From the NCBI GenBank assembly GCA_024644015.1, contig JAHELV010000025.1, positions 1 through 51,644 on the forward strand: a stretch of 51,644 nt of DNA, written 5' to 3'. This DNA comes from Nitriliruptorales bacterium (GTDB lineage Bacteria > Actinomycetota > Nitriliruptoria > Euzebyales > JAHELV01). Below the pieces are notes generated by a model. That model was not told the DNA's origin. It saw only the letters and a program-made list of their open reading frames with translations, and made no database searches. Numbering within the stretch: position 1 is the stretch's first letter; every line of letters begins with the position of its first letter. Positions 1-51,644 of the stretch are shown here, piece after piece. The position numbers and the translations under genes are program-made.

Positions 1-1359
1 GTTCGCGGTGTCGTCGGCGCTGTTGGTGATGGTGTTGTTGAGGATGGTGTTGTTGTTGCCACTGTTGATGTTGATGCCGTCCTGGCCGGCCTGGTCGATG
101 ACATTGTTCGCCAGGAGATTGTTGTTCGACGGCTTGTTGGGCTGATCGGCCGACGACGACCCCTTCGTGATCTGGATGCCGTGGCCACCGACGTTCATGA
201 TGTCGCAGCCGGTGATCTCGTTGTCGTTGGAGGCGAGCAACTCGATCCCGTCACTGGGTACGCCAGAGACTTCGCAGTCGCGGACCGTGTTGCCATCGGC
301 CGTCGCGCCGTTCGCGTTCTTGCCGTCGAAGACGATGCCCTTGCCGCGGGCTCCCGTGACGCGCACGTTGTCGACTGTGATGCCGTTGCCGTTGTCGAAG
401 TCCAGCGCATCGCTGGTCGACCGCAGCGGACCGCCCGCGTCGACGGTCATGTCCCTGATCACCATGTTGTTGCTACTCGTGAAGTCGAACGGCTCGGTGT
501 CGGTTGTGGCGCTCGAATTGTTGCGCAGCACCGTCGCCCCGGAACCCGCACCGATGAAGTTGACCCCGTCGACGAAGTAGAACTCGAAGTGGTCGCTGCC
601 CAGGTCGAAGTCCCCGGCGGTGAACACGACGTCGCCACCACCGGTCTGGTTCAGGTCATTGACGGCCGCTTCGACCACGGTCTTCAGCGAGCCCGTGTAC
701 ACGGTGCCGGTGACCGGCGACGCCGCTTCGAACGTCGTCGCGTCGATGCGGGTGACGTCGTATTGCGTCGGCGGAGGTGGGGGCGGCGCCAGAAGTTCCG
801 GCGGGTTGGAGCCCTCACGGCTGCTGATGCGCGTCGCGGTGTTGTCCGCGGTCGTCAGCGCCAGGCTGACGAGGCCATCACCACTGATCGCTGAGGACAC
901 GTCCACCAACTGCCAGTTCCCGCCGTCAACGGGTTGCGTCGACGCGACCAAGGCGCCCAGTGGCGGCCGGTTGTTGTAGTTGATGGTGTTCTCGTCCCAC
1001 GTGGTGTCCGCGACCGACCACACGTCGATGCCGAAGTCATTGCTGGTTTCGACGAAGATGCGCAACGCCGCCGCCGGCGGCGATCCCGCACCCGAGACGT
1101 CGAACTTGAGGTACGCGATCCGCGTCGGGCTGTCGTCGACTCGCACCGTGGTTCTGCTGCCGTAGTTCCTCGTCGGACTCGACGACTGAACGTAGCTGTC
1201 GGCCACCGGGGTGAAGGTGGCGGCCGACGCCGGGGTCGCTGGAAGAACCGCGATCAGCAGCAGCACGGCGAGCAGCGCGCCCGGCAGAGGCATCCGCCGG
1301 CCCCGATGGCCGGGTGCCGTCCTGAAAACACGGTGCAAGGTCACAGACAGAGGCCACAT
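1..1359 (-). CDS. Secreted DNRLRE-domain plus right-handed beta-helix protein (C terminus off the left edge)
   Basis: The frame is open from 1359 to the window edge, so 453 residues are visible and the C terminus is missing. A Sec signal peptide (MPLPGALLAVLLLIAVLPA, cleavage after PASA) is followed by a DNRLRE/CBM96-like module at about residues 47-195. Its hallmarks are ADSYV near the start, AYLKFDV, and a TTWDENTINYNNRP motif. A proline run (APPPPPPT) leads into right-handed beta-helix repeats rich in N-x-I/V-x-x-N steps, such as GNNNTILNNTITNS. DNRLRE modules are known in secreted polysaccharide-binding proteins, and the beta-helix fold is common in polysaccharide lyases, hydrolases and epimerases. 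I infer a secreted protein acting on or binding a glycan, but see no catalytic residues. The start at 1359 has only a weak Shine-Dalgarno. An ATG at 1293, just before the hydrophobic core, is an alternative. Confidence 0.82.
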   Translation of the reverse strand, partial: MWPLSVTLHRVFRTAPGHRGRRMPLPGALLAVLLLIAVLPATPASAATFTPVADSYVQSSSPTRNYGSRTTVRVDDSPTRIAYLKFDVSGAGSPPAAALRIFVETSNDFGIDVWSVADTTWDENTINYNNRPPLGALVASTQPVDGGNWQLVDVSSAISGDGLVSLALTTADNTATRISSREGSNPPELLAPPPPPPTQYDVTRIDATTFEAASPVTGTVYTGSLKTVVEAAVNDLNQTGGGDVVFTAGDFDLGSDHFEFYFVDGVNFIGAGSGATVLRNNSSATTDTEPFDFTSSNNMVIRDMTVDAGGPLRSTSDALDFDNGNGITVDNVRVTGARGKGIVFDGKNANGATADGNTVRDCEVSGVPSDGIELLASNDNEITGCDIMNVGGHGIQITKGSSSADQPNKPSNNNLLANNVIDQAGQDGININSGNNNTILNNTITNSADDTAN

Positions 1360-1402
1360 GAGTTCATCCCAACTGTAAGCGTGCGCCACGCCCAGCGGTC
1401 TC

Positions 1403-1420
1403 GGAGGCCCCGCAGCCTCC
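1403..1420 (-). terminator. Small hairpin downstream of the lipoprotein gene
   Basis: The arms GGAGGC and GCCTCC are separated by six bases. The hairpin lies about 110 bp past the lipoprotein stop and 45 bp before the beta-helix start, so it could end the upstream operon. There is no T tract, so a factor-independent role is uncertain. The rest of the 169-bp spacer shows nothing recognisable. Confidence 0.25.
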
Positions 1421-1528
1421 ACACAATGTCAGGTTCCCGCCACGACAGTGTCCCAGGCAACCTACCCGATGAGCGCCCAATCAACAAACTGCGTTTCGGC
1501 TGCGTCACCACCGACCGGGGTTCGTCGG

Positions 1529-2020
1529 TCATCTCAGCCCGTCGACCACGCGGTCGAACTGCTTCGCCGTCAGGTTCCACGCCACCAGGGCGTGGGCGTC
1601 GCACGGCGGTTCGTCGGGTTCACGCCAGATCGCAGCCCGTGTGTCATCCGGTCGAACGAACGTTCCTGCGAGCATGTCGGCATCGACGCCGCGCACGGCC
1701 GCCTCGCCGACCTTCTGCAAATCGTCGTACGCTTCGAGCACGTCGTCGAGGTAGCCGCCCGAGACGAGCATGAAGCCCCGCTCGTCGGTGCCGAACGTGC
1801 TCTCGACTCCGTACGTCGACTCCGACAGCGGCACCAGCTCGCGGTCAGCCAACTCCAGCGTCGGCCGCGTGTGTGTGGTTTCTGGCTCCGGGCAGGTCAC
1901 CCTGGCCGCCTGCGTTGGCGTGACGTCCGTCGTGCTCGTCGTGTCCGCCGATTGCGTTGGCTGCGAGCATGCGGCGAGCGTGAACACCGACAGCGCAACC
2001 GACAGTGCCCGCCAGCTCAT
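1529..2020 (-). CDS. Small secreted lipoprotein of unknown function
   Basis: This 163-residue protein begins with a lipoprotein signal peptide. The lipobox is LAAC, with the predicted lipidated cysteine at about residue 18, followed by a Ser/Thr/Asp-rich linker. The remainder has no family I recognise. It is mildly acidic and contains a second Cys pair (one in VTCPEP, one in EPPCDAH) that could form a disulfide outside the cell. Its ATG overlaps the stop codon of the GH99-like gene by 4 bp (ATGA), so it is the last cistron of the overlapping operon and is probably translationally coupled. The context suggests an outer-face partner of the glycan enzymes encoded upstream. That role is inference only. 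Confidence 0.8.
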   Translation of the reverse strand: MSWRALSVALSVFTLAACSQPTQSADTTSTTDVTPTQAARVTCPEPETTHTRPTLELADRELVPLSESTYGVESTFGTDERGFMLVSGGYLDDVLEAYDDLQKVGEAAVRGVDADMLAGTFVRPDDTRAAIWREPDEPPCDAHALVAWNLTAKQFDRVVDGLR

Positions 2021-3132
2021 GTCTGCGGTACCCGCGACGAGCGGTTGCGGCGCGCGACGACGATCAGGCTGACCACGAGCAGCACCGCCATCAGGCCCAG
2101 CGCGGTGAGCTGCGCCAACCCCTGCACCGGTGCGGTGCCCGGTGCGCTCGAGTCCATGTTCGCCGCCTCGAGCGCGGGGGGCAGCGGCGATTGCGTCAGC
2201 CCGGCGACGATCCGCAGATATTCGTTGCCGTGTGCTCTGGAGGGCTCGATGTGGGTGTTCTCGCTGAACTCGTTCCAGCTGATGACGCCCAACGCCGACG
2301 GCGACGAGGCCATCGCGCCCTCCCAGGTCTCGCGCAGGACCGCACCGTCGGCTCGATCGACGAACGCCGTACCACCCAACAGACGCGCGTCATAGCCCGG
2401 CGACACAGGCGCGATCCACAGGTCCCCCCGCGCATGCACCGCGCGACCCATCGCGATCAACTTCTCCGGGTACGCCGGGTGGCGCATCGGATTGACCGAC
2501 GACCAGTAGTACAACTCGCCATCGACGTGCTGCGCGACCCGCTCGTAGCCGTCGACGGACTTCTCGGTGGCCAGGAACAACAGCCGATCCCGGCGTGGTC
2601 CGGAGACCGCGCGCAGGTCAGCCGTCGAGTACTGCTCGGTACCGGTCCACACGATCACCGGTGCGCCGAACAGATCGAAGGCGCGGCTGTCGCCGAACTG
2701 CGCGACGAACATGTCGAGATCGTCGCCGATCCTCGCCACGGGCAGCGGATCACGGTTGAAGTCCAGGGCCTGGTAGGTGATCGCCAGCTTGAAGTCAAGC
2801 TCTTCGGCGAGGGCGACGAGCGTCGCCAGACGCGCGTTCAGTTGCTCGGTGCTCTTCCAGCTGACGATGAAGCCGTCGATGCCGGCGCTCTTGGCCATCA
2901 TGATGTGTTCACGCGCGACGCTCTCGAGGTCGCTGGTGTAGCGCCCGATGGCCGGGTAGTCCGACTTGGCGCGGTTCCACGACGATGCCTGGTACCAGAT
3001 GTAGTAGTGCGCGAGCACAGGCGGATCCGTCGGATCGGGCAGCCTCTTCGGGCCCGCGCCGATCGACAGGAGCGCAGCAGCGATCAGGGTGGCGGTGAGC
3101 GCCCGCCGCGATCGCGCAGCAGCGTGTCTCAT
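2017..3132 (-). CDS. Exported, membrane-anchored GH99/GH71-like glycoside hydrolase domain protein
   Basis: The protein has 371 residues. An N-terminal export signal (basic start RSRRALTATLIAAALLS) is followed by a TIM-barrel-type domain with features of the GH99-like family. These are the HYYIWYQ motif after the signal, a GIDGFIVSWKS strand, and near the C terminus the signature ISWNEFSENTHIEPS. Members of these families act as endo-alpha-mannosidases/mannanases or alpha-1,3-glucanases. The acidic WNEFSE motif is compatible with catalysis, but substrate cannot be deduced. A C-terminal membrane segment (LTALGLMAVLLVVSLIVV) followed by arginines would anchor it with the domain outside. The start at 3132 is chosen because it overlaps the previous stop by 4 bp. 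A much longer open frame upstream merely shadows the neighbouring gene. Confidence 0.85.
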   Translation of the reverse strand: MRHAAARSRRALTATLIAAALLSIGAGPKRLPDPTDPPVLAHYYIWYQASSWNRAKSDYPAIGRYTSDLESVAREHIMMAKSAGIDGFIVSWKSTEQLNARLATLVALAEELDFKLAITYQALDFNRDPLPVARIGDDLDMFVAQFGDSRAFDLFGAPVIVWTGTEQYSTADLRAVSGPRRDRLLFLATEKSVDGYERVAQHVDGELYYWSSVNPMRHPAYPEKLIAMGRAVHARGDLWIAPVSPGYDARLLGGTAFVDRADGAVLRETWEGAMASSPSALGVISWNEFSENTHIEPSRAHGNEYLRIVAGLTQSPLPPALEAANMDSSAPGTAPVQGLAQLTALGLMAVLLVVSLIVVARRNRSSRVPQT

Positions 3133-4124
3133 CGTGCCACCTCCTCGTTGACGAGTTGCTGACCGGGTGCGGCGGCCGAGGCGGGCCGGGCACGCTGACG
3201 CCGCCGCAGGACCACCCCGATCAGCAGCAGCCCGACCGCGAACGCGGCCAGGGACGCGAAGAAGAGCCCGACGTCGAGCCAACTGTAGAACGCCAGATCC
3301 ATGTCCTGCCTGCGTGACACGGCAACCGGGCGCTCCAGCTCCAGGCCGGACCCCAGCACGGTCACGACGTAGTCCCCCCGCGGCAGGTTCTCCAACGTGA
3401 CCTTGCCTCCGCCGTCGATCGGAACCTCCTCGACCTCTCCGTTGGGGTGCTCGACCCGCAGGGCGTCTCCCCTCGGGACGCCGAAGAATGCGTCCTTCAC
3501 GGCGAAGGCCGCCGTGTAGAACAGCAACTCGATCGAGAAATGCTTGTCGTTTGCTGGGAAGAAGCGCTGCTGGGAGCGGTTGACGACGCTTGCACCCGCT
3601 ACCTTGGCGTCCTCGACTGTCCAGAGGATGTCCTTGACGGTGAGCTCCTGGAAGTTGCGGACGACGCGCTGAGACAGCAACCACTTCGCTTCCGTGGGTT
3701 CGACCTCGAAGCTGTCGCCCAGGCTGCTCTTCAGACGCACGCTGTCCACATCGGTGTTCGCGACGTCGCCGCCCTCGAGGTCGCGGAAGCCCAGGGTGAC
3801 GCGCCGCTCGGTGTTCCACGTCACGGTCACCTGACCGCCGACGACGTAGATCCGGCCAACCTCGGCGCGACGGCGCTTGCCGAGCTTCACGTCGGTGTCG
3901 AGCACCCGCAACCGGTCGGCGTCGATTCTGGGGTCGCTCGTGGTGATTCGGGCGCTGCCCTGCTCGTCGGTCGTGTAGACCACGCCGTCGTACTGCAACC
4001 GGACCCCCGACACCGGCGGAAGGGTCTCGACCACGTGGCCGTCCACCGCCGCCACGGCCGGCACAGCAGTGGTTGGCCACACCGTCAGCGCGGCCAGCAG
4101 CAACACCAGTACCCGGCGTTTCAT
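3129..4124 (-). CDS. Exported single-pass membrane protein, unknown function
   Basis: The product has 331 residues, with a Sec signal peptide (LVLLLAALTVWP, cleavage near AVA), an extracytoplasmic region of about 240 residues and a C-terminal membrane helix (LFFASLAAFAVGLLLIGVVL) followed by a basic tail. The exported part is beta-rich. A region near residues 215-265 (GEVEEVPIDGGGKVTLENLP, then GDYVVTVLG) resembles a carboxypeptidase-regulatory or prealbumin-like fold often found in surface proteins. I do not recognise a named family. It overlaps both neighbours by ATGA (4121-4124 and 3129-3132). The topology matches the phosphoesterase and GH99-like proteins around it: signal, ectodomain, C-terminal helix. 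The three may form one membrane-attached complex, which is inference. Confidence 0.82.
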   Translation of the reverse strand: MKRRVLVLLLAALTVWPTTAVPAVAAVDGHVVETLPPVSGVRLQYDGVVYTTDEQGSARITTSDPRIDADRLRVLDTDVKLGKRRRAEVGRIYVVGGQVTVTWNTERRVTLGFRDLEGGDVANTDVDSVRLKSSLGDSFEVEPTEAKWLLSQRVVRNFQELTVKDILWTVEDAKVAGASVVNRSQQRFFPANDKHFSIELLFYTAAFAVKDAFFGVPRGDALRVEHPNGEVEEVPIDGGGKVTLENLPRGDYVVTVLGSGLELERPVAVSRRQDMDLAFYSWLDVGLFFASLAAFAVGLLLIGVVLRRRQRARPASAAAPGQQLVNEEVAR

Positions 4125-5521
4125 CGCCGCCGCCCCCGTCTGCGGCGGACGCGGCCGGTGGTCGCCCTGGCGAAGCCGACGAGCACTGCCGCGAGCCCCA
4201 AGCTGCCGCCGTACAGGGCGTAGATCATCTCGCTGCGCGACGGTTCGATCACGGTCTCTTCGCGGTGTGCGGGAAGCATGACAGGCGCGCGTGGCCGCTG
4301 GTCGAAGTCGAACGCCGTCGTGATGTTGTTGGCTTCGGCGTCGCGTTTCGCGAGGGGCTCCAGCCCCCAGTTCTCTTCGATGAACTTCAGCATGGACGTG
4401 AAATCCAGTTGCGTGCTATCGACGTGGCCACGCCGCGCGTACGGACTCACCAGGAGAGCCGGCGCGCGGAAGCCGTAGCCGAAGCGGTCCACCTGCGGGG
4501 GCGCGACGTGGTCGTACCATCCACCCCAGTCGTCGTACGTCCACATTAACGCCGACGACTCCCAGTACTCACTGCGCATCAGGGCGGTCAGCAGGCTCCG
4601 CACGAAGGACTGGCCGGCCTGGATGCTGCCCGGTGGATGCTCACTCGCTCCCGACGGCACCATGTAGGAGACGGCGGGCAGGCTCCCGCTGATCAGGTCC
4701 TCGTAGAACTCCTCGAGCGGCACGATCCGCGAGTTGAGTTCCTCGTTGTCGAGGAAGCGGTTGTAGTTGAGGATCGGCGCCCACACGATCTGCGCGCCGC
4801 GATCACCGCGCCCCAGGTTGCGGAACGTGATGTTGGGATCGTAGTTCTCGATGTAGAACTTCCACGACACGTCCGCCTCGTGCAGCCGGTCGAAGATCGT
4901 CGGCACGTGGTCGAAACCCTCCGGCAGCAACGAGTCCGCCTTGGTGTTGCCTGGGTGGCCGGCCACCCAGTAGAAGTGGTTGCGCACGCTGCCGCCGTGC
5001 GCGGACGTGAAGAAGTTGTCGAACAGCACGAAGTTGTCGGCGAGGTTCCAGTAGTACGGCAGGTCCTCGTCGTCGTAGTAACCCACCGGCAGATCCCCGA
5101 CCGCCGGTGTGTCGTCGAACACCTTCAGAAACCCGTCCATCGCGCCGTCGTTGAACTGCCGCTGGAACACCTCGTCGTTGTGGCCGAGGTCGAGTACGGC
5201 CTTCCCACCGATCTTGAAGGGCTCGGCACAGCCCGCCGCCGGATCCTTCGGATCCCGAGGCACACAGGCGTCCTCCGGGAACCCGTCCGCGCCGGGATAG
5301 GTCCCGAAGTAGTTGTCGAACGTGTGGTTCTCCTGCATCAGCGAGATGAAGTGCTTCACCGGCGTCGTGGTGTCACCGTCCCGCTCTCCCGGTTCGTTGC
5401 CCACACGTGCCTCGTCGGACGCCGTCGGTTCCGTGGTCGCCTCGGCGGCCGCCGCAGGTGTCCACACCGCGGTGACGGCGAGGAGGACGGCCGCGAACAG
5501 CAGCGACCGGTGACGCGTCAT
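4121..5521 (-). CDS. Exported membrane-anchored phosphoesterase (phospholipase C / acid phosphatase AcpA superfamily)
   Basis: The protein has 466 residues. After a Sec signal peptide (LLFAAVLLAVTAVWTPAAAA), the sequence carries the hallmarks of the phosphoesterase family that includes bacterial PLC and AcpA. These are QENHTFDNYFGTYPG at about residues 64-78, the FFTSAHGGSVRNH segment, SEHPPGSIQAGQSFV, YDDWGGWYDHVAPP, and VSPYARRGHVDSTQLDFTSM. The acidic and histidine residues in these blocks form the metal/phospho-intermediate site in the family. A C-terminal helix (IYALYGGSLGLAAVLVGFA) and an Arg-rich tail anchor it. The likely reaction is hydrolysis of a phosphodiester or phosphomonoester outside the membrane. 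The substrate is unknown, but in this operon a polyprenyl-phosphate or phosphoglycan is plausible. It overlaps GT39 (5518-5521) and the next gene by ATGA. Confidence 0.9.
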   Translation of the reverse strand: MTRHRSLLFAAVLLAVTAVWTPAAAAEATTEPTASDEARVGNEPGERDGDTTTPVKHFISLMQENHTFDNYFGTYPGADGFPEDACVPRDPKDPAAGCAEPFKIGGKAVLDLGHNDEVFQRQFNDGAMDGFLKVFDDTPAVGDLPVGYYDDEDLPYYWNLADNFVLFDNFFTSAHGGSVRNHFYWVAGHPGNTKADSLLPEGFDHVPTIFDRLHEADVSWKFYIENYDPNITFRNLGRGDRGAQIVWAPILNYNRFLDNEELNSRIVPLEEFYEDLISGSLPAVSYMVPSGASEHPPGSIQAGQSFVRSLLTALMRSEYWESSALMWTYDDWGGWYDHVAPPQVDRFGYGFRAPALLVSPYARRGHVDSTQLDFTSMLKFIEENWGLEPLAKRDAEANNITTAFDFDQRPRAPVMLPAHREETVIEPSRSEMIYALYGGSLGLAAVLVGFARATTGRVRRRRGRRR

Positions 5522-7242
5522 GAGCGCACCTCGTAGATGACGATCACCGGCTGCTTCCGCGGGCCGTCCGGACCGTTGGTCGTCACCGACTGGGTGTGCA
5601 CGGGGCGGCCGTTGAAGCGCTCGGCGTACTGCAGGAGCCGCTGGGAGAAGAAGGGGCTGCGGCCGGCGGAGAAGGCGTCCCAGACGATGTACTGCAGATC
5701 GTTGTTGCGCAGCCGCAGATCAGGGTTGTGGATCGGCTCGTACACCGGGTTGCGGTGCAGCGGGTTCGGGCTGACCGACAGCCCGTAGACCTTGCGGTGC
5801 CCGTAGAACTGAATGATGTTGGCCATCGACGGGCCGAGCGCGAGCATCTCCGCTCCCTCGGGGACGTTCTCCGCAACCCAGTGCCCTGCCTCTCTGCCTC
5901 CGGGGACACCGCCGGAACCGGCGAGGAACGTGGCGCCAGCGGAGGCCGGCTGGATCCGGATCCAACTCGGAATCAGCACGCTGACCGCGACAACCGCGAC
6001 GGCGACGATCCGCACGATGCCAACTGGGATACGCCGGCCGACCGTGGCCGGGCGCACCTTGACCACGGTCGACTGCGGCGAATAGCCGTTCGTCTGGCTG
6101 CGGTCATGCTGGCCGTGGTCCGCCGAGGACGCCGCACCGCGGCGCAACGCGTTCGGCCGCAGCCGCGACACGAGCGGCTCGAGGCGCGCCCACAAGGGCT
6201 GCAGACGCTGCCACAGCGGCCGCAGTCCGATGGCGAGCGGCCGCTGTGGCAGCGTCGCGAGTGTGCGTCCCGCGAGCACGGCGATCGGCGGGCCGGCGTA
6301 GAGCAGGTACTGGAACCCCTTGGTGGGCCACAGCTGGAAGAACATCGCCGGGACGACGATCCATGACAGCAGCAGGAGCTCCCGCCACGATCGCTGCGTC
6401 CGCAGTCGCCACAGGCCGTAGGCTGCCGCCGCGAGCACCAGCAGGCCGATCGCGGTCGGGACGACGGCGGGATAGAACAGCCACGTGTGGTTGGCGCGGC
6501 GGAACAGCTGCCACGTCAGGAAGCTGTGTCCCGTCGACGAGCGCCCCGACATCGAGATGGTGATCGGGTAGATCACGATGATCGACACGAAGAACAAGCT
6601 CGAGATCACCAGGTCGCGTATCCGCACCCTGATGGTCGGGGTGATCGCGAAGTACGCGTACACGCCCCCGAGCAGGAGGATGCTCGGCTCCTTCGCGAGC
6701 ACCGTCAGCCCGAGCATCGCCCCCGCCGCGTACAGCCAGACGGGCCGTTGGCTCAGCGAGTACCGGACGAGCAGATACAGCGTCGTTGTCGCGAAGAACG
6801 TCATGGGACCGTCGAGCAGCACCTGCCGTGTCACAACCACGTGATACGGCATCACCGCGATGATCAGTGCGGCGATCAGTCCGGCATTTCGGCCGTACAG
6901 CCGCGCGCCGACCGCGCCGGTCATGGCTACCGTCGCGACACCGAACGCCGCGGACAGCAGCCGGCCGATCAGCGGGGAGACACCCCACTGATACGGAATC
7001 GACACAATTGACTGGAACAGCAGCGGGTGCGCTCGAAAGACCGGGAAGTATGGAAGGAACTCCCGGTTACCTGCGATCGAGGCGCCCTGGCCGGCGTAGA
7101 CCGCCTCGTCGCTGTTGAACCCGAGCGCGTCGAGGTTCCAGACCCGCAGCAGCACTGCGAGCACGGCGATGAGGACCAGCGCGCCGATCCACGCGAAGTC
7201 GCGGCGACCAGCGTCGAGGACGGACAAGCGCCCGCCACGCAT
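5518..7242 (-). CDS. GT39-family polytopic membrane glycosyltransferase (ArnT/PMT-like)
   Basis: The protein has 574 residues. A first helix (FAWIGALVLIAVLAVLLRVW) is followed by the loop motif LGFNSDEAVYAGQG, where the acidic D-E pair matches the catalytic position of GT-C enzymes that use polyprenyl-phosphate sugars. About ten further hydrophobic helices follow. A soluble insert near residues 375-425 (NALRRGAASSADHGQHDRSQ) precedes a last helix and an extracytoplasmic C-terminal domain. The family transfers a sugar from a lipid carrier to protein, lipid or glycan outside the membrane. The ATG at 7242 is preferred because GGGAG lies 9 bases upstream. It leaves 119 bp after the GtrA-fusion gene. 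The GT2 and GtrA genes just upstream would supply and flip the lipid-linked sugar donor. Confidence 0.88.
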   Translation of the reverse strand: MRGGRLSVLDAGRRDFAWIGALVLIAVLAVLLRVWNLDALGFNSDEAVYAGQGASIAGNREFLPYFPVFRAHPLLFQSIVSIPYQWGVSPLIGRLLSAAFGVATVAMTGAVGARLYGRNAGLIAALIIAVMPYHVVVTRQVLLDGPMTFFATTTLYLLVRYSLSQRPVWLYAAGAMLGLTVLAKEPSILLLGGVYAYFAITPTIRVRIRDLVISSLFFVSIIVIYPITISMSGRSSTGHSFLTWQLFRRANHTWLFYPAVVPTAIGLLVLAAAAYGLWRLRTQRSWRELLLLSWIVVPAMFFQLWPTKGFQYLLYAGPPIAVLAGRTLATLPQRPLAIGLRPLWQRLQPLWARLEPLVSRLRPNALRRGAASSADHGQHDRSQTNGYSPQSTVVKVRPATVGRRIPVGIVRIVAVAVVAVSVLIPSWIRIQPASAGATFLAGSGGVPGGREAGHWVAENVPEGAEMLALGPSMANIIQFYGHRKVYGLSVSPNPLHRNPVYEPIHNPDLRLRNNDLQYIVWDAFSAGRSPFFSQRLLQYAERFNGRPVHTQSVTTNGPDGPRKQPVIVIYEVRS

Positions 7243-7361
7243 GTGGACCAGCTCCCGATCGGATTGTGCTTCCGGGGCTGGACGCCGCAGCAGGTCCGCG
7301 ACCTTCGCCGAGTACGTCGGTGGTCGCGGACCATGGTGCGTGCGGTGATGGTGGAACTCGG

Positions 7362-8975
7362 TCAGACTCGATCTCCCGCGCCAGCCCGCGCCAGGGTAGT
7401 GGCGTCGGGCTCGGTCGTCATCCCGCGTCGCCGCGCGCGCTTCGGAAGCGCGGACGGGAACCCGTCCTGATCGTTGACCACGACGACCTCGTCCGGGTCG
7501 GGTTGCAGCGTTGCGACGATGGTGGGCAGTGTCTCGAACCAGTTGCGGTCCTTCGTCCGTAGCCGTGTGCACGCGATGTTCAGCAGCGCCTCACTGCGGA
7601 TCGCCGCCTCGATCGGCTTGTCGCCGTTCGTCAGGCCGGGGGCGATCGACGGATACGGCGGGAAGCCGTAGGCGTCCTCGGTGTTCGCCGCCAAGATCTC
7701 AGATGCCTGTTCGTGCGTGAGGGACTCCTGCAAGTCGTGGTCGCCACGCTCGATCAGAACGAGGTGTCGGGCACGCTGTGCGCTGACGAGCACCGCGTCG
7801 GGAACGAGATCACGGATGAAGTACTTGGGCGGTGGAATCAGCCACTGGACGAAGGCACTCATCGACGCGACCGGCAGGAACCCCGTGGCCAGCGCCATGC
7901 CGACGCGCCGACCGGTTTTGGAGTGCAGGCGACTCTGCACCTGTAGGTACGCGCGCCTCGTCCTCGGCAGCGGTGCAGCGGACGCCGCCGCAAGCGTGTG
8001 CGCCGAGACGGTCAGTGGCTTTGGGTAGCCCAGGACCGCGCCGTCCGACGCCAGAATCGTCATGTCGTCCGAGATGAACTTCGCGCCGTACTCGCGCATC
8101 GCGCGCAGGCACGTCGTCGTCTTGCCCGTGTCCGTCTCGGCGGTGATGAGCACGCCCTGATCGCCGATGCGCAGGCAGGCGGCGTGGGCGAGCACGTGGC
8201 CCTTGCGCACGATGACCCACCGGAGCACAGGCTCGACGATGTTGGTGTAGAGCACGTGCGGGGACCACCGCAGCACCGGACTCGCCTGGATCTTGACCGG
8301 CAGATCACCCATCTGGATGTCGACCGCAAACCCCAGCGCGCCCAGTTGCTCCACGTAGCGTGCATGCCCGTAGCCGGTCTCGACCTGTGGTCGCAGCCGC
8401 AGTCCCCCGAAGCCACGCGCCCGCAGCTCCAGCACGATGTCCGGACTCTCACCGTCGAGGCTCGGCACCGCGAACGGCGCGAGTTCCGGCAGCTTGCCGT
8501 CCGATGCGATCCGTACGAGGCCGTGCACGTCGTAGTAATGGTGACGGGCAGCCTGGCGCGTCGCCTCACGCCAGATCCAGACGTCGGACACCGCGAACCG
8601 CCCAAGGGTGGCGATTGCGATGCTGACCAGGTTCGCGATCAGATAGTGCATGCCGAGCCCGTCGGTGAACACCACCAACAGAGGCACGCGCAACAGCAAC
8701 CAGGCGTTGCTGAGCGCCATGAACAGCAGATACCGGCGCACTCGTCCCGGCCGCTCAGCCCAGAAGACCCAGCGGTCGGCCAGCGCGAAGTTCCATGAAG
8801 ATGACACTTGCGTCGCGAGAACAGCCGACGTGGCGTAGTGAAGTGCGGAGAAGTCGGTGAACAACCAGAGCGCAAGCTCATTGATTGCGATTCCGGTGAG
8901 ACCAACTGCGCCAAACCGCAAGAACCTCTGCGCTCGCGGAGAGCTGGCGAGAACGCGTGTCGTAGCAAGATTCAT
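7362..8975 (-). CDS. GtrA-family membrane domain fused to an HprK-like P-loop domain
   Basis: The protein has 537 residues. Residues about 18-137 form a classic GtrA module with four helices: FLRFGAVGLTGIAINELALW, then SSSWNFALADRWVFWAE, then two more. GtrA proteins help move polyprenyl-phosphate sugars across the membrane. The cytoplasmic remainder resembles HPr-kinase-like ATPases. VLAHAACLRIGDQGVLIT leads into the Walker-A-like AETDTGKTT at 279-287, and then KFISDDMTIL holds the paired Asp typical of this fold. The first Walker-A glycine is replaced by Ala. No HPr or PTS gene is near. The start has AGGAG 7 bases upstream. I infer a nucleotide-dependent control or kinase function attached to the flippase. 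Two separate genes through sequencing error is unlikely, since the frame is continuous and coding throughout. Confidence 0.85.
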   Translation of the reverse strand: MNLATTRVLASSPRAQRFLRFGAVGLTGIAINELALWLFTDFSALHYATSAVLATQVSSSWNFALADRWVFWAERPGRVRRYLLFMALSNAWLLLRVPLLVVFTDGLGMHYLIANLVSIAIATLGRFAVSDVWIWREATRQAARHHYYDVHGLVRIASDGKLPELAPFAVPSLDGESPDIVLELRARGFGGLRLRPQVETGYGHARYVEQLGALGFAVDIQMGDLPVKIQASPVLRWSPHVLYTNIVEPVLRWVIVRKGHVLAHAACLRIGDQGVLITAETDTGKTTTCLRAMREYGAKFISDDMTILASDGAVLGYPKPLTVSAHTLAAASAAPLPRTRRAYLQVQSRLHSKTGRRVGMALATGFLPVASMSAFVQWLIPPPKYFIRDLVPDAVLVSAQRARHLVLIERGDHDLQESLTHEQASEILAANTEDAYGFPPYPSIAPGLTNGDKPIEAAIRSEALLNIACTRLRTKDRNWFETLPTIVATLQPDPDEVVVVNDQDGFPSALPKRARRRGMTTEPDATTLARAGAGDRV

Positions 8976-9017
8976 CGCAGGACTCCTGAATTCGTGACTC
9001 GACGGACGACCGGAAGA

Positions 9018-9830
9018 TCACGCACTCTTGGCCGCCACTCCCGCAGGGGCTCGCTCAATAGCGATATCAGGTGCATGAGGCTGCGCCCACAGGGCCAGCG
9101 CGAGGCACCGCCGCGCGGCCTCGACAGCCGTATCTCTTGACATCTTCGAACCGCCAACGGTCCGTTCGCGAAATGTGATCGGAACTTCGCGGATCGTCAT
9201 GTCGTTGCGCGTGACGAGGTATGTCCCTTCGACCTGGAAGCCGTAGCCCTCGCACTGTGCGCCGTCGACAATCAACTGCGCCGCCGGCCGCCGATAGACA
9301 CGAAATCCCGCGGTGACGTCACGCTGCCTCAGTCGCAGCACACGGCGTGCGAACGTGTTCGCGCTCCATGACAAGGCCTTGCGACGCAGCGGCCAGCCAA
9401 CGGTGCGCCCCCCGGGCACGTACCTCGAGCCGACGGCGAGGTCCACGCCCTGCGAAACCTCGTCGTAGAGCTGTGGAACCGCCATTGGGTCGTGACTCAG
9501 ATCGGCGTCCATCTCGCCGATGTACTCGTAGCTGTGGGTCAGCCCCCAGCGGAATCCGGCACGATACGCCGACCCCAACCCGGTCGGGCGGTCACGCTGC
9601 AACAGGTGCAGCCACGGGCGGTCGGCGCCGAGTGCCGTGACGGCCGTCGCGGTGCCGTCGGGTGAGTTGTCGTCGACCACGAGCACGTCGAAGCACAGGT
9701 TCTTACGCACATCTTCCAATTGCTCGACGAGCACTGGGATGTTACCAATCTCGTTGTAGGTTGGAACAACCATCAGCAGTCGACAATCGTCCATCTGAAC
9801 TGGGATGGAACTCGCTGTTCGTAGACCCAT
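9018..9830 (-). CDS. GT2 polyprenol monophosphomannose synthase (DPM1/Ppm1-like)
   Basis: The protein has 270 residues and a soluble GT-A fold. It has VVPTYNEIGNIPVLVEQL at the N terminus, the nucleotide-binding VVDDNSPDGTA, then the metal-binding DADLSHDP and GSRYVPGG. Toward the end come GFRVYRR and EGYGFQVE, and the region ends with ITFRERTVGGSKMS. This pattern is that of enzymes making dolichyl/polyprenyl-phosphate mannose from GDP-mannose. There is no C-terminal membrane domain, and the following GtrA protein supplies one. The ATG at 9830 has GAGG 9 bases upstream. A TTG at 9845 and an ATG at 9794 are less likely. It is the first gene of the surface-glycan operon and would make the lipid-linked donor used by GT39. 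The sugar could be glucose instead of mannose. Confidence 0.88.
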   Translation of the reverse strand: MGLRTASSIPVQMDDCRLLMVVPTYNEIGNIPVLVEQLEDVRKNLCFDVLVVDDNSPDGTATAVTALGADRPWLHLLQRDRPTGLGSAYRAGFRWGLTHSYEYIGEMDADLSHDPMAVPQLYDEVSQGVDLAVGSRYVPGGRTVGWPLRRKALSWSANTFARRVLRLRQRDVTAGFRVYRRPAAQLIVDGAQCEGYGFQVEGTYLVTRNDMTIREVPITFRERTVGGSKMSRDTAVEAARRCLALALWAQPHAPDIAIERAPAGVAAKSA

Positions 9831-9916
9831 GAATTCGTACCTCAATCTTCGTCGAACTCGAATGAGGGCATAGCGCCTAGACGACAGGCCGACCTGCCTT
9901 CATGAATATGCATGGC

Positions 9917-9944
9917 GCTATAGGAGTCAGACCCCGCTGTCCAA
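9917..9944 (-). promoter_or_regulatory. Probable promoter of the GT2-GtrA-GT39 operon
   Basis: On the minus strand a -35-like TTGGAC (9944-9939) is separated by 16 bases from a -10-like TATAGC (9922-9917). Transcription would start near 9910 and leave a leader of about 80 bases before the GT2 start. The surrounding DNA is less GC-rich than the coding regions. The site is assigned by eye. Confidence 0.4.
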
Positions 9945-10135
9945 CTCTTGGAATGTGACTGGTGCCATCACAGTAGAAGCCGCAACGCGACTTACCCACG
10001 TCGACACGCGTCACAGTTGTTGGCGCGCCCTACCTCCCGCCGTGCGCGCCGACGATGATCGCCCTCCTTGTGCCATGCACATGTTGAGCAGGCGTGACAT
10101 CAACAACGTTGGAGGTAGTCCCGCACTGCCGCCCG

Positions 10136-10159
10136 CTACCGAACTCCCGCGTTCGGTAG
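10136..10159. repeat. Perfect 9-bp inverted repeat (operator or attenuator candidate)
   Basis: The arms CTACCGAAC and GTTCGGTAG flank six bases (TCCCGC). The repeat lies about 180 bp past the aspS stop and 190 bp upstream of the operon promoter. With no T run on either side, a protein binding site is as likely as a terminator. Confidence 0.45.
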
Positions 10160-10326
10160 GCGCATACTAGGCCAGACGGACTGTGAAGGCAAACCGAAAC
10201 TGCCACAACTAGCTAACCCATGGGGATCATTACATTTCGGAGTCGCCAAATCACTTTTGGTGTCACGCTGGCGTCAGATCGCCGTCGGCCTCGAGCGAGG
10301 TGCGCGAGCACGAGGTGATGTCACCC

Positions 10327-12105
10327 TCAGCGCGGCAGGCGGGTGCGCAGCCCGAGCGCTCGCAGTTGCTCGGCGTCGACCGCCGACGGCGCACCGGTCA
10401 GTGCATCCGCGCCCGTCTGCGTCTTCGGGAACGGGATGACGTCACGGATCGAGTCCTCACCGGCCAGTAGCATGACCATGCGGTCCAGCCCGAACGCGAT
10501 GCCGCCGTGCGGCGGCGCGCCGTACGCGAAGGCGTCGAGCAGGAACCCGAAGCGTTCCCGAGCGGTCTGCTCGTCGATGCCCAGCAGCGCGAACACGCGC
10601 CGTTGCACGTCGGCGCGGTTGATTCTGATCGACCCGCCGCCGATCTCCAGTCCGTTGACCACGATGTCATAGGCACGCGCGGCACAGTTCTGGGGCGACG
10701 CCTCCATGGTGGCGAGCGTCTCGTCGGTCGGCGCCGTGAACGGGTGGTGCACCGAGTCCCAGCGCTGCTCCTCGTCGTTCCAGTCGAACACCGGTGGTTC
10801 GGTGATCCAGCAGAACTCCCAGCGGTCGTCGGGAATCATGTCGCTGTCGCGCGCGAGGGCCAGACGCAGTGCGCCCATCAGCTGACGGGTCGCGGACACC
10901 GGTCCGGCACCGAAGAAGATCGCGTCACCCGACGTGGCGTCGGTCGCGGCCAGGAGGTCGCCGGTCTCGCGGTCATTCATGTACTTGGCCAGCGGGCTGC
11001 GCAACGTCCCGTCGTCATTGACGACCGCCCACGCCAGGCCTTTCGCACCACGACTCCGGGCGAAGTCGACCCAGCCGTCGAACTGCTTGCGTGTCAGCTG
11101 TCCGCCGCCGGGCAGGCAGACACCGACGACGGTGCCGCCGGCATCAAGCGCCCCGGCGAACACCCCGACCTCGGTCCCCGCGAACACGTCGCCCAGGTCA
11201 CACAGCTCCATCGCAAACCGCAGGTCCGGCTTGTCCGAGCCGTACCGGGCCAGTGCATCGCTGTACGGCAGCCGCGGAAACGGCGTATCGAGCTTCACAT
11301 CGAGCACGCGCGACCAGATGACCGACAGCAACTCTTCGACCAGCGCGTGGATGTCCTCCTCGGTGATGAAGCTGGCCTCCACATCGAGCTGGGTGAACTC
11401 TGGCTGCCGGTCGGCGCGGAAATCTTCGTCTCGGAAGCAGCGCGCGATCTGGTAGTAGCGCTCGATCCCCGCCACCATGAGCAGCTGCTTGAACAGCTGT
11501 GGCGATTGCGGCAGCGCGTAGAACTCTCCAGGGCGCATGCGGGACGGAACCAGGAAGTCCCGCGCACCCTCGGGCGTCGACCGCGTGAGCACCGGCGTCT
11601 CGACATCGATGAACCCGTGTGCTTCCATCACCTCGCGGATGATCGCCGTGGTCTGCGCACGCATACGAAGCACGTTGGCCACCGGAGCACGCCGCAGGTC
11701 GAGGTAGCGGTACCGCAACCGCATCAGTTCGTCGACCTCGACGCGGTCATCAATCGGAAACGGCGGTGTGTCGGCGGGAGCCAGGATCTCGACACTCGTC
11801 GCAGCGACCTCGACCTCGCCAGTGTCCAGCCGCTCGTTGACCATGCCGGACGGTCGCAGTCGGACGTGGCCGTGCACGGCGACGACGTACTCGCTGCGGA
11901 CATCGTGGGCGGCTTGGAGCGCCGCGTCGCTCTCCGGGTCGGCGACGATCTGGACGACACCCGTCCGATCGCGGAGGTCGAGGAAGGCGACGCCGCCGTG
12001 GTCGCGGCGTCGGTCCACCCAACCCGCGAGCACCACTGCGGTACCGTCGTCGCCCGCCCGCAACGTTCCGGCGCCGTGTGTCCGCATTGCTCCGTAGGGG
12101 GTCAC
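10327..12105 (-). CDS. aspS: Aspartyl-tRNA synthetase (bacterial type)
   Basis: The protein has 592 residues, the usual length of bacterial AspRS with the inserted GAD domain. It charges tRNA-Asp (or tRNA-Asp/Asn in non-discriminating forms). The N-terminal OB fold carries GWVDRRRDHGGVAFLDLRDR. Class II motif 1 lies around FIDVETPVLTRSTPEGARDF. Motif 2 shows RCFRDEDFRADRQPEFTQLD. Motif 3 is GGIAFGLDRMVMLLAG near the C terminus. The GTG at 12105 is chosen because AAGGA lies 7 bases upstream. An ATG at 12087 is possible but lacks a well-spaced site. The gene starts 28 bp from the divergent UbiA gene. In many actinobacteria aspS is near hisS, which is absent here. Confidence 0.96.
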   Translation of the reverse strand: MTPYGAMRTHGAGTLRAGDDGTAVVLAGWVDRRRDHGGVAFLDLRDRTGVVQIVADPESDAALQAAHDVRSEYVVAVHGHVRLRPSGMVNERLDTGEVEVAATSVEILAPADTPPFPIDDRVEVDELMRLRYRYLDLRRAPVANVLRMRAQTTAIIREVMEAHGFIDVETPVLTRSTPEGARDFLVPSRMRPGEFYALPQSPQLFKQLLMVAGIERYYQIARCFRDEDFRADRQPEFTQLDVEASFITEEDIHALVEELLSVIWSRVLDVKLDTPFPRLPYSDALARYGSDKPDLRFAMELCDLGDVFAGTEVGVFAGALDAGGTVVGVCLPGGGQLTRKQFDGWVDFARSRGAKGLAWAVVNDDGTLRSPLAKYMNDRETGDLLAATDATSGDAIFFGAGPVSATRQLMGALRLALARDSDMIPDDRWEFCWITEPPVFDWNDEEQRWDSVHHPFTAPTDETLATMEASPQNCAARAYDIVVNGLEIGGGSIRINRADVQRRVFALLGIDEQTARERFGFLLDAFAYGAPPHGGIAFGLDRMVMLLAGEDSIRDVIPFPKTQTGADALTGAPSAVDAEQLRALGLRTRLPR

Positions 12106-12133
12106 CGGATGTTCCTTGTGTCGAGGGTCCCGA

Positions 12134-12997
12134 ATGGGTGATCGTGCAGATCTGCCCGGGCAGAGGGCATGGCGATCCATGCTACGCGGCTTCGGGCCGC
12201 TGATGCGCTCGGCACACGCCGAGCCGTCGGTCGCCGTCACAGCGGCGGCTTCGGCCCTCGCCGTCGGCGCCGGCCTGGGTCCGCGCAGCGCGCTGGTGGC
12301 GCTGGCCGTCGGCGCCGGCCAGCTGTCGATCGGTTGGAGCAACGACTGGCTGGATCGAGATCGCGACGCTGCCAGCCGGCGCACCGACAAGCCATTGGCG
12401 CAGCGCGAGATCGCCCCTCGCGCGGTCATGACGGCCGCATTCGTCGCGCTGCTCGTGTGTGTAGTCGCGTCGGTCGCGCTCGGGCCGGCGTCTGCGGTCG
12501 TCCACCTGATCGCCGTGTCTGCGGGCTGGTGGTACAACGTCCAGGCCAAACACACCGCATACAGCGTCGTGCCGTGGGCGCTGGCGTTCGGGTTGCTGCC
12601 GGCGGTGGTGACGCTGGCGCGGCCGCTCGTACGGTGGCCGGCTTGGTGGCTCCTCGTGGCCGGCGGGCTGCTCGGCGCGGGCGCGCACTTCGCGAACGCG
12701 TTGCCGGACATCGAAGAGGATCGCCACACAGGCGTGGACGGTCTCCCCCAGCGGCTCGGCCGGCGCCGCTCAGTGACGGCGGCGACCGTGCTCGTCGCCG
12801 GTGGCGTGGCCCTGGTCGCACTCGGGACACGGCCGAGACCGGCGGGCGTCGCGATCGGCGTTGTCGGCGCCGTGGGCCTGCTGTGGGTCGGCTTCACGTC
12901 GTGGCGCGGCCGGGACCGCCTGGCGTTCCGCGGCATCGTCGCCCTGCTGCTGCTGCTCGCCGTCGGCGTGGTCACGAGCGGCGCCGCCCTGTTCTGA
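12134..12997 (+). CDS. UbiA-family prenyltransferase
   Basis: The protein has 287 residues and about eight helices. The first conserved aspartate motif is GWSNDWLDRDRDAASRRTDK, matching the NDxxDxxxD signature with the following R-x-x-KP element (KPLAQREI). The second Asp motif is ALPDIEEDRHTG. UbiA enzymes attach polyprenyl chains to aromatic or other acceptors, as in menaquinone synthesis. The acceptor here cannot be told, and no menaquinone gene is close. The start at 12134 has GAGGG 6 bases upstream. An ATG at 12179, nearer the first helix, is an alternative. It is divergent from aspS and convergent with the hydrolase gene at 13444. Confidence 0.9.
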   Translation: MGDRADLPGQRAWRSMLRGFGPLMRSAHAEPSVAVTAAASALAVGAGLGPRSALVALAVGAGQLSIGWSNDWLDRDRDAASRRTDKPLAQREIAPRAVMTAAFVALLVCVVASVALGPASAVVHLIAVSAGWWYNVQAKHTAYSVVPWALAFGLLPAVVTLARPLVRWPAWWLLVAGGLLGAGAHFANALPDIEEDRHTGVDGLPQRLGRRRSVTAATVLVAGGVALVALGTRPRPAGVAIGVVGAVGLLWVGFTSWRGRDRLAFRGIVALLLLLAVGVVTSGAALF

Positions 12998-13058
12998 CAG
13001 CCACGGCCCAGGCGGGCGCGGACGCCGCGAGCTCCTCGGAGTCTGGCAGCCGCGCGGC

Positions 13059-13108
13059 GCGGTCCGCGCGGTCGAAGCGCGCCGCGGTCCGCGCGGTCGG
13101 AGCGCGCC
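13059..13108. repeat. 25-bp tandem duplication
   Basis: Two adjacent copies (13059-13083 and 13084-13108) differ at one base. The unit is almost entirely G and C and includes GGTCCGCGCGGTCG. Confidence 0.75.
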
Positions 13109-13181
13109 GTGATCACGCGGCGATAGCCGACCGCGCTCAGACAGCGTGCAGCGCGCCCCACGGCCACCACCCCGCACCCCT

Positions 13182-13231
13182 CCACCCACCCCGCGCCTCT
13201 CCACCCACCCCGCGCCTCTCCACCCACCCCG
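13182..13231. repeat. 19-bp tandem array, about 2.7 copies
   Basis: The unit CCACCCACCCCGCGCCTCT starts at 13182 and 13201, with a partial copy at 13220 and a diverged copy before 13182. The minus strand carries runs such as GGGGTGGGTGG, which could fold as a G-quadruplex. Confidence 0.8.
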
Positions 13232-13288
13232 CTGATGCGACGACCACCTTCTCCACAACGTCTGGATGCAAGGTGGGGTGTCGGAAAC

Positions 13289-13341
13289 GCGGGGTGGTCG
13301 GCCTTCTGCGTCTCAGAGACGCCAAACGCCGACCACCCCGC
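13289..13341. repeat. 14-bp inverted repeat enclosing a 15-bp palindrome (possible cruciform or bidirectional terminator)
   Basis: The left arm GCGGGGTGGTCGGC (13289-13302) and right arm GCCGACCACCCCGC (13328-13341) are perfectly complementary. The 25-bp loop contains the palindrome GCGTCTCAGAGACGC (13308-13322). The structure could end transcription from both convergent genes. Confidence 0.75.
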
Positions 13342-13422
13342 ACTCGGCGCCGAAGGTGGTCGACGCGCTGCGGGGTGGTTGCGAACGGGCGCGCCGACCC
13401 CGCACTCGGCGCCGAAGGTGGT
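13336..13422. repeat. 25-bp direct repeat, two copies 62 bp apart
   Basis: Identical copies lie at 13336-13360 and 13398-13422. Both contain GCACTCGGCGCCGAAGGTGG, and each is followed within 30 bp by a GCGGGGTGG element. The second copy ends 22 bp before the hydrolase stop codon. Confidence 0.8.
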
Positions 13423-13443
13423 TGCTGAGACGCGGGGTGGTGG

Positions 13444-14112
13444 TCAGAGGCCGCGGAGGAAGGGATTGGTGGTGCGCTCCGTTCCCACCGTCGTGTCCGG
13501 ACCATGACCGGGATGCACCACCGTGGCGTCGGCGAGCGGTAGGACCACGCGGCGCAGCGAGTCGTTCTGCTGTGGCATGGACCCCCGGGGAAAGTCGGTG
13601 CGGCCGACCGAACCGGCGAACAGCAGGTCACCCGAGACGAGCAACGGGGCGTCGTCGTCGATCAAGAACACACACGAGCCAGGCGTGTGTCCGGGCGTGT
13701 GGCGTACCTGCAGCCCCAGGTCGGCGAACGGGAGCGTCTGCCCGTCCTTGATCGACTCGAGCCGCTCCGTGGGCGGATCCCAGCGCAGGCCGAACTGCGC
13801 CTCGAGTGCCTGCACCGGCGCGCCGAAGGCCGCCGCGGGGTCGTCCCACAACCACCGGTCTTCAGGATGCAGCAGGACGGGCAGGTCCAGACGCTCCGCG
13901 ATGTCCGGGGCCGACCACAGATGATCCAGGTGACCGTGCGTCAACAGCACCGCCTCGCACGACAATCCGAGCGCGTCGAGCCGATCCACGACGGCGGTGG
14001 CACCGTCCTGACCCGGGTCGACCACGACCGCTCGTCCGGTCTCGCGGTCACCCAGGACGAAGCAGTTCGCCTGCCACAGCCCCAGAACCAACCGATCGAC
14101 CACACGCGTCAT
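13444..14112 (-). CDS. Metallo-beta-lactamase-fold hydrolase, glyoxalase II-like
   Basis: The protein has 222 residues. The metal-binding motif LTHGHLDH is at about residues 57-64. It is followed by HTPGHTPGSCVF, then SGDLLFAGSVGRTDFPRGS, and finally the C-terminal histidine in VHPGHGPDTT. This is the full dinuclear metal set of glyoxalase II-like hydrolases, which cleave thioesters such as S-lactoylglutathione. In actinobacteria the physiological thiol would be different, for example mycothiol. In mycobacteria the homologous gene (Rv2581c) sits between relA and hisS, and here the relA side of that order is kept. GAAAGGG lies 7 bases before the ATG. The gene is divergent from the TrkA-C gene. 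Confidence 0.9.
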   Translation of the reverse strand: MTRVVDRLVLGLWQANCFVLGDRETGRAVVVDPGQDGATAVVDRLDALGLSCEAVLLTHGHLDHLWSAPDIAERLDLPVLLHPEDRWLWDDPAAAFGAPVQALEAQFGLRWDPPTERLESIKDGQTLPFADLGLQVRHTPGHTPGSCVFLIDDDAPLLVSGDLLFAGSVGRTDFPRGSMPQQNDSLRRVVLPLADATVVHPGHGPDTTVGTERTTNPFLRGL

Positions 14113-14180
14113 CGTCGTACCCTTTCCAGAGGAACCCAGCCGACGATAGTGCCTTCCACCGACCTCGGAGAGGAGGGCGG

Positions 14181-15047
14181 GTGTTTCAGGTCATCTCTCT
14201 CGTGCTCATCGCAGGCGTCACCCTACTGATCGGGCGGCTGGGCACGATCGCGCTCACCGCGACCGGACTACCGCGACCGATCGCCAGGTTCCAGGCCCGC
14301 TCTGCGCTGTCTGGTGCGGGGTACACGACGAACGAGTCCGAGTCGGTCGTCAACCATCCGGCGCGTCGCAAGATCGTGATGATCCTGATGGCCGTCGGCA
14401 GCCTGGGCAGCGCCGGCATCATCGCCACACTCATCGCGTCGTTCTGGGACGTCACCGGATTCGGCACAGGATTCCGACGCGGTCTCACGCTTGCGGTCGG
14501 TGTCCTGATCCTGTGGCTGATCCTGCGGCTGCCGATGCTCGACCGCCTGCTGTCCCGGATCTTCGCCGGCATGATCAACCGGATGGCCGACGTGGACATC
14601 CGCGACTACGCGAACATGTTGCGCCTGTCGGGCGACTACGGCATCTCGGAGCTGCTCGTGAGGTCCGGGGACTGGATGGCCGGGCGCACCCTGGCCGAGC
14701 TGGACCTCTCCCACGAGGGGCTGTTGGTGCTCGGCATCGTCCGCGGCGACCACTACTTCGGCGCGCCGAAGGGCACCTATCGCGCCCGCGTCGCCGACAC
14801 GCTGCTGGTCTACGGACCGGTGGATCGCCTGGCCGAGCTCGACCATCGCGCGAGTGGAGCCGGTGGCGATCGGGCGCATCGCGAGGCCATACAGGCGCAG
14901 CGCGAGATCGAACGCCGCGAGCGGGCCGCGCAGGCTACCGAAACCCGCCACTCCCCAGACATGGAGGGTGCCGACGAGCAGATGCCGGGCCGGCCTGCCG
15001 ACCCAAATGACAGTGAACCGGGCGGTGACGACCCAGGCCGGCGGTGA
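14181..15047 (+). CDS. Membrane protein with C-terminal TrkA-C (RCK_C) domain
   Basis: The protein has 288 residues. The N-terminal half has three hydrophobic helices (VISLVLIAGVTLLIGRLGTI and two between residues 70 and 120). The segment ARFQARSALSGAGYTTNESE is typical of a family of membrane proteins carrying TrkA-C domains. Residues about 150-225 fit the RCK_C domain, with GRTLAELDLSHEGLLVLGIV and a DTLLVYGP end strand, which in K+ transport proteins binds a nucleotide or ion ligand. The last 60 residues are charged and probably disordered. The GTG start has GGAGG 4 bases upstream. Its role is probably ion-transport regulation, with the partner unknown. It converges on relA with 2 bp between stops. 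Confidence 0.83.
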   Translation: MFQVISLVLIAGVTLLIGRLGTIALTATGLPRPIARFQARSALSGAGYTTNESESVVNHPARRKIVMILMAVGSLGSAGIIATLIASFWDVTGFGTGFRRGLTLAVGVLILWLILRLPMLDRLLSRIFAGMINRMADVDIRDYANMLRLSGDYGISELLVRSGDWMAGRTLAELDLSHEGLLVLGIVRGDHYFGAPKGTYRARVADTLLVYGPVDRLAELDHRASGAGGDRAHREAIQAQREIERRERAAQATETRHSPDMEGADEQMPGRPADPNDSEPGGDDPGRR

Positions 15048-15049
15048 GG

Positions 15050-17458
15050 TCAGCCGCCGTTCTTGCGCGGGATGACGCGGAATGCGTCGTACACCGACTC
15101 GACCCGCGTCACCTGCGCCAGGATGTGGTCGAGGTGCGCGATGTCGGCGAGCTCGAACGTGAAGCGCAGCTTGGCGACGCGGTCACGGCGCGTGGTCACC
15201 TGAGCGGACAGGATGTTGACGTGCAGGTCGCCGAGCACGGTGGTGATGTCGCGTAGCAGGTGCTTGCGGTCCAACGCATCGACCTGGACGGTCACGCGGA
15301 ACATCGCCGTCGCGTTGGGGTCCCACGCGACCTCGACGAGCCGGTCTTCCTTCCGGCGCAGATCATGGGCGTTGCTGCAGTCCGCACGATGGACGCTGAC
15401 GCCGCGGCTCTGCGTCACGAACCCGAGGATCTCATCGCCGGGAACCGGGTTGCAGCACTGCGCCAGGTTGGCCATCACGTCGTCGAGCCCGTCGACGAGC
15501 ACGGCGTCGACACCACGTGACGGCGGCTCTGCCACCGTCGGGGGGAGGATCTCCTCGCCCTGGTCCTCGTCGGCGAGCCGGCCGACAAGATGTCCCACGA
15601 CGGTGTGCGGCGACAGATGACCTTCACCAATCGCGCGGTACAGCGCGTCGACGTCGACGTAGTTCATGTCGGTCGCGACCGAGGCGATCTCGGTACCGGT
15701 CATCAGCCGGCGCCACCCGGTGCGCTGGCGGGCGAGCTCGGTGCGCAGGCTCAGCCGGCCCTTCTCGATCGCATCGACCCGTCGTTCACGCGAGAACCAC
15801 TGCCGGATCTTCGACCTGGCTCGCGACGATCCGACGAAGCTGAGCCAGTCCCGGCTCGGACCCGCGTCCTGGGCCTTCGAGGTGAGGATCTCGACGGTCT
15901 CTCCGTTGTGCAACTCGTACTCGAGCGACACGAGCCGGCCGTTGACCCGCGCACCAACCGTTCGGTGACCGACCTCGGTGTGGATGGCGTACGCGAAGTC
16001 AACCGGCGTCGAACCTGCCGGCAACGCCTTGATGTCGCCGTCCGGGGTGAAGACGAAGACCTCATCGGCGTCGAGATCCAGCCGCATGTTCGACAGGAAC
16101 TCGTCGGAATCCGACGTCGTCTGGTGCATGTCGATCATCTGCGCGAGCCACTGCGCCTCGGACTGGTCAGACCGTTCCGCGTTCTTGTACTTCCAGTGCG
16201 CGGCCACGCCGAACTCTGCAGTACGGTGCATCGCCTGAGTGCGGATCTGCACCTCCAACGTCATGCCCTCGGGCCCGACGACGGTCGTGTGCAGCGACTG
16301 ATACAGATTGAACTTCGGCATCGCGATGTAGTCCTTGAACCGGCCGGGGACCGGATGCCATCGCGAGTGGACCATGCCCAACGCGCCGTAGCAGTCCTTG
16401 ACGCTGTCGACGATCACACGGATGCCGACGAGGTCGTAGATCTCGGAGAACTCCTTGCCCCTGCGCACCATCTTCTCGTAGATCGAGTAGTAGTGCTTCG
16501 GCCGGCCGCTGACATCCGCCTTGATCTTGACGCTGCGCAGCAACTGCTCCACGCCGCCGACCACGCGTTCGAGGTAGCGGTCACGCTCGGGCTGACGCTC
16601 ACGGACCATCGCTTTCAGCTCGTCGTAGCGCTTCGCGTGCAACGTGGCGAACGCCAGATCCTCCAGCTGCCATTTGAAGTTCTGCATCCCGAGGCGGTGC
16701 GCGAGCGGCGCGTAGATCTGCAGGGTCTCCTCGGCGATGCGCTCCTGCTTGTGCCGTGGCATGTGATGCAACGTGCGCATGTTGTGCAGCCGGTCGGCCA
16801 ACTTGATCAACAGCACGCGGTAGTCCTTCGCCATCGCCAGAAGCATCTTGCGCAGCGACTCGGCCTGACGTTCCAGCGACGAGCTGGCTTGGACTCGATC
16901 GAGCTTGGTCACGCCGTCGACCAGCATCGCGACCTCGTCACCGAACTCGGCGGCGAGCTCCGTCGAGCTCATCACCGTGTCCTCGACGGTGTCGTGAAGC
17001 AGTGCCGCAACGATTGTGGCGGTGTCCATCCCGAGCTCGGCGAGCGTCTCGGCGACACCGACGGGGTGAACGATGTACGGCTCGCCGGACTTGCGCATCT
17101 GGCCTTCGTGCGCCCGCTCGGCACAGATGTAGGCGCGGACGACCTCCCGGATGTCGACCTTCGGAGAGTGCTGCTTCAACCTGCCAGCCAACGGCTGAAG
17201 CAGCTCCGGCACCTGCAGACCAAGGTCGAACGGCAGCCGCGACAACACTGCTTTGACACCCGTCGGACGCGCCCGCGGGAGTCCCTCGATCAGGGTGGCG
17301 GCCTCGCGCCGTTCTTCGTCGACGTCCACCGGAGCGTGACCGTTGTCGATCCGGGGCAGTGGTTGGGTCGTCGCCAGCGAGTCGTCGTCCTGCGGCGCGT
17401 CAACGACGTCGGCCGCATTGCGGCCCCTCGTCTGCGCAGCGCCGTCATCCACGCCCAA
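15050..17458 (-). CDS. relA: Bifunctional (p)ppGpp synthetase/hydrolase RelA/SpoT
   Basis: The protein has 802 residues, full length for Rel. It makes (p)ppGpp from ATP and GTP/GDP and also hydrolyses it. The N-terminal HD hydrolase domain is intact, with PYIVHPVGVAETLAELG, the HDTVEDT motif and KLADRLHNMRTL. The synthetase domain has RGKEFSEIYDLVGIRVIV and RFKDYIAMPKFNLYQSLHTT. The RFKD motif is the form found in bifunctional Rel. The TGS domain (VFVFTPDGDIKALPAG) follows. The region AQCCNPVPGDEILGFVT marks the conserved-Cys domain, and the C terminus is an ACT domain. The start at 17458 is TTG with GAAGGG 4 bases upstream, and a GTG at 17452 is possible. It follows apt across a 33-bp repeat array. 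Confidence 0.95.
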   Translation of the reverse strand: MGVDDGAAQTRGRNAADVVDAPQDDDSLATTQPLPRIDNGHAPVDVDEERREAATLIEGLPRARPTGVKAVLSRLPFDLGLQVPELLQPLAGRLKQHSPKVDIREVVRAYICAERAHEGQMRKSGEPYIVHPVGVAETLAELGMDTATIVAALLHDTVEDTVMSSTELAAEFGDEVAMLVDGVTKLDRVQASSSLERQAESLRKMLLAMAKDYRVLLIKLADRLHNMRTLHHMPRHKQERIAEETLQIYAPLAHRLGMQNFKWQLEDLAFATLHAKRYDELKAMVRERQPERDRYLERVVGGVEQLLRSVKIKADVSGRPKHYYSIYEKMVRRGKEFSEIYDLVGIRVIVDSVKDCYGALGMVHSRWHPVPGRFKDYIAMPKFNLYQSLHTTVVGPEGMTLEVQIRTQAMHRTAEFGVAAHWKYKNAERSDQSEAQWLAQMIDMHQTTSDSDEFLSNMRLDLDADEVFVFTPDGDIKALPAGSTPVDFAYAIHTEVGHRTVGARVNGRLVSLEYELHNGETVEILTSKAQDAGPSRDWLSFVGSSRARSKIRQWFSRERRVDAIEKGRLSLRTELARQRTGWRRLMTGTEIASVATDMNYVDVDALYRAIGEGHLSPHTVVGHLVGRLADEDQGEEILPPTVAEPPSRGVDAVLVDGLDDVMANLAQCCNPVPGDEILGFVTQSRGVSVHRADCSNAHDLRRKEDRLVEVAWDPNATAMFRVTVQVDALDRKHLLRDITTVLGDLHVNILSAQVTTRRDRVAKLRFTFELADIAHLDHILAQVTRVESVYDAFRVIPRKNGG

Positions 17459-17571
17459 CGATCCCTTCGGTGCCGGGCATACCTTCTGGTACGACCATGA
17501 TAGCCAGCAGGTGGAACTGCGGACAATGACGTGTGGCGCGCAATCCGCCCGGTTACGGGGATATGGAGCCC

Positions 17572-17700
17572 ACCGCTGCGCTACCTGAGGTCACCACGCG
17601 ACCTACCGCTGCGCTACCTGAGGTCACCACGCGACCTACCGCTGCGCTACCTGAGGTCACCACGCGACCTACCGCTGCGCTACTTGAGGTCAGTACGTGA
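17572..17700. repeat. 33-bp tandem repeat array, 3 full copies plus a diverged fourth
   Basis: Units start at 17572, 17605 and 17638 and are identical by eye. A fourth, degenerate copy (17671-17700) overlaps the apt stop codon at 17690-17692. Each unit contains AGGTCACCACGCGACCT, whose ends can pair (AGGTC/GACCT) to form a small hairpin. The array lies between apt and relA on the same strand, about 110 bp before the relA start. Confidence 0.9.
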
Positions 17701-18223
17701 GGAGGCTGAAGTAGTCGTAGTCGGCGATGCGGCTCGCGCCCTCGAGGAACGACAGCTCGATCACGAACGCCAGTCCGGCGACGTGGGCACCGGTGCGCTC
17801 GACGAGATTGCAGGCCGCTGCCGCCGTACCCCCTGTCGCCAGCACGTCGTCGACGATCAGCACCTTGTCGCCCTCGCCGAAGGCGTCGGCATGCACCTCG
17901 AGGGTCTCGCTGCCGTACTCCAGGTCGTAGGTCTCGCTCAGCGTGTCGTGCGGCAGCTTGCCCTGCTTGCGCAGTGGCACGAAGCCGGCGCCGAAGTGGT
18001 ACGCCACGGGGGCGGCGAAGATGAAGCCGCGCGCCTCGATGCCAACGACCTTGTCGATCGAACCCCGGCCGAAGCTGACGACCACCGCGTCGACGGCGCT
18101 CGAGAACGCGGCCGGATTGCCCAGCAGCGGCGTGATGTCCTTGAACGTCACACCGTCGTTTGGGAAGTCCGCGACCTCGCGGACGTGGTTGGCCAGAATC
18201 GCGGCGTCGAACTGGATCCTCAT
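17690..18223 (-). CDS. apt: Adenine phosphoribosyltransferase
   Basis: The protein has 177 residues, the standard Apt length. It converts adenine and PRPP to AMP in purine salvage. Diagnostic segments are VADFPNDGVTFKDITPLL near the N terminus, GIEARGFIFAAPVAYHFGAG, the KLPHDTLSETYDLEYG loop, and the PRPP-binding motif VLIVDDVLATGGTA at about residues 123-136. The ATG at 18223 has GGGAG 4 bases upstream. Longer frames upstream have no support. The apt-relA pair downstream of secDF is a conserved actinobacterial arrangement. The stop codon is inside the last degenerate unit of the 33-bp repeat array, so the array begins exactly at the gene end. Confidence 0.96.
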   Translation of the reverse strand: MRIQFDAAILANHVREVADFPNDGVTFKDITPLLGNPAAFSSAVDAVVVSFGRGSIDKVVGIEARGFIFAAPVAYHFGAGFVPLRKQGKLPHDTLSETYDLEYGSETLEVHADAFGEGDKVLIVDDVLATGGTAAAACNLVERTGAHVAGLAFVIELSFLEGASRIADYDYFSLLTY

Positions 18224-18305
18224 GCTGCTCCCAATCTGGTGCGCGGTCGTCGCATGGTAGACCCCCGACCGGTCATGACACGCGACCGCAGTCCGCGCGC
18301 CACGC

Positions 18306-19304
18306 TCACACAGCGCCTCCACGCCGCGTCTCGAGGCGGTGGCGCAGCTCGGCCCAGCGCGGCTCGCGTTCCTTGAGCCAACACAGCAACGGAGTCGCGA
18401 CGATCAGCGACGAGTAGGTCCCGACCGCCATACCGATGAACAGCGCGAGCGCGAGGTCCTCGAGCGTCGCGGCACCCAGCAACTGCGCACCGACGAACAG
18501 CAGCGTGCCGACCGGGAGCAGCGACGTGATCGACGTGGACAGCGACCGCACCAACACGCTGTTGAGCGACTGATTGGCCACGTCCGAGTACGTCCGCGAC
18601 GCGCTGGAGCCCAGCCGTTCGGTGTCCTCGGTTATGCGGTCGAACACGACGACCGTGTCGTACAAGGAGTACCCGAGGATCGTCAGTAGCGCGATGACCG
18701 ACGCGGGGGTCACCTGGAAGCCGATCAACGCATAGATGCCGATGGTAACGGCGACGTCGTGCAGCAGTGTGACGAGCGCGGCGACCGCCATCCGCCATTC
18801 GAAACGCAATGAGATGTAGACCGTGACCAGCAGCAGGAACACCAGGAGGGCACGAATCGCCTGACGGCTGATCTGCTCGCCCCAGCGCGGACCGATGGCA
18901 CTGACCTCGATCTGCTCGACCTGGGCACCGGTCAGATCCGCGAGGGCGGCGACCACCTCCCGCTGCTGCACCCCGGCGACCTCGTCCAGCGCAGTGGTCG
19001 AGACCAGCGCGCCGCTGCCATCGGTGGTCAGCTGGACGGTGGCCTCGTCGACCCCGAGCCCCGACAGCGTGTCGCGGATCTCGGACGCCGAGAACGACCG
19101 CGTCGCGCTCTCGACCACCAGCGAGGTCCCCCCGGTGAAGTCGATACCGAAGTTCAACCCGCGGAGCACCACCGCTGCGACGCACACGGCCAGCACCACG
19201 AGGGTGATGATCAGCCACTGGCGGGATCGGCCCACGAAGTCGAAGTGCGTCTCGCCCTCGAAGAACCGTCGCAGCCGTCCCTGCTCCGCGGTCGCCGTCG
19301 TCAT
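18306..19304 (-). CDS. secF: Protein translocase subunit SecF
   Basis: The protein has 332 residues and six helices. With SecD it uses the proton gradient to complete export through SecYEG. The first helix is followed by the family motif LNFGIDFTGGTSLVVE. After a periplasm-side domain of about 100 residues the helices resume with FEWRMAVAALVTLLHDVAVT, then ILGYSLYDTVVVFDRITED and NSVLVRSLSTSITSLLPV. The start at 19304 overlaps the secD stop by ATGA, so it is translationally coupled to secD. The open frame extends further upstream but only as a shadow of secD. Confidence 0.96.
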   Translation of the reverse strand: MTTATAEQGRLRRFFEGETHFDFVGRSRQWLIITLVVLAVCVAAVVLRGLNFGIDFTGGTSLVVESATRSFSASEIRDTLSGLGVDEATVQLTTDGSGALVSTTALDEVAGVQQREVVAALADLTGAQVEQIEVSAIGPRWGEQISRQAIRALLVFLLLVTVYISLRFEWRMAVAALVTLLHDVAVTIGIYALIGFQVTPASVIALLTILGYSLYDTVVVFDRITEDTERLGSSASRTYSDVANQSLNSVLVRSLSTSITSLLPVGTLLFVGAQLLGAATLEDLALALFIGMAVGTYSSLIVATPLLCWLKEREPRWAELRHRLETRRGGAV

Positions 19305-20782
19305 CTGCTCTTCACCTTCTGGCGTGGACGCTGCGGCGACCCATCGGAGTCCGCGGAGACCGTGCGCAGCCCCATCCACGGTGCGTTCGCCAGTCTGGGG
19401 TTGCGAGCGACGAGACCGAACGTCGATCGGGTGAATGCGGCGAACAGCAGCGTGTCGACCAGCGTGGACAGGCCCAAGGTGAACGCGAACCCGCGCACCG
19501 GACCGATCGCCAACAGCCACAGGACCACCGCGGCCATGAACGACACCGTGTTGCCGGTCAGGTTGGTCCGGAACGCCTTGCGAAACGAATGCTCCGCCGC
19601 GCTGCGGACGGTTCGGCCTGCCCGCCGTTCGTCCCGGTACCGCTCCCGGTAGATGATCGACGAGTCGGCGGCGATACCGATCGACACGATGATTCCGGCG
19701 ATACCGGCAAGCGTCAGCGTGAACCCGACCGTGTTGCCCAGGACGATGACCAGGCCATACACGATCACCCCGAACATGGCCAGCTCGAGCACCGCGAGCG
19801 CGCCCAGGCCGCGGTACAACACGATCATGTAGATCGCGACCAGCAGCAACCCGAAGAAGCCCGCCTGCAGCCCCGCGACCAGCGACTCACGACCGAGCGT
19901 CGGCGAGACCGACTGCGACTGCGCGAACTCGAGCTGCAGCGGCAACGCGCCGGTGCGCAGCACGACCGCGAGATCGCGTGCCTCCTGCTCACCGCCGACC
20001 GTGATGATGCCGCCGCCGCTGATGCCCTGCCCGCAGCCGACGTCGGCGTTGACCTCGGGCGCCGACTCAACCCGGCCGTCGAGCACGATGGCCAGCTGTC
20101 GGGTAGGTGCACCGACCTGCTCACACGCGAGTTCCCCGGTCAGCTGCTGGAAGGCCTGATCGCCCTCGCGCGAGAAGTCCAACGACACGAACCAGCTCAG
20201 ACCCGTCTGCTCCAGCTCGGCCGTGGCGTCATCGACATCGTCACCTGCGACCTCGACAGGCCCGAGCTCGTACTTGGTCAGCGGCGTGTCGGTCGCATCC
20301 TCGGTGCCGGCGGCGAGATCGGGTTCCTGGCCGCACAGGACGACCTCCTGATCGGCCGGCGGAGGCCCGTCGAGGATGCTGTCGCAGTCACCGCCGACCT
20401 CGTTGTAGCGCGGATCTCCGGGCGGGATGATGCTCAGCACACGGCGGAACTGCAACACCGCCGTCCGGCCGATCACCTCCTCGGCGCGTTGCTGGTCGAC
20501 GACGCCGGGAAGCTGCACCTGGACGGTGTCACCCTGCCGTGCGATGTCCGGCTCGGCCACGCCCAGCGCGTCGACGCGCTGGCGGATGACCGTGACCGTC
20601 TGGTCCAGCTTCTCCTGATCGATCTCACCCTGGTTCGGCGCCGGGATCAACGTGATCGTGACGCCACCGCGCAGATCGAGCCCGAGTTGCGGCTGCCAGC
20701 CGAGCGCGAAGATGGCGGCCCACATTGCGCCGACCACCGCGACGAACGCGACCAGCGTGGCGACAAGACCCTTCTTGCTCAT
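19301..20782 (-). CDS. secD: Protein translocase subunit SecD
   Basis: The protein has 493 residues. The first helix leads into LGLDLRGGVTITLIP, the SecD signature. The large external P1 domain spans about residues 40-300 and ends with DLAVVLRTGALPLQLEF and SVSPTLGRESLVAGLQAG. The membrane half has IAGIIVSIGIAADSSIIYRE and FRTNLTGNTVSFMAAVVLW, both conserved in the family. One small departure is IAADSSII, where many SecD proteins have VDANVLI. It lies 9 bp after the HD-domain gene and is coupled to secF. Confidence 0.95.
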   Translation of the reverse strand: MSKKGLVATLVAFVAVVGAMWAAIFALGWQPQLGLDLRGGVTITLIPAPNQGEIDQEKLDQTVTVIRQRVDALGVAEPDIARQGDTVQVQLPGVVDQQRAEEVIGRTAVLQFRRVLSIIPPGDPRYNEVGGDCDSILDGPPPADQEVVLCGQEPDLAAGTEDATDTPLTKYELGPVEVAGDDVDDATAELEQTGLSWFVSLDFSREGDQAFQQLTGELACEQVGAPTRQLAIVLDGRVESAPEVNADVGCGQGISGGGIITVGGEQEARDLAVVLRTGALPLQLEFAQSQSVSPTLGRESLVAGLQAGFFGLLLVAIYMIVLYRGLGALAVLELAMFGVIVYGLVIVLGNTVGFTLTLAGIAGIIVSIGIAADSSIIYRERYRDERRAGRTVRSAAEHSFRKAFRTNLTGNTVSFMAAVVLWLLAIGPVRGFAFTLGLSTLVDTLLFAAFTRSTFGLVARNPRLANAPWMGLRTVSADSDGSPQRPRQKVKSR

Positions 20783-20791
20783 GGATGGTTC

Positions 20792-21550
20792 CTACAGGAC
20801 AGGGACGTTGTTGACGGTGATCTTGAAGTCGCACCGTAGGGTGCGCGCCGCCCGCCGGCACATGACCATGCGCTCGAGGAAGATCTCGAAGTACTCCAGC
20901 ACCTGACTGATCTGGGTGTCGATCGCCAACTCGAGCGTGATCGTGTGCGCCGTCGGATCGACGCGCAGGAAGCTCGTCTCGACGGCGTAGTTCACGCGGT
21001 CGTGGATGTCCATCTCGATCGACGCGTTCTTACGCACGCGGCTGCGGTGGACGTCCGACTTGTCCGCCAGGATGACCGCCGCGCCGATCGCCGACACCGA
21101 CTCCCCGTAGTGCTCCTCGTGGTTGCCGACGGCGCTCATGACGTACGCGATGTCCGCCGGCGGCACATCGAGCTCACGCAGCAGATGGAACGCGACGAAC
21201 GCTGACGAGATGCCATGGTTGGTCCGCGTCACCACGTTGCCGACGTCGTGCAGGTAGCCGGCCACCGCGGCCAGTTCGGCGGACCGCTTGTCGTGACCGA
21301 GATGGGTCAGGACGTTGAAGGCGATGTGGCCCACCAAACCTGCATGGCGCCGACCGTGCTCGGTGTACCCCTGTGCCTCGAGGAACTCGTCGGCCGCGTC
21401 GATGAATGCTGCCACCGTCTTGTCTTCCCTGACGCGGGCCAGCAGAGGGATCCGCCGTTCGCCGTGCTCGGGATCGACCTGTTCGTGACCGCTTGCGGTC
21501 CGACCCCCGACGGGAACCCCGTCGCGAGTGGTCAGAAGATCGGTGTCCAC
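20792..21550 (-). CDS. HD-domain phosphohydrolase
   Basis: The protein has 252 residues. Metal-binding residues of the HD superfamily are visible: a histidine in EHGRRHAGLVGHIAFNV (about residues 64-80), the HD pair in VAGYLHDVGNVV, HGISSAFVAFHLL, and NHEEHYGE with another His. Such proteins cleave phosphate esters or phosphodiesters of nucleotides. The exact substrate is not predictable. The C-terminal region, starting near SFLRVDPTAHTITLELAIDT, looks like a separate small alpha/beta domain. It is inserted between yajC and secD, which are usually adjacent, with gaps of about 10 bp on each side, so it is co-transcribed with the Sec genes. Confidence 0.85.
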   Translation of the reverse strand: MDTDLLTTRDGVPVGGRTASGHEQVDPEHGERRIPLLARVREDKTVAAFIDAADEFLEAQGYTEHGRRHAGLVGHIAFNVLTHLGHDKRSAELAAVAGYLHDVGNVVTRTNHGISSAFVAFHLLRELDVPPADIAYVMSAVGNHEEHYGESVSAIGAAVILADKSDVHRSRVRKNASIEMDIHDRVNYAVETSFLRVDPTAHTITLELAIDTQISQVLEYFEIFLERMVMCRRAARTLRCDFKITVNNVPVL

Positions 21551-21560
21551 AGGTTACGGA

Positions 21561-21890
21561 TCACTCGTCGACGACGGTATCGGAGTCCGAATCGGCCTCG
21601 ACCACGCGCCGGGCGACCGCCTGCTTGGACACCGTGACCACGTTCGTCGGATTGAGCTCGAGCCGGATCGTTCCCTCGTCCACCGACTTGACCTCGCCAT
21701 GGAAGCCACCAATGGTGACAACCACGTCACCGACCTGCAGAGCGTTGTGCAGTTCGCGCTGACCGCGGGCCCGCCTCTGCTGTGGCCTGATGAGCAGGAA
21801 GTAGAACAGCACGCCGATGACGATCAGCGGAAACAGCCCTCCGAGGACGCTCCCACCGGACTGCTGCGCGAGGACGAACGTAGTATCCAT
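21561..21890 (-). CDS. yajC: Preprotein translocase accessory subunit YajC
   Basis: The protein has 109 residues. One membrane helix (LFPLIVIGVLFYFLLIRPQQ) is followed directly by the RPQQRRARGQRELHNALQVG stretch typical of YajC. A small beta domain follows (GDVVVTIGGFHGEVKSVDEG) with an acidic tail. YajC associates with SecDF. The ATG at 21890 is preferred because AAGG lies 4 bases upstream. The ATG at 21911 has no such site. It is first in the yajC-HD-secD-secF group, 83 bp after ruvB. Confidence 0.93.
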   Translation of the reverse strand: MDTTFVLAQQSGGSVLGGLFPLIVIGVLFYFLLIRPQQRRARGQRELHNALQVGDVVVTIGGFHGEVKSVDEGTIRLELNPTNVVTVSKQAVARRVVEADSDSDTVVDE

Positions 21891-21973
21891 GACGCCTTCG
21901 ATCTCGGACATATGGGTTCAAAGAAGCGCGAGAGCCCGCGGCAACCTGCCGCCTGCGGGCCACCACCATAGCG

Positions 21974-23023
21974 CTACTCGAACAGGGGGGACGACGACCC
22001 GCCGGCGACGTGCGGGGGCGGTGCGCCGATGTGGTCGAAGGCGGAGCTGGTCGCGACCCGGCCCCGCGGGGTCCGGGCCAACATCCCCTGCTGGACCAGG
22101 AACGGCTCGACCACGTCCTCGATCGTCTCGGCCTCCTCGCCCACTGCCACCGCGAGCGTCGACAAGCCGACGGGCCCACCGCCGAAGTGGCGGCACAGCT
22201 GGTCCAACACGCGACGGTCCAAGCGGTCAAGGCCGCGATCGTCGATGTCGAACAACTCGAGCGCACGCTCGGCGACCTCGGAGGTGATCACGCCGCTGGC
22301 ACGCACCTCGGCGTAGTCGCGGACGCGTTTGAGCAGGCGGTTGGCGATCCGAGGCGTCCCTCTACTGCGCGCCGCGATCTGCTGCGCGCCACTCGTTTCG
22401 ACCGGGACGCCGAGGATGTCAGCACTGCGGAGCAGGATCGCAGCGAGGCTCTCGGGGTCGTAGAGCTCCAAGCGCGCCGAGAACCCGAACCGGTCACGCA
22501 GTGGCGACGTGATCAGACCGGTCCTCGTGGTCGCGCCGACCAGCGTGAACTGCGGCAGCGGGAGGCGGATCGCGCGGGCACCCGGGCCCTTCCCGATCAC
22601 GATGTCGAGCGAGAAGTCCTCCATCGCGGGGTACAGAATCTCCTCGACGGCGCGCGGCAACCTGTGGATCTCGTCGATGAACAGCACGTCGCCCGCCTGC
22701 ACGTTCGACAGGATCGCCGCCAGATCACCGGCGCGCTCGAGGGCGGGTCCGCTGGTCGCGCGCATGTCGGCCTGCATCTCGGCCGCGACGATCCCGGCGA
22801 GGCTCGTCTTGCCCAGTCCCGGCGGGCCGCTGAACAACACGTGATCAACGGCGCCACCCCGTGCCCGCGCACCGTCGATGACCAGTGCCAGCTGCTCCTT
22901 GGTGCGCGCCTGCCCGACGAACTCGTCGAGACGACGCGGGCGCAACGAGGCATCCAGCTCGGTGTCCTCTGCGACGGCGTCGCCGGTGAGGATCTCGTCG
23001 CTGTCCACCTGCGGCCCGGTCAT
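21974..23023 (-). CDS. ruvB: Holliday junction branch-migration helicase RuvB
   Basis: The protein has 349 residues. This AAA+ motor drives branch migration with RuvA. The N terminus has [20 protein letters not shown], followed by Walker [12 protein letters not shown], Walker [14 protein letters not shown], sensor 1 [20 protein letters not shown] and the arginine finger within it. The C-terminal winged helix shows [17 protein letters not shown] and [20 protein letters not shown], both standard. The start overlaps the ruvA stop by ATGA. It is the last gene of ruvCAB. Confidence 0.97.
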
Positions 23024-23610
23024 GCTGTCCCCGCCAGTGCCTGCAGTGCCCTGCGCAGCAACGCGTCGCGGTCATCGTTGCCGGCATCGTTGGTCCCCTG
23101 CAGCGCACGCGTGATCTCGGCCGGCTGGTACCCCAGCGACGCCAGCGCGAGCCGGACCTCCGCGCGCGGATCGTCGGTCGCCGGCGGCGGCACGTGATCG
23201 CTGCTGGGTTGATCGGCGCCCAGGCTTCCCCCGAGTTCGAGGATGAGCCGTTGGGCGGTCTTGCGCCCGAGGCCGGGCACCGTGACCAACGATGCGGCGT
23301 CCTCGGTCAGGATGGCGTCCCGCAACGCGGCGGCGCCCAGCGTCGCCAGTGCGGACAGCGCAAGCTTCGGGCCGATGCCGTTGACCCCGAGTAGACGTTC
23401 GAACAGGCGCAGCGCCGCGACGTTGGGAAAGCCGAACAGCGTCAGGGAATCCTCACGGACCGACAGATGGGTGTGCACGACGACCTCTTCGCCGATGCGC
23501 TGTGGAAACGCCCCGGCCGGTACGAGCACGTGGTACCCGACACCGCCGACGTCGACGATCACGCCGTCGGTGCCGACCACAGCCAGCTGACCCCGCAGTC
23601 TCGCAATCAT
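23020..23610 (-). CDS. ruvA: Holliday junction DNA helicase subunit RuvA
   Basis: The protein has 196 residues and the normal three-domain RuvA architecture. The OB fold begins [20 protein letters not shown] and runs through GYHVLVPAG. The helix-hairpin-helix domain includes [20 protein letters not shown] and [17 protein letters not shown]. After a flexible linker, the C-terminal RuvB-binding domain has [16 protein letters not shown]. The start overlaps the ruvC stop by ATGA, so coupling is kept even though ruvC has gained a repeat-derived tail. Confidence 0.97.
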
Positions 23611-24362
23611 CTGGTTCCCCGCCCACCGGCTCGCTGGCGCTCGCCCTCACCCTGTGTTCCCCGCCCACCGGCTCGCTGGCGCTCGCCCTCACCCTGTGTT
23701 CCCCACCCACCGGCTCGCTGGCGCTCGCCCTCACCCTGTGTTCCCCGCCCACCGGCTCGCTGACGCTCGCCCTCACCCTGCGCTCCCCGCCCACCGGCAC
23801 GGCGCGCCGGGGACACGACCTGCGCACCCGGACCTGACTGCGCGAGAGCCGCGACGAGGCGCGGGCTCAGTCCGGCGCCGTCCGATCCCGGTCGACCTGC
23901 GCGCCACAGGTGGCACAACGCCACCGCCGCCGCATCCGCGACGTCAGCGGACGGCGGCGTACGACGCAGCCGCAGCTGCGCGCGGACCAGGTACTTGACC
24001 TGCGCCTTGTCCGCATCGCCCTGACCGGTGACGGTCGCCTTGACCTGGGTCGGCGTGTAGTGGACGACGGTGAGATCGGCGTGGGCGGCAGCGAGCAGGA
24101 TCACGCCCACCGCCTGCGCCACCGCCATGGCCGAGCGAGCGTTGGCGTTGAAGAGCAGCCGCTCGATGGCGAGCACGTCGGGACGCGCCGTAACGATGAT
24201 GTCAGCGACCTCGTCGTGCACCACCGCCAGCCGCTGCTCGGCCGAGTCGTCGGCCGCGGTCCGGATCAGCCGGTGGGTCGCCAACGCGCTCTTGCGCCCG
24301 TCGCCGTCGACGACGGCAACGCCGCACCGGGCGAGACCGGGATCGACCCCTATCACTCGCAC
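23607..24362 (-). CDS. ruvC: Crossover junction endodeoxyribonuclease RuvC with repeat-derived C-terminal tail
   Basis: The protein has 251 residues, while RuvC is usually 160-190. It cuts Holliday junctions. The RNase-H-like core is intact: VIGVDPGLARCGVAVVDG (catalytic Asp), VLAIERLLFNANARSAMAVA (catalytic Glu), HYTPTQVKATVTGQGDADKA, and PPSADVADAAAVALCHLW (final acidic residues). After residue 185 the sequence becomes a Gly/Arg/Gln-rich tail built on a 14-residue unit, GEGERQRAGGRGTQ, repeated about four times and encoded by the 42-bp array at 23615-23797. The GTG at 24362 has AAGGAG 5 bases upstream. A further upstream GTG (24392) has no support. The tail is probably flexible and positively charged. 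Confidence 0.94.
   Translation of the reverse strand: MRVIGVDPGLARCGVAVVDGDGRKSALATHRLIRTAADDSAEQRLAVVHDEVADIIVTARPDVLAIERLLFNANARSAMAVAQAVGVILLAAAHADLTVVHYTPTQVKATVTGQGDADKAQVKYLVRAQLRLRRTPPSADVADAAAVALCHLWRAGRPGSDGAGLSPRLVAALAQSGPGAQVVSPARRAGGRGAQGEGERQRAGGRGTQGEGERQRAGGWGTQGEGERQRAGGRGTQGEGERQRAGGRGTR
23615..23797. repeat. 42-bp tandem repeat array (about 4.3 copies) inside the 3' end of ruvC
   Basis: Copies begin at 23615, 23657, 23699 and 23741, with a partial fifth at 23783. They differ by only one to three bases. The unit length is a multiple of three, so the ruvC frame stays open through it. Each copy contains ACCGGCTCGCTGGCGCTCGC. Confidence 0.92.
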
Positions 24363-24459
24363 AGCTGCTCCTTGCCGCGACGCCTGCCACACGAACTGAT
24401 GTTCGCTCGACGACGCGACCTTAGCAGGTCGGGTCTTGCGTCAGCAGCACCCGCGACCG

Positions 24460-25212
24460 CTATGCGACCGCCTCGAGCACCTCGTCGGGGATGTCGAAGT
24501 TGGCGTAGACGTTCTGTACGTCGTCGCAGTCCTCGAGGGCCTCGACCAGTCGCAGCACCTGCCGGGCGGCGCTCTCGTCGCCGATCGGCACGTTGACACT
24601 GGGCAGCATGGTCGACTCGGACGAGTCGACGGCGATGCCGGCGGACACCAGCGCCTCGCGCACATGGTTGACGTCCGCCGGATCTGTTGTGATCTGGTAG
24701 CTGTCACCCTCGACCACGACGTCGGCGATGCCCGCGTCGAGTCCCGCCACGAGGATGTCATCCTCGTCCGCGGCAGTGACCGGCACGAGGATCACACCTG
24801 TCCGGTGAAACAGATAGTTGACGGCACCCGGCTCGGCAAGCGAGCCGCCGTTCTTGTTGAACGCCGCGCGTACGTCGTTCGCGGCGCGGTTGCGGTTGTC
24901 CGTGAGGCACTCGACATAGATGGCGACTCCACCCGGGCCGTAGCCCTCGTAGTGGACGGTCGCGTAGTCGACCCCGCCGCCCTCCCGGCCGGCGGCCCGC
25001 TTGAGCGCGCGCTCGATGTTGTCCTTGGGGACCGAGCTGTCCTTGGCCTTCTGAATCGCTGTGGCCAGGGTGGGATTGGCGTCGGGATCAGCGCCGCCGT
25101 CCCTCGCCGCAGCTTCGATGCCGCGGATCAACCGGGCGAACAACTTGCCGCGTCTGGCGTCGGCCGCACCCTTCTTGTGCTTGATCGTGGACCACTTGGA
25201 GTGCCCGGACAC
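24460..25212 (-). CDS. yebC: YebC/PmpR-family (TACO1) protein
   Basis: The protein has 250 residues, full length. The N terminus [20 protein letters not shown] and the segment [20 protein letters not shown] are diagnostic. [28 protein letters not shown] and [20 protein letters not shown] follow, as in all members. The family is described as a transcriptional regulator in some bacteria and as a translation factor relieving proline-rich stalls in others. The GTG start at 25212 has GAGGAG 5 bases upstream. It sits between pdxT and ruvC, as in mycobacteria. Confidence 0.96.
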
Positions 25213-25284
25213 CTCTGCTCCTCTCGCTACGCGTCGCCTCGCAAACCGCCGGGGAGCCGCACCGCCCGGCCACACCGTCTCCCC

Positions 25285-25899
25285 TCAGGTCTGGCGCGCG
25301 CGGATGATCTCGACGAACAGGGCGTGCAGACGTGGGTCTCCCGTGAGCTCGGGATGGAAGGCGGCAGCCAGCAGACCGCCCTGGCGAGCGACGACGACTT
25401 TAGCACCGGCCGGTGTATCGACAGTGGCCAGCACCTGCACACCGTCACCGATCCGCTCGAACCACGGCGCACGGATGAATGCCGCGCGCAACGGCGGCGC
25501 AGGGATCCCGACGATGTCGAGCAGACCTTCGAAGCTTGCGACCTGCCGACCGAACGCGTTGCGGCGCACCACGGTGTCCATGACCCCGAGCAGGGGCTGT
25601 TCGCTGGGCGTGCCGTCGGCGAGCAGCGCGTGCGAACCCATCAGGATCGCCCCCGCGCACGTCCCCATCGCCGGCAACCCGCTCGACAGCCGAACACGCA
25701 GCGGGTCGAGCAGCCCGAAACGCTCGAGCAACTTGCCGATGGTGGTGGACTCACCGCCTGGCAGCAGGACGCCGTCGAGGTCGTCGAGTTGCTCCGCATG
25801 GCGGACCGCAACGGCGCGCGCGCCGGCCGCCGACAGCATCCGGACGTGCTCGATCACGTCGCCCTGGAGCGCCAGTACCCCGACGACGGGACCAAGCAT
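25285..25899 (-). CDS. pdxT: Pyridoxal 5'-phosphate synthase glutaminase subunit PdxT
   Basis: The protein has 204 residues. It releases ammonia from glutamine for PdxS. The class I amidotransferase triad is visible: the nucleophile in MGTCAGAILM and the histidine and glutamate in AAAFHPELTGD. The oxyanion-loop motif LLPGGESTTIGKLLERFGL is near the start. The sequence begins VVGVLALQGDVIEHVRMLSA, as in PdxT. The ATG at 25899 fits this N terminus, although no good Shine-Dalgarno is seen. It lies 85 bp after pdxS in the same direction. Confidence 0.95.
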   Translation of the reverse strand: MLGPVVGVLALQGDVIEHVRMLSAAGARAVAVRHAEQLDDLDGVLLPGGESTTIGKLLERFGLLDPLRVRLSSGLPAMGTCAGAILMGSHALLADGTPSEQPLLGVMDTVVRRNAFGRQVASFEGLLDIVGIPAPPLRAAFIRAPWFERIGDGVQVLATVDTPAGAKVVVARQGGLLAAAFHPELTGDPRLHALFVEIIRARQT

Positions 25900-25984
25900 C
25901 GTGGGCGGACGCCCACCGCCCGCCGACGAGATCAGTGCCTGGCCGGGCAGACGGGCGCGAGGTCGACGTTTACTGGCGATGAAC

Positions 25985-26923
25985 TCACCAGCCACGGCCC
26001 GCGAGCCGTTGCTCCGCCGCCAGCGAGTCGTTTGCGATCCCCACCATCGGCTCGCCCAGATCGCGGGAGACCTTCGCAACGATCTCGGGGTCGCCGGCGT
26101 AGGTCGTGGCCTCGACGATCGCACGCGCGCGCTTCACCGGATCCCCGGACTTGAAGATGCCCGAACCCACGAACACGCCATCCGCGCCCAGCTGCATCAT
26201 GAGCGCCGCATCAGCCGGCGTGGCGATGCCGCCGGCGGTGAACAGCACGACCGGCAGGCGACCCGCCCGGGCGACCTCGTCGACCAACTCGTAGGAGGCC
26301 TGGAGGTCCTTGGCTGCGCGGTACCGCTCATCATGTGACATTGCGGCCAACCGCCGGATCCCGGTGGTGATGGCGCGCATGTGCCGCACCGCCTCCTTGA
26401 CATCGCCAGTGCCGGCTTCACCCTTCGAGCGGATCATCGCGGCGCCCTCCGCCAGCCGCCGCAACGCTTCACCCAGGTTGGTGGCACCGCACACGAACGG
26501 CACGGTGAACGCGTGCTTGTCGATGTGGTGGGTCTCGTCGGCCGGCGTCAGCACTTCGGACTCGTCGACGTAGTCGACACCGAGTGACTCGAGCACCTGC
26601 GCCTCCACGAAGTGCCCGATGCGGGCCTTCGCCATGACCGGTATCGACACGGCCTGCATGATCGCCTCGACGACGGCCGGGTCGCTCATGCGTGCCACGC
26701 CGCCGTCCGCGCGGATGTCGGCCGGCACACGCTCCAGCGCCATCACGGCGACGGCTCCCGCCTGCTCGGCGAGCCGCGCCTGCTCTGCGGTGACCACGTC
26801 CATGATCACGCCGCCCTTGAGCATGTCGGCCAGGCCGCGCTTCACACGTGCGGTTCCGATCGCGCCGTGCGTGTCGCCCTCGGACGGCCGACGGGTGCCG
26901 GACAGCTCGGATGCGTCGCTCAT
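25985..26923 (-). CDS. pdxS: Pyridoxal 5'-phosphate synthase lyase subunit PdxS
   Basis: The protein has 312 residues. It makes PLP from ribose 5-phosphate, glyceraldehyde 3-phosphate and PdxT-derived ammonia. Conserved blocks are [59 protein letters not shown], the catalytic lysines in MAKARIG and HHIDKHAF, and [20 protein letters not shown]. The final segment [14 protein letters not shown] binds phosphate. GGAAGGG lies 6 bases before the ATG. Together with pdxT this gives a complete deoxyxylulose-independent pathway. Confidence 0.97.
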
Positions 26924-26969
26924 GTCAGGCCCTTCCAGTGCGGTTCTCCAGTGCGTGGTGGTGCGGCGA

Positions 26970-27521
26970 TCAGAACTTGACCTGAACCGGCGACCTGCTG
27001 TCGGTGTCGGCCTCGAAGTACTCGTACGCCTCGAAGCCGCCGACGTTTGCGATCACGTTCGTCGGGACACGCTGGCGCTTCGTGTCGTACCGGTTGACCG
27101 AGTCGTTGTAGGCCTGGCGGGCGAACGCGATCCGGTCCTCGGTGTTGGTCAGCTCCTCCTGGAGCTGACCGAACTGCTCGCTGGCGCGCAGGTCCGGATA
27201 GTCCTCGGCGACCGCGCGCAGGTTGAACAGCGCGCTGGACAACGCGTTCTCAGCTTGTGCCTGCTCGCGGACGCCCGTGGCGTCCATCGCCGCCGTGCGC
27301 GCCGCCGTCACGGCCGTCAACACGTCGCGCTCGTGGGACGCATACCCCCGCACCGTCTCCAGCAGGTTGGGGATCAGGTCGTAGCGGCGCTTGAGCTGCA
27401 CGTCGATCGTCGACCAGGCGTTCTGGACACGATTGCGCTGGGTGACCAGGCCGTTGTACCCCGCAACCGCCCATATGAGCAGCAGGAGAACCACCACGAC
27501 GATGATGATCAACGCGGTCAT
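26970..27521 (-). CDS. LemA-family membrane protein
   Basis: The protein has 183 residues. An N-terminal hydrophobic helix ([18 protein letters not shown]) is followed by [20 protein letters not shown] and [20 protein letters not shown], the LemA signature. Long helices carry [20 protein letters not shown] and [16 protein letters not shown]. LemA proteins are single-pass coiled-coil-like proteins of uncertain function, often linked to envelope stress. AAAGG lies 7 bases before the start. It lies between the PimA-like gene and pdxS. Confidence 0.93.
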
Positions 27522-27673
27522 CGAACGACCTTTCGCCAGTGTGCCGACAGGATGATTGTACGGATCCAGAGCGACGCAGTGCCATCATGACCTGCTCGTC
27601 GTCGGCTGGAACCCGCTCACCGTCGCACGCGCCTCGTCAGCGAGCGCCGGACGGGATGCGGCGGTACCGGCGC

Positions 27674-28789
27674 TCAGGTCACCGCCACATAGAGCGCCTC
27701 GAGTCGGGCGGCGACCCTCGTCCAGTCGTAGTCGTCGGCGTGGCGCCTGCCCTCGCGTGACATCGCTGTCCGCAGCTTGTCGTTCGACAGCAGCGTGAGC
27801 ACCGTGTCGGCCAATGTCGACGTGTCGTTCGGCGGCACGAAGCGACCCTGGCGTCCATCGCGCAGCACGGTGCGGAAGCCCTCGATGTCACTGGCGACGA
27901 TCGGCAATCCCGCCGCCATCGCCTCGAGCAGCACGATCCCGAATGACTCGCCGCCGACATTGGGAGCGATGAACAGGTCAGCACTGGCGAAATAGCGTGG
28001 CTTCTCGGCCTCGTCGACGTGACCGACGAACAGCGCGTCGTGGCGGATCGAGCTGGGGATCATCTGCTGACACCGCCTGCGTTCCGCACCCTCCCCGACG
28101 ACGCAGAGGCGGACCGTGGGCACCGCGGCGCGAATTCGCAGGAACGCCCGGACGAGCACGTCCAGACCCTTGCGGGGCTCGAGGCGGCCGACGAACAGCA
28201 GCAGCGGTCTGGCCGGGTCGCGGAGCGCGGGCAGCGGAGCGGCGTGCGCGTACGTCGCGACGTCGATGCCGTTGGGGATCACGCGGAACCGGCCGATCGG
28301 TACGCCGAGAGCCTCCGCTGCATACACCTGCGCTGCCCCAGAGACCGCGACACGGGCATCGAGCCGCCCTGCGACGAAACGGCCGAACGGGGCGACGAGC
28401 CGGTACACGCGGTCGCTGTCGGACCACGAGTGGAAGGTGGCCACCAGCGGCCGGCGCCCGAACGCCGCCGCCGTCGACGACACCAACGGTGAGAGCGGCT
28501 CGTGGACATGGGTCACGTCGGGTGTGAACCGCGCGAGGCGCCGCAGCACCCGCAGGGCGGCCGTCGGCGTCACAGCGACCGGCGCGACCGACCGGTTGTA
28601 CGGGATCTGCAGCGGGCGGCCGACATCGACGACGTTCGGCGCATTCACAGCTGGCACCGCGCGGCGACGGTGGGGCGCGAAGACCGCCACCTCGTGCCGC
28701 GAGCTCAAGTGCGTGGCCAGCTGGGCCACGTGCGACTGCACGCCACCCGGGCGCGTCCAGTCATACGGGCACACGAGCGCGATCCTCAC
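27674..28789 (-). CDS. pimA: GT4 glycosyltransferase, PimA-like phosphatidylinositol mannosyltransferase
   Basis: The protein has 371 residues and the GT-B fold. The N terminus RIALVCPYDWTRPGGVQSHV carries the GGVQ phosphate loop of PimA. VTHVHEPLSPLVSSTA follows, and the second domain shows LLFVGRLEPRKGLDVLVRAF and the E-x7-E motif in GGESFGIVLLEAMAAGLPIV. PimA adds the first mannose to phosphatidylinositol from GDP-mannose on the inner membrane face. The GTG at 28789 overlaps the acyltransferase stop (GTGA), and gene order pgsA-patA-pimA is that of mycobacteria. The name rests on sequence pattern plus context. Confidence 0.88.
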   Translation of the reverse strand: MRIALVCPYDWTRPGGVQSHVAQLATHLSSRHEVAVFAPHRRRAVPAVNAPNVVDVGRPLQIPYNRSVAPVAVTPTAALRVLRRLARFTPDVTHVHEPLSPLVSSTAAAFGRRPLVATFHSWSDSDRVYRLVAPFGRFVAGRLDARVAVSGAAQVYAAEALGVPIGRFRVIPNGIDVATYAHAAPLPALRDPARPLLLFVGRLEPRKGLDVLVRAFLRIRAAVPTVRLCVVGEGAERRRCQQMIPSSIRHDALFVGHVDEAEKPRYFASADLFIAPNVGGESFGIVLLEAMAAGLPIVASDIEGFRTVLRDGRQGRFVPPNDTSTLADTVLTLLSNDKLRTAMSREGRRHADDYDWTRVAARLEALYVAVT

Positions 28790-29655
28790 CGTGCTGACGA
28801 CGCCTCCGGCCAGATCGGTTGGAACGCGTGCCACTGCGACGGGTCGAGGCGGATGATCTCCTCCAGCCCGGCCGCGACCTGCCGCTGCGCGTCATCGATC
28901 TGCAGCTCGTGGATCCAACGGGGCTCGAGGATCTGCAGGTGCCACCGCCGACCCGGCCGCTGCAGCATCGCGATCGGCACGATCGGCGCGCGATACCGCT
29001 TGGCGAGCACCGTTGCGCCGATCGGCACGCGGCATGGCGCCCCGAAGAACTCGACCAGGGGCGCCCTGCCCGACAGATCGCGGTCGGTCAGCAGACCGAC
29101 CAGGTGGTTGGCGTCCAGCACCTCGCCCAGCCTGGAGCCGATGCCCCGGCCGCCGATGCCGTTGCGCGGCTCCAGCGGAACGACCTCCAGGCCCATCGCC
29201 TCCCGCAGCTGCACGAAACGTTCGAACAGCGAACGCGGACGCACGACCTCGGCGACGACCGCCAGGTGGTAGCGATGGACCTCGGCCCATCGCGCAGCGA
29301 TGTCCCACGAGCCGTGGTGCGCCAGGAGGACGATCACCCCGCGGCCGTGCTCCAGAACCTCGTCGAGGTCGCCGAGCCCTTCGGTCGTGACGCGCGCGTG
29401 GATGTCATCGGGAGAGATGTCCGCCGCACGGAACGCTTCGACCCAGTAGCGGGCGTACGAGCGGAACGCCGCCGTGACCGTGACGTCGAGGTCCTCGCCG
29501 CCGACGACACGAGAGAGGTTGGCACGGACACGTGCCCGCGTCGCCGTGCTCCGACGGGCGGCGACGCGGCCGGCTCCGTCAGCCAATGCGAAGATCATCC
29601 GCTCCGGCAGCAATCGCGCGGCCTGCCAGGCAGCCAGCCAGAGAACCCCCGACAT
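28786..29655 (-). CDS. LpxL/HtrB-family acyltransferase, PatA-like
   Basis: The protein has 289 residues. The family motif is clear: the active-site LLAHHGSWDIAA (H-x4-D), then GLEVVPLEPR, and LLTDRDLSGRAPLVEFFGAP followed by KRYRAPIVPIAML. Homologues in actinobacteria (PatA) acylate mannose of phosphatidylinositol mannosides. The position between pgsA and the PimA-like gene supports that role here. The start is uncertain. The ATG at 29655 fits the N terminus of the family (SGVLWLAAWQAARLLPERMI), but GTG codons at 29691, 29766 and 29787 would shorten the 166-bp gap from pgsA. The stop overlaps the next gene by 4 bp. Confidence 0.9.
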   Translation of the reverse strand: MSGVLWLAAWQAARLLPERMIFALADGAGRVAARRSTATRARVRANLSRVVGGEDLDVTVTAAFRSYARYWVEAFRAADISPDDIHARVTTEGLGDLDEVLEHGRGVIVLLAHHGSWDIAARWAEVHRYHLAVVAEVVRPRSLFERFVQLREAMGLEVVPLEPRNGIGGRGIGSRLGEVLDANHLVGLLTDRDLSGRAPLVEFFGAPCRVPIGATVLAKRYRAPIVPIAMLQRPGRRWHLQILEPRWIHELQIDDAQRQVAAGLEEIIRLDPSQWHAFQPIWPEASSAR

Positions 29656-29821
29656 CCGTTGCCGCGCGGTGTCGGGGCTGCGCGGTGGCACGCGGTGTAC
29701 CGCGCCCGGCCGACGGTCCACGGCGCGACCAGCGATCCCCGATCCACGGTACGGCGGTGTCCCCACCCGCTGCGACCTGCTGTTCACCGCCAGGTTTCCA
29801 GCCGCCGCGCCGCTACCGGCG

Positions 29822-30400
29822 TCATTCGCCCACAGCCTGCTGCCGGACCGTCCACAACCGCTGCCCGACGGTGAGGGTCCCACCCAGCGCCAGCGCCCAC
29901 AGCGCCAGCGCTACCAGGCCCGCGCCGATGCCGACGATGAGAATGATCACGCGCTCGGGCCGTTCCAGAAGTCCAACCGTCGCCTGCCAGCCCAACGACT
30001 CGGCCTTGGCTCGGATGTATGACGTCAACAACGCCGTGCCCAACGCGACCAGCGCCACGACGAACAGCACGACCGAGTCACGAACCAGCCACAGCGCGGC
30101 GCCGAACAGCACGACGTCGCTGGCGCGGTCACTGACGCTGTCGTAGAACGACCCCCACCTCGTGACGCGTCCGCGCAGGCGGGCGACCGTGCCGTCCAGC
30201 GCATCTGTCGCGGTTGCGACCGCGAGCACGATCGCGCCGACGACGTGGTGCCCGCTGACGACGATGCCCGCCCCGACGAAGGTCGCGAGCAGGCCGAAGG
30301 TCGTCAGGGCGTCCGGCGTGGCGCCAAGACGCACCAGACTCCGCCCGATCGGGACGACCAGACGGTCGGTTGCGGTGCGGGCATGCGCGTTGAGGACCAC
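29822..30400 (-). CDS. pgsA: CDP-alcohol phosphatidyltransferase, phosphatidylinositol-phosphate synthase-like
   Basis: The protein has 192 residues and about six helices. The family signature D-G-x2-A-R-x8-G-x3-D-x3-D is complete in DGTVARLRGRVTRWGSFYDS plus the following VSD. In actinobacteria the gene at this position joins CDP-diacylglycerol and inositol phosphate, giving the precursor of phosphatidylinositol. The late segment SYIRAKAESLGWQATVGLLE is typical of that subfamily, where basic residues bind inositol phosphate. The start is GTG at 30400. It lies 43 bp after the HIT gene. Confidence 0.92.
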   Translation of the reverse strand: MVLNAHARTATDRLVVPIGRSLVRLGATPDALTTFGLLATFVGAGIVVSGHHVVGAIVLAVATATDALDGTVARLRGRVTRWGSFYDSVSDRASDVVLFGAALWLVRDSVVLFVVALVALGTALLTSYIRAKAESLGWQATVGLLERPERVIILIVGIGAGLVALALWALALGGTLTVGQRLWTVRQQAVGE

Positions 30401-30443
30401 GACGAGCTCTCGGATCGACGGTGCTGGGTCGGAGCCTAGCGCC

Positions 30444-31046
30444 TCACCCCGTGCCGAAGTCTGGAGCGATGCGGGCGTACGTCTCGGCCAGGAGTTCGGG
30501 CAGCACCCGGGTCTGACCGATCACGGGCATGAAGTTGGTGTCGCCGCCCCAGCGTGGGACGACGTGCTGGTGGACGTGATCAGCGATCCCGGCACCGGCG
30601 ATGCCGCCCAGGTTCAGGCCGATGTTGAAGGCATGCGCCCCGGACCTCCGGCGCAACACGCGAACGGCCAGCTGCGTCAGGTCGGCCACCTCGTGGAGCT
30701 CGGTCGCCGACAGCGATGCGAAGTCGTCGGTGTGGCGGAACGGGACCACCATCAGGTGGCCGGGGTTGTACGGGTAGGCGTTGAGAATCACGTAGGCGGT
30801 CGAGGCCCGGTGGACGATCAGCGACTCGGCGTCGAGCTCGACCCCGCGGCCGGGCAAGCGGCAGAACGGACAGCCGTGCGACGAGGCGTCCGGATCGGTC
30901 ACGTAGGCCTGTCGCCACGGCGTCCACAGTCGCTGCAGCTGATCGAGCGAGTGCTCACGGCCGGGCGCCGTCACGTGGGCCACCGCGGGTTCGTTGGCAC
31001 CCGACCCGCTCCGGACCTCGTCAAGATCGCCGGGTTCGATGCTCAC
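30444..31046 (-). CDS. HIT-domain protein, Ap4A phosphorylase-like
   Basis: The protein has 200 residues. The N-terminal part (LQRLWTPWRQAYVTDPD, then CPFCRLPG) and a HIT core with LNAYPYNPGHLMVVPFRHTD match actinobacterial Ap4A phosphorylases such as Rv2613c. The histidine triad is HVHQHVVPRWGGDTNFMP. These enzymes degrade diadenosine polyphosphates, which aminoacyl-tRNA synthetases can produce. The gene lies 22 bp after thrS and before pgsA, the same order as in mycobacteria. The two-Cys CPFC motif may bind zinc together with later histidines. Confidence 0.92.
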   Translation of the reverse strand: MSIEPGDLDEVRSGSGANEPAVAHVTAPGREHSLDQLQRLWTPWRQAYVTDPDASSHGCPFCRLPGRGVELDAESLIVHRASTAYVILNAYPYNPGHLMVVPFRHTDDFASLSATELHEVADLTQLAVRVLRRRSGAHAFNIGLNLGGIAGAGIADHVHQHVVPRWGGDTNFMPVIGQTRVLPELLAETYARIAPDFGTG

Positions 31047-31068
31047 AACCGGATCTCCGCCGGCTGGG

Positions 31069-33060
31069 TCACTGCGGTACCTTCCGTTCGGCGACCTCGG
31101 CGCTGAGCTCCTCGACGAACTGGGCGACCGGCACGCCCTTGCGCTGCGCGCCCGTACGCGGCCGGACGGCGACGCAGCCCGCCCCGACCTCGGCGTCGCC
31201 GACGATCAACTGGTACGGCACCTTGTCGAGCTGGTGGCGTCGGATCTTCGCACCGAGGGTGTCATCGGTCCGGTCGACGTCCGCGCGCAGGCTCGCGGCG
31301 CGCAGCGTCTCTCCGACCTCCCCGGCGTAGGCGTGGTGCGCCTCGCCGATGGGCACGACGACCACCTGGACCGGCGCGAGCCATGTTGGGAACGCGCCGC
31401 CGAAGTGCTCGACGAGGATCGCGAAGAACCGCTCGAGCGAGCCGAACAGGGCGCGATGGATCATGAACGGTTGTCGGCTGCCGCCATCGGGCGCGACGTA
31501 CCGCAGCCCGAAGCGCTCGGGCAGGTTGAAGTCGACCTGGTTGGTGGTCAGCTGCCACGCCCGGCCGATCGCGTCGGTGACCTGGAAGTCGATCTTCGGC
31601 CCGTAGAAGGCGCCCTCGCCCTCGTCGACCACGTAGTCCAGCCCGGAGCGGTCCAGTGCCGCGGCCAACGCGGCCTCGGCGTGGGCCCAGCCTTCGTCGG
31701 TGCCGACCGTATCGGCCTTCGGCGGTCGCGTCGACAGCGCCACACGCGAAGGTCCGTCGACGAAGCCGAAGTCGCGGTAGACCGCGAGCGTGAAGTCGAT
31801 GACGCCGACCACTTCGTCGACGACCTGTTCCTCGGTGCAGAAGATGTGCGCGTCGTCCTGGGTGAAGCCACGCGCCCGGAGCAGCCCATGGACGACGCCG
31901 GAGCGCTCGTACCGGTAGACCGTGCCGAGCTCGGCCAGTCGCAGCGGCAGATCGCGATAGCTCCGCGTCCTGCTGCGGTAGATGAGCACGTGGAACGGGC
32001 AGTTCATCGGCTTGGCGTAGTAGTCGCCGACTTCGCCATGCCCTTTGTCGGCCAACCGCATCGGCGGGAACATCGCGTCGGCGAAGTAGTCGAGGTGACC
32101 GGAGGTCTCCCACAGCGTGCTGCGTCCCACGTGTGGCGTGTACACCGGCTCGTAGCCCCGCTCGAGGTGCGTCCGCCGGCTGTAGTCCTCCATCGCGAGC
32201 CGCACACGGCCACCGCGCGGGTGGAACAAGGTCAACCCGGTGCCGAGCTCGGCGGGCGAGGAGATCAGGTCGAGCTCGCGACCCAGCTTGCGGTGATCGC
32301 GTGCACGCGCCTGCTCCAGGCGCTTGAGGTGCGCCCGCAGCGCCTTGCCGGACTCCCACGCCGTGCCGTAGATGCGTTGCAGCTGCTGATTGGACTCGTC
32401 GCCGCGCCAGTACGCGCCGGCGACGCGCTGCAGCGCGAAGGCCGGCACCCAGCGCGTCGACGGCAGGTGTGGGCCGCGGCACAGGTCGACCCACTCGGTA
32501 CCGTCGCCGCGGAGGTTGGCGTACACGGTCACCTCGGCGTCGCCCGCGCCCTCCACCTTGTCGACCCCGGCGATGATCTCCCGCTTGTAGGGCTGGTCGG
32601 CGAACAGGTCCAACGCCGCGTCGCGCGACAGCGTGCGCCGCTCGAACGACTGGTCGTCGCGGATGATCTCCCGCATCCGCTCCTCGATGCGCTCGAGGTC
32701 CTCGGGTGTGAACGGCTCGGCGACGTCGAAGTCGTAGTAGAAGCCGTCGGCGATGGGCGGCCCGATCGCGAACTTGGCGTCAGGGAACAGATCGGTCACC
32801 GCCTGCGCCAGTACATGGGCGACTGAGTGCCGCAGGATGCTGCGTCCGCTGTCACTGTCGGCGGTGATCGGCTCGACCGTGGCCGACGACTCGAGCGGCG
32901 CGTCAAGGTCACGTTGCTCGCCGTCTACGAGTGCGGCGACGACCCGACCGCGGCGTGCGCCGAGCGTGTCGAGCGCCTCTGCGACCGTGACCGGCTGTTC
33001 GACGGTGCGCTGCTGACCGTCCGGCTGGGCCACGACGATACTCGACACGTTGATCACCAC
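31069..33060 (-). CDS. thrS: Threonyl-tRNA synthetase
   Basis: The protein has 663 residues, full length. It opens with a TGS domain (residues 1-65) and then the editing domain with RHSVAHVLAQAVTDLFPDAK and the metal site in VDLCRGPHLPSTRWV. The class II core shows GLTLFHPRGGRVRLAMEDYS, YVPVYTPHVGRSTLWETSGH-like sequence, CPFHVLIYRSRTRSYRDLPL with its zinc Cys, RYERSGVVHGLLRARGFTQD (motif 2), and MIHRALFGSLERFFAILVEH (motif 3). The anticodon-binding domain ends the protein. The start is GTG at 33060. No T-box leader was seen in the 67-bp gap upstream. Confidence 0.96.
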   Translation of the reverse strand: MVINVSSIVVAQPDGQQRTVEQPVTVAEALDTLGARRGRVVAALVDGEQRDLDAPLESSATVEPITADSDSGRSILRHSVAHVLAQAVTDLFPDAKFAIGPPIADGFYYDFDVAEPFTPEDLERIEERMREIIRDDQSFERRTLSRDAALDLFADQPYKREIIAGVDKVEGAGDAEVTVYANLRGDGTEWVDLCRGPHLPSTRWVPAFALQRVAGAYWRGDESNQQLQRIYGTAWESGKALRAHLKRLEQARARDHRKLGRELDLISSPAELGTGLTLFHPRGGRVRLAMEDYSRRTHLERGYEPVYTPHVGRSTLWETSGHLDYFADAMFPPMRLADKGHGEVGDYYAKPMNCPFHVLIYRSRTRSYRDLPLRLAELGTVYRYERSGVVHGLLRARGFTQDDAHIFCTEEQVVDEVVGVIDFTLAVYRDFGFVDGPSRVALSTRPPKADTVGTDEGWAHAEAALAAALDRSGLDYVVDEGEGAFYGPKIDFQVTDAIGRAWQLTTNQVDFNLPERFGLRYVAPDGGSRQPFMIHRALFGSLERFFAILVEHFGGAFPTWLAPVQVVVVPIGEAHHAYAGEVGETLRAASLRADVDRTDDTLGAKIRRHQLDKVPYQLIVGDAEVGAGCVAVRPRTGAQRKGVPVAQFVEELSAEVAERKVPQ

Positions 33061-33127
33061 TTCTGCGGGGCCGACACACCCGGATGGAACGTCGCCTCAG
33101 GGTCCGCAGGATAGCCGTGGCCACGCC

Positions 33128-33352
33128 CTACGCGGGGGTCTCCAACGCGATCAGCACGTCGTGCGCACGTCGGGCATCGTCGGGATGCACCAGCACCCGG
33201 GTGGCATGGCCGCCGGAGCTCAGCGCGTACACCACGCCGAGCGCGTCGCGATCCAGCTCGGCGCGCACGCCCTCGGCCCGCAGTGCGCCACGCAGCAGGA
33301 CCGCGCTCGTGTGTGGCAGTGCGGTCAGCACCTGCCAGTCGGCAGTGGTCAT
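33128..33352 (-). CDS. DUF2007-like small protein
   Basis: The protein has 74 residues and a single small alpha/beta domain. The pattern is WQVLTALPHTSAVLLRGALR, then GVRAELDRD and RVLVHPDDARRAHDVLIALE. This matches the putative signal-transducing or DUF2007 family, in which such ferredoxin-like domains have a VxxxDxxxA end motif. The function is unknown. The ATG overlaps the preceding TPR gene's stop by 4 bp, so the two are coupled, and thrS follows 67 bp downstream. Confidence 0.75.
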   Translation of the reverse strand: MTTADWQVLTALPHTSAVLLRGALRAEGVRAELDRDALGVVYALSSGGHATRVLVHPDDARRAHDVLIALETPA

Positions 33353-34866
33353 CGCCGACCTCGGAACAGCGGGGGCAGGCGCAGGCTCGATCGCTGCAGA
33401 CCTTCGCTGACCAGCGCGAGCCGCTCGTGCGCCTCCTGGTCGAGGGGTTCGATCTCCAGTACCTGCAGGTAGTGCATCCGCGCCTGTTCGTAGTCCTGCT
33501 CGGCAAGCGCGACGGCAGCCAACGCCCGGTGGGCCTCGATCGATCCCGGCGCGACCGCCTCCAGCCGCGACGCGGCGGCATGTGCCAGCTCGAGATCGGC
33601 GGCAGCCAGCCGCGCCCGACTGAGCTCGGCGAGCTCGGCTGGATCATCGGGGATGTCGAACCCGATGTCTGCATGCGTCCGCGGTTCGACCCCCAGGGTC
33701 GGTTCAGCATCCGGCGGCTGCTCGACGTCCGCGGTCGACCCGACGCCCTCCGCTTCCACGGTCTCGTCGTCCCCCGCCTTCGGCTCGACGTCAGCGGTCG
33801 ACGCCATGCCGTCCACGTTCGCCGTCACCTCGTCCACCGCCTCCGGCTCGACCTCGGCGCCGGCTGCCTGGTCGTCGTCGGTCCGGTCGGTCCCAGCCGG
33901 CGGGCCGGCATCAGCCTGGCGCTGCGTCCGCGCCCTGACCCGCACGGGGCGGACAGCGACGCCCATCAGGATCACTGCGGCCGCCCCGACGAGACCCCGC
34001 ACGATGCCGAGGCCGGGCACGGCAGCCCCGAGTAACAGGCCCACCGTCAGCGAGCCGATCACCAGCGCGGGCAGCCCGGGACGCGGCGGGTCGACCGTGC
34101 CTCCGGCAGCGCTTCCGAGCCACGACTTCGTCGCGCTGGCGACCCGCCGGGTCGCCGGGCCGGCCGGCTCGACCGCAGGACCGTAGCGGTCCAGTTCCTC
34201 GGCGGGATCCCTGTCCTGCGCTTCGAGCGCCTCGACCAGGCCATCGCGCGCGTCACGATCGGCCCCGTTCAGGTCCAGTGCCTGGCGGAAGGCGGTTTCG
34301 GCGTGCGCCCACTCCCCCGCGTCGAGGGCGATCTCTCCCAGCATCAGATGGCCCCCGCGGTACGTGGGATCCACCCGCACCGCCCGCTCCGCCGCCACCG
34401 CCGCCTCGTACGGCGCACCGCCCGCCAACTGCAGCTGCGCCAGCACGGTCCAGTTCTTCGCCTTGCCGGGCGCCAGCGCGGTGGCCTGCAGTGCCGCGTC
34501 GAGTCCCTCCGCGCGCCACCGCGACCGGGTCACCGCTGTGCTCGCCAGTGCGAACCATGCCGCCGACGACGCTGGATCGAGGCGGGTGGCCATGCGGGCG
34601 GCGTACATGGCGGCGGCGTAGCGCTCCCGCAGGTAGTCGATGCGTGCGAGCATGAGCCACACGGTCGGGTCGCCTGGCGCGTGGCGTTGAACCTCCCAGG
34701 CCAGCACGCTCGCGGCGTCGTAGACGCCGTCGTCGATGAGGTCGTTGATCTCGGCCAGCGCCCGTCGATCAGCCCGCTGCCCAGGTGCGTTCTCCTGCGT
34801 GACGACCCTCTTCATCCTCGTGTCTTGCATTCGCGTGTCGCTCGTGCGCAGCGCGCGCGTTGACAT
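33349..34866 (-). CDS. TPR-repeat membrane protein with acidic linker
   Basis: The protein has 505 residues. The N-terminal 200 residues are tetratricopeptide repeats (for example AAMYAARMATRLDPASSAAW, AAERAAVRVDPTYRGGHLML-like, HAETAFRQALDLNGADRDAR). Two adjoining hydrophobic helices follow (LPALVIGSLTVGLLLGAAVP and LVGAAAVILMGVAV), then a basic stretch and an acidic, low-complexity linker of about 90 residues. Two or more C-terminal TPR motifs end the protein (AHRALAAVALAEQDYEQARM). The topology places both TPR blocks on the same side. It is probably a scaffold for a membrane complex. Start choice is uncertain: ATG codons at 34866, 34830 and 34815 are in frame and none has a clear ribosome site. 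Confidence 0.82.
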   Translation of the reverse strand: MSTRALRTSDTRMQDTRMKRVVTQENAPGQRADRRALAEINDLIDDGVYDAASVLAWEVQRHAPGDPTVWLMLARIDYLRERYAAAMYAARMATRLDPASSAAWFALASTAVTRSRWRAEGLDAALQATALAPGKAKNWTVLAQLQLAGGAPYEAAVAAERAVRVDPTYRGGHLMLGEIALDAGEWAHAETAFRQALDLNGADRDARDGLVEALEAQDRDPAEELDRYGPAVEPAGPATRRVASATKSWLGSAAGGTVDPPRPGLPALVIGSLTVGLLLGAAVPGLGIVRGLVGAAAVILMGVAVRPVRVRARTQRQADAGPPAGTDRTDDDQAAGAEVEPEAVDEVTANVDGMASTADVEPKAGDDETVEAEGVGSTADVEQPPDAEPTLGVEPRTHADIGFDIPDDPAELAELSRARLAAADLELAHAAASRLEAVAPGSIEAHRALAAVALAEQDYEQARMHYLQVLEIEPLDQEAHERLALVSEGLQRSSLRLPPLFRGRR

Positions 34867-34927
34867 CGCGAAGTGTATTCGGCCAGACGGCGGATCGACA
34901 GCGGACGCCCGTGCCGGATCGCCACCG

Positions 34928-35215
34928 TCAGTGGGCGCCGACCTCGGCCCGCGCCTGCGCCTGCAGCAGCAGGCTCATGCCGCGCAGATCGCCGGGTGCC
35001 AGCTGAATGGCGATACCCGCCTCGGCGATCGCGCGATCGATGTCGCCGGCTGCCAGCTCGAGCTCCGCCAACAGCAGTCGCAGCTCGACATCGGCCGGCC
35101 GACGCTCGGTGGCCTGACGCAAGCGGGCCCGGGCACGCTGCGGCCGGCGACGCGCGTACGACAACCTGACGCCCAGTCGGGTCAGGACCCACCACAGTCG
35201 ATGCACGCTGCTCAT
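34928..35215 (-). CDS. Small TPR-like protein
   Basis: The protein has 95 residues. The sequence holds one to two TPR-like helical hairpins (RLRQATERRPADVELRLLLA and ELAAGDIDRAIAEAGIAIQL, then APGDLRGMSLLLQAQA). It may be a companion of the larger TPR protein 61 bp downstream. The ATG at 35215 has only a weak, very close Shine-Dalgarno. A longer open frame to 35752 on this strand runs antisense through the kinase gene and is not supported. Confidence 0.6.
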   Translation of the reverse strand: MSSVHRLWWVLTRLGVRLSYARRRPQRARARLRQATERRPADVELRLLLAELELAAGDIDRAIAEAGIAIQLAPGDLRGMSLLLQAQARAEVGAH

Positions 35216-35302
35216 TCCTGGCTCGTGCGTCCATGCCGGACACCGCGGACCCCCGACCGGGTGGCGCGCCGGCCACCGTGGCCAAACGTATGGACCTGGC
35301 CG

Positions 35303-35325
35303 ATTGGACACATGGCCAATATTGG
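35303..35325. promoter_or_regulatory. Triple ATTGG/CCAAT element in the divergent promoter region
   Basis: Half-sites ATTGG (35303-35307), CCAAT (35316-35320) and ATTGG (35321-35325) lie between the divergent TPR and kinase genes. The last two form the perfect palindrome CCAATATTGG. This is the most A+T-rich spot in the 220-bp spacer, so it may be an operator or part of a promoter. Assigned by eye. Confidence 0.3.
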
Positions 35326-35435
35326 GGAAGAACCGGGCGGTACGGGTCGTGCTACAACCATGCGGCGCCGGTCCGGTCCGGTCTGCGTCCGGCCGGCCGT
35401 GCGCGACCACCGTGCCGATCTCGTAGACTGCCCGA

Positions 35436-37139
35436 GTGCTCGAACCTCCTTCTTCGCAGCGCCGCTCCCTCGATGCCCCGTACCGAGGGCAAGATCGACG
35501 AGCCCTCATCGCGGCCAGCCCGGCTGCCACCGGCCGGCCGTTCTTCATCGCCGGCTTCGGCCTCGTGCTCCTCACCGCCGCGATGTACCTGCTTGGACCG
35601 GCCGACCCGAACAACCCCGACACCGCGTCGGTCGCCGCGAGCTTCGAGCTGAGCGCCGGCGCACTTGGCGTGGTTGCCGCCACCCTGTGCGTCGTCCGTT
35701 GGCGACTCGCGGGCGACGCCCGCGCGCTGTGGCTGGGTACCGCCGTCGGCATCTATGCGGCGTTTTCGATCGCGCTGGCGCAGTTGCTGCCCCCGATCCT
35801 CCCCGACGGCACGTCGGTTGGCTGGATCAGGCCCGCGAGTCTGCTGGTATCGCTCGCGTTGTTCGCCTACGTGTTGCGATCACCGGAGGTCGACGCGCGC
35901 CTGCGCCCCGCGCGGGCGTTCGGCATCGCGATCGCCGCGTTCGCCGCGTTGAGCGTGGTGCTCATCACCGTCGGGAACCTCGGCGCGGGCATCGTGCGTG
36001 CGATTCCCGGCGATCAGAACGCCATATCGAGCATCATCGGCCTGGCGTGGGCCGCCTACGCCACGATCTACGTGATCCGTGGCATCCGCGATCGGCGGCT
36101 GCTGTTCGCGTGGTACGGCCTGGCCATGTTCGGCCTGACGCTCGCGGAGCTTGCCCGCGCACTGCTGCAACCTGTGGCCGGGCCCGCGTCAGCAGAGGAT
36201 CTGGTTCTCGGCTCGGCGATCATCCGGTGCATCGCGCTGCTGTACGCCGTCGTCGGTGTGACCCAGGAGCTCCAGACGCTGTTCGCCAGCCAGAGCAGCC
36301 GGTTGCTGAAGACCACCGTGGACACACTGTCGACCAGCGCGTCGCTGCGCGCGGCACAGCAGCGTCAGGAAGAGCTCGCCCACGAGGCGCGCAACGCGTT
36401 GACGGCCATCGAGGGCGCCACACAGACGCTCGAGCGCTTCCGTGAGAACCTCGACGACGACACACGGCGTGCGCTTGCGCTCGCGGTGTCCGACGAGATC
36501 GGTCGCCTCCAACAACTGGTGGGCGCCTCGACGGGTACCGATCATCCCGTGTCGTTCCGGTTGTCCGACATCATCGGACCCCAGCTCGACCTTGCCCGTG
36601 CGCAGGGCGCACAGGTGATCGGGGCCGTGTCCACCGACCTCCTCGCATACGGGCGCCCCGCGGACTTCGCCGAGGTGCTGCAGAACCTGTTGGTCAACGC
36701 CAGGGTCCACGGTCGTGGCACCATCACGGTCCGGGCCAGCAACGGCGGCGAGTACATCCTGGTCCGTGTGGAGGATCGCGGAGCGGGCGTGCCTGCACCA
36801 CTGCGCAAGGCCGTCTTCGAGCGCGGGCGCCGTGCGTCGGACTCACCTGGCTCGGGCCTGGGCCTCTACCTGTCCCGGCAGCTCATCAAGCAGCAGAACG
36901 GCAACCTGTGGGTCGAGGACGCGCCAGGCGGCGGCGCGGCCTTCGTGATGGCGATTCCGACCGGTCCGATCGACAGGTCGTCGGCGTTCACCGACAGCGG
37001 CCGGCTACAGCCCATCAAGCGCGTCGACGATGGCGTCAAGCCCGCCAACGGGCACCGTCCGCTCTCCGGCAACGGTGCGCAGCACCCCGAACTCCGGGCT
37101 GGGGCTCGGCGTCGGAAGCACCAGGATCCTGTCGACTGA
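35436..37139 (+). CDS. Membrane-bound sensor histidine kinase
   Basis: The protein has 567 residues. About seven or eight helices occupy residues 35-275 (for example FFIAGFGLVLLTAAMYLLG, GLAWAAYATIYVIRG, CIALLYAVVGVTQELQTL), and no extracytoplasmic sensor domain is visible. The cytoplasmic part has the phospho-acceptor box EELAHEARNALTAIEGATQT. The HATPase domain follows: N box EVLQNLLVNARVHGRG, G1 box VEDRGAGVP, then KAVFERGRRASDSPGSGLGL. The start is GTG at 35436. The gene precedes the response regulator and Tad pilus genes, so it probably controls the pilus. Its last 135 bp overlap, tail to tail, the small receiver-like gene on the other strand. Confidence 0.88.
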   Translation: MLEPPSSQRRSLDAPYRGQDRRALIAASPAATGRPFFIAGFGLVLLTAAMYLLGPADPNNPDTASVAASFELSAGALGVVAATLCVVRWRLAGDARALWLGTAVGIYAAFSIALAQLLPPILPDGTSVGWIRPASLLVSLALFAYVLRSPEVDARLRPARAFGIAIAAFAALSVVLITVGNLGAGIVRAIPGDQNAISSIIGLAWAAYATIYVIRGIRDRRLLFAWYGLAMFGLTLAELARALLQPVAGPASAEDLVLGSAIIRCIALLYAVVGVTQELQTLFASQSSRLLKTTVDTLSTSASLRAAQQRQEELAHEARNALTAIEGATQTLERFRENLDDDTRRALALAVSDEIGRLQQLVGASTGTDHPVSFRLSDIIGPQLDLARAQGAQVIGAVSTDLLAYGRPADFAEVLQNLLVNARVHGRGTITVRASNGGEYILVRVEDRGAGVPAPLRKAVFERGRRASDSPGSGLGLYLSRQLIKQQNGNLWVEDAPGGGAAFVMAIPTGPIDRSSAFTDSGRLQPIKRVDDGVKPANGHRPLSGNGAQHPELRAGARRRKHQDPVD

Positions 37140-37334
37140 GATCCACTCAGGAAGCGTTTTGGTGGTCACGATCGCAGCGTCGAAATGTTGCATGGTGGCA
37201 TGATCGGCCTCGAGTGTGGCACTGTCTGCCGTGAGAACCTCGTAGTCGACACCAAGCGCGCGTGCGAGCGAGTCGGCCAGCAGTCGCGGTTCCACCGCGA
37301 TCAACAGCCGCTTCGTCGCGCCATGACGAGCCAT
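37005..37334 (-). CDS. Degenerate receiver-like protein, antisense to the kinase 3' end
   Basis: The protein has 109 residues. It opens KRLLIAVEPRLLADSLARAL, which aligns by eye with the receiver start of the adjacent regulator (RVIMIEDHELLAQSLQVAL). The acidic pair of a true receiver is missing (AVEP instead of IEDH). The strand that should end with the phosphorylated Asp reads FDAAIVTTK, so Thr occupies that place. It would be a pseudo-receiver that cannot be phosphorylated in the usual way. It is divergent from the regulator (69 bp apart). The coding overlap of 135 bp with the kinase is unusual, so confidence is moderate. Confidence 0.6.
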   Translation of the reverse strand: MARHGATKRLLIAVEPRLLADSLARALGVDYEVLTADSATLEADHATMQHFDAAIVTTKTLPEWISVDRILVLPTPSPSPEFGVLRTVAGERTVPVGGLDAIVDALDGL

Positions 37335-37403
37335 GACTCATGGTATATCGCAGCGCAGGATGGAGATTGCGCAGGTGAGGGACCAATGCGGAGGCATACC
37401 TGA

Positions 37404-38060
37404 ATGCGCGTGATCATGATCGAGGACCACGAGTTGCTGGCGCAGAGCCTGCAGGTGGCACTCACGGGCGAAAACGTCACGGTCGCCCGTGTGTGGAGCG
37501 ACGACCGTGACGATCTGCTGGCACAGGCGAAAACGCTCGCCCCTGGCCTGCTCCTGCTCGACTTCGACCTCGGACCCCGAATCGGCAGCGCGTTCGGCAT
37601 GATCGAGCCGCTGAGCGCCTCGGGTTTCGATGTCGTGATGCTGACCGGGGAAACCAACACGCTGGTGCTCGCCCAGTGCCTCGAGGAAGGTGCGGTGGGC
37701 ATCATCAACAAGTCGGTCAGCTTCGACGAGCTGCTCGATCAGATCCAGACCGCGCTCGGAGACGGGGCGTTGATGACCCGGCACGAGCGCGAGGAGATGC
37801 TGTCGAGCCTCAGGCTGCACCGCTCGGCACGCGACAGGGAGCTCAGAGCGTTCCACGATCTCACCGCCCGCGAGAGCGAGGTGCTGGCCGAGCTCATGAA
37901 GGGCAAGGCCGCCGACACGATCGCTGACGAGTCGGTCGTGTCCGTCGCGACCATCCGCACGCAGATCCGCTCGATCCTGTCCAAGCTCGGCGTGAACTCG
38001 CAGCTGGCCGCTGTCGCGCGTGCCCAACAGGCCAGGTGGGAACCACCCGAACAGCCGTGA
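37404..38060 (+). CDS. NarL/LuxR-family response regulator
   Basis: The protein has 218 residues. The receiver domain has the acidic pair in IEDHELL (residues 7-8), the phosphorylation site D53 in LLLLDFDLGP, Thr in VVMLTGETN and the conserved Lys in GIINKSVS. A linker leads to a C-terminal LuxR-type helix-turn-helix, FHDLTARESEVLAELMKGKA, with VATIRTQIRSILSKLGVNSQ as the recognition half. GGAGG lies 9 bases before the ATG. It follows the histidine kinase and precedes the pilin genes. A 16-bp palindrome 12 bp after its stop, repeated before the second pilin, is a candidate binding site. The 3' end of the gene is included in the duplicated segment. Confidence 0.92.
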   Translation: MRVIMIEDHELLAQSLQVALTGENVTVARVWSDDRDDLLAQAKTLAPGLLLLDFDLGPRIGSAFGMIEPLSASGFDVVMLTGETNTLVLAQCLEEGAVGIINKSVSFDELLDQIQTALGDGALMTRHEREEMLSSLRLHRSARDRELRAFHDLTARESEVLAELMKGKAADTIADESVVSVATIRTQIRSILSKLGVNSQLAAVARAQQARWEPPEQP

Positions 38061-38071
38061 GACGACGCCCT

Positions 38072-38087
38072 TCATCACTATTGATGA
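38072..38087. promoter_or_regulatory. 16-bp palindrome upstream of the first pilin (candidate regulator site)
   Basis: TCATCA-CTAT-TGATGA has perfect 6-bp arms and lies 97 bp before the first pilin start and 12 bp after the regulator stop. Its arms, but not its spacer, are conserved in the second copy. Confidence 0.45.
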
Positions 38088-38183
38088 TGCGGGGCTCAGC
38101 GGGGCTCGCGAGACTGCCTCCACGGTCGGTCCTCTACGCAGCCTTTGCGGAGGGCTGTCGACTCACGACACAGGGAGACAGCA

Positions 38184-38402
38184 ATGAGTTCACTGTATTG
38201 GGCGCTGTACGCCCTCACCGAGCCGGTTCGCGCGCGACTGCGATCCGAGCACGGTCTCGAGGCGATCGAGTACGCGCTCATCGCCGCTCTCGTCGCCGTA
38301 GTGGTGATCGCGGCCGTCAACCTGCTCAACCCCAGCATCGGCAACGCGTTCAACACCATCGGCAAGCGCGTCAACGACGCGGCCAACGCCATCCCCAACT
38401 AG
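38184..38402 (+). CDS. flp: Flp/Fap-type pilin 1
   Basis: The prepilin has 72 residues. A short leader ending RSEHG is followed by the mature N terminus LEAIEYALIAALVAVVVIAA. This is the Flp signature: cleavage after Gly, then Glu and Tyr at mature positions 5 and 6. The mature pilin would be about 48 residues ending NDAANAIPN. It would be processed by a TadV-type prepilin peptidase, not seen in this window, and assembled by TadA/TadB/TadC. GGGAG lies 8 bases before the ATG. The gene is one of two near-identical copies. Confidence 0.95.
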   Translation: MSSLYWALYALTEPVRARLRSEHGLEAIEYALIAALVAVVVIAAVNLLNPSIGNAFNTIGKRVNDAANAIPN

Positions 38403-38504
38403 CGGCGGATGACGCGCGCCGACGTCACACTGCCGTCGGCTGACGCGCCGTCGTGTCCAACAGGCCAGGTGGGAACCGCCCCGACAGCCGCGAGGCCAGG
38501 CCCT

Positions 38505-38520
38505 TCATCATAATTGATGA
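38505..38520. promoter_or_regulatory. 16-bp palindrome upstream of the second pilin (candidate regulator site)
   Basis: TCATCA-TAAT-TGATGA occurs exactly 433 bp after the first copy and 97 bp before the second pilin start. The spacer differs from copy 1 but the arms are identical, which suggests the arms are what is recognised. Confidence 0.45.
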
Positions 38521-38616
38521 TGCGGGGCTCACCGGGGGTCGCGAGACTGCCGCGACGGTCGGTCCTCTACGCAGCCTTTGCGGAGGGCTGTCGACTCACG
38601 ACACAGGGAGACTGCA

Positions 38617-38835
38617 ATGAGTTCACTGTTTGCCGCGTTGTACGCCCTCGCCGAGCCGGTTCGTGCGCGACTGCGATCCGAGCACGGTCTCGAGGCGATC
38701 GAGTACGCGCTGATCGCCGCACTGGTTGCCGTCGTGGTGATCGCGGCCGTCGGCCTGCTCAGCCCCAGCGTCGGGAACGCGTTCAACACCATCGGCCAGC
38801 GCGTCAACGACGCGGCCAACCTCATCCCCAACTAG
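38617..38835 (+). CDS. flp: Flp/Fap-type pilin 2
   Basis: The prepilin has 72 residues and differs from pilin 1 at about ten positions, for example SLFAALYALAEPV for SLYWALYALTEPV and VGLLSPSVGNAFNTIGQRVN for VNLLNPSIGNAFNTIGKRVN. The processing region RSEHG-LEAIEYALIAAL is identical. GGGAG lies 8 bases before the ATG. Differences cluster in the leader start and mature C-terminal half, so the two pilins may be mixed in one fibre or expressed under different conditions. Confidence 0.95.
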   Translation: MSSLFAALYALAEPVRARLRSEHGLEAIEYALIAALVAVVVIAAVGLLSPSVGNAFNTIGQRVNDAANLIPN

Positions 38836-38864
38836 CAACGGATGGCGAGTACTCGGGCCGGCCG

Positions 38865-38880
38865 CTGCCCGGGCGGGCAG
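38865..38880 (+). terminator. Short hairpin after pilin 2
   Basis: CTGCCC-GGGC-GGGCAG forms a 6-bp stem 30 bp after the second pilin stop. With the next hairpin (38920-38937) it may limit read-through from abundant pilin mRNA into tadE. There is no T tract. Confidence 0.35.
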
Positions 38881-38919
38881 GGCCCGCTCGGGAGGGCGCG
38901 CGGTAGAGTAACGCGTTCT

Positions 38920-38937
38920 GCGCCCGTCATCGGGCGC
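38920..38937 (+). terminator. Strong hairpin between the pilins and tadE
   Basis: GCGCCCG-TCAT-CGGGCGC is a perfect 7-bp GC stem with a 4-base loop, placed 72 bp before the tadE start. An attenuator or mRNA-stabilising role for the pilin transcript is likely. A T run is absent. Confidence 0.4.
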
Positions 38938-39009
38938 CACCATCGGCCGGTGCGCATGACACCACCTGCGCTGTAGTAGCGAGGAGTACGGCCAATCAGA
39001 AGACGAGTT

Positions 39010-39420
39010 GTGTGTCGTTTCGCGGACGGGAAGGACTCACAACGAGGGGCGGCTGCGATCGAGCTGGTCCTCGTGTTCTTTCCGCTCATCGTCCTGCTGT
39101 TCGGCATCATCGAGTTCAGCCGCGTCTACTCGCTGCAACTCCGTCTTCAGCAAGCCGCTCGCGAAGGCGCACGTGAGATCGCGCTGCACTACGACGACCC
39201 CGGATGGCTGCCCACCGACGCGGACGCGGTCATCGACGGTCTGCTCGGCGCAGTGGTCTCGGGACCGAACTTCACGAGGACGATCGTCCTGTGCGGCACA
39301 CCGACCGATGACGTGACGGTGACATTGCGGGACCAGATGGACCTGGCGGTCCCGCTACCCGGGAGCGGGCTCGATGCGATCAACGTGGCCGCGAGAGCGC
39401 AGATGCCATGCGAAGGGTGA
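39010..39420 (+). CDS. tadE: TadE-family pseudopilin
   Basis: The protein has 136 residues. The N-terminal motif SQRGAAAIELVLVFFPLIVL with one membrane helix and the following FGIIEFSRVYSLQLRLQQAA and REGAREIAL are diagnostic of TadE-like pseudopilins. Two Cys in the C-terminal part (VLCGTPTDD and QMPCEG) may form a disulfide outside the cell. TadE is a minor pilin needed for Flp pilus assembly. The GTG start at 39010 is the first in frame. Its Shine-Dalgarno is poor. The gene overlaps the TadG-like gene by 13 bp. Confidence 0.88.
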   Translation: MCRFADGKDSQRGAAAIELVLVFFPLIVLLFGIIEFSRVYSLQLRLQQAAREGAREIALHYDDPGWLPTDADAVIDGLLGAVVSGPNFTRTIVLCGTPTDDVTVTLRDQMDLAVPLPGSGLDAINVAARAQMPCEG

Positions 39421-40439
39421 ACGACGACCGCGGAGCGGTGGCGATCGTCGTCGCGCTCACCATGACCGCGCTGCTCGGCATGGCCGCGCTGGCCATCGAC
39501 GTCGGCCTTCTGCTGGTCGAGCATCGTGCGCTGCAGAACGGCGCCGACGCCGCCGCACTCGCGGTGGCCCACGACTGCACCCGACGCGTTGCGTACCCCT
39601 CCGGCCCGACGCCGTGCACGTCAGCCCAGGCCCTGGCGACCGCGATCAACTACCTCGATGCAAACTCACCGAACAGCCCGGTCCCGGACCGCGAGCTCGT
39701 GAAATCAAACGGCGACCGTGTCGGCCGCATCACTGTGACCGGTGAGATCCAGCAGCCGCCGATCTTCGCACGCTTCGTCGGCGTCACCAACCCACTGCCC
39801 GTCGGTGCCGCGGCGGTCGCCCGCTGGGGACCGGTCATCACCATGGACACCGTGTTCCCGTTGATGGTGTGCAAGGGTGCGCTGCCGGCTCCCGACACCC
39901 TCGTGACGCTGCAGGCCACACCCTGGCCGATGCTGCCTGCACCGTTCGACTGCGACGGCAGGCCCTTCTTTCCGCCGTTCGGTTGGGCAACGCCTGACGA
40001 TCCGGTCGCGTGCACAACCGAGATCGACCTGCTGCCGCCGACGAGCATCGACGTCGACCCGCCCGATGTCGAACCGGGCGGCGCCGGATGCATCAGCCAG
40101 ATCGACCAGTTGCACGACGACATCGACTTCGGCACGGCAGCGGACCGTACGCGCATCCTGGCCGTGTTCGATCAGCAGGCCAGCTTCGGCGGCCCGTGGC
40201 CGGGGTACGCGCTCATCGCCTTCGAGTTCACCGGAGCGAAACTCGGCGGTCGCATCTCCCACGCGGCTCCCGGCGTATGGTCGGGCGCGTGTGACCCGGC
40301 CGACTTGATCCTGCGGTGCGTCGAGGGCTACGTCCGCGTCTACATCCCGCCCGAGGACTCTCAGATCGTCGATCCGACGGTGGTGGCGCTGCCCGGCATC
40401 AACGACTCGACCGTGCTCGATGTCCGGCTGGTCGATTGA
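39408..40439 (+). CDS. TadG-like pilus protein (TadE/TadG-type Flp signature, long ectodomain)
   Basis: The protein has 343 residues. DDRGAVAIVVALTMTALLGM followed by AALAIDVGLLLVEHRALQNG and ADAAALAVAH is the putative Flp-pilus-assembly TadG N-terminal motif. A single helix leads to an exported domain of about 280 residues with several cysteines (FPLMVCKGA, PFDCDGRP, ACTTEIDL, GCISQIDQ, GACDPADLILRC), so a disulfide-rich ectodomain is likely. No VWA domain is evident here. The neighbouring TadB fusion supplies one. TadG-type proteins are thought to be tip or anchor components. Confidence 0.86.
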   Translation: MRRVNDDRGAVAIVVALTMTALLGMAALAIDVGLLLVEHRALQNGADAAALAVAHDCTRRVAYPSGPTPCTSAQALATAINYLDANSPNSPVPDRELVKSNGDRVGRITVTGEIQQPPIFARFVGVTNPLPVGAAAVARWGPVITMDTVFPLMVCKGALPAPDTLVTLQATPWPMLPAPFDCDGRPFFPPFGWATPDDPVACTTEIDLLPPTSIDVDPPDVEPGGAGCISQIDQLHDDIDFGTAADRTRILAVFDQQASFGGPWPGYALIAFEFTGAKLGGRISHAAPGVWSGACDPADLILRCVEGYVRVYIPPEDSQIVDPTVVALPGINDSTVLDVRLVD

Positions 40440-40443
40440 GCCC

Positions 40444-41193
40444 ATGAACCGGCGACGCGTGGTCATCCTCGTCACAGCGGTCCTGCTGGCGCTCTTCGGC
40501 ATGTTCATCATTGTCGCGTACGTGAGCTCGGCCGAACGCCGTGCGCTCGAGGGGACCGAGTTGGTTCCCGTGCTGGTCGCCGGCGCCGAGATCGACGCGA
40601 ACACGCCGGCAGCCGACCTCGGCGAACTGGTCACCACCGAGGAGGTCCCTGTCCGGCTGCGCCAGGACGATGCCGTGCGCAACATCGACAACCTGGGCGG
40701 CCAGGTCACCACGTCGCCGATCCGCGCCGGCGAGCAGATCGTGCAGCGGCAGTTCGGCGAAGCCGACGCTGTCCGCGACGGCGGCTCGCAGATCGAGCCG
40801 GGCAAGGAGATCGTGTCCATCGCACTGGAGCCACAGCGCGCGGTCGGCGGCCGGGTGGCGGCCGGCGACTTCGTCAGCGTCATCATCTCGCTCGGTGAGG
40901 CGGCGGTGCAGGATGAGGCCGACCCCCAACAGCTCAACCAGGTCGGCAACCTCACGGGCGTGGTGCTGTCGAACGTGCCGGTCACCACGGTCACCGGTGG
41001 GGTCACCGCCGAGTCGGGCGAAGCCGGCGGCCTGGTCATGGTGTCGCTGGAGGTCGATGCGCTCGATGCCGAACGCATCGTGTTCGGTATGGAGCACGGC
41101 CAGATCTGGCTGACGCTCAACGGCGAAGACGTGGGCCGACCTGACAACCAACCGCAGTCTCCGGACAACATCTACCTCGGCGGCGGAGGCTGA
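40444..41193 (+). CDS. cpaB: Flp pilus assembly protein CpaB (RcpC-like)
   Basis: The protein has 249 residues. An N-terminal helix (VVILVTAVLLALFGMFIIVA) is followed by a SAF-type domain: VPVLVAGAEIDANTPAADLG, then GGQVTTSPIRAGEQIVQRQF. The RcpC region comes next, with VSIALEPQRAVGGRVAAGDF and VSVIISLGE. CpaB is an exported, membrane-anchored part of the Tad apparatus, thought to modulate pilus biogenesis. The ATG at 40444 is preferred, and an in-frame ATG at 40420 would overlap tadG. The following tadZ gene starts 1 bp after its stop. Confidence 0.9.
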   Translation: MNRRRVVILVTAVLLALFGMFIIVAYVSSAERRALEGTELVPVLVAGAEIDANTPAADLGELVTTEEVPVRLRQDDAVRNIDNLGGQVTTSPIRAGEQIVQRQFGEADAVRDGGSQIEPGKEIVSIALEPQRAVGGRVAAGDFVSVIISLGEAAVQDEADPQQLNQVGNLTGVVLSNVPVTTVTGGVTAESGEAGGLVMVSLEVDALDAERIVFGMEHGQIWLTLNGEDVGRPDNQPQSPDNIYLGGGG

Positions 41194-41194
41194 C

Positions 41195-42391
41195 ATGAGC
41201 GTCCTGTTGCTGACACCCGACCGCGCCTTTGCGGACCGCGTCAGGTCCGCGCTCGGCCCGGACACCGACGTGGAGCTCGCCGACCCGGCCGCGCTCCGTG
41301 AGGACCCGCGGTACGCCATACCGATGATCGCCGCGCAGCACGCGGCGGAGGTCGTCATCGTCGGTCCCGAGGTCGACGCACAGCGAGCGTTGGACTACGC
41401 GCACGAGTTCGACCTGCAGCGACCCGACATCAGCGTGATCCTGTGCGTGCCGACGAGCGCCGACGTGCTCGGCGAGGCCCTGCACGCGGGCGTTCGCGAC
41501 GTGGTGGATCCGCTCGCCGGCGACGAGCGCATCCTCGAGGCGTACAAGCGCGCGACCGAGGCGGCGGCACGCGCCCGCAGCCAGACGACCGTCGAGGACC
41601 GCGCCAGTGATCGCGGCTCGATGGTCATCGCGGTCGCATCGCCGAAGGGTGGCAGCGGCAAGACCACGATCGCGACGAACCTGGCGGTGGGACTGGCGCA
41701 GGCCGCGCCCGGCCAGGTCGCCATCGTCGATCTCGATCTGCAGTTCGGCGACGTGGCGACCGCGCTGCAGCTGATGCCCGAGCACAGCATCGCGGATGCG
41801 GCCCGCACGGTGGCGTCGCTCGACGCGATGAGCCTGAAGGTGCTGCTCACCCATCACCCGGTCGATCTGTTCGCGCTGTGCGCGCCTGACTCGCCTGGGG
41901 AAGGCGAGCGGATCACGGCCGGCCAGACGGCCGAGGTGCTCAAGCTCATCCAGCGGGAGTTCCGGTACGTCGTCGTCGACACGGCCGCGGGGCTCGGCGA
42001 GCAGACGCTGGCCGCGCTCGAGATCGCGACCGATGTCGTCCTGATCTGCGCGATGGACGTTCCCGGTGTGCGCAGTTTCCGCACCACGCTGATCACGCTC
42101 GACGAGATCGGGCTGACCTCCGCCGCAAGGCACGTCGTGCTCACGCGGGCCGACGCCCGGGTCGGCCTCAACATCGAGGACATCGAACGCACCATCGGAC
42201 GGCCGATCGACGTGACGGTACCCAGCACCCGTGCAGTGCCGCTGTCGATGAATCAGGGCACGCCGATCCTGCAGTCCGAGCAACGCCGCACGGCGGTCTA
42301 TCAGGCACTGACCCGTTTGACGGGCAGGTTCGTCGACGCGCCGTACGACACGGCGTCCACGCAGTCCAGACGGTGGCGCAGGAGGCGCTGA
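41195..42391 (+). CDS. tadZ: Tad pilus AAA protein TadZ/CpaE
   Basis: The protein has 398 residues. An N-terminal receiver-like atypical domain (residues 1-125, with SVLLLTPDRAFADRVRSALG) precedes a MinD/ParA-type ATPase: IAVASPKGGSGKTTIATNLA (deviant Walker A), VAIVDLDLQFGDVATALQLM, VVVDTAAGLGEQTLAALEIA, and LTRADARVGLNIEDIE. TadZ localises the Tad machine at a pole or site in the cell. The stop overlaps the tadA start (TGATG). It is co-transcribed with the rest of the cluster. Confidence 0.92.
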   Translation: MSVLLLTPDRAFADRVRSALGPDTDVELADPAALREDPRYAIPMIAAQHAAEVVIVGPEVDAQRALDYAHEFDLQRPDISVILCVPTSADVLGEALHAGVRDVVDPLAGDERILEAYKRATEAAARARSQTTVEDRASDRGSMVIAVASPKGGSGKTTIATNLAVGLAQAAPGQVAIVDLDLQFGDVATALQLMPEHSIADAARTVASLDAMSLKVLLTHHPVDLFALCAPDSPGEGERITAGQTAEVLKLIQREFRYVVVDTAAGLGEQTLAALEIATDVVLICAMDVPGVRSFRTTLITLDEIGLTSAARHVVLTRADARVGLNIEDIERTIGRPIDVTVPSTRAVPLSMNQGTPILQSEQRRTAVYQALTRLTGRFVDAPYDTASTQSRRWRRRR

Positions 42392-43776
42392 TGCGACTGA
42401 GCGATCGACTCGAGCACCGGCAGTCGCACACCATCGGTGGCGCCATCGCCGTCGACGGCAAGCGAATGCCCGGCGACCGCGGCTCTGACCCGCTGGCCAA
42501 GCTCAAGCAGCGGGTGCAGGCGGCGCTGTTCGCCCGGCTCGGCGCACGCCTGCACGACAGCTCGCTGACCGAGGACAAGCTGCTCGCCTTCGTCCAGCAG
42601 GAGCTGGCCACCGTGGTGGCGCAGGAGGAGGCGCCGCTGACCAAGGCCGAGCGGCAGACGTTGGTCCGCGAGGTGTCCAACGACGTGATGGGCTACGGCC
42701 CGATCGCCGAGTTCCTCGACGACGACAGCGTGACCGAGATCATGGTCAACTCCCTGCACACCATCTACGTCGAGCGCGAAGGTCAGCTGCACCGCACCCA
42801 CGCCCGGTTCCTGTCCGAGGACCACCTGCGGCGGATCATCGAGCGCATCGTCGCCCAGGTCGGCCGAAGGATCGACGAGTCCGCACCCATGGTCGACGCA
42901 CGGTTGCCCGATGGTTCCCGTGTCAACGCGGTGATCCCTCCGCTCGCTGTGGACGGCCCAGCGCTGACCATCCGCAAGTTCGCGCGCGAGGCCTTCCAGG
43001 TCGACGACCTCGTCAGCTTTGGGACGCTGACCGCTGAGGTCGCGGACCTGCTGCGAGCGTGCGTGATCGGGCGGCTGAACATCCTGGTGTCCGGCGGCAC
43101 CGGCACCGGCAAGACCACCCTGCTCAACGTCCTATCGTCCTACGTGCCCAACGGCCAGCGGATCGTGACGATCGAGGACGCCGTCGAGCTGCAGCTCCAC
43201 CAGGACCACGTGGTACGGCTGGAGAGCCGCCCGAGCAACATCGAAGGCAAGGGCGAGGTCAGCATCCGGGATCTGGTCCGCAACTCGCTGCGCATGCGCC
43301 CCGACCGCATCATCGTCGGCGAGGTGCGCAGCGGCGAGACGCTCGACATGCTCCAGGCGATGAACACCGGGCACGAGGGCTCCCTGTCGACGGTGCACGC
43401 CAATGCGCCACGCGACGCCATCACGCGGATGGAGACCATGGTGCTGATGGCGGGCATGGACCTGCCCATCCGCGCGGTCCGTGAGCAGATCGCTGCCGCC
43501 ATCGACCTGATCGTCCACCTCAGCCGCATGCGTGACGGCACCCGACGGGTGACGAAGATCACCGAGGTCCAGGGCATGCAGGGCGACGTCGTGACGCTCC
43601 AGGACATCTTCGCCTTCGACGACGCCGGGGTCGACGAGCACGGCCGGTTCCTGGGGCGTCTGCGCCCGACCGGCCTGCGCCCCGGCTTCGCCGAGCGTCT
43701 CGGCCGGGCCGGCGTGGAGCTCGGCCCGCTGCTGTTCGGCGGCCTGTCGTCGATGGACCGGGGCGGCAGGCGATGA
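42391..43776 (+). CDS. tadA: Tad pilus assembly ATPase TadA/CpaF
   Basis: The protein has 461 residues. It is the motor of the Tad pilus and a member of the type II/IV secretion ATPases. Visible elements are VMGYGPIAEFLDDDSVTEIM in the N domain, Walker A LVSGGTGTGKTTLLNVLSS, the Asp-box VTIEDAVELQL, Walker B RPDRIIVGEVRSGETLDMLQ and the His box GSLSTVHANAPRDA. GGAGG lies 5 bases before the ATG. Downstream, it overlaps the VWA-TadB gene by ATGA, so both are coupled. Confidence 0.96.
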   Translation: MRLSDRLEHRQSHTIGGAIAVDGKRMPGDRGSDPLAKLKQRVQAALFARLGARLHDSSLTEDKLLAFVQQELATVVAQEEAPLTKAERQTLVREVSNDVMGYGPIAEFLDDDSVTEIMVNSLHTIYVEREGQLHRTHARFLSEDHLRRIIERIVAQVGRRIDESAPMVDARLPDGSRVNAVIPPLAVDGPALTIRKFAREAFQVDDLVSFGTLTAEVADLLRACVIGRLNILVSGGTGTGKTTLLNVLSSYVPNGQRIVTIEDAVELQLHQDHVVRLESRPSNIEGKGEVSIRDLVRNSLRMRPDRIIVGEVRSGETLDMLQAMNTGHEGSLSTVHANAPRDAITRMETMVLMAGMDLPIRAVREQIAAAIDLIVHLSRMRDGTRRVTKITEVQGMQGDVVTLQDIFAFDDAGVDEHGRFLGRLRPTGLRPGFAERLGRAGVELGPLLFGGLSSMDRGGRR

Positions 43777-45686
43777 CGAGGCGCCACGCTGCCGCGGCGC
43801 TGCTGTGCACCGCGCTGCTGGTGGCACCGGCCGCGGCGCACGCGCAGACCGACCAGCTGCAGATCAACGCGGTCGACGAAGCGGACTACCCGAGCGTGAG
43901 GATGACGGTGACCGTGCCACCGCAGCTGGCCGAGGTGGCCCTGCCACCCACTGCATTCGAGGTCAGCGAGAACGGCGAGCCGCGCGGGCGGCCGTCGCTG
44001 GGGCAGGTACAAGGCGTCGACGAGCCTGCCGCGCCGCGCACGGTGCTGGCGATCGACACCTCCGGCAGCATGAGCGCCGATATCGAGCGAGCGCGCACGG
44101 CCGCCGCTGACTTCGTCCGGTCGCTGCGACCCGGCAGCCAGGTGGCGGTGGTGACCTTTGGCGACGATGTCTCGGTCGTCACCGAGTTCACCGCGGACGG
44201 CGGCGCGGTTCTTGAGAACATCGCGGCGATCAGCGTCGATCCAAGCGCCGAGACCGCGCTGTACGACGGCGTCCGTCGCGCCAACAAGCTGGCGTCGCGC
44301 GGTCCCGACGACGTGCCCACGAGCATCGTGCTGCTGGCCGACGGTGAGAACTCCGCAGGCACGAGCTCACTGGACGACGCGGTATCGGAGCTGACCGCCA
44401 GCGGCGTGCCGGTGTGGGCCGTCGCGTTGCAGACCGGCACCAGCAATCGCGACACCCTCGTGTCCCTCGCCGGCAGCGAGGAGCGCGTGCTGTCGGCGGA
44501 CAACGCCGATGATCTGCAGGGCATCTACCTGGCGCTGGCATCCAACCTGTCCCGGCAGTACGTGCTGCGCTACGACTCGCAGGCCGAGGGCGAGACCGAC
44601 ATCGGACTGGACCTCGCGTCCGGCCCGATCAGGGCCTCGACGTCGGTGACGCACACCATCGACGCCACCGCGCAACCGCAGCCCGACGACGTCGTCCGGG
44701 TCGTGTCGCCGGACCCCTACACCGTCCGTGTTCCCCCGCTGGGCACCGCCGCCGCCTACAGCCTCGGGCTGGGTGCGCTGGCGCTCGCCACCGTTCTGCT
44801 CGTGTGGGTGGTGTCGCTCGCTCCGCGACAAACCACCAGTCGCACGCGACTGCTGGGGCCACTGTCCGCCCCCCAGCGGCCGGGCCTGACGACAGCCGCC
44901 GAATGGGTTGCGGATCGCGCCGACCGCCAGCTGCGCGGCCGGCGGCTGGGCACGACGATCGATGAGGCGCTCGAGAGCGCCGGCGTGGACATGCGCACCG
45001 GCGAGTTCGCCGTCGGCGTGCTGTCGATCACGGTCGTCGTATACGCCCTGGGGTTCATCGTCGCAAACGCGGTGGTCGGCATCATCCTGGCGGTCATGGT
45101 GCCGCTCGCCGCGCGCCTGGTCCTGTCGATCATGCGGGACAAGCGCCAGGCTGCGTTCTCGGACCAGTTCATCGACGTGCTGCAGTTGCTGGCCGGCAGC
45201 CTCCGTGCCGGCTACGGGCTGCTCCAGGGAATCGATGCGGTGTCACGGGACGCGCAGGAGCCGGCGGCGAGCGAGTTCCGCCGCATCCTGGTCGAGCATC
45301 GCCTGGGTCGGGACCTCACCGAGGCCATGGACAACTGCGCGACGCGCATGGGCAACGACGACTTCGCCTGGGTCGTCCAGGCCATCAGCATCCACCGCGA
45401 TGTCGGCGGCGACCTGGCTCGCGTGCTGGACAACATCGTCGGGACCGTACGTGAACGCGCGTCAGTGCACCGTCAAGTTCGCGCACTCTCCGCCGAGGGA
45501 CGGCTGTCGGCGAGGGTCCTGACCGCCCTGCCCCTGCTCGTCGTGCTCGTGATATCCATCATGGACCCGAGCTACTTCCGGACGCTGCTGTCACAGCCGA
45601 TCGGCTGGGCGCTCATCGCTGTGGCCGGCGTGATGCTCCTGACCGGGTCGCTGTTGGTCCGCCGGCTGGTCAAGATCAGATACTGA
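43773..45686 (+). CDS. tadB: VWA domain fused to TadB-type (T2SSF) membrane protein
   Basis: The protein has 637 residues. It begins with a Sec-like signal peptide (AAALLCTALLVAPAAAHA). A von Willebrand A domain occupies about residues 88-275 with an intact metal site: DTSGS at 95-99, Thr161 in ETALYDG, and Asp in LLADGEN. A membrane helix follows (AAYSLGLGALALATVLLVWV), then a basic linker. The final 250 residues are TadB: helices GVLSITVVVYALGFIVANAV and IILAVMVPLAARLVLSIM, the T2SSF core LLAGSLRAGYGLLQGIDAVS with AISIHRDVGGDLARVLDNI, and two terminal helices. A single protein would thus link an exported VWA domain to the inner-membrane pilus platform. Confidence 0.92.
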   Translation: MTRRHAAAALLCTALLVAPAAAHAQTDQLQINAVDEADYPSVRMTVTVPPQLAEVALPPTAFEVSENGEPRGRPSLGQVQGVDEPAAPRTVLAIDTSGSMSADIERARTAAADFVRSLRPGSQVAVVTFGDDVSVVTEFTADGGAVLENIAAISVDPSAETALYDGVRRANKLASRGPDDVPTSIVLLADGENSAGTSSLDDAVSELTASGVPVWAVALQTGTSNRDTLVSLAGSEERVLSADNADDLQGIYLALASNLSRQYVLRYDSQAEGETDIGLDLASGPIRASTSVTHTIDATAQPQPDDVVRVVSPDPYTVRVPPLGTAAAYSLGLGALALATVLLVWVVSLAPRQTTSRTRLLGPLSAPQRPGLTTAAEWVADRADRQLRGRRLGTTIDEALESAGVDMRTGEFAVGVLSITVVVYALGFIVANAVVGIILAVMVPLAARLVLSIMRDKRQAAFSDQFIDVLQLLAGSLRAGYGLLQGIDAVSRDAQEPAASEFRRILVEHRLGRDLTEAMDNCATRMGNDDFAWVVQAISIHRDVGGDLARVLDNIVGTVRERASVHRQVRALSAEGRLSARVLTALPLLVVLVISIMDPSYFRTLLSQPIGWALIAVAGVMLLTGSLLVRRLVKIRY

Positions 45687-45695
45687 CGGAGGAAG

Positions 45696-46631
45696 ATGCC
45701 GATGGCCGTCCCACCGATCGTCTATCTGGGCGCTCTCGCCCTCGCGTGTGCGTTCGCGGCGACGGCGTATGCGCTGGTCGGCCTGCGCGGGGATTCTCGG
45801 AGCCTCGTGACAACCAACCTGCAGCGGGGGCGCGTGACGAACCTCCGCGAGATCCGTCTCGCGCAGCCGACCTCCCAGCGCACGCTGAAGCCGATGGTCT
45901 CGCGGCTCGCGGCCTTCGTCCGCCGTGTGACGCCGATTGGATCGCTGGACGCCCTCGAACGCAAACTCATCCTTGCAGGGCGACCCACGAACTGGCCGAT
46001 CGAGCGCGTGCTCGCGTCGAAGATCGTCCTCAGCGTGGTTGGTGGGTTCGTGGCGTTCCTCCAGATTGCCGCTGGCAGCAGCCTCGCGATCAACCTGATG
46101 ATGATCGCGTTCGCGTTCGTGCTGTTCATGACCCCCGACATCGTGCTGTCCGCCCGAGCGTCCGAGCGCCAGCGCAAGATCCTCTATGCGCTGCCGGACA
46201 CCCTCGACCAGATGACGATCTGCATGGAGGCCGGGCTGGCGTTCGAGGCGGCGATGGCGCGTGCCAGCCAGTCGAACGACGACCCACTCGCACAGGAGAT
46301 CGTACGCACGCTCCAGGAGATCCAGGTGGGCGTCGGCCGCCGCCAGGCACTCACGGCGTTCGCCGATCGCAGCACCGTCATGGACCTGCGGTACTTCGTC
46401 ACCGCGATCCTCCAGGCGGAACGCTACGGCGTCCCCATCGCGCGGGTGCTGAACGATCAGGCGAGCGAGCTGCGTCTGAAGCGTCGTCAGCGGGCCGAGG
46501 AGGCGGCCGGCAAGCTGCCACTCAAGCTGATGTTCCCCCTGATCGTGTTCATCCTGCCGCCGATGTTCATCCTCGTGATCGGCCCGGCAGCACTGCAACT
46601 GATCGACGCGTTGTCGAACGCCAACCTCTAG
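45696..46631 (+). CDS. tadC: Tad pilus platform protein TadC (T2SSF)
   Basis: The protein has 311 residues. Helices are at the N terminus (PIVYLGALALACAFAATAYA), in the middle (LSVVGGFVAFLQIAAGSSL, LMMIAFAFVLFM) and at the C terminus (LMFPLIVFILPPMFILVIGP). The T2SSF core is LYALPDTLDQMTICMEAGLA, FEAAMARASQSNDDPLAQEI and LQAERYGVPIARVLNDQASE. TadC pairs with TadB to form the platform turned by TadA. It starts 9 bp after the VWA-TadB stop. It is the last recognisable core pilus gene. Confidence 0.94.
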   Translation: MPMAVPPIVYLGALALACAFAATAYALVGLRGDSRSLVTTNLQRGRVTNLREIRLAQPTSQRTLKPMVSRLAAFVRRVTPIGSLDALERKLILAGRPTNWPIERVLASKIVLSVVGGFVAFLQIAAGSSLAINLMMIAFAFVLFMTPDIVLSARASERQRKILYALPDTLDQMTICMEAGLAFEAAMARASQSNDDPLAQEIVRTLQEIQVGVGRRQALTAFADRSTVMDLRYFVTAILQAERYGVPIARVLNDQASELRLKRRQRAEEAAGKLPLKLMFPLIVFILPPMFILVIGPAALQLIDALSNANL

Positions 46632-46725
46632 GCGCAGCGGTGGCCCGACCGAGCGAGCCGCGCACACGGACGGGTGCCGTCACGCGGCTTGACGCGGGCG
46701 CCACCGGCCAGCAGCGGAACCCCTG

Positions 46726-48567
46726 ATGGCGACGCGGTGGGCGGTACCGCCCGCGCACGTCGATCGCCCTGGTGACCGGGCCGGCGATGACGCGGCCCAC
46801 GGACAGCGGCCCACGAGCAGCCGCTCGGCACGGCCGTCGCTGGTGTTCGCCGCGGTCATCCTGGTCTGCACGTCACTCGGGTTGGGCCTGATGAACGGCG
46901 TCGCCGACGGGCACCTCGTCGACACGGACGCCTACACGTGGGCCAACCGGGCCGTGGACCTGCGCTACGAAGGCCAGTGGTTCGACGACACGCTGCGGCG
47001 CGTGAACCCACCGGCTGGACTGCAACAGCACTGGAGCCGGCCGTTCGACGTGCTCCTGCTGGTGGGCGGACTGGTCGGCGAACCGTTTGTCGGGTTCACC
47101 ACTGCGTTGTTCGGTTGGGCCGTCATCCTGCCCTGTGTCCTGGGACTCGCCACGCTGTGGCTGCTGTGGTGGGGGTTCTCGGATCTGTTGGACGATGCCG
47201 GACGCGACGCGATGGCACTGCTGTTCGCCTTGCAGCTCACGATCGTCATGGGCTTCATGGCTGGACGATCGGACCATCAGGCGCTGATGGGCCCGCTCGT
47301 GGTGGCGATCGCCGCGTTGTGTCGTCGGGGATTCGGTCGAACGGGCGACAGGAGGACCGTGGCGGTCGCCGGCGCGTTGTCCGGCTTCGCCCTGTGGGTC
47401 GGGATGGAGGCGGCACTGCTGCTTGGCGGCATCGCCGTCGCCGTCACCGTGCAGTGGGTGGCTCGCGACGACGAGGCGATCAGCAGGCTGCGTGTCTGGG
47501 CCCTCGCGCTGACGGTGAGCACGTGCATCGCCCTGGTCGCCGAGCACGGTATCGACGGTGTGCTCCAGTCCCAGCTCGATGAGCTGTCGATCACGCTGGT
47601 CGCCGCCGCGCTCGTGCTGGCGGCAGGATGCGCCGCGCTGGAACGCCTGCACGGCCGGTTGGGCTCACCGGCGCGCCGGGCGGCGGCGCTCGTGGTCGTC
47701 GCCTCGGTGGGTCTGGCCGCACTGGTCGGCGCCTTCCCCGCCATCCTCGGCGGTCCACTCGGAACGGTTGATCCCCTGTACGCGCGGACGCGACTGCAGT
47801 ACATCGGAGAGATCCAGCCGCTCGTCGGGCCGACGCTTCGCGACACGGTGAACCTGGCGGTGCCCGGGTTGAGCCTGCTGCCCCTGGTCGCCGCCTACCT
47901 GATCCCCCAGATCAGACAGCCGTCGCGGATCGTGTCGTCAGGATTGCACCTGCTGCTGGTCCCGGCGTGCGTCTACCTGGTCATGGCGATCGCTCAGCAG
48001 CGCTGGCTGTTCCCGTTGAACCTGCTGCTGGTCGTGCCGGCCGCCCTCGGCACGCAACGGATCATGCGCGCCGCGGCCCCGGCCGCGCGGCGTGTGGATA
48101 TGGGGATGATTGCCATCGCCGCATTCGCCGCGTTGTGGTGGCTGCCATTCTTCGCGTTGTCCGTCCCGGCCCTGCCGTCGCAGTGCGACATCGACGACGC
48201 GGTCACCGCGCTCGACGAGCGCGACAGCGGGGCGAAGGTGATGGCGTTCACGGACCACGGTCCCGAGCTGCTGTTCCGCACGTCGCACAGTGTGATGTCC
48301 ATCCCGAACCACCGCTACCAACCGGGCTACACGGCGACGTATGCGGCCATGGCGGCCACCGAGAGCGCCGCTGCCCGCGACGTGCTCGAGCGCAACGCTG
48401 TCGATCTCGTACTCGTGTGCACCAACAGCGCCGAGGCGGCCTTCTACGGCAACAACCCCGCTGCCTTCCACGCGCGGCTGGCCGCCGGCAGGCCGCCGGA
48501 CTGGATGGCCGAGGTGCCGACACCGTCGACCGAGCCGCGATTCCGGCTGTACGAGGTCGCCGGTTGA
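46726..48567 (+). CDS. STT3/GT-C-like polytopic membrane glycosyltransferase candidate
   Basis: The protein has 613 residues and about twelve helices. After the first helix the loop HLVDTDAYTWANRAVDLRYE carries a D-x-D (residues 66 and 68), as in GT-C enzymes. The loop continues with RRVNPPAGLQQHWSRPFD (about 92-108), and later comes MAGRSDHQALMG (about 178-189). The DxD, the HWSRPFD motif and GRxDH are shared with a family of STT3/PglB-like membrane proteins. A C-terminal soluble domain (residues 500-613) follows. The enzyme would move a lipid-linked sugar to an acceptor outside the membrane. It lies 94 bp after tadC on the same strand, so a pilus-linked role is possible. The start has only a weak Shine-Dalgarno. 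Confidence 0.78.
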   Translation: MATRWAVPPAHVDRPGDRAGDDAAHGQRPTSSRSARPSLVFAAVILVCTSLGLGLMNGVADGHLVDTDAYTWANRAVDLRYEGQWFDDTLRRVNPPAGLQQHWSRPFDVLLLVGGLVGEPFVGFTTALFGWAVILPCVLGLATLWLLWWGFSDLLDDAGRDAMALLFALQLTIVMGFMAGRSDHQALMGPLVVAIAALCRRGFGRTGDRRTVAVAGALSGFALWVGMEAALLLGGIAVAVTVQWVARDDEAISRLRVWALALTVSTCIALVAEHGIDGVLQSQLDELSITLVAAALVLAAGCAALERLHGRLGSPARRAAALVVVASVGLAALVGAFPAILGGPLGTVDPLYARTRLQYIGEIQPLVGPTLRDTVNLAVPGLSLLPLVAAYLIPQIRQPSRIVSSGLHLLLVPACVYLVMAIAQQRWLFPLNLLLVVPAALGTQRIMRAAAPAARRVDMGMIAIAAFAALWWLPFFALSVPALPSQCDIDDAVTALDERDSGAKVMAFTDHGPELLFRTSHSVMSIPNHRYQPGYTATYAAMAATESAAARDVLERNAVDLVLVCTNSAEAAFYGNNPAAFHARLAAGRPPDWMAEVPTPSTEPRFRLYEVAG

Positions 48568-48689
48568 CCTGCGTCTGCGTCGCTGCGCGATGATCCGAGC
48601 GCCCGGCGCGAGCGTATGCGCGTCGGGACCGGGGTCCGCCACGGGCCGTACGTCCGGGTCACGACGCCGTGCCGGTAGGATGTCGGCCC

Positions 48690-49355
48690 ATGCAGCCGCT
48701 CATCGTCCCGTCGGTCCTGTCCGCCGACTTCTCGCGGCTCGGCGAGGCCTGCGTCGAGCTGGAACGAGCGGGAGCGGACCGCCTGCAGTGGGACGTCATG
48801 GACGGGCACTACGTCCCCAATCTGACCTTCGGGCCCGAGGTGATCGCATCGTGTCGCGACCTCGTCTCGTGCGAGTTCGAGGCCCAGCTGATGTGCGACC
48901 GTCCCGAAGAGCTGTTGCCCCGCTACGCGGAGGCGGGCTGCGACTGGATCATCGTGCACCCGGAGACGCTGCGGCAGCCGCACCGGACGTACCAGCACAT
49001 CCGGGAGCTGGGGTGCCGGGTCGGCGTCGGCCTGTCCCCCGCGACGCCCGTGATGGTCCTCGAGCATGTGCTCGACCTCGTCGACATGGTCCTGGTCATG
49101 ACCGTCAGCCCAGGCTTCGGAGGTCAGGAGTACCTGGTGTCGATGGAACCGAAGATCGCGCGCGTCCGGGCGATGATCGACCGCTCCGGGCACGAGATCG
49201 ACATCGAGGTCGACGGCGGCATCAATCCGTCGACCATCACAGGCGCGGCGCACGCCGGAGCCAACGTCTTCGTGTCGGGCAGCTCGATCGCCGCAGCCGA
49301 CGATCAGGCGGCCGCGATCAAGGAGCTCCGGCGGCTCGCCGCCACAGCCGGATGA
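48690..49355 (+). CDS. rpe: Ribulose-phosphate 3-epimerase
   Basis: The protein has 221 residues. It interconverts ribulose 5-phosphate and xylulose 5-phosphate in the pentose phosphate pathway. The TIM barrel shows IVPSVLSADFSRLGEACVEL, the metal-binding LQWDVMDGHYVPNLTFGPEV, a weaker match EFEAQLMCDRPEELLPRYAE, VLVMTVSPGFGGQEYLVSME and IEVDGGINPSTITGAAHAGA. One departure is CDRPEEL where most Rpe proteins have MIxxPdxy, and the first His block reads EAQLM instead of the usual DVHLM. The ATG at 48690 fits the family N terminus. Confidence 0.94.
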   Translation: MQPLIVPSVLSADFSRLGEACVELERAGADRLQWDVMDGHYVPNLTFGPEVIASCRDLVSCEFEAQLMCDRPEELLPRYAEAGCDWIIVHPETLRQPHRTYQHIRELGCRVGVGLSPATPVMVLEHVLDLVDMVLVMTVSPGFGGQEYLVSMEPKIARVRAMIDRSGHEIDIEVDGGINPSTITGAAHAGANVFVSGSSIAAADDQAAAIKELRRLAATAG

Positions 49356-49359
49356 CCGG

Positions 49360-50733
49360 CTACTGGCCGTACGAGACCGACGACAGCTCCGTAACGGTTG
49401 CTCCCCCGTGGTCGCCTGCATCTTCGTCGCCACGGACGATCTCACCTGTGACGTCTGACGCGGTGTCGTCACGCCGCATCCAGGCCTCGATGACGGCGCC
49501 GATGTCGATGCCCGTCGTGTCGATGAGCTCGTCGGCGAGCAGCCGTACCGAGATGATGGACCACTCGTCGATCGCATCGCCGAGGTCGTCGGTGATCGCC
49601 CGCGAGCCTTCGAGCACGGACACCATCGGACCCTGCTGCAGGCCGACACGCTCGCTGAGGTACTGGTAGGCCTCGTCGGCGACCGGCTCGGTCGCCAGGA
49701 CCAACCCGAACACGATGCTCTGCCGCCGCAGCCGGCGGATCAACGCGTAGGCGTGCTGCATGCCGAACTCGGCGTCGGGCAGCTCGACCAGCAGGCGTCC
49801 GTGCAGCGTGTCGACCCGCAGCGCGGTCCCGTTGCCGCCCGACCCGGCAAGCTGTCTGATGGTGTGCTCCTCCAGTCCGTGGTCGGCCAGCAACGCCTGC
49901 GCCCAGCTGGCGCGCCAGCGGCCATCGGTCACCATCTCCGCCGCGGCGCGGCTCGGTGCGTGGACCTGGCGCACGAGCTCGTCGTTGAAGCGTCGGCCGC
50001 AGGTCGGGCACGACAGCTGCAGGATCGACTGGCGCGTCTCGTCGTCCAGTTCGCTCACGCGGCCCAGGGTCCGATGGTCCTGCCGGCAGATGATCAGATA
50101 CTCGCGCTCGATCAGACCCTGCCGGTAGAGCTCGCCGACCGAGCGGTACTGCGACATCGGCGTGTCGTCGAGGTCGGTGATCGACGACCCGGTCCGCACG
50201 AGATCGGTGATGAAGCTGCGGGCGTCGTCGTCGGCGAGCGCCTGCGCGGCGGCGCGGTCGGCGGACGGCGACAGGACGGCGGTGGGCTCGGCCCCGTGGC
50301 CGAGGTCGACGCCGGCGGCGGGAAGCCGCAGCGTGTGCGGACGCCATTCGATCTGCGGGTCGTCGGTCTCGTCGACCTTGGTGGCCTCGACGGCCGTGGC
50401 GACGGCAGCACAGAAGTCGTCGAGCGTCGACGAACCGTGTTGCGACCGCACCTCCCACGCGTCGAGACGTTTGCCCGCCGGTGCCAGGACGAACAACGAC
50501 TGGGAGCCGAAGAAGACCTCCGGCAGCATCCGGCGCAAGGGTGACGGGGGCTGCGGTGCGAGCCAGTCCGTGTCGAGGGATCCGTCGTCGAGCCCCGCGG
50601 CGCGCTCCGCCGCCTGGACCACATGCTCAACGAGCGCGGCGTAACGCACCTCCTCGAGCCGTCGTGCGATGGCCCGCATGCGTCGGCGATCCGTCAGTTC
50701 GATCCGCGCGCTGCGCGCTTCGAGTGTGAACAT
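49360..50733 (-). CDS. Protein of unknown function with a putative C-x3-H...C-x2-C zinc site
   Basis: The protein has 457 residues and I do not recognise a family. The middle carries a possible zinc site, with C216 and H220 in LIICRQDHRTLG and C242 and C245 in LSCPTCGRRFND. The segment after it (about 300-345), GTALRVDTLHGRLLVELPDA and EFGMQHAYALIRRLRRQSIV, reads like an alpha/beta domain with charged residues. The N-terminal half is helical and has no membrane segment. GAGG lies 8 bases before the ATG. It converges on rpe with 4 bp between stops. It may bind nucleic acid, but nothing proves it. Confidence 0.75.
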   Translation of the reverse strand: MFTLEARSARIELTDRRRMRAIARRLEEVRYAALVEHVVQAAERAAGLDDGSLDTDWLAPQPPSPLRRMLPEVFFGSQSLFVLAPAGKRLDAWEVRSQHGSSTLDDFCAAVATAVEATKVDETDDPQIEWRPHTLRLPAAGVDLGHGAEPTAVLSPSADRAAAQALADDDARSFITDLVRTGSSITDLDDTPMSQYRSVGELYRQGLIEREYLIICRQDHRTLGRVSELDDETRQSILQLSCPTCGRRFNDELVRQVHAPSRAAAEMVTDGRWRASWAQALLADHGLEEHTIRQLAGSGGNGTALRVDTLHGRLLVELPDAEFGMQHAYALIRRLRRQSIVFGLVLATEPVADEAYQYLSERVGLQQGPMVSVLEGSRAITDDLGDAIDEWSIISVRLLADELIDTTGIDIGAVIEAWMRRDDTASDVTGEIVRGDEDAGDHGGATVTELSSVSYGQ

Positions 50734-51141
50734 GCCCGCTGCCTCGTTGTCCGCCGACACGGCTGCCGGACGCGCCGACACGCCGCAATGCCACAACCAC
50801 CGATGGCCGGTGTCCGCAGTGGAGGCTACAGGTGGCCACCACGCCTGAGCGAATCGGCCGCTCTGCGGCGACGTCACAGCCCAGCTCGCCAGCCTTGGCT
50901 ACACCGTCGAACTCACCCCCGCCGCCGGCTGACAACCCACCACCCCCGGCACGCCGACCGGCACGGGCGGCCACCTCACCGCGCCCAGCCCACCAGCCGC
51001 CCGCCAGGTCATGCACGTGTCAGACCTAGACGCGTGCCGCTCGACGGCTGACATGCCCGCACACATTGGGCCGTCCATCCTGGTTGGGCTCGACGCGGGG
51101 ACCGTAGGGTGGCAACTCGGGAACGGTCGGGAGGTCCTGGT
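50734..51141. other. Spacer between the zinc-site gene and the broken oxidoreductase
   Basis: This is about 408 bp without a convincing gene. A short open stretch at about 50854-50932 (plus) reads VTAQLASLGYTVELTPAAG before a stop. It resembles the C-terminal end of some transposases but is far too short to assign. The rest is C-rich, with no hairpin or promoter that I can support. Confidence 0.5.
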
Positions 51142-51505
51142 GTGAAGCAGCATCGCGTCGTCGTCTGGCGGCACGGCCGACCGGAGGCGCTGCAGGTGGT
51201 CCTCGAGGATGTCCCCGAACCCGGGACCCGCGAGGTCAGGGTCAAGGTCCTGGCAGCCGGGGTCTCCGCGTTCGACCCTCATGGTTCGCGCCCGCTGGTT
51301 CCCCGGGTTTCCGATGCCGGGTAGCCCTGCCGAGCCGAACGCCTGGTTCCGGCCCACGCTTGGCGCACTGCTGGAGCTGCTGGCGGCGGGCGAGCTCACA
51401 CCGGTCGTGGCGGAGCGCATACCCCTCGTAGATGCCGTCCGCGCCCACCAGCCGCTCGCCCGCGGCGGACACGCCGGCAAGACCGTCCTCGTGGCCGGCA
51501 CGTGA
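51142..51505 (+). pseudogene. Broken zinc-type alcohol dehydrogenase / quinone oxidoreductase (MDR family)
   Basis: The first 45 codons, from a GTG with GGAGG upstream, read as the start of an MDR oxidoreductase: WRHGRPEALQVVLEDVPEPG followed by VLAAGVSAFD. A frameshift near 51270-51280 moves the reading into another frame, which carries RARWFPGFPMPGSPAEPN and ends with the family's C terminus, LLELLAAGELTPVVAERIPL, VDAVRAHQPLARGG and GKTVLVAG. Only about 120 residues remain of some 320, so the whole NAD(P)-binding middle is deleted. The fragment cannot encode an active enzyme. Confidence 0.8.
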
Positions 51506-51563
51506 CCGGCTCCGCGCAGTCCATCGCGGCTGGTGGCCGACCGCCGGCCCGCGCCACCGGCAG

Positions 51564-51644
51564 ATGAGCTGGCAGCACATCGCGCTTGCGGTCGTGTCGG
51601 TCGTCGCCGTCGGGCTGACCGCGTTGCTGTCGCGGTCGCATGCC
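51564..51644 (+). CDS. Start of a possible membrane protein (cut by the right edge)
   Basis: An ATG at 51564 opens a frame that stays open for the last 27 codons. It reads SWQHIALAVVSVVAVGLTAL followed by LSRSHA, a basic end after a hydrophobic helix. This looks like the N terminus of a membrane protein. There is no clear ribosome binding site and the rest is outside the window, so this is tentative. Confidence 0.35.
   Translation, partial: MSWQHIALAVVSVVAVGLTALLSRSHA

Follow-up and report, generated by a model that had tools for sequence, protein, structure and literature searches.

Genes at the locus

The window, by which we mean the whole 51,644-nucleotide stretch analysed here (contig JAHELV010000025.1 of a Nitriliruptorales bacterium), carries a minus-strand run of genes for a predicted glycosyltransferase system, followed by exported, membrane-anchored proteins and two further candidate surface proteins (Table 1). 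The original prediction described five minus-strand open reading frames (ORFs), from GT39 to the lipoprotein, joined by four 4-bp ATGA junctions, and all of these were present when the window was re-read. Operons often contain ATGA overlaps, so the junctions of a single genome prove little, and the comparison across loci reported below carries more of the argument.

Table 1. Features of the cassette and its flank in the window.
Feature	Position	Strand	Basis
GT2, polyprenyl-phosphate sugar (DPM-type) synthase, predicted	9018..9845	-	PF00535, DAD motif
Fusion of GtrA flippase domain and HprK-like P-loop kinase domain, predicted	7362..8975	-	PF04138; HprK matches weak
GT39/PMT-type GT-C glycosyltransferase, predicted	5518..7242	-	PMT_2, PMT above cut-off
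Phosphoesterase (PE), AcpA/PLC superfamily, predicted type I membrane-anchored	4121..5521	-	PF04185
331-aa ectoprotein, predicted beta-sandwich (CnaB-like) and C-terminal membrane helix	3129..4124	-	Model, fold search
GH99/GH71-like glycoside hydrolase, predicted membrane-anchored	2017..3132	-	PF16317, PF03659 above cut-off
Small lipoprotein, putative accessory	1529..2020	-	Lipobox LAAC
Secreted CBM96 and right-handed beta-helix protein, cut by contig end	1..1359	-	Pfam

The overlaps are thus as described, and the unit proposed earlier is partly supported, with limits that have to be redrawn: judged by its homologues, the unit is a predicted six-gene cassette, from GT2 to GH99, with the lipoprotein as a putative lineage-specific accessory. 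The latter has no Pfam or NCBIfam family match above cut-off, and L029, from Blastococcus, is the single other cassette locus in which a homologue immediately follows GH99. Beyond it, the truncated protein at the contig end matches CBM96 (5.8e-31) and Beta_helix (3.2e-16), and its beta-helix homologues adjoin the cassette in L024, L025, L029 and L065.

Phosphatase-like secreted proteins, overlooked in the original prediction, are often found close by: secreted metallophosphoesterase proteins, many of which also have fn3 and CBM96 domains, are neighbours of the cassette in 13 loci, and the edge of L027 holds part of a further one. Together with the HprK-like domain predicted inside the cell, these neighbours make phosphate handling a recurring theme. 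In the deep-branching locus L059, the cassette has an additional PF04185 phosphoesterase and an additional GH99-like protein beside it (L059:3994-7176). Elsewhere in the window, a few kilobases upstream of GT2, an ORF on the plus strand (12116-12997) resembles a UbiA-like prenyltransferase when judged by eye and does not belong to the conserved gene set. An anti-phage defence role was also considered, and PADLOC gave no match.

Recurrence of the cassette across genomes

With a GT39 alignment as query, a scan across contigs of 84,980 species recovered 18 loci, which belong to Actinomycetota, Chloroflexota and Thermomicrobiota; a single-sequence scan of genome contigs with the ectoprotein gave no match. 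The carriers are Micromonospora, Blastococcus, Thermomicrobium, Thermalbibacter, Anaerolineae and Dehalococcoidia, plus one contig binned as Saccharibacteria, which groups with Blastococcus and may be misbinned. The order GT39-PE-ectoprotein-GH99 holds wherever a locus is long enough to include all four genes, and further loci taken from whole genomes have the same order. The original prediction had staked its claim on the co-occurrence of these genes next to GT39, and they do not scatter, keeping one order in loci of three phyla. GT39 and PE overlap by 4 bp in 20/20 loci, the PE/ectoprotein overlap is 4 bp in 17 of 19 (1 bp in the remaining two), and that between ectoprotein and GH99 is 4 bp in all but one of 11 unfused cases.

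Two kinds of gene fusion occur. GT2, GtrA and the HprK-like domain form one ORF in most other loci, GT2 being separate in the window and in L059, L061 and L063; these donor-side genes precede GT39 in most loci, with GtrA/HprK downstream and on the opposite strand in both Blastococcus loci of the scan. The ectoprotein and GH99 are one polypeptide in six Micromonosporaceae loci (five scan loci and a second copy in genome G425), encoded by an ORF without internal stops, in which two hydrophobic segments flank a basic stretch. The association of the genes, their order, overlaps and fusions, and the conserved active sites described below, are direct observations.

Among 241 Chloroflexota genomes, the ectoprotein was found in nine and the GT39 subfamily in nine, with both in eight and neither in 231 (Fisher p = 3e-13, a value that is only indicative as the genomes are related). 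In the one ectoprotein-only genome (G668) the cassette is cut inside PE by a contig end, and in the one GT39-only genome (G549) GT39 is truncated where the contig starts. The four core proteins have correlated pairwise distances (0.88-0.94), which is consistent with inheritance as a unit and is also predicted by shared ancestry alone. Of 396 genomes from the window's phylum, the window's genome alone carries GT39. The ectoprotein is present in four more, all from one other family and all lacking GT39. Three loci of that family were examined: none holds the cassette, and two have a long extension joined to the ectoprotein. Searches with ectoprotein, GT39 and GH99 gave no match in any of the 60 nearest relatives, among them three congeners, suggesting that the cassette is mobile or often lost.

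Additional copies were seen in several places. The window's own genome has a second, partial cassette (L003; G000:C160, 1-4225), comprising GT39-PE-ectoprotein on a short contig, with an identity to the window copy from about 40% (ectoprotein) to 65% (PE, GT39). Solo second copies of the ectoprotein lie away from the cassette in two Thermomicrobia loci (L064:9657-10217 and L066:3189-3767). The extended proteins of the other actinobacterial family (L008:173-3661 and L009:7973-9796), found without the cassette, join the ectoprotein domain to a long C-terminal extension, which in L008 is repetitive and coiled-coil-like.

Predicted activities of the encoded proteins

All assignments of cassette proteins to families are made from sequence and models, and the chemistry of each enzyme is the one suggested by its homologues. 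On the donor side, GT2 matches Pfam PF00535 (7e-24) and has DPM-type NCBIfam neighbours, and the GtrA domain matches PF04138 (3.8e-19) above cut-off. A GtrA fusion was already noted in the original prediction, which rightly saw the fused domain and missed its partner, an HprK-like P-loop domain. The partner scores 15.6 bits against PF07475 (HPr kinase), below the cut-off of 33.3; NCBIfam matches are also weak, and a sequence search matched no solved structure. Its P-loop (TDTGKT, residue 281) and an SDD motif (residue 302) are invariant in 10/10 aligned homologues.

GT39 matches both PMT_2 (2.1e-16) and PMT (2.2e-11) above the Pfam cut-offs. In the alignment its DE motif (D45 E46) is invariant, the LLD of RQVLLDGP is conserved, and the C-terminal region is very conserved. 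The PMT/PMT_2 scores and the DE motif fit a predicted GT-C transferase with an extracytoplasmic active site.

PE belongs by sequence to the PF04185 superfamily (6.2e-71), and its nearest solved structure is AcpA (2d1g, 1.3e-51). The catalytic set of the phospholipase C NPC4 comprises E23, N24, D76, H79, T158, H264, D299 and E300 (PMC9837106), to which E64, N65, D111, H114, S178, H295, D330 and D331 of PE correspond by motif; these eight positions are conserved in 17/18 or 18/18 rows of the alignment. In one Blastococcus locus, PE (L032:2515-3873) has lost three of the eight, E64, D111 and H114, so this locus may do without its activity. PE falls short of two narrower models, with 186.9 bits against a curated cut-off of 580 for phosphocholine phospholipase C (TIGR03396) and 175.1 against 362.75 bits for Burkholderia-type acid phosphatase (TIGR03397). 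Compared with the AcpA acid phosphatases and NPC4 phospholipases C, with which it has the domain and catalytic residues in common, the cassette PE falls outside both specific NCBIfam models and has a predicted type I membrane anchor.

The 331-aa ectoprotein has no Pfam or NCBIfam match above cut-off; its sequence matched no solved structure, and no viral relatives were found. The window protein is modelled as all-beta followed by a membrane helix (pLDDT 86.2, pTM 0.69; 15 sequences). In fold searches, full-length TM-scores were low, and the best matches were pilin and CnaB domains, with a single-domain TM-score (target-normalised) of 0.61-0.65 to L. plantarum CnaB2. On this model the ectoprotein would have the beta-sandwich fold of CnaB domain proteins. 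An isopeptide-forming role (Lys-Asn/Asp cross-link) was rejected as unlikely because the alignment contains no invariant lysine. The cassette defines a new ectoprotein family.

The GH99-like protein exceeds the gathering thresholds of both PF16317 (GH99; 46.5 bits against 33) and PF03659 (GH71; 47.9 against 34), and the WbsX model was matched too. Its nearest solved structure is 4acy (1.5e-17), and GH99 is the first match of the fused ectoprotein-GH99 model in a fold search; the pTM of that model is 0.43, and its relative domain placement was not used. The near-invariant segment WNEFSENTHIEPS aligns with NEWHEGTQIE of BtGH99, and the candidate catalytic glutamates E288 and E291 fall on the NExxE pair (NEWHE). 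The catalytic residues of human MANEA, E404 and E407, are identical in bacterial GH99 (PMC11025385). Loss of the GH99 catalytic pocket, which would have spoken against the original prediction, was not seen: the GH99 and PE active sites are intact. The endo-alpha-mannosidases/mannanases BtGH99, BxGH99 and MANEA are the best sequence and fold matches and have the same Glu pair; unlike them, the cassette protein is predicted to be membrane-anchored, adjoins a glycosyltransferase gene and also matches GH71 and WbsX.

PE, ectoprotein and GH99 had been credited with one common design, and each is indeed a predicted exported protein with a hydrophobic C-terminal segment and a basic tail. The generalisation does not extend to early-branching GH99 homologues, which appear to use an N-terminal helix or a lipobox as anchor, not a C-terminal helix.

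Possible functions and relation to known systems

We consider it probable that the locus is one functional unit, in which a three-component extracytoplasmic glycosylation core is coupled to a membrane-anchored processing module. In the cytoplasm, GT2 would charge polyprenyl phosphate with a hexose, probably mannose, the GtrA domain would flip the lipid-linked sugar, and GT39, as a GT-C enzyme, would move the sugar onto an acceptor outside the membrane. On the outer face, PE and the ectoprotein-GH99 pair would then process the product of GT39, by phosphate removal and by cutting or re-joining an alpha-glycan, while in the cytoplasm the HprK-like domain may phosphorylate a substrate or gate donor supply. 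We infer the common product, the identity of the sugar, the order of action and the role of the kinase from this arrangement. The reading of one unit draws on the constant order, the conserved 4-bp overlaps and the Chloroflexota co-occurrence; on the GT2-GtrA-HprK and ectoprotein-GH99 fusions; on the conserved active sites; and on the correlated core distances and the metallophosphoesterase proteins near the cassette. Against it stand the ectoprotein domains without a cassette in one actinobacterial family, the solo second copies in some Thermomicrobia, the sub-threshold HprK similarity and the catalytic losses in the L032 PE. The cassette looks self-contained, as it did in the original prediction.

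The recurrence of phosphate handling, in the metallophosphoesterase neighbours and the HprK-like domain, also suggests a more specific version, in which the lipid-linked sugar, or its precursor, would be phosphorylated in the cell by the HprK-like domain, then flipped and transferred outside in phosphorylated form; the outer PE would dephosphorylate it, so that ectoprotein-GH99 could extend or re-join the glycan. If this were true, a kinase inside and a phosphatase outside would form a directional ratchet, a phosphate-gated scheme that we regard as distinctly unlikely.

Among readings that depart from a common glycan pathway, a dedicated protein O-glycosylation system, in which GT39 decorates the co-encoded surface proteins (PE, ectoprotein, GH99 and the fn3/CBM96 proteins), is the most serious, though we think it rather unlikely; in this reading the decorated proteins would themselves be a scavenging or envelope-degrading set, and the glycan would be a decoration and not the substrate of GH99. 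It could account for the GT39/PMT Pfam matches, the PMT matches in the PDB and the several secreted multi-domain proteins adjoining the cassette, but the conserved set showed no nutrient importer, and the ectoprotein-GH99 fusion and tight GT39 overlaps suggest a common pathway more than a group of mere substrates, although they are compatible with O-glycosylation too. For want of an importer in that set, a nutrient-uptake (PUL-like) function was given less weight. Remodelling of a lipid-anchored glycan, with a phospholipase C-type PE releasing or re-anchoring a GT39-made lipoglycan and GH99 cutting its glycan part, appears more doubtful still: PE lies in the PLC/AcpA superfamily, conserves the NPC4 catalytic set and would be anchored in the membrane beside its would-be substrate, whereas it scores below the NCBIfam cut-offs for phosphocholine PLC and acid phosphatase and has a Ser nucleophile as in AcpA, a monoesterase. 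Least credible, and very improbable, is that the genes are chance neighbours or a hitch-hiking operon without shared function; the absence of the cassette from all 60 nearest relatives searched, congeners included, would fit, but the comparative data contradict it, since the genes keep their order in three phyla, retain 4-bp overlaps and have become fused in two different ways.

The favoured reading of one functional unit carries consequences for several groups of bacteria. The cassette recurs in actinobacteria, Chloroflexota and Thermomicrobiota with a fixed order, conserved overlaps and fusions of two kinds, which implies a shared surface product in organisms whose envelopes are poorly known, and the cultivated carriers (Micromonospora, Thermomicrobium, Thermalbibacter and Blastococcus strains) make the function directly testable. 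No description of the cassette was found in open-access papers, as the original prediction had supposed, and none of the systems found in that literature includes the processing module, the HprK fusion or the ectoprotein.

Three-component extracytoplasmic glycosylation combines a polyprenyl-phosphate sugar synthase, a dedicated flippase and a GT-C transferase acting outside (PMC11127046, PMC7389260), and the cassette core has predicted counterparts of each in GT2, GtrA and GT39. The same three parts are found in the Gtr-type systems of Shigella and Salmonella (GtrA/GtrB/Gtr, with a GtrA-family flippase), in those of Listeria and Bacillus (GtlA or CsbB, the GtrA-family flippase GtcA, and GtlB or YfhO), and in the pentofuranose systems with their dedicated flippase (PMC11127046, PMC7389260). 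A dedicated phosphatase around the lipid-linked sugar donor, as proposed for the cassette, has a parallel in polyprenyl-phosphate pentofuranose synthesis (Rv3806c/Rv3807c; C. youngae ORF15; PMC11127046). The C. youngae phosphatase is a HAD-superfamily PRP domain that acts before the flip (PMC11127046), whereas the cassette candidate is a PF04185 enzyme predicted to be exported, and the kinase-like domain would lie inside the cell. Unlike the three-component systems, the cassette has GT2 and GtrA fused to the HprK-like domain in most loci, a GT-C related to GT39/PMT whose C-terminal region is highly conserved, and, following that GT-C, three predicted membrane-anchored processing proteins with overlapping starts. 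The cassette would extend the known three-component systems by a kinase-like domain and by a module of exported hydrolase and phosphoesterase.
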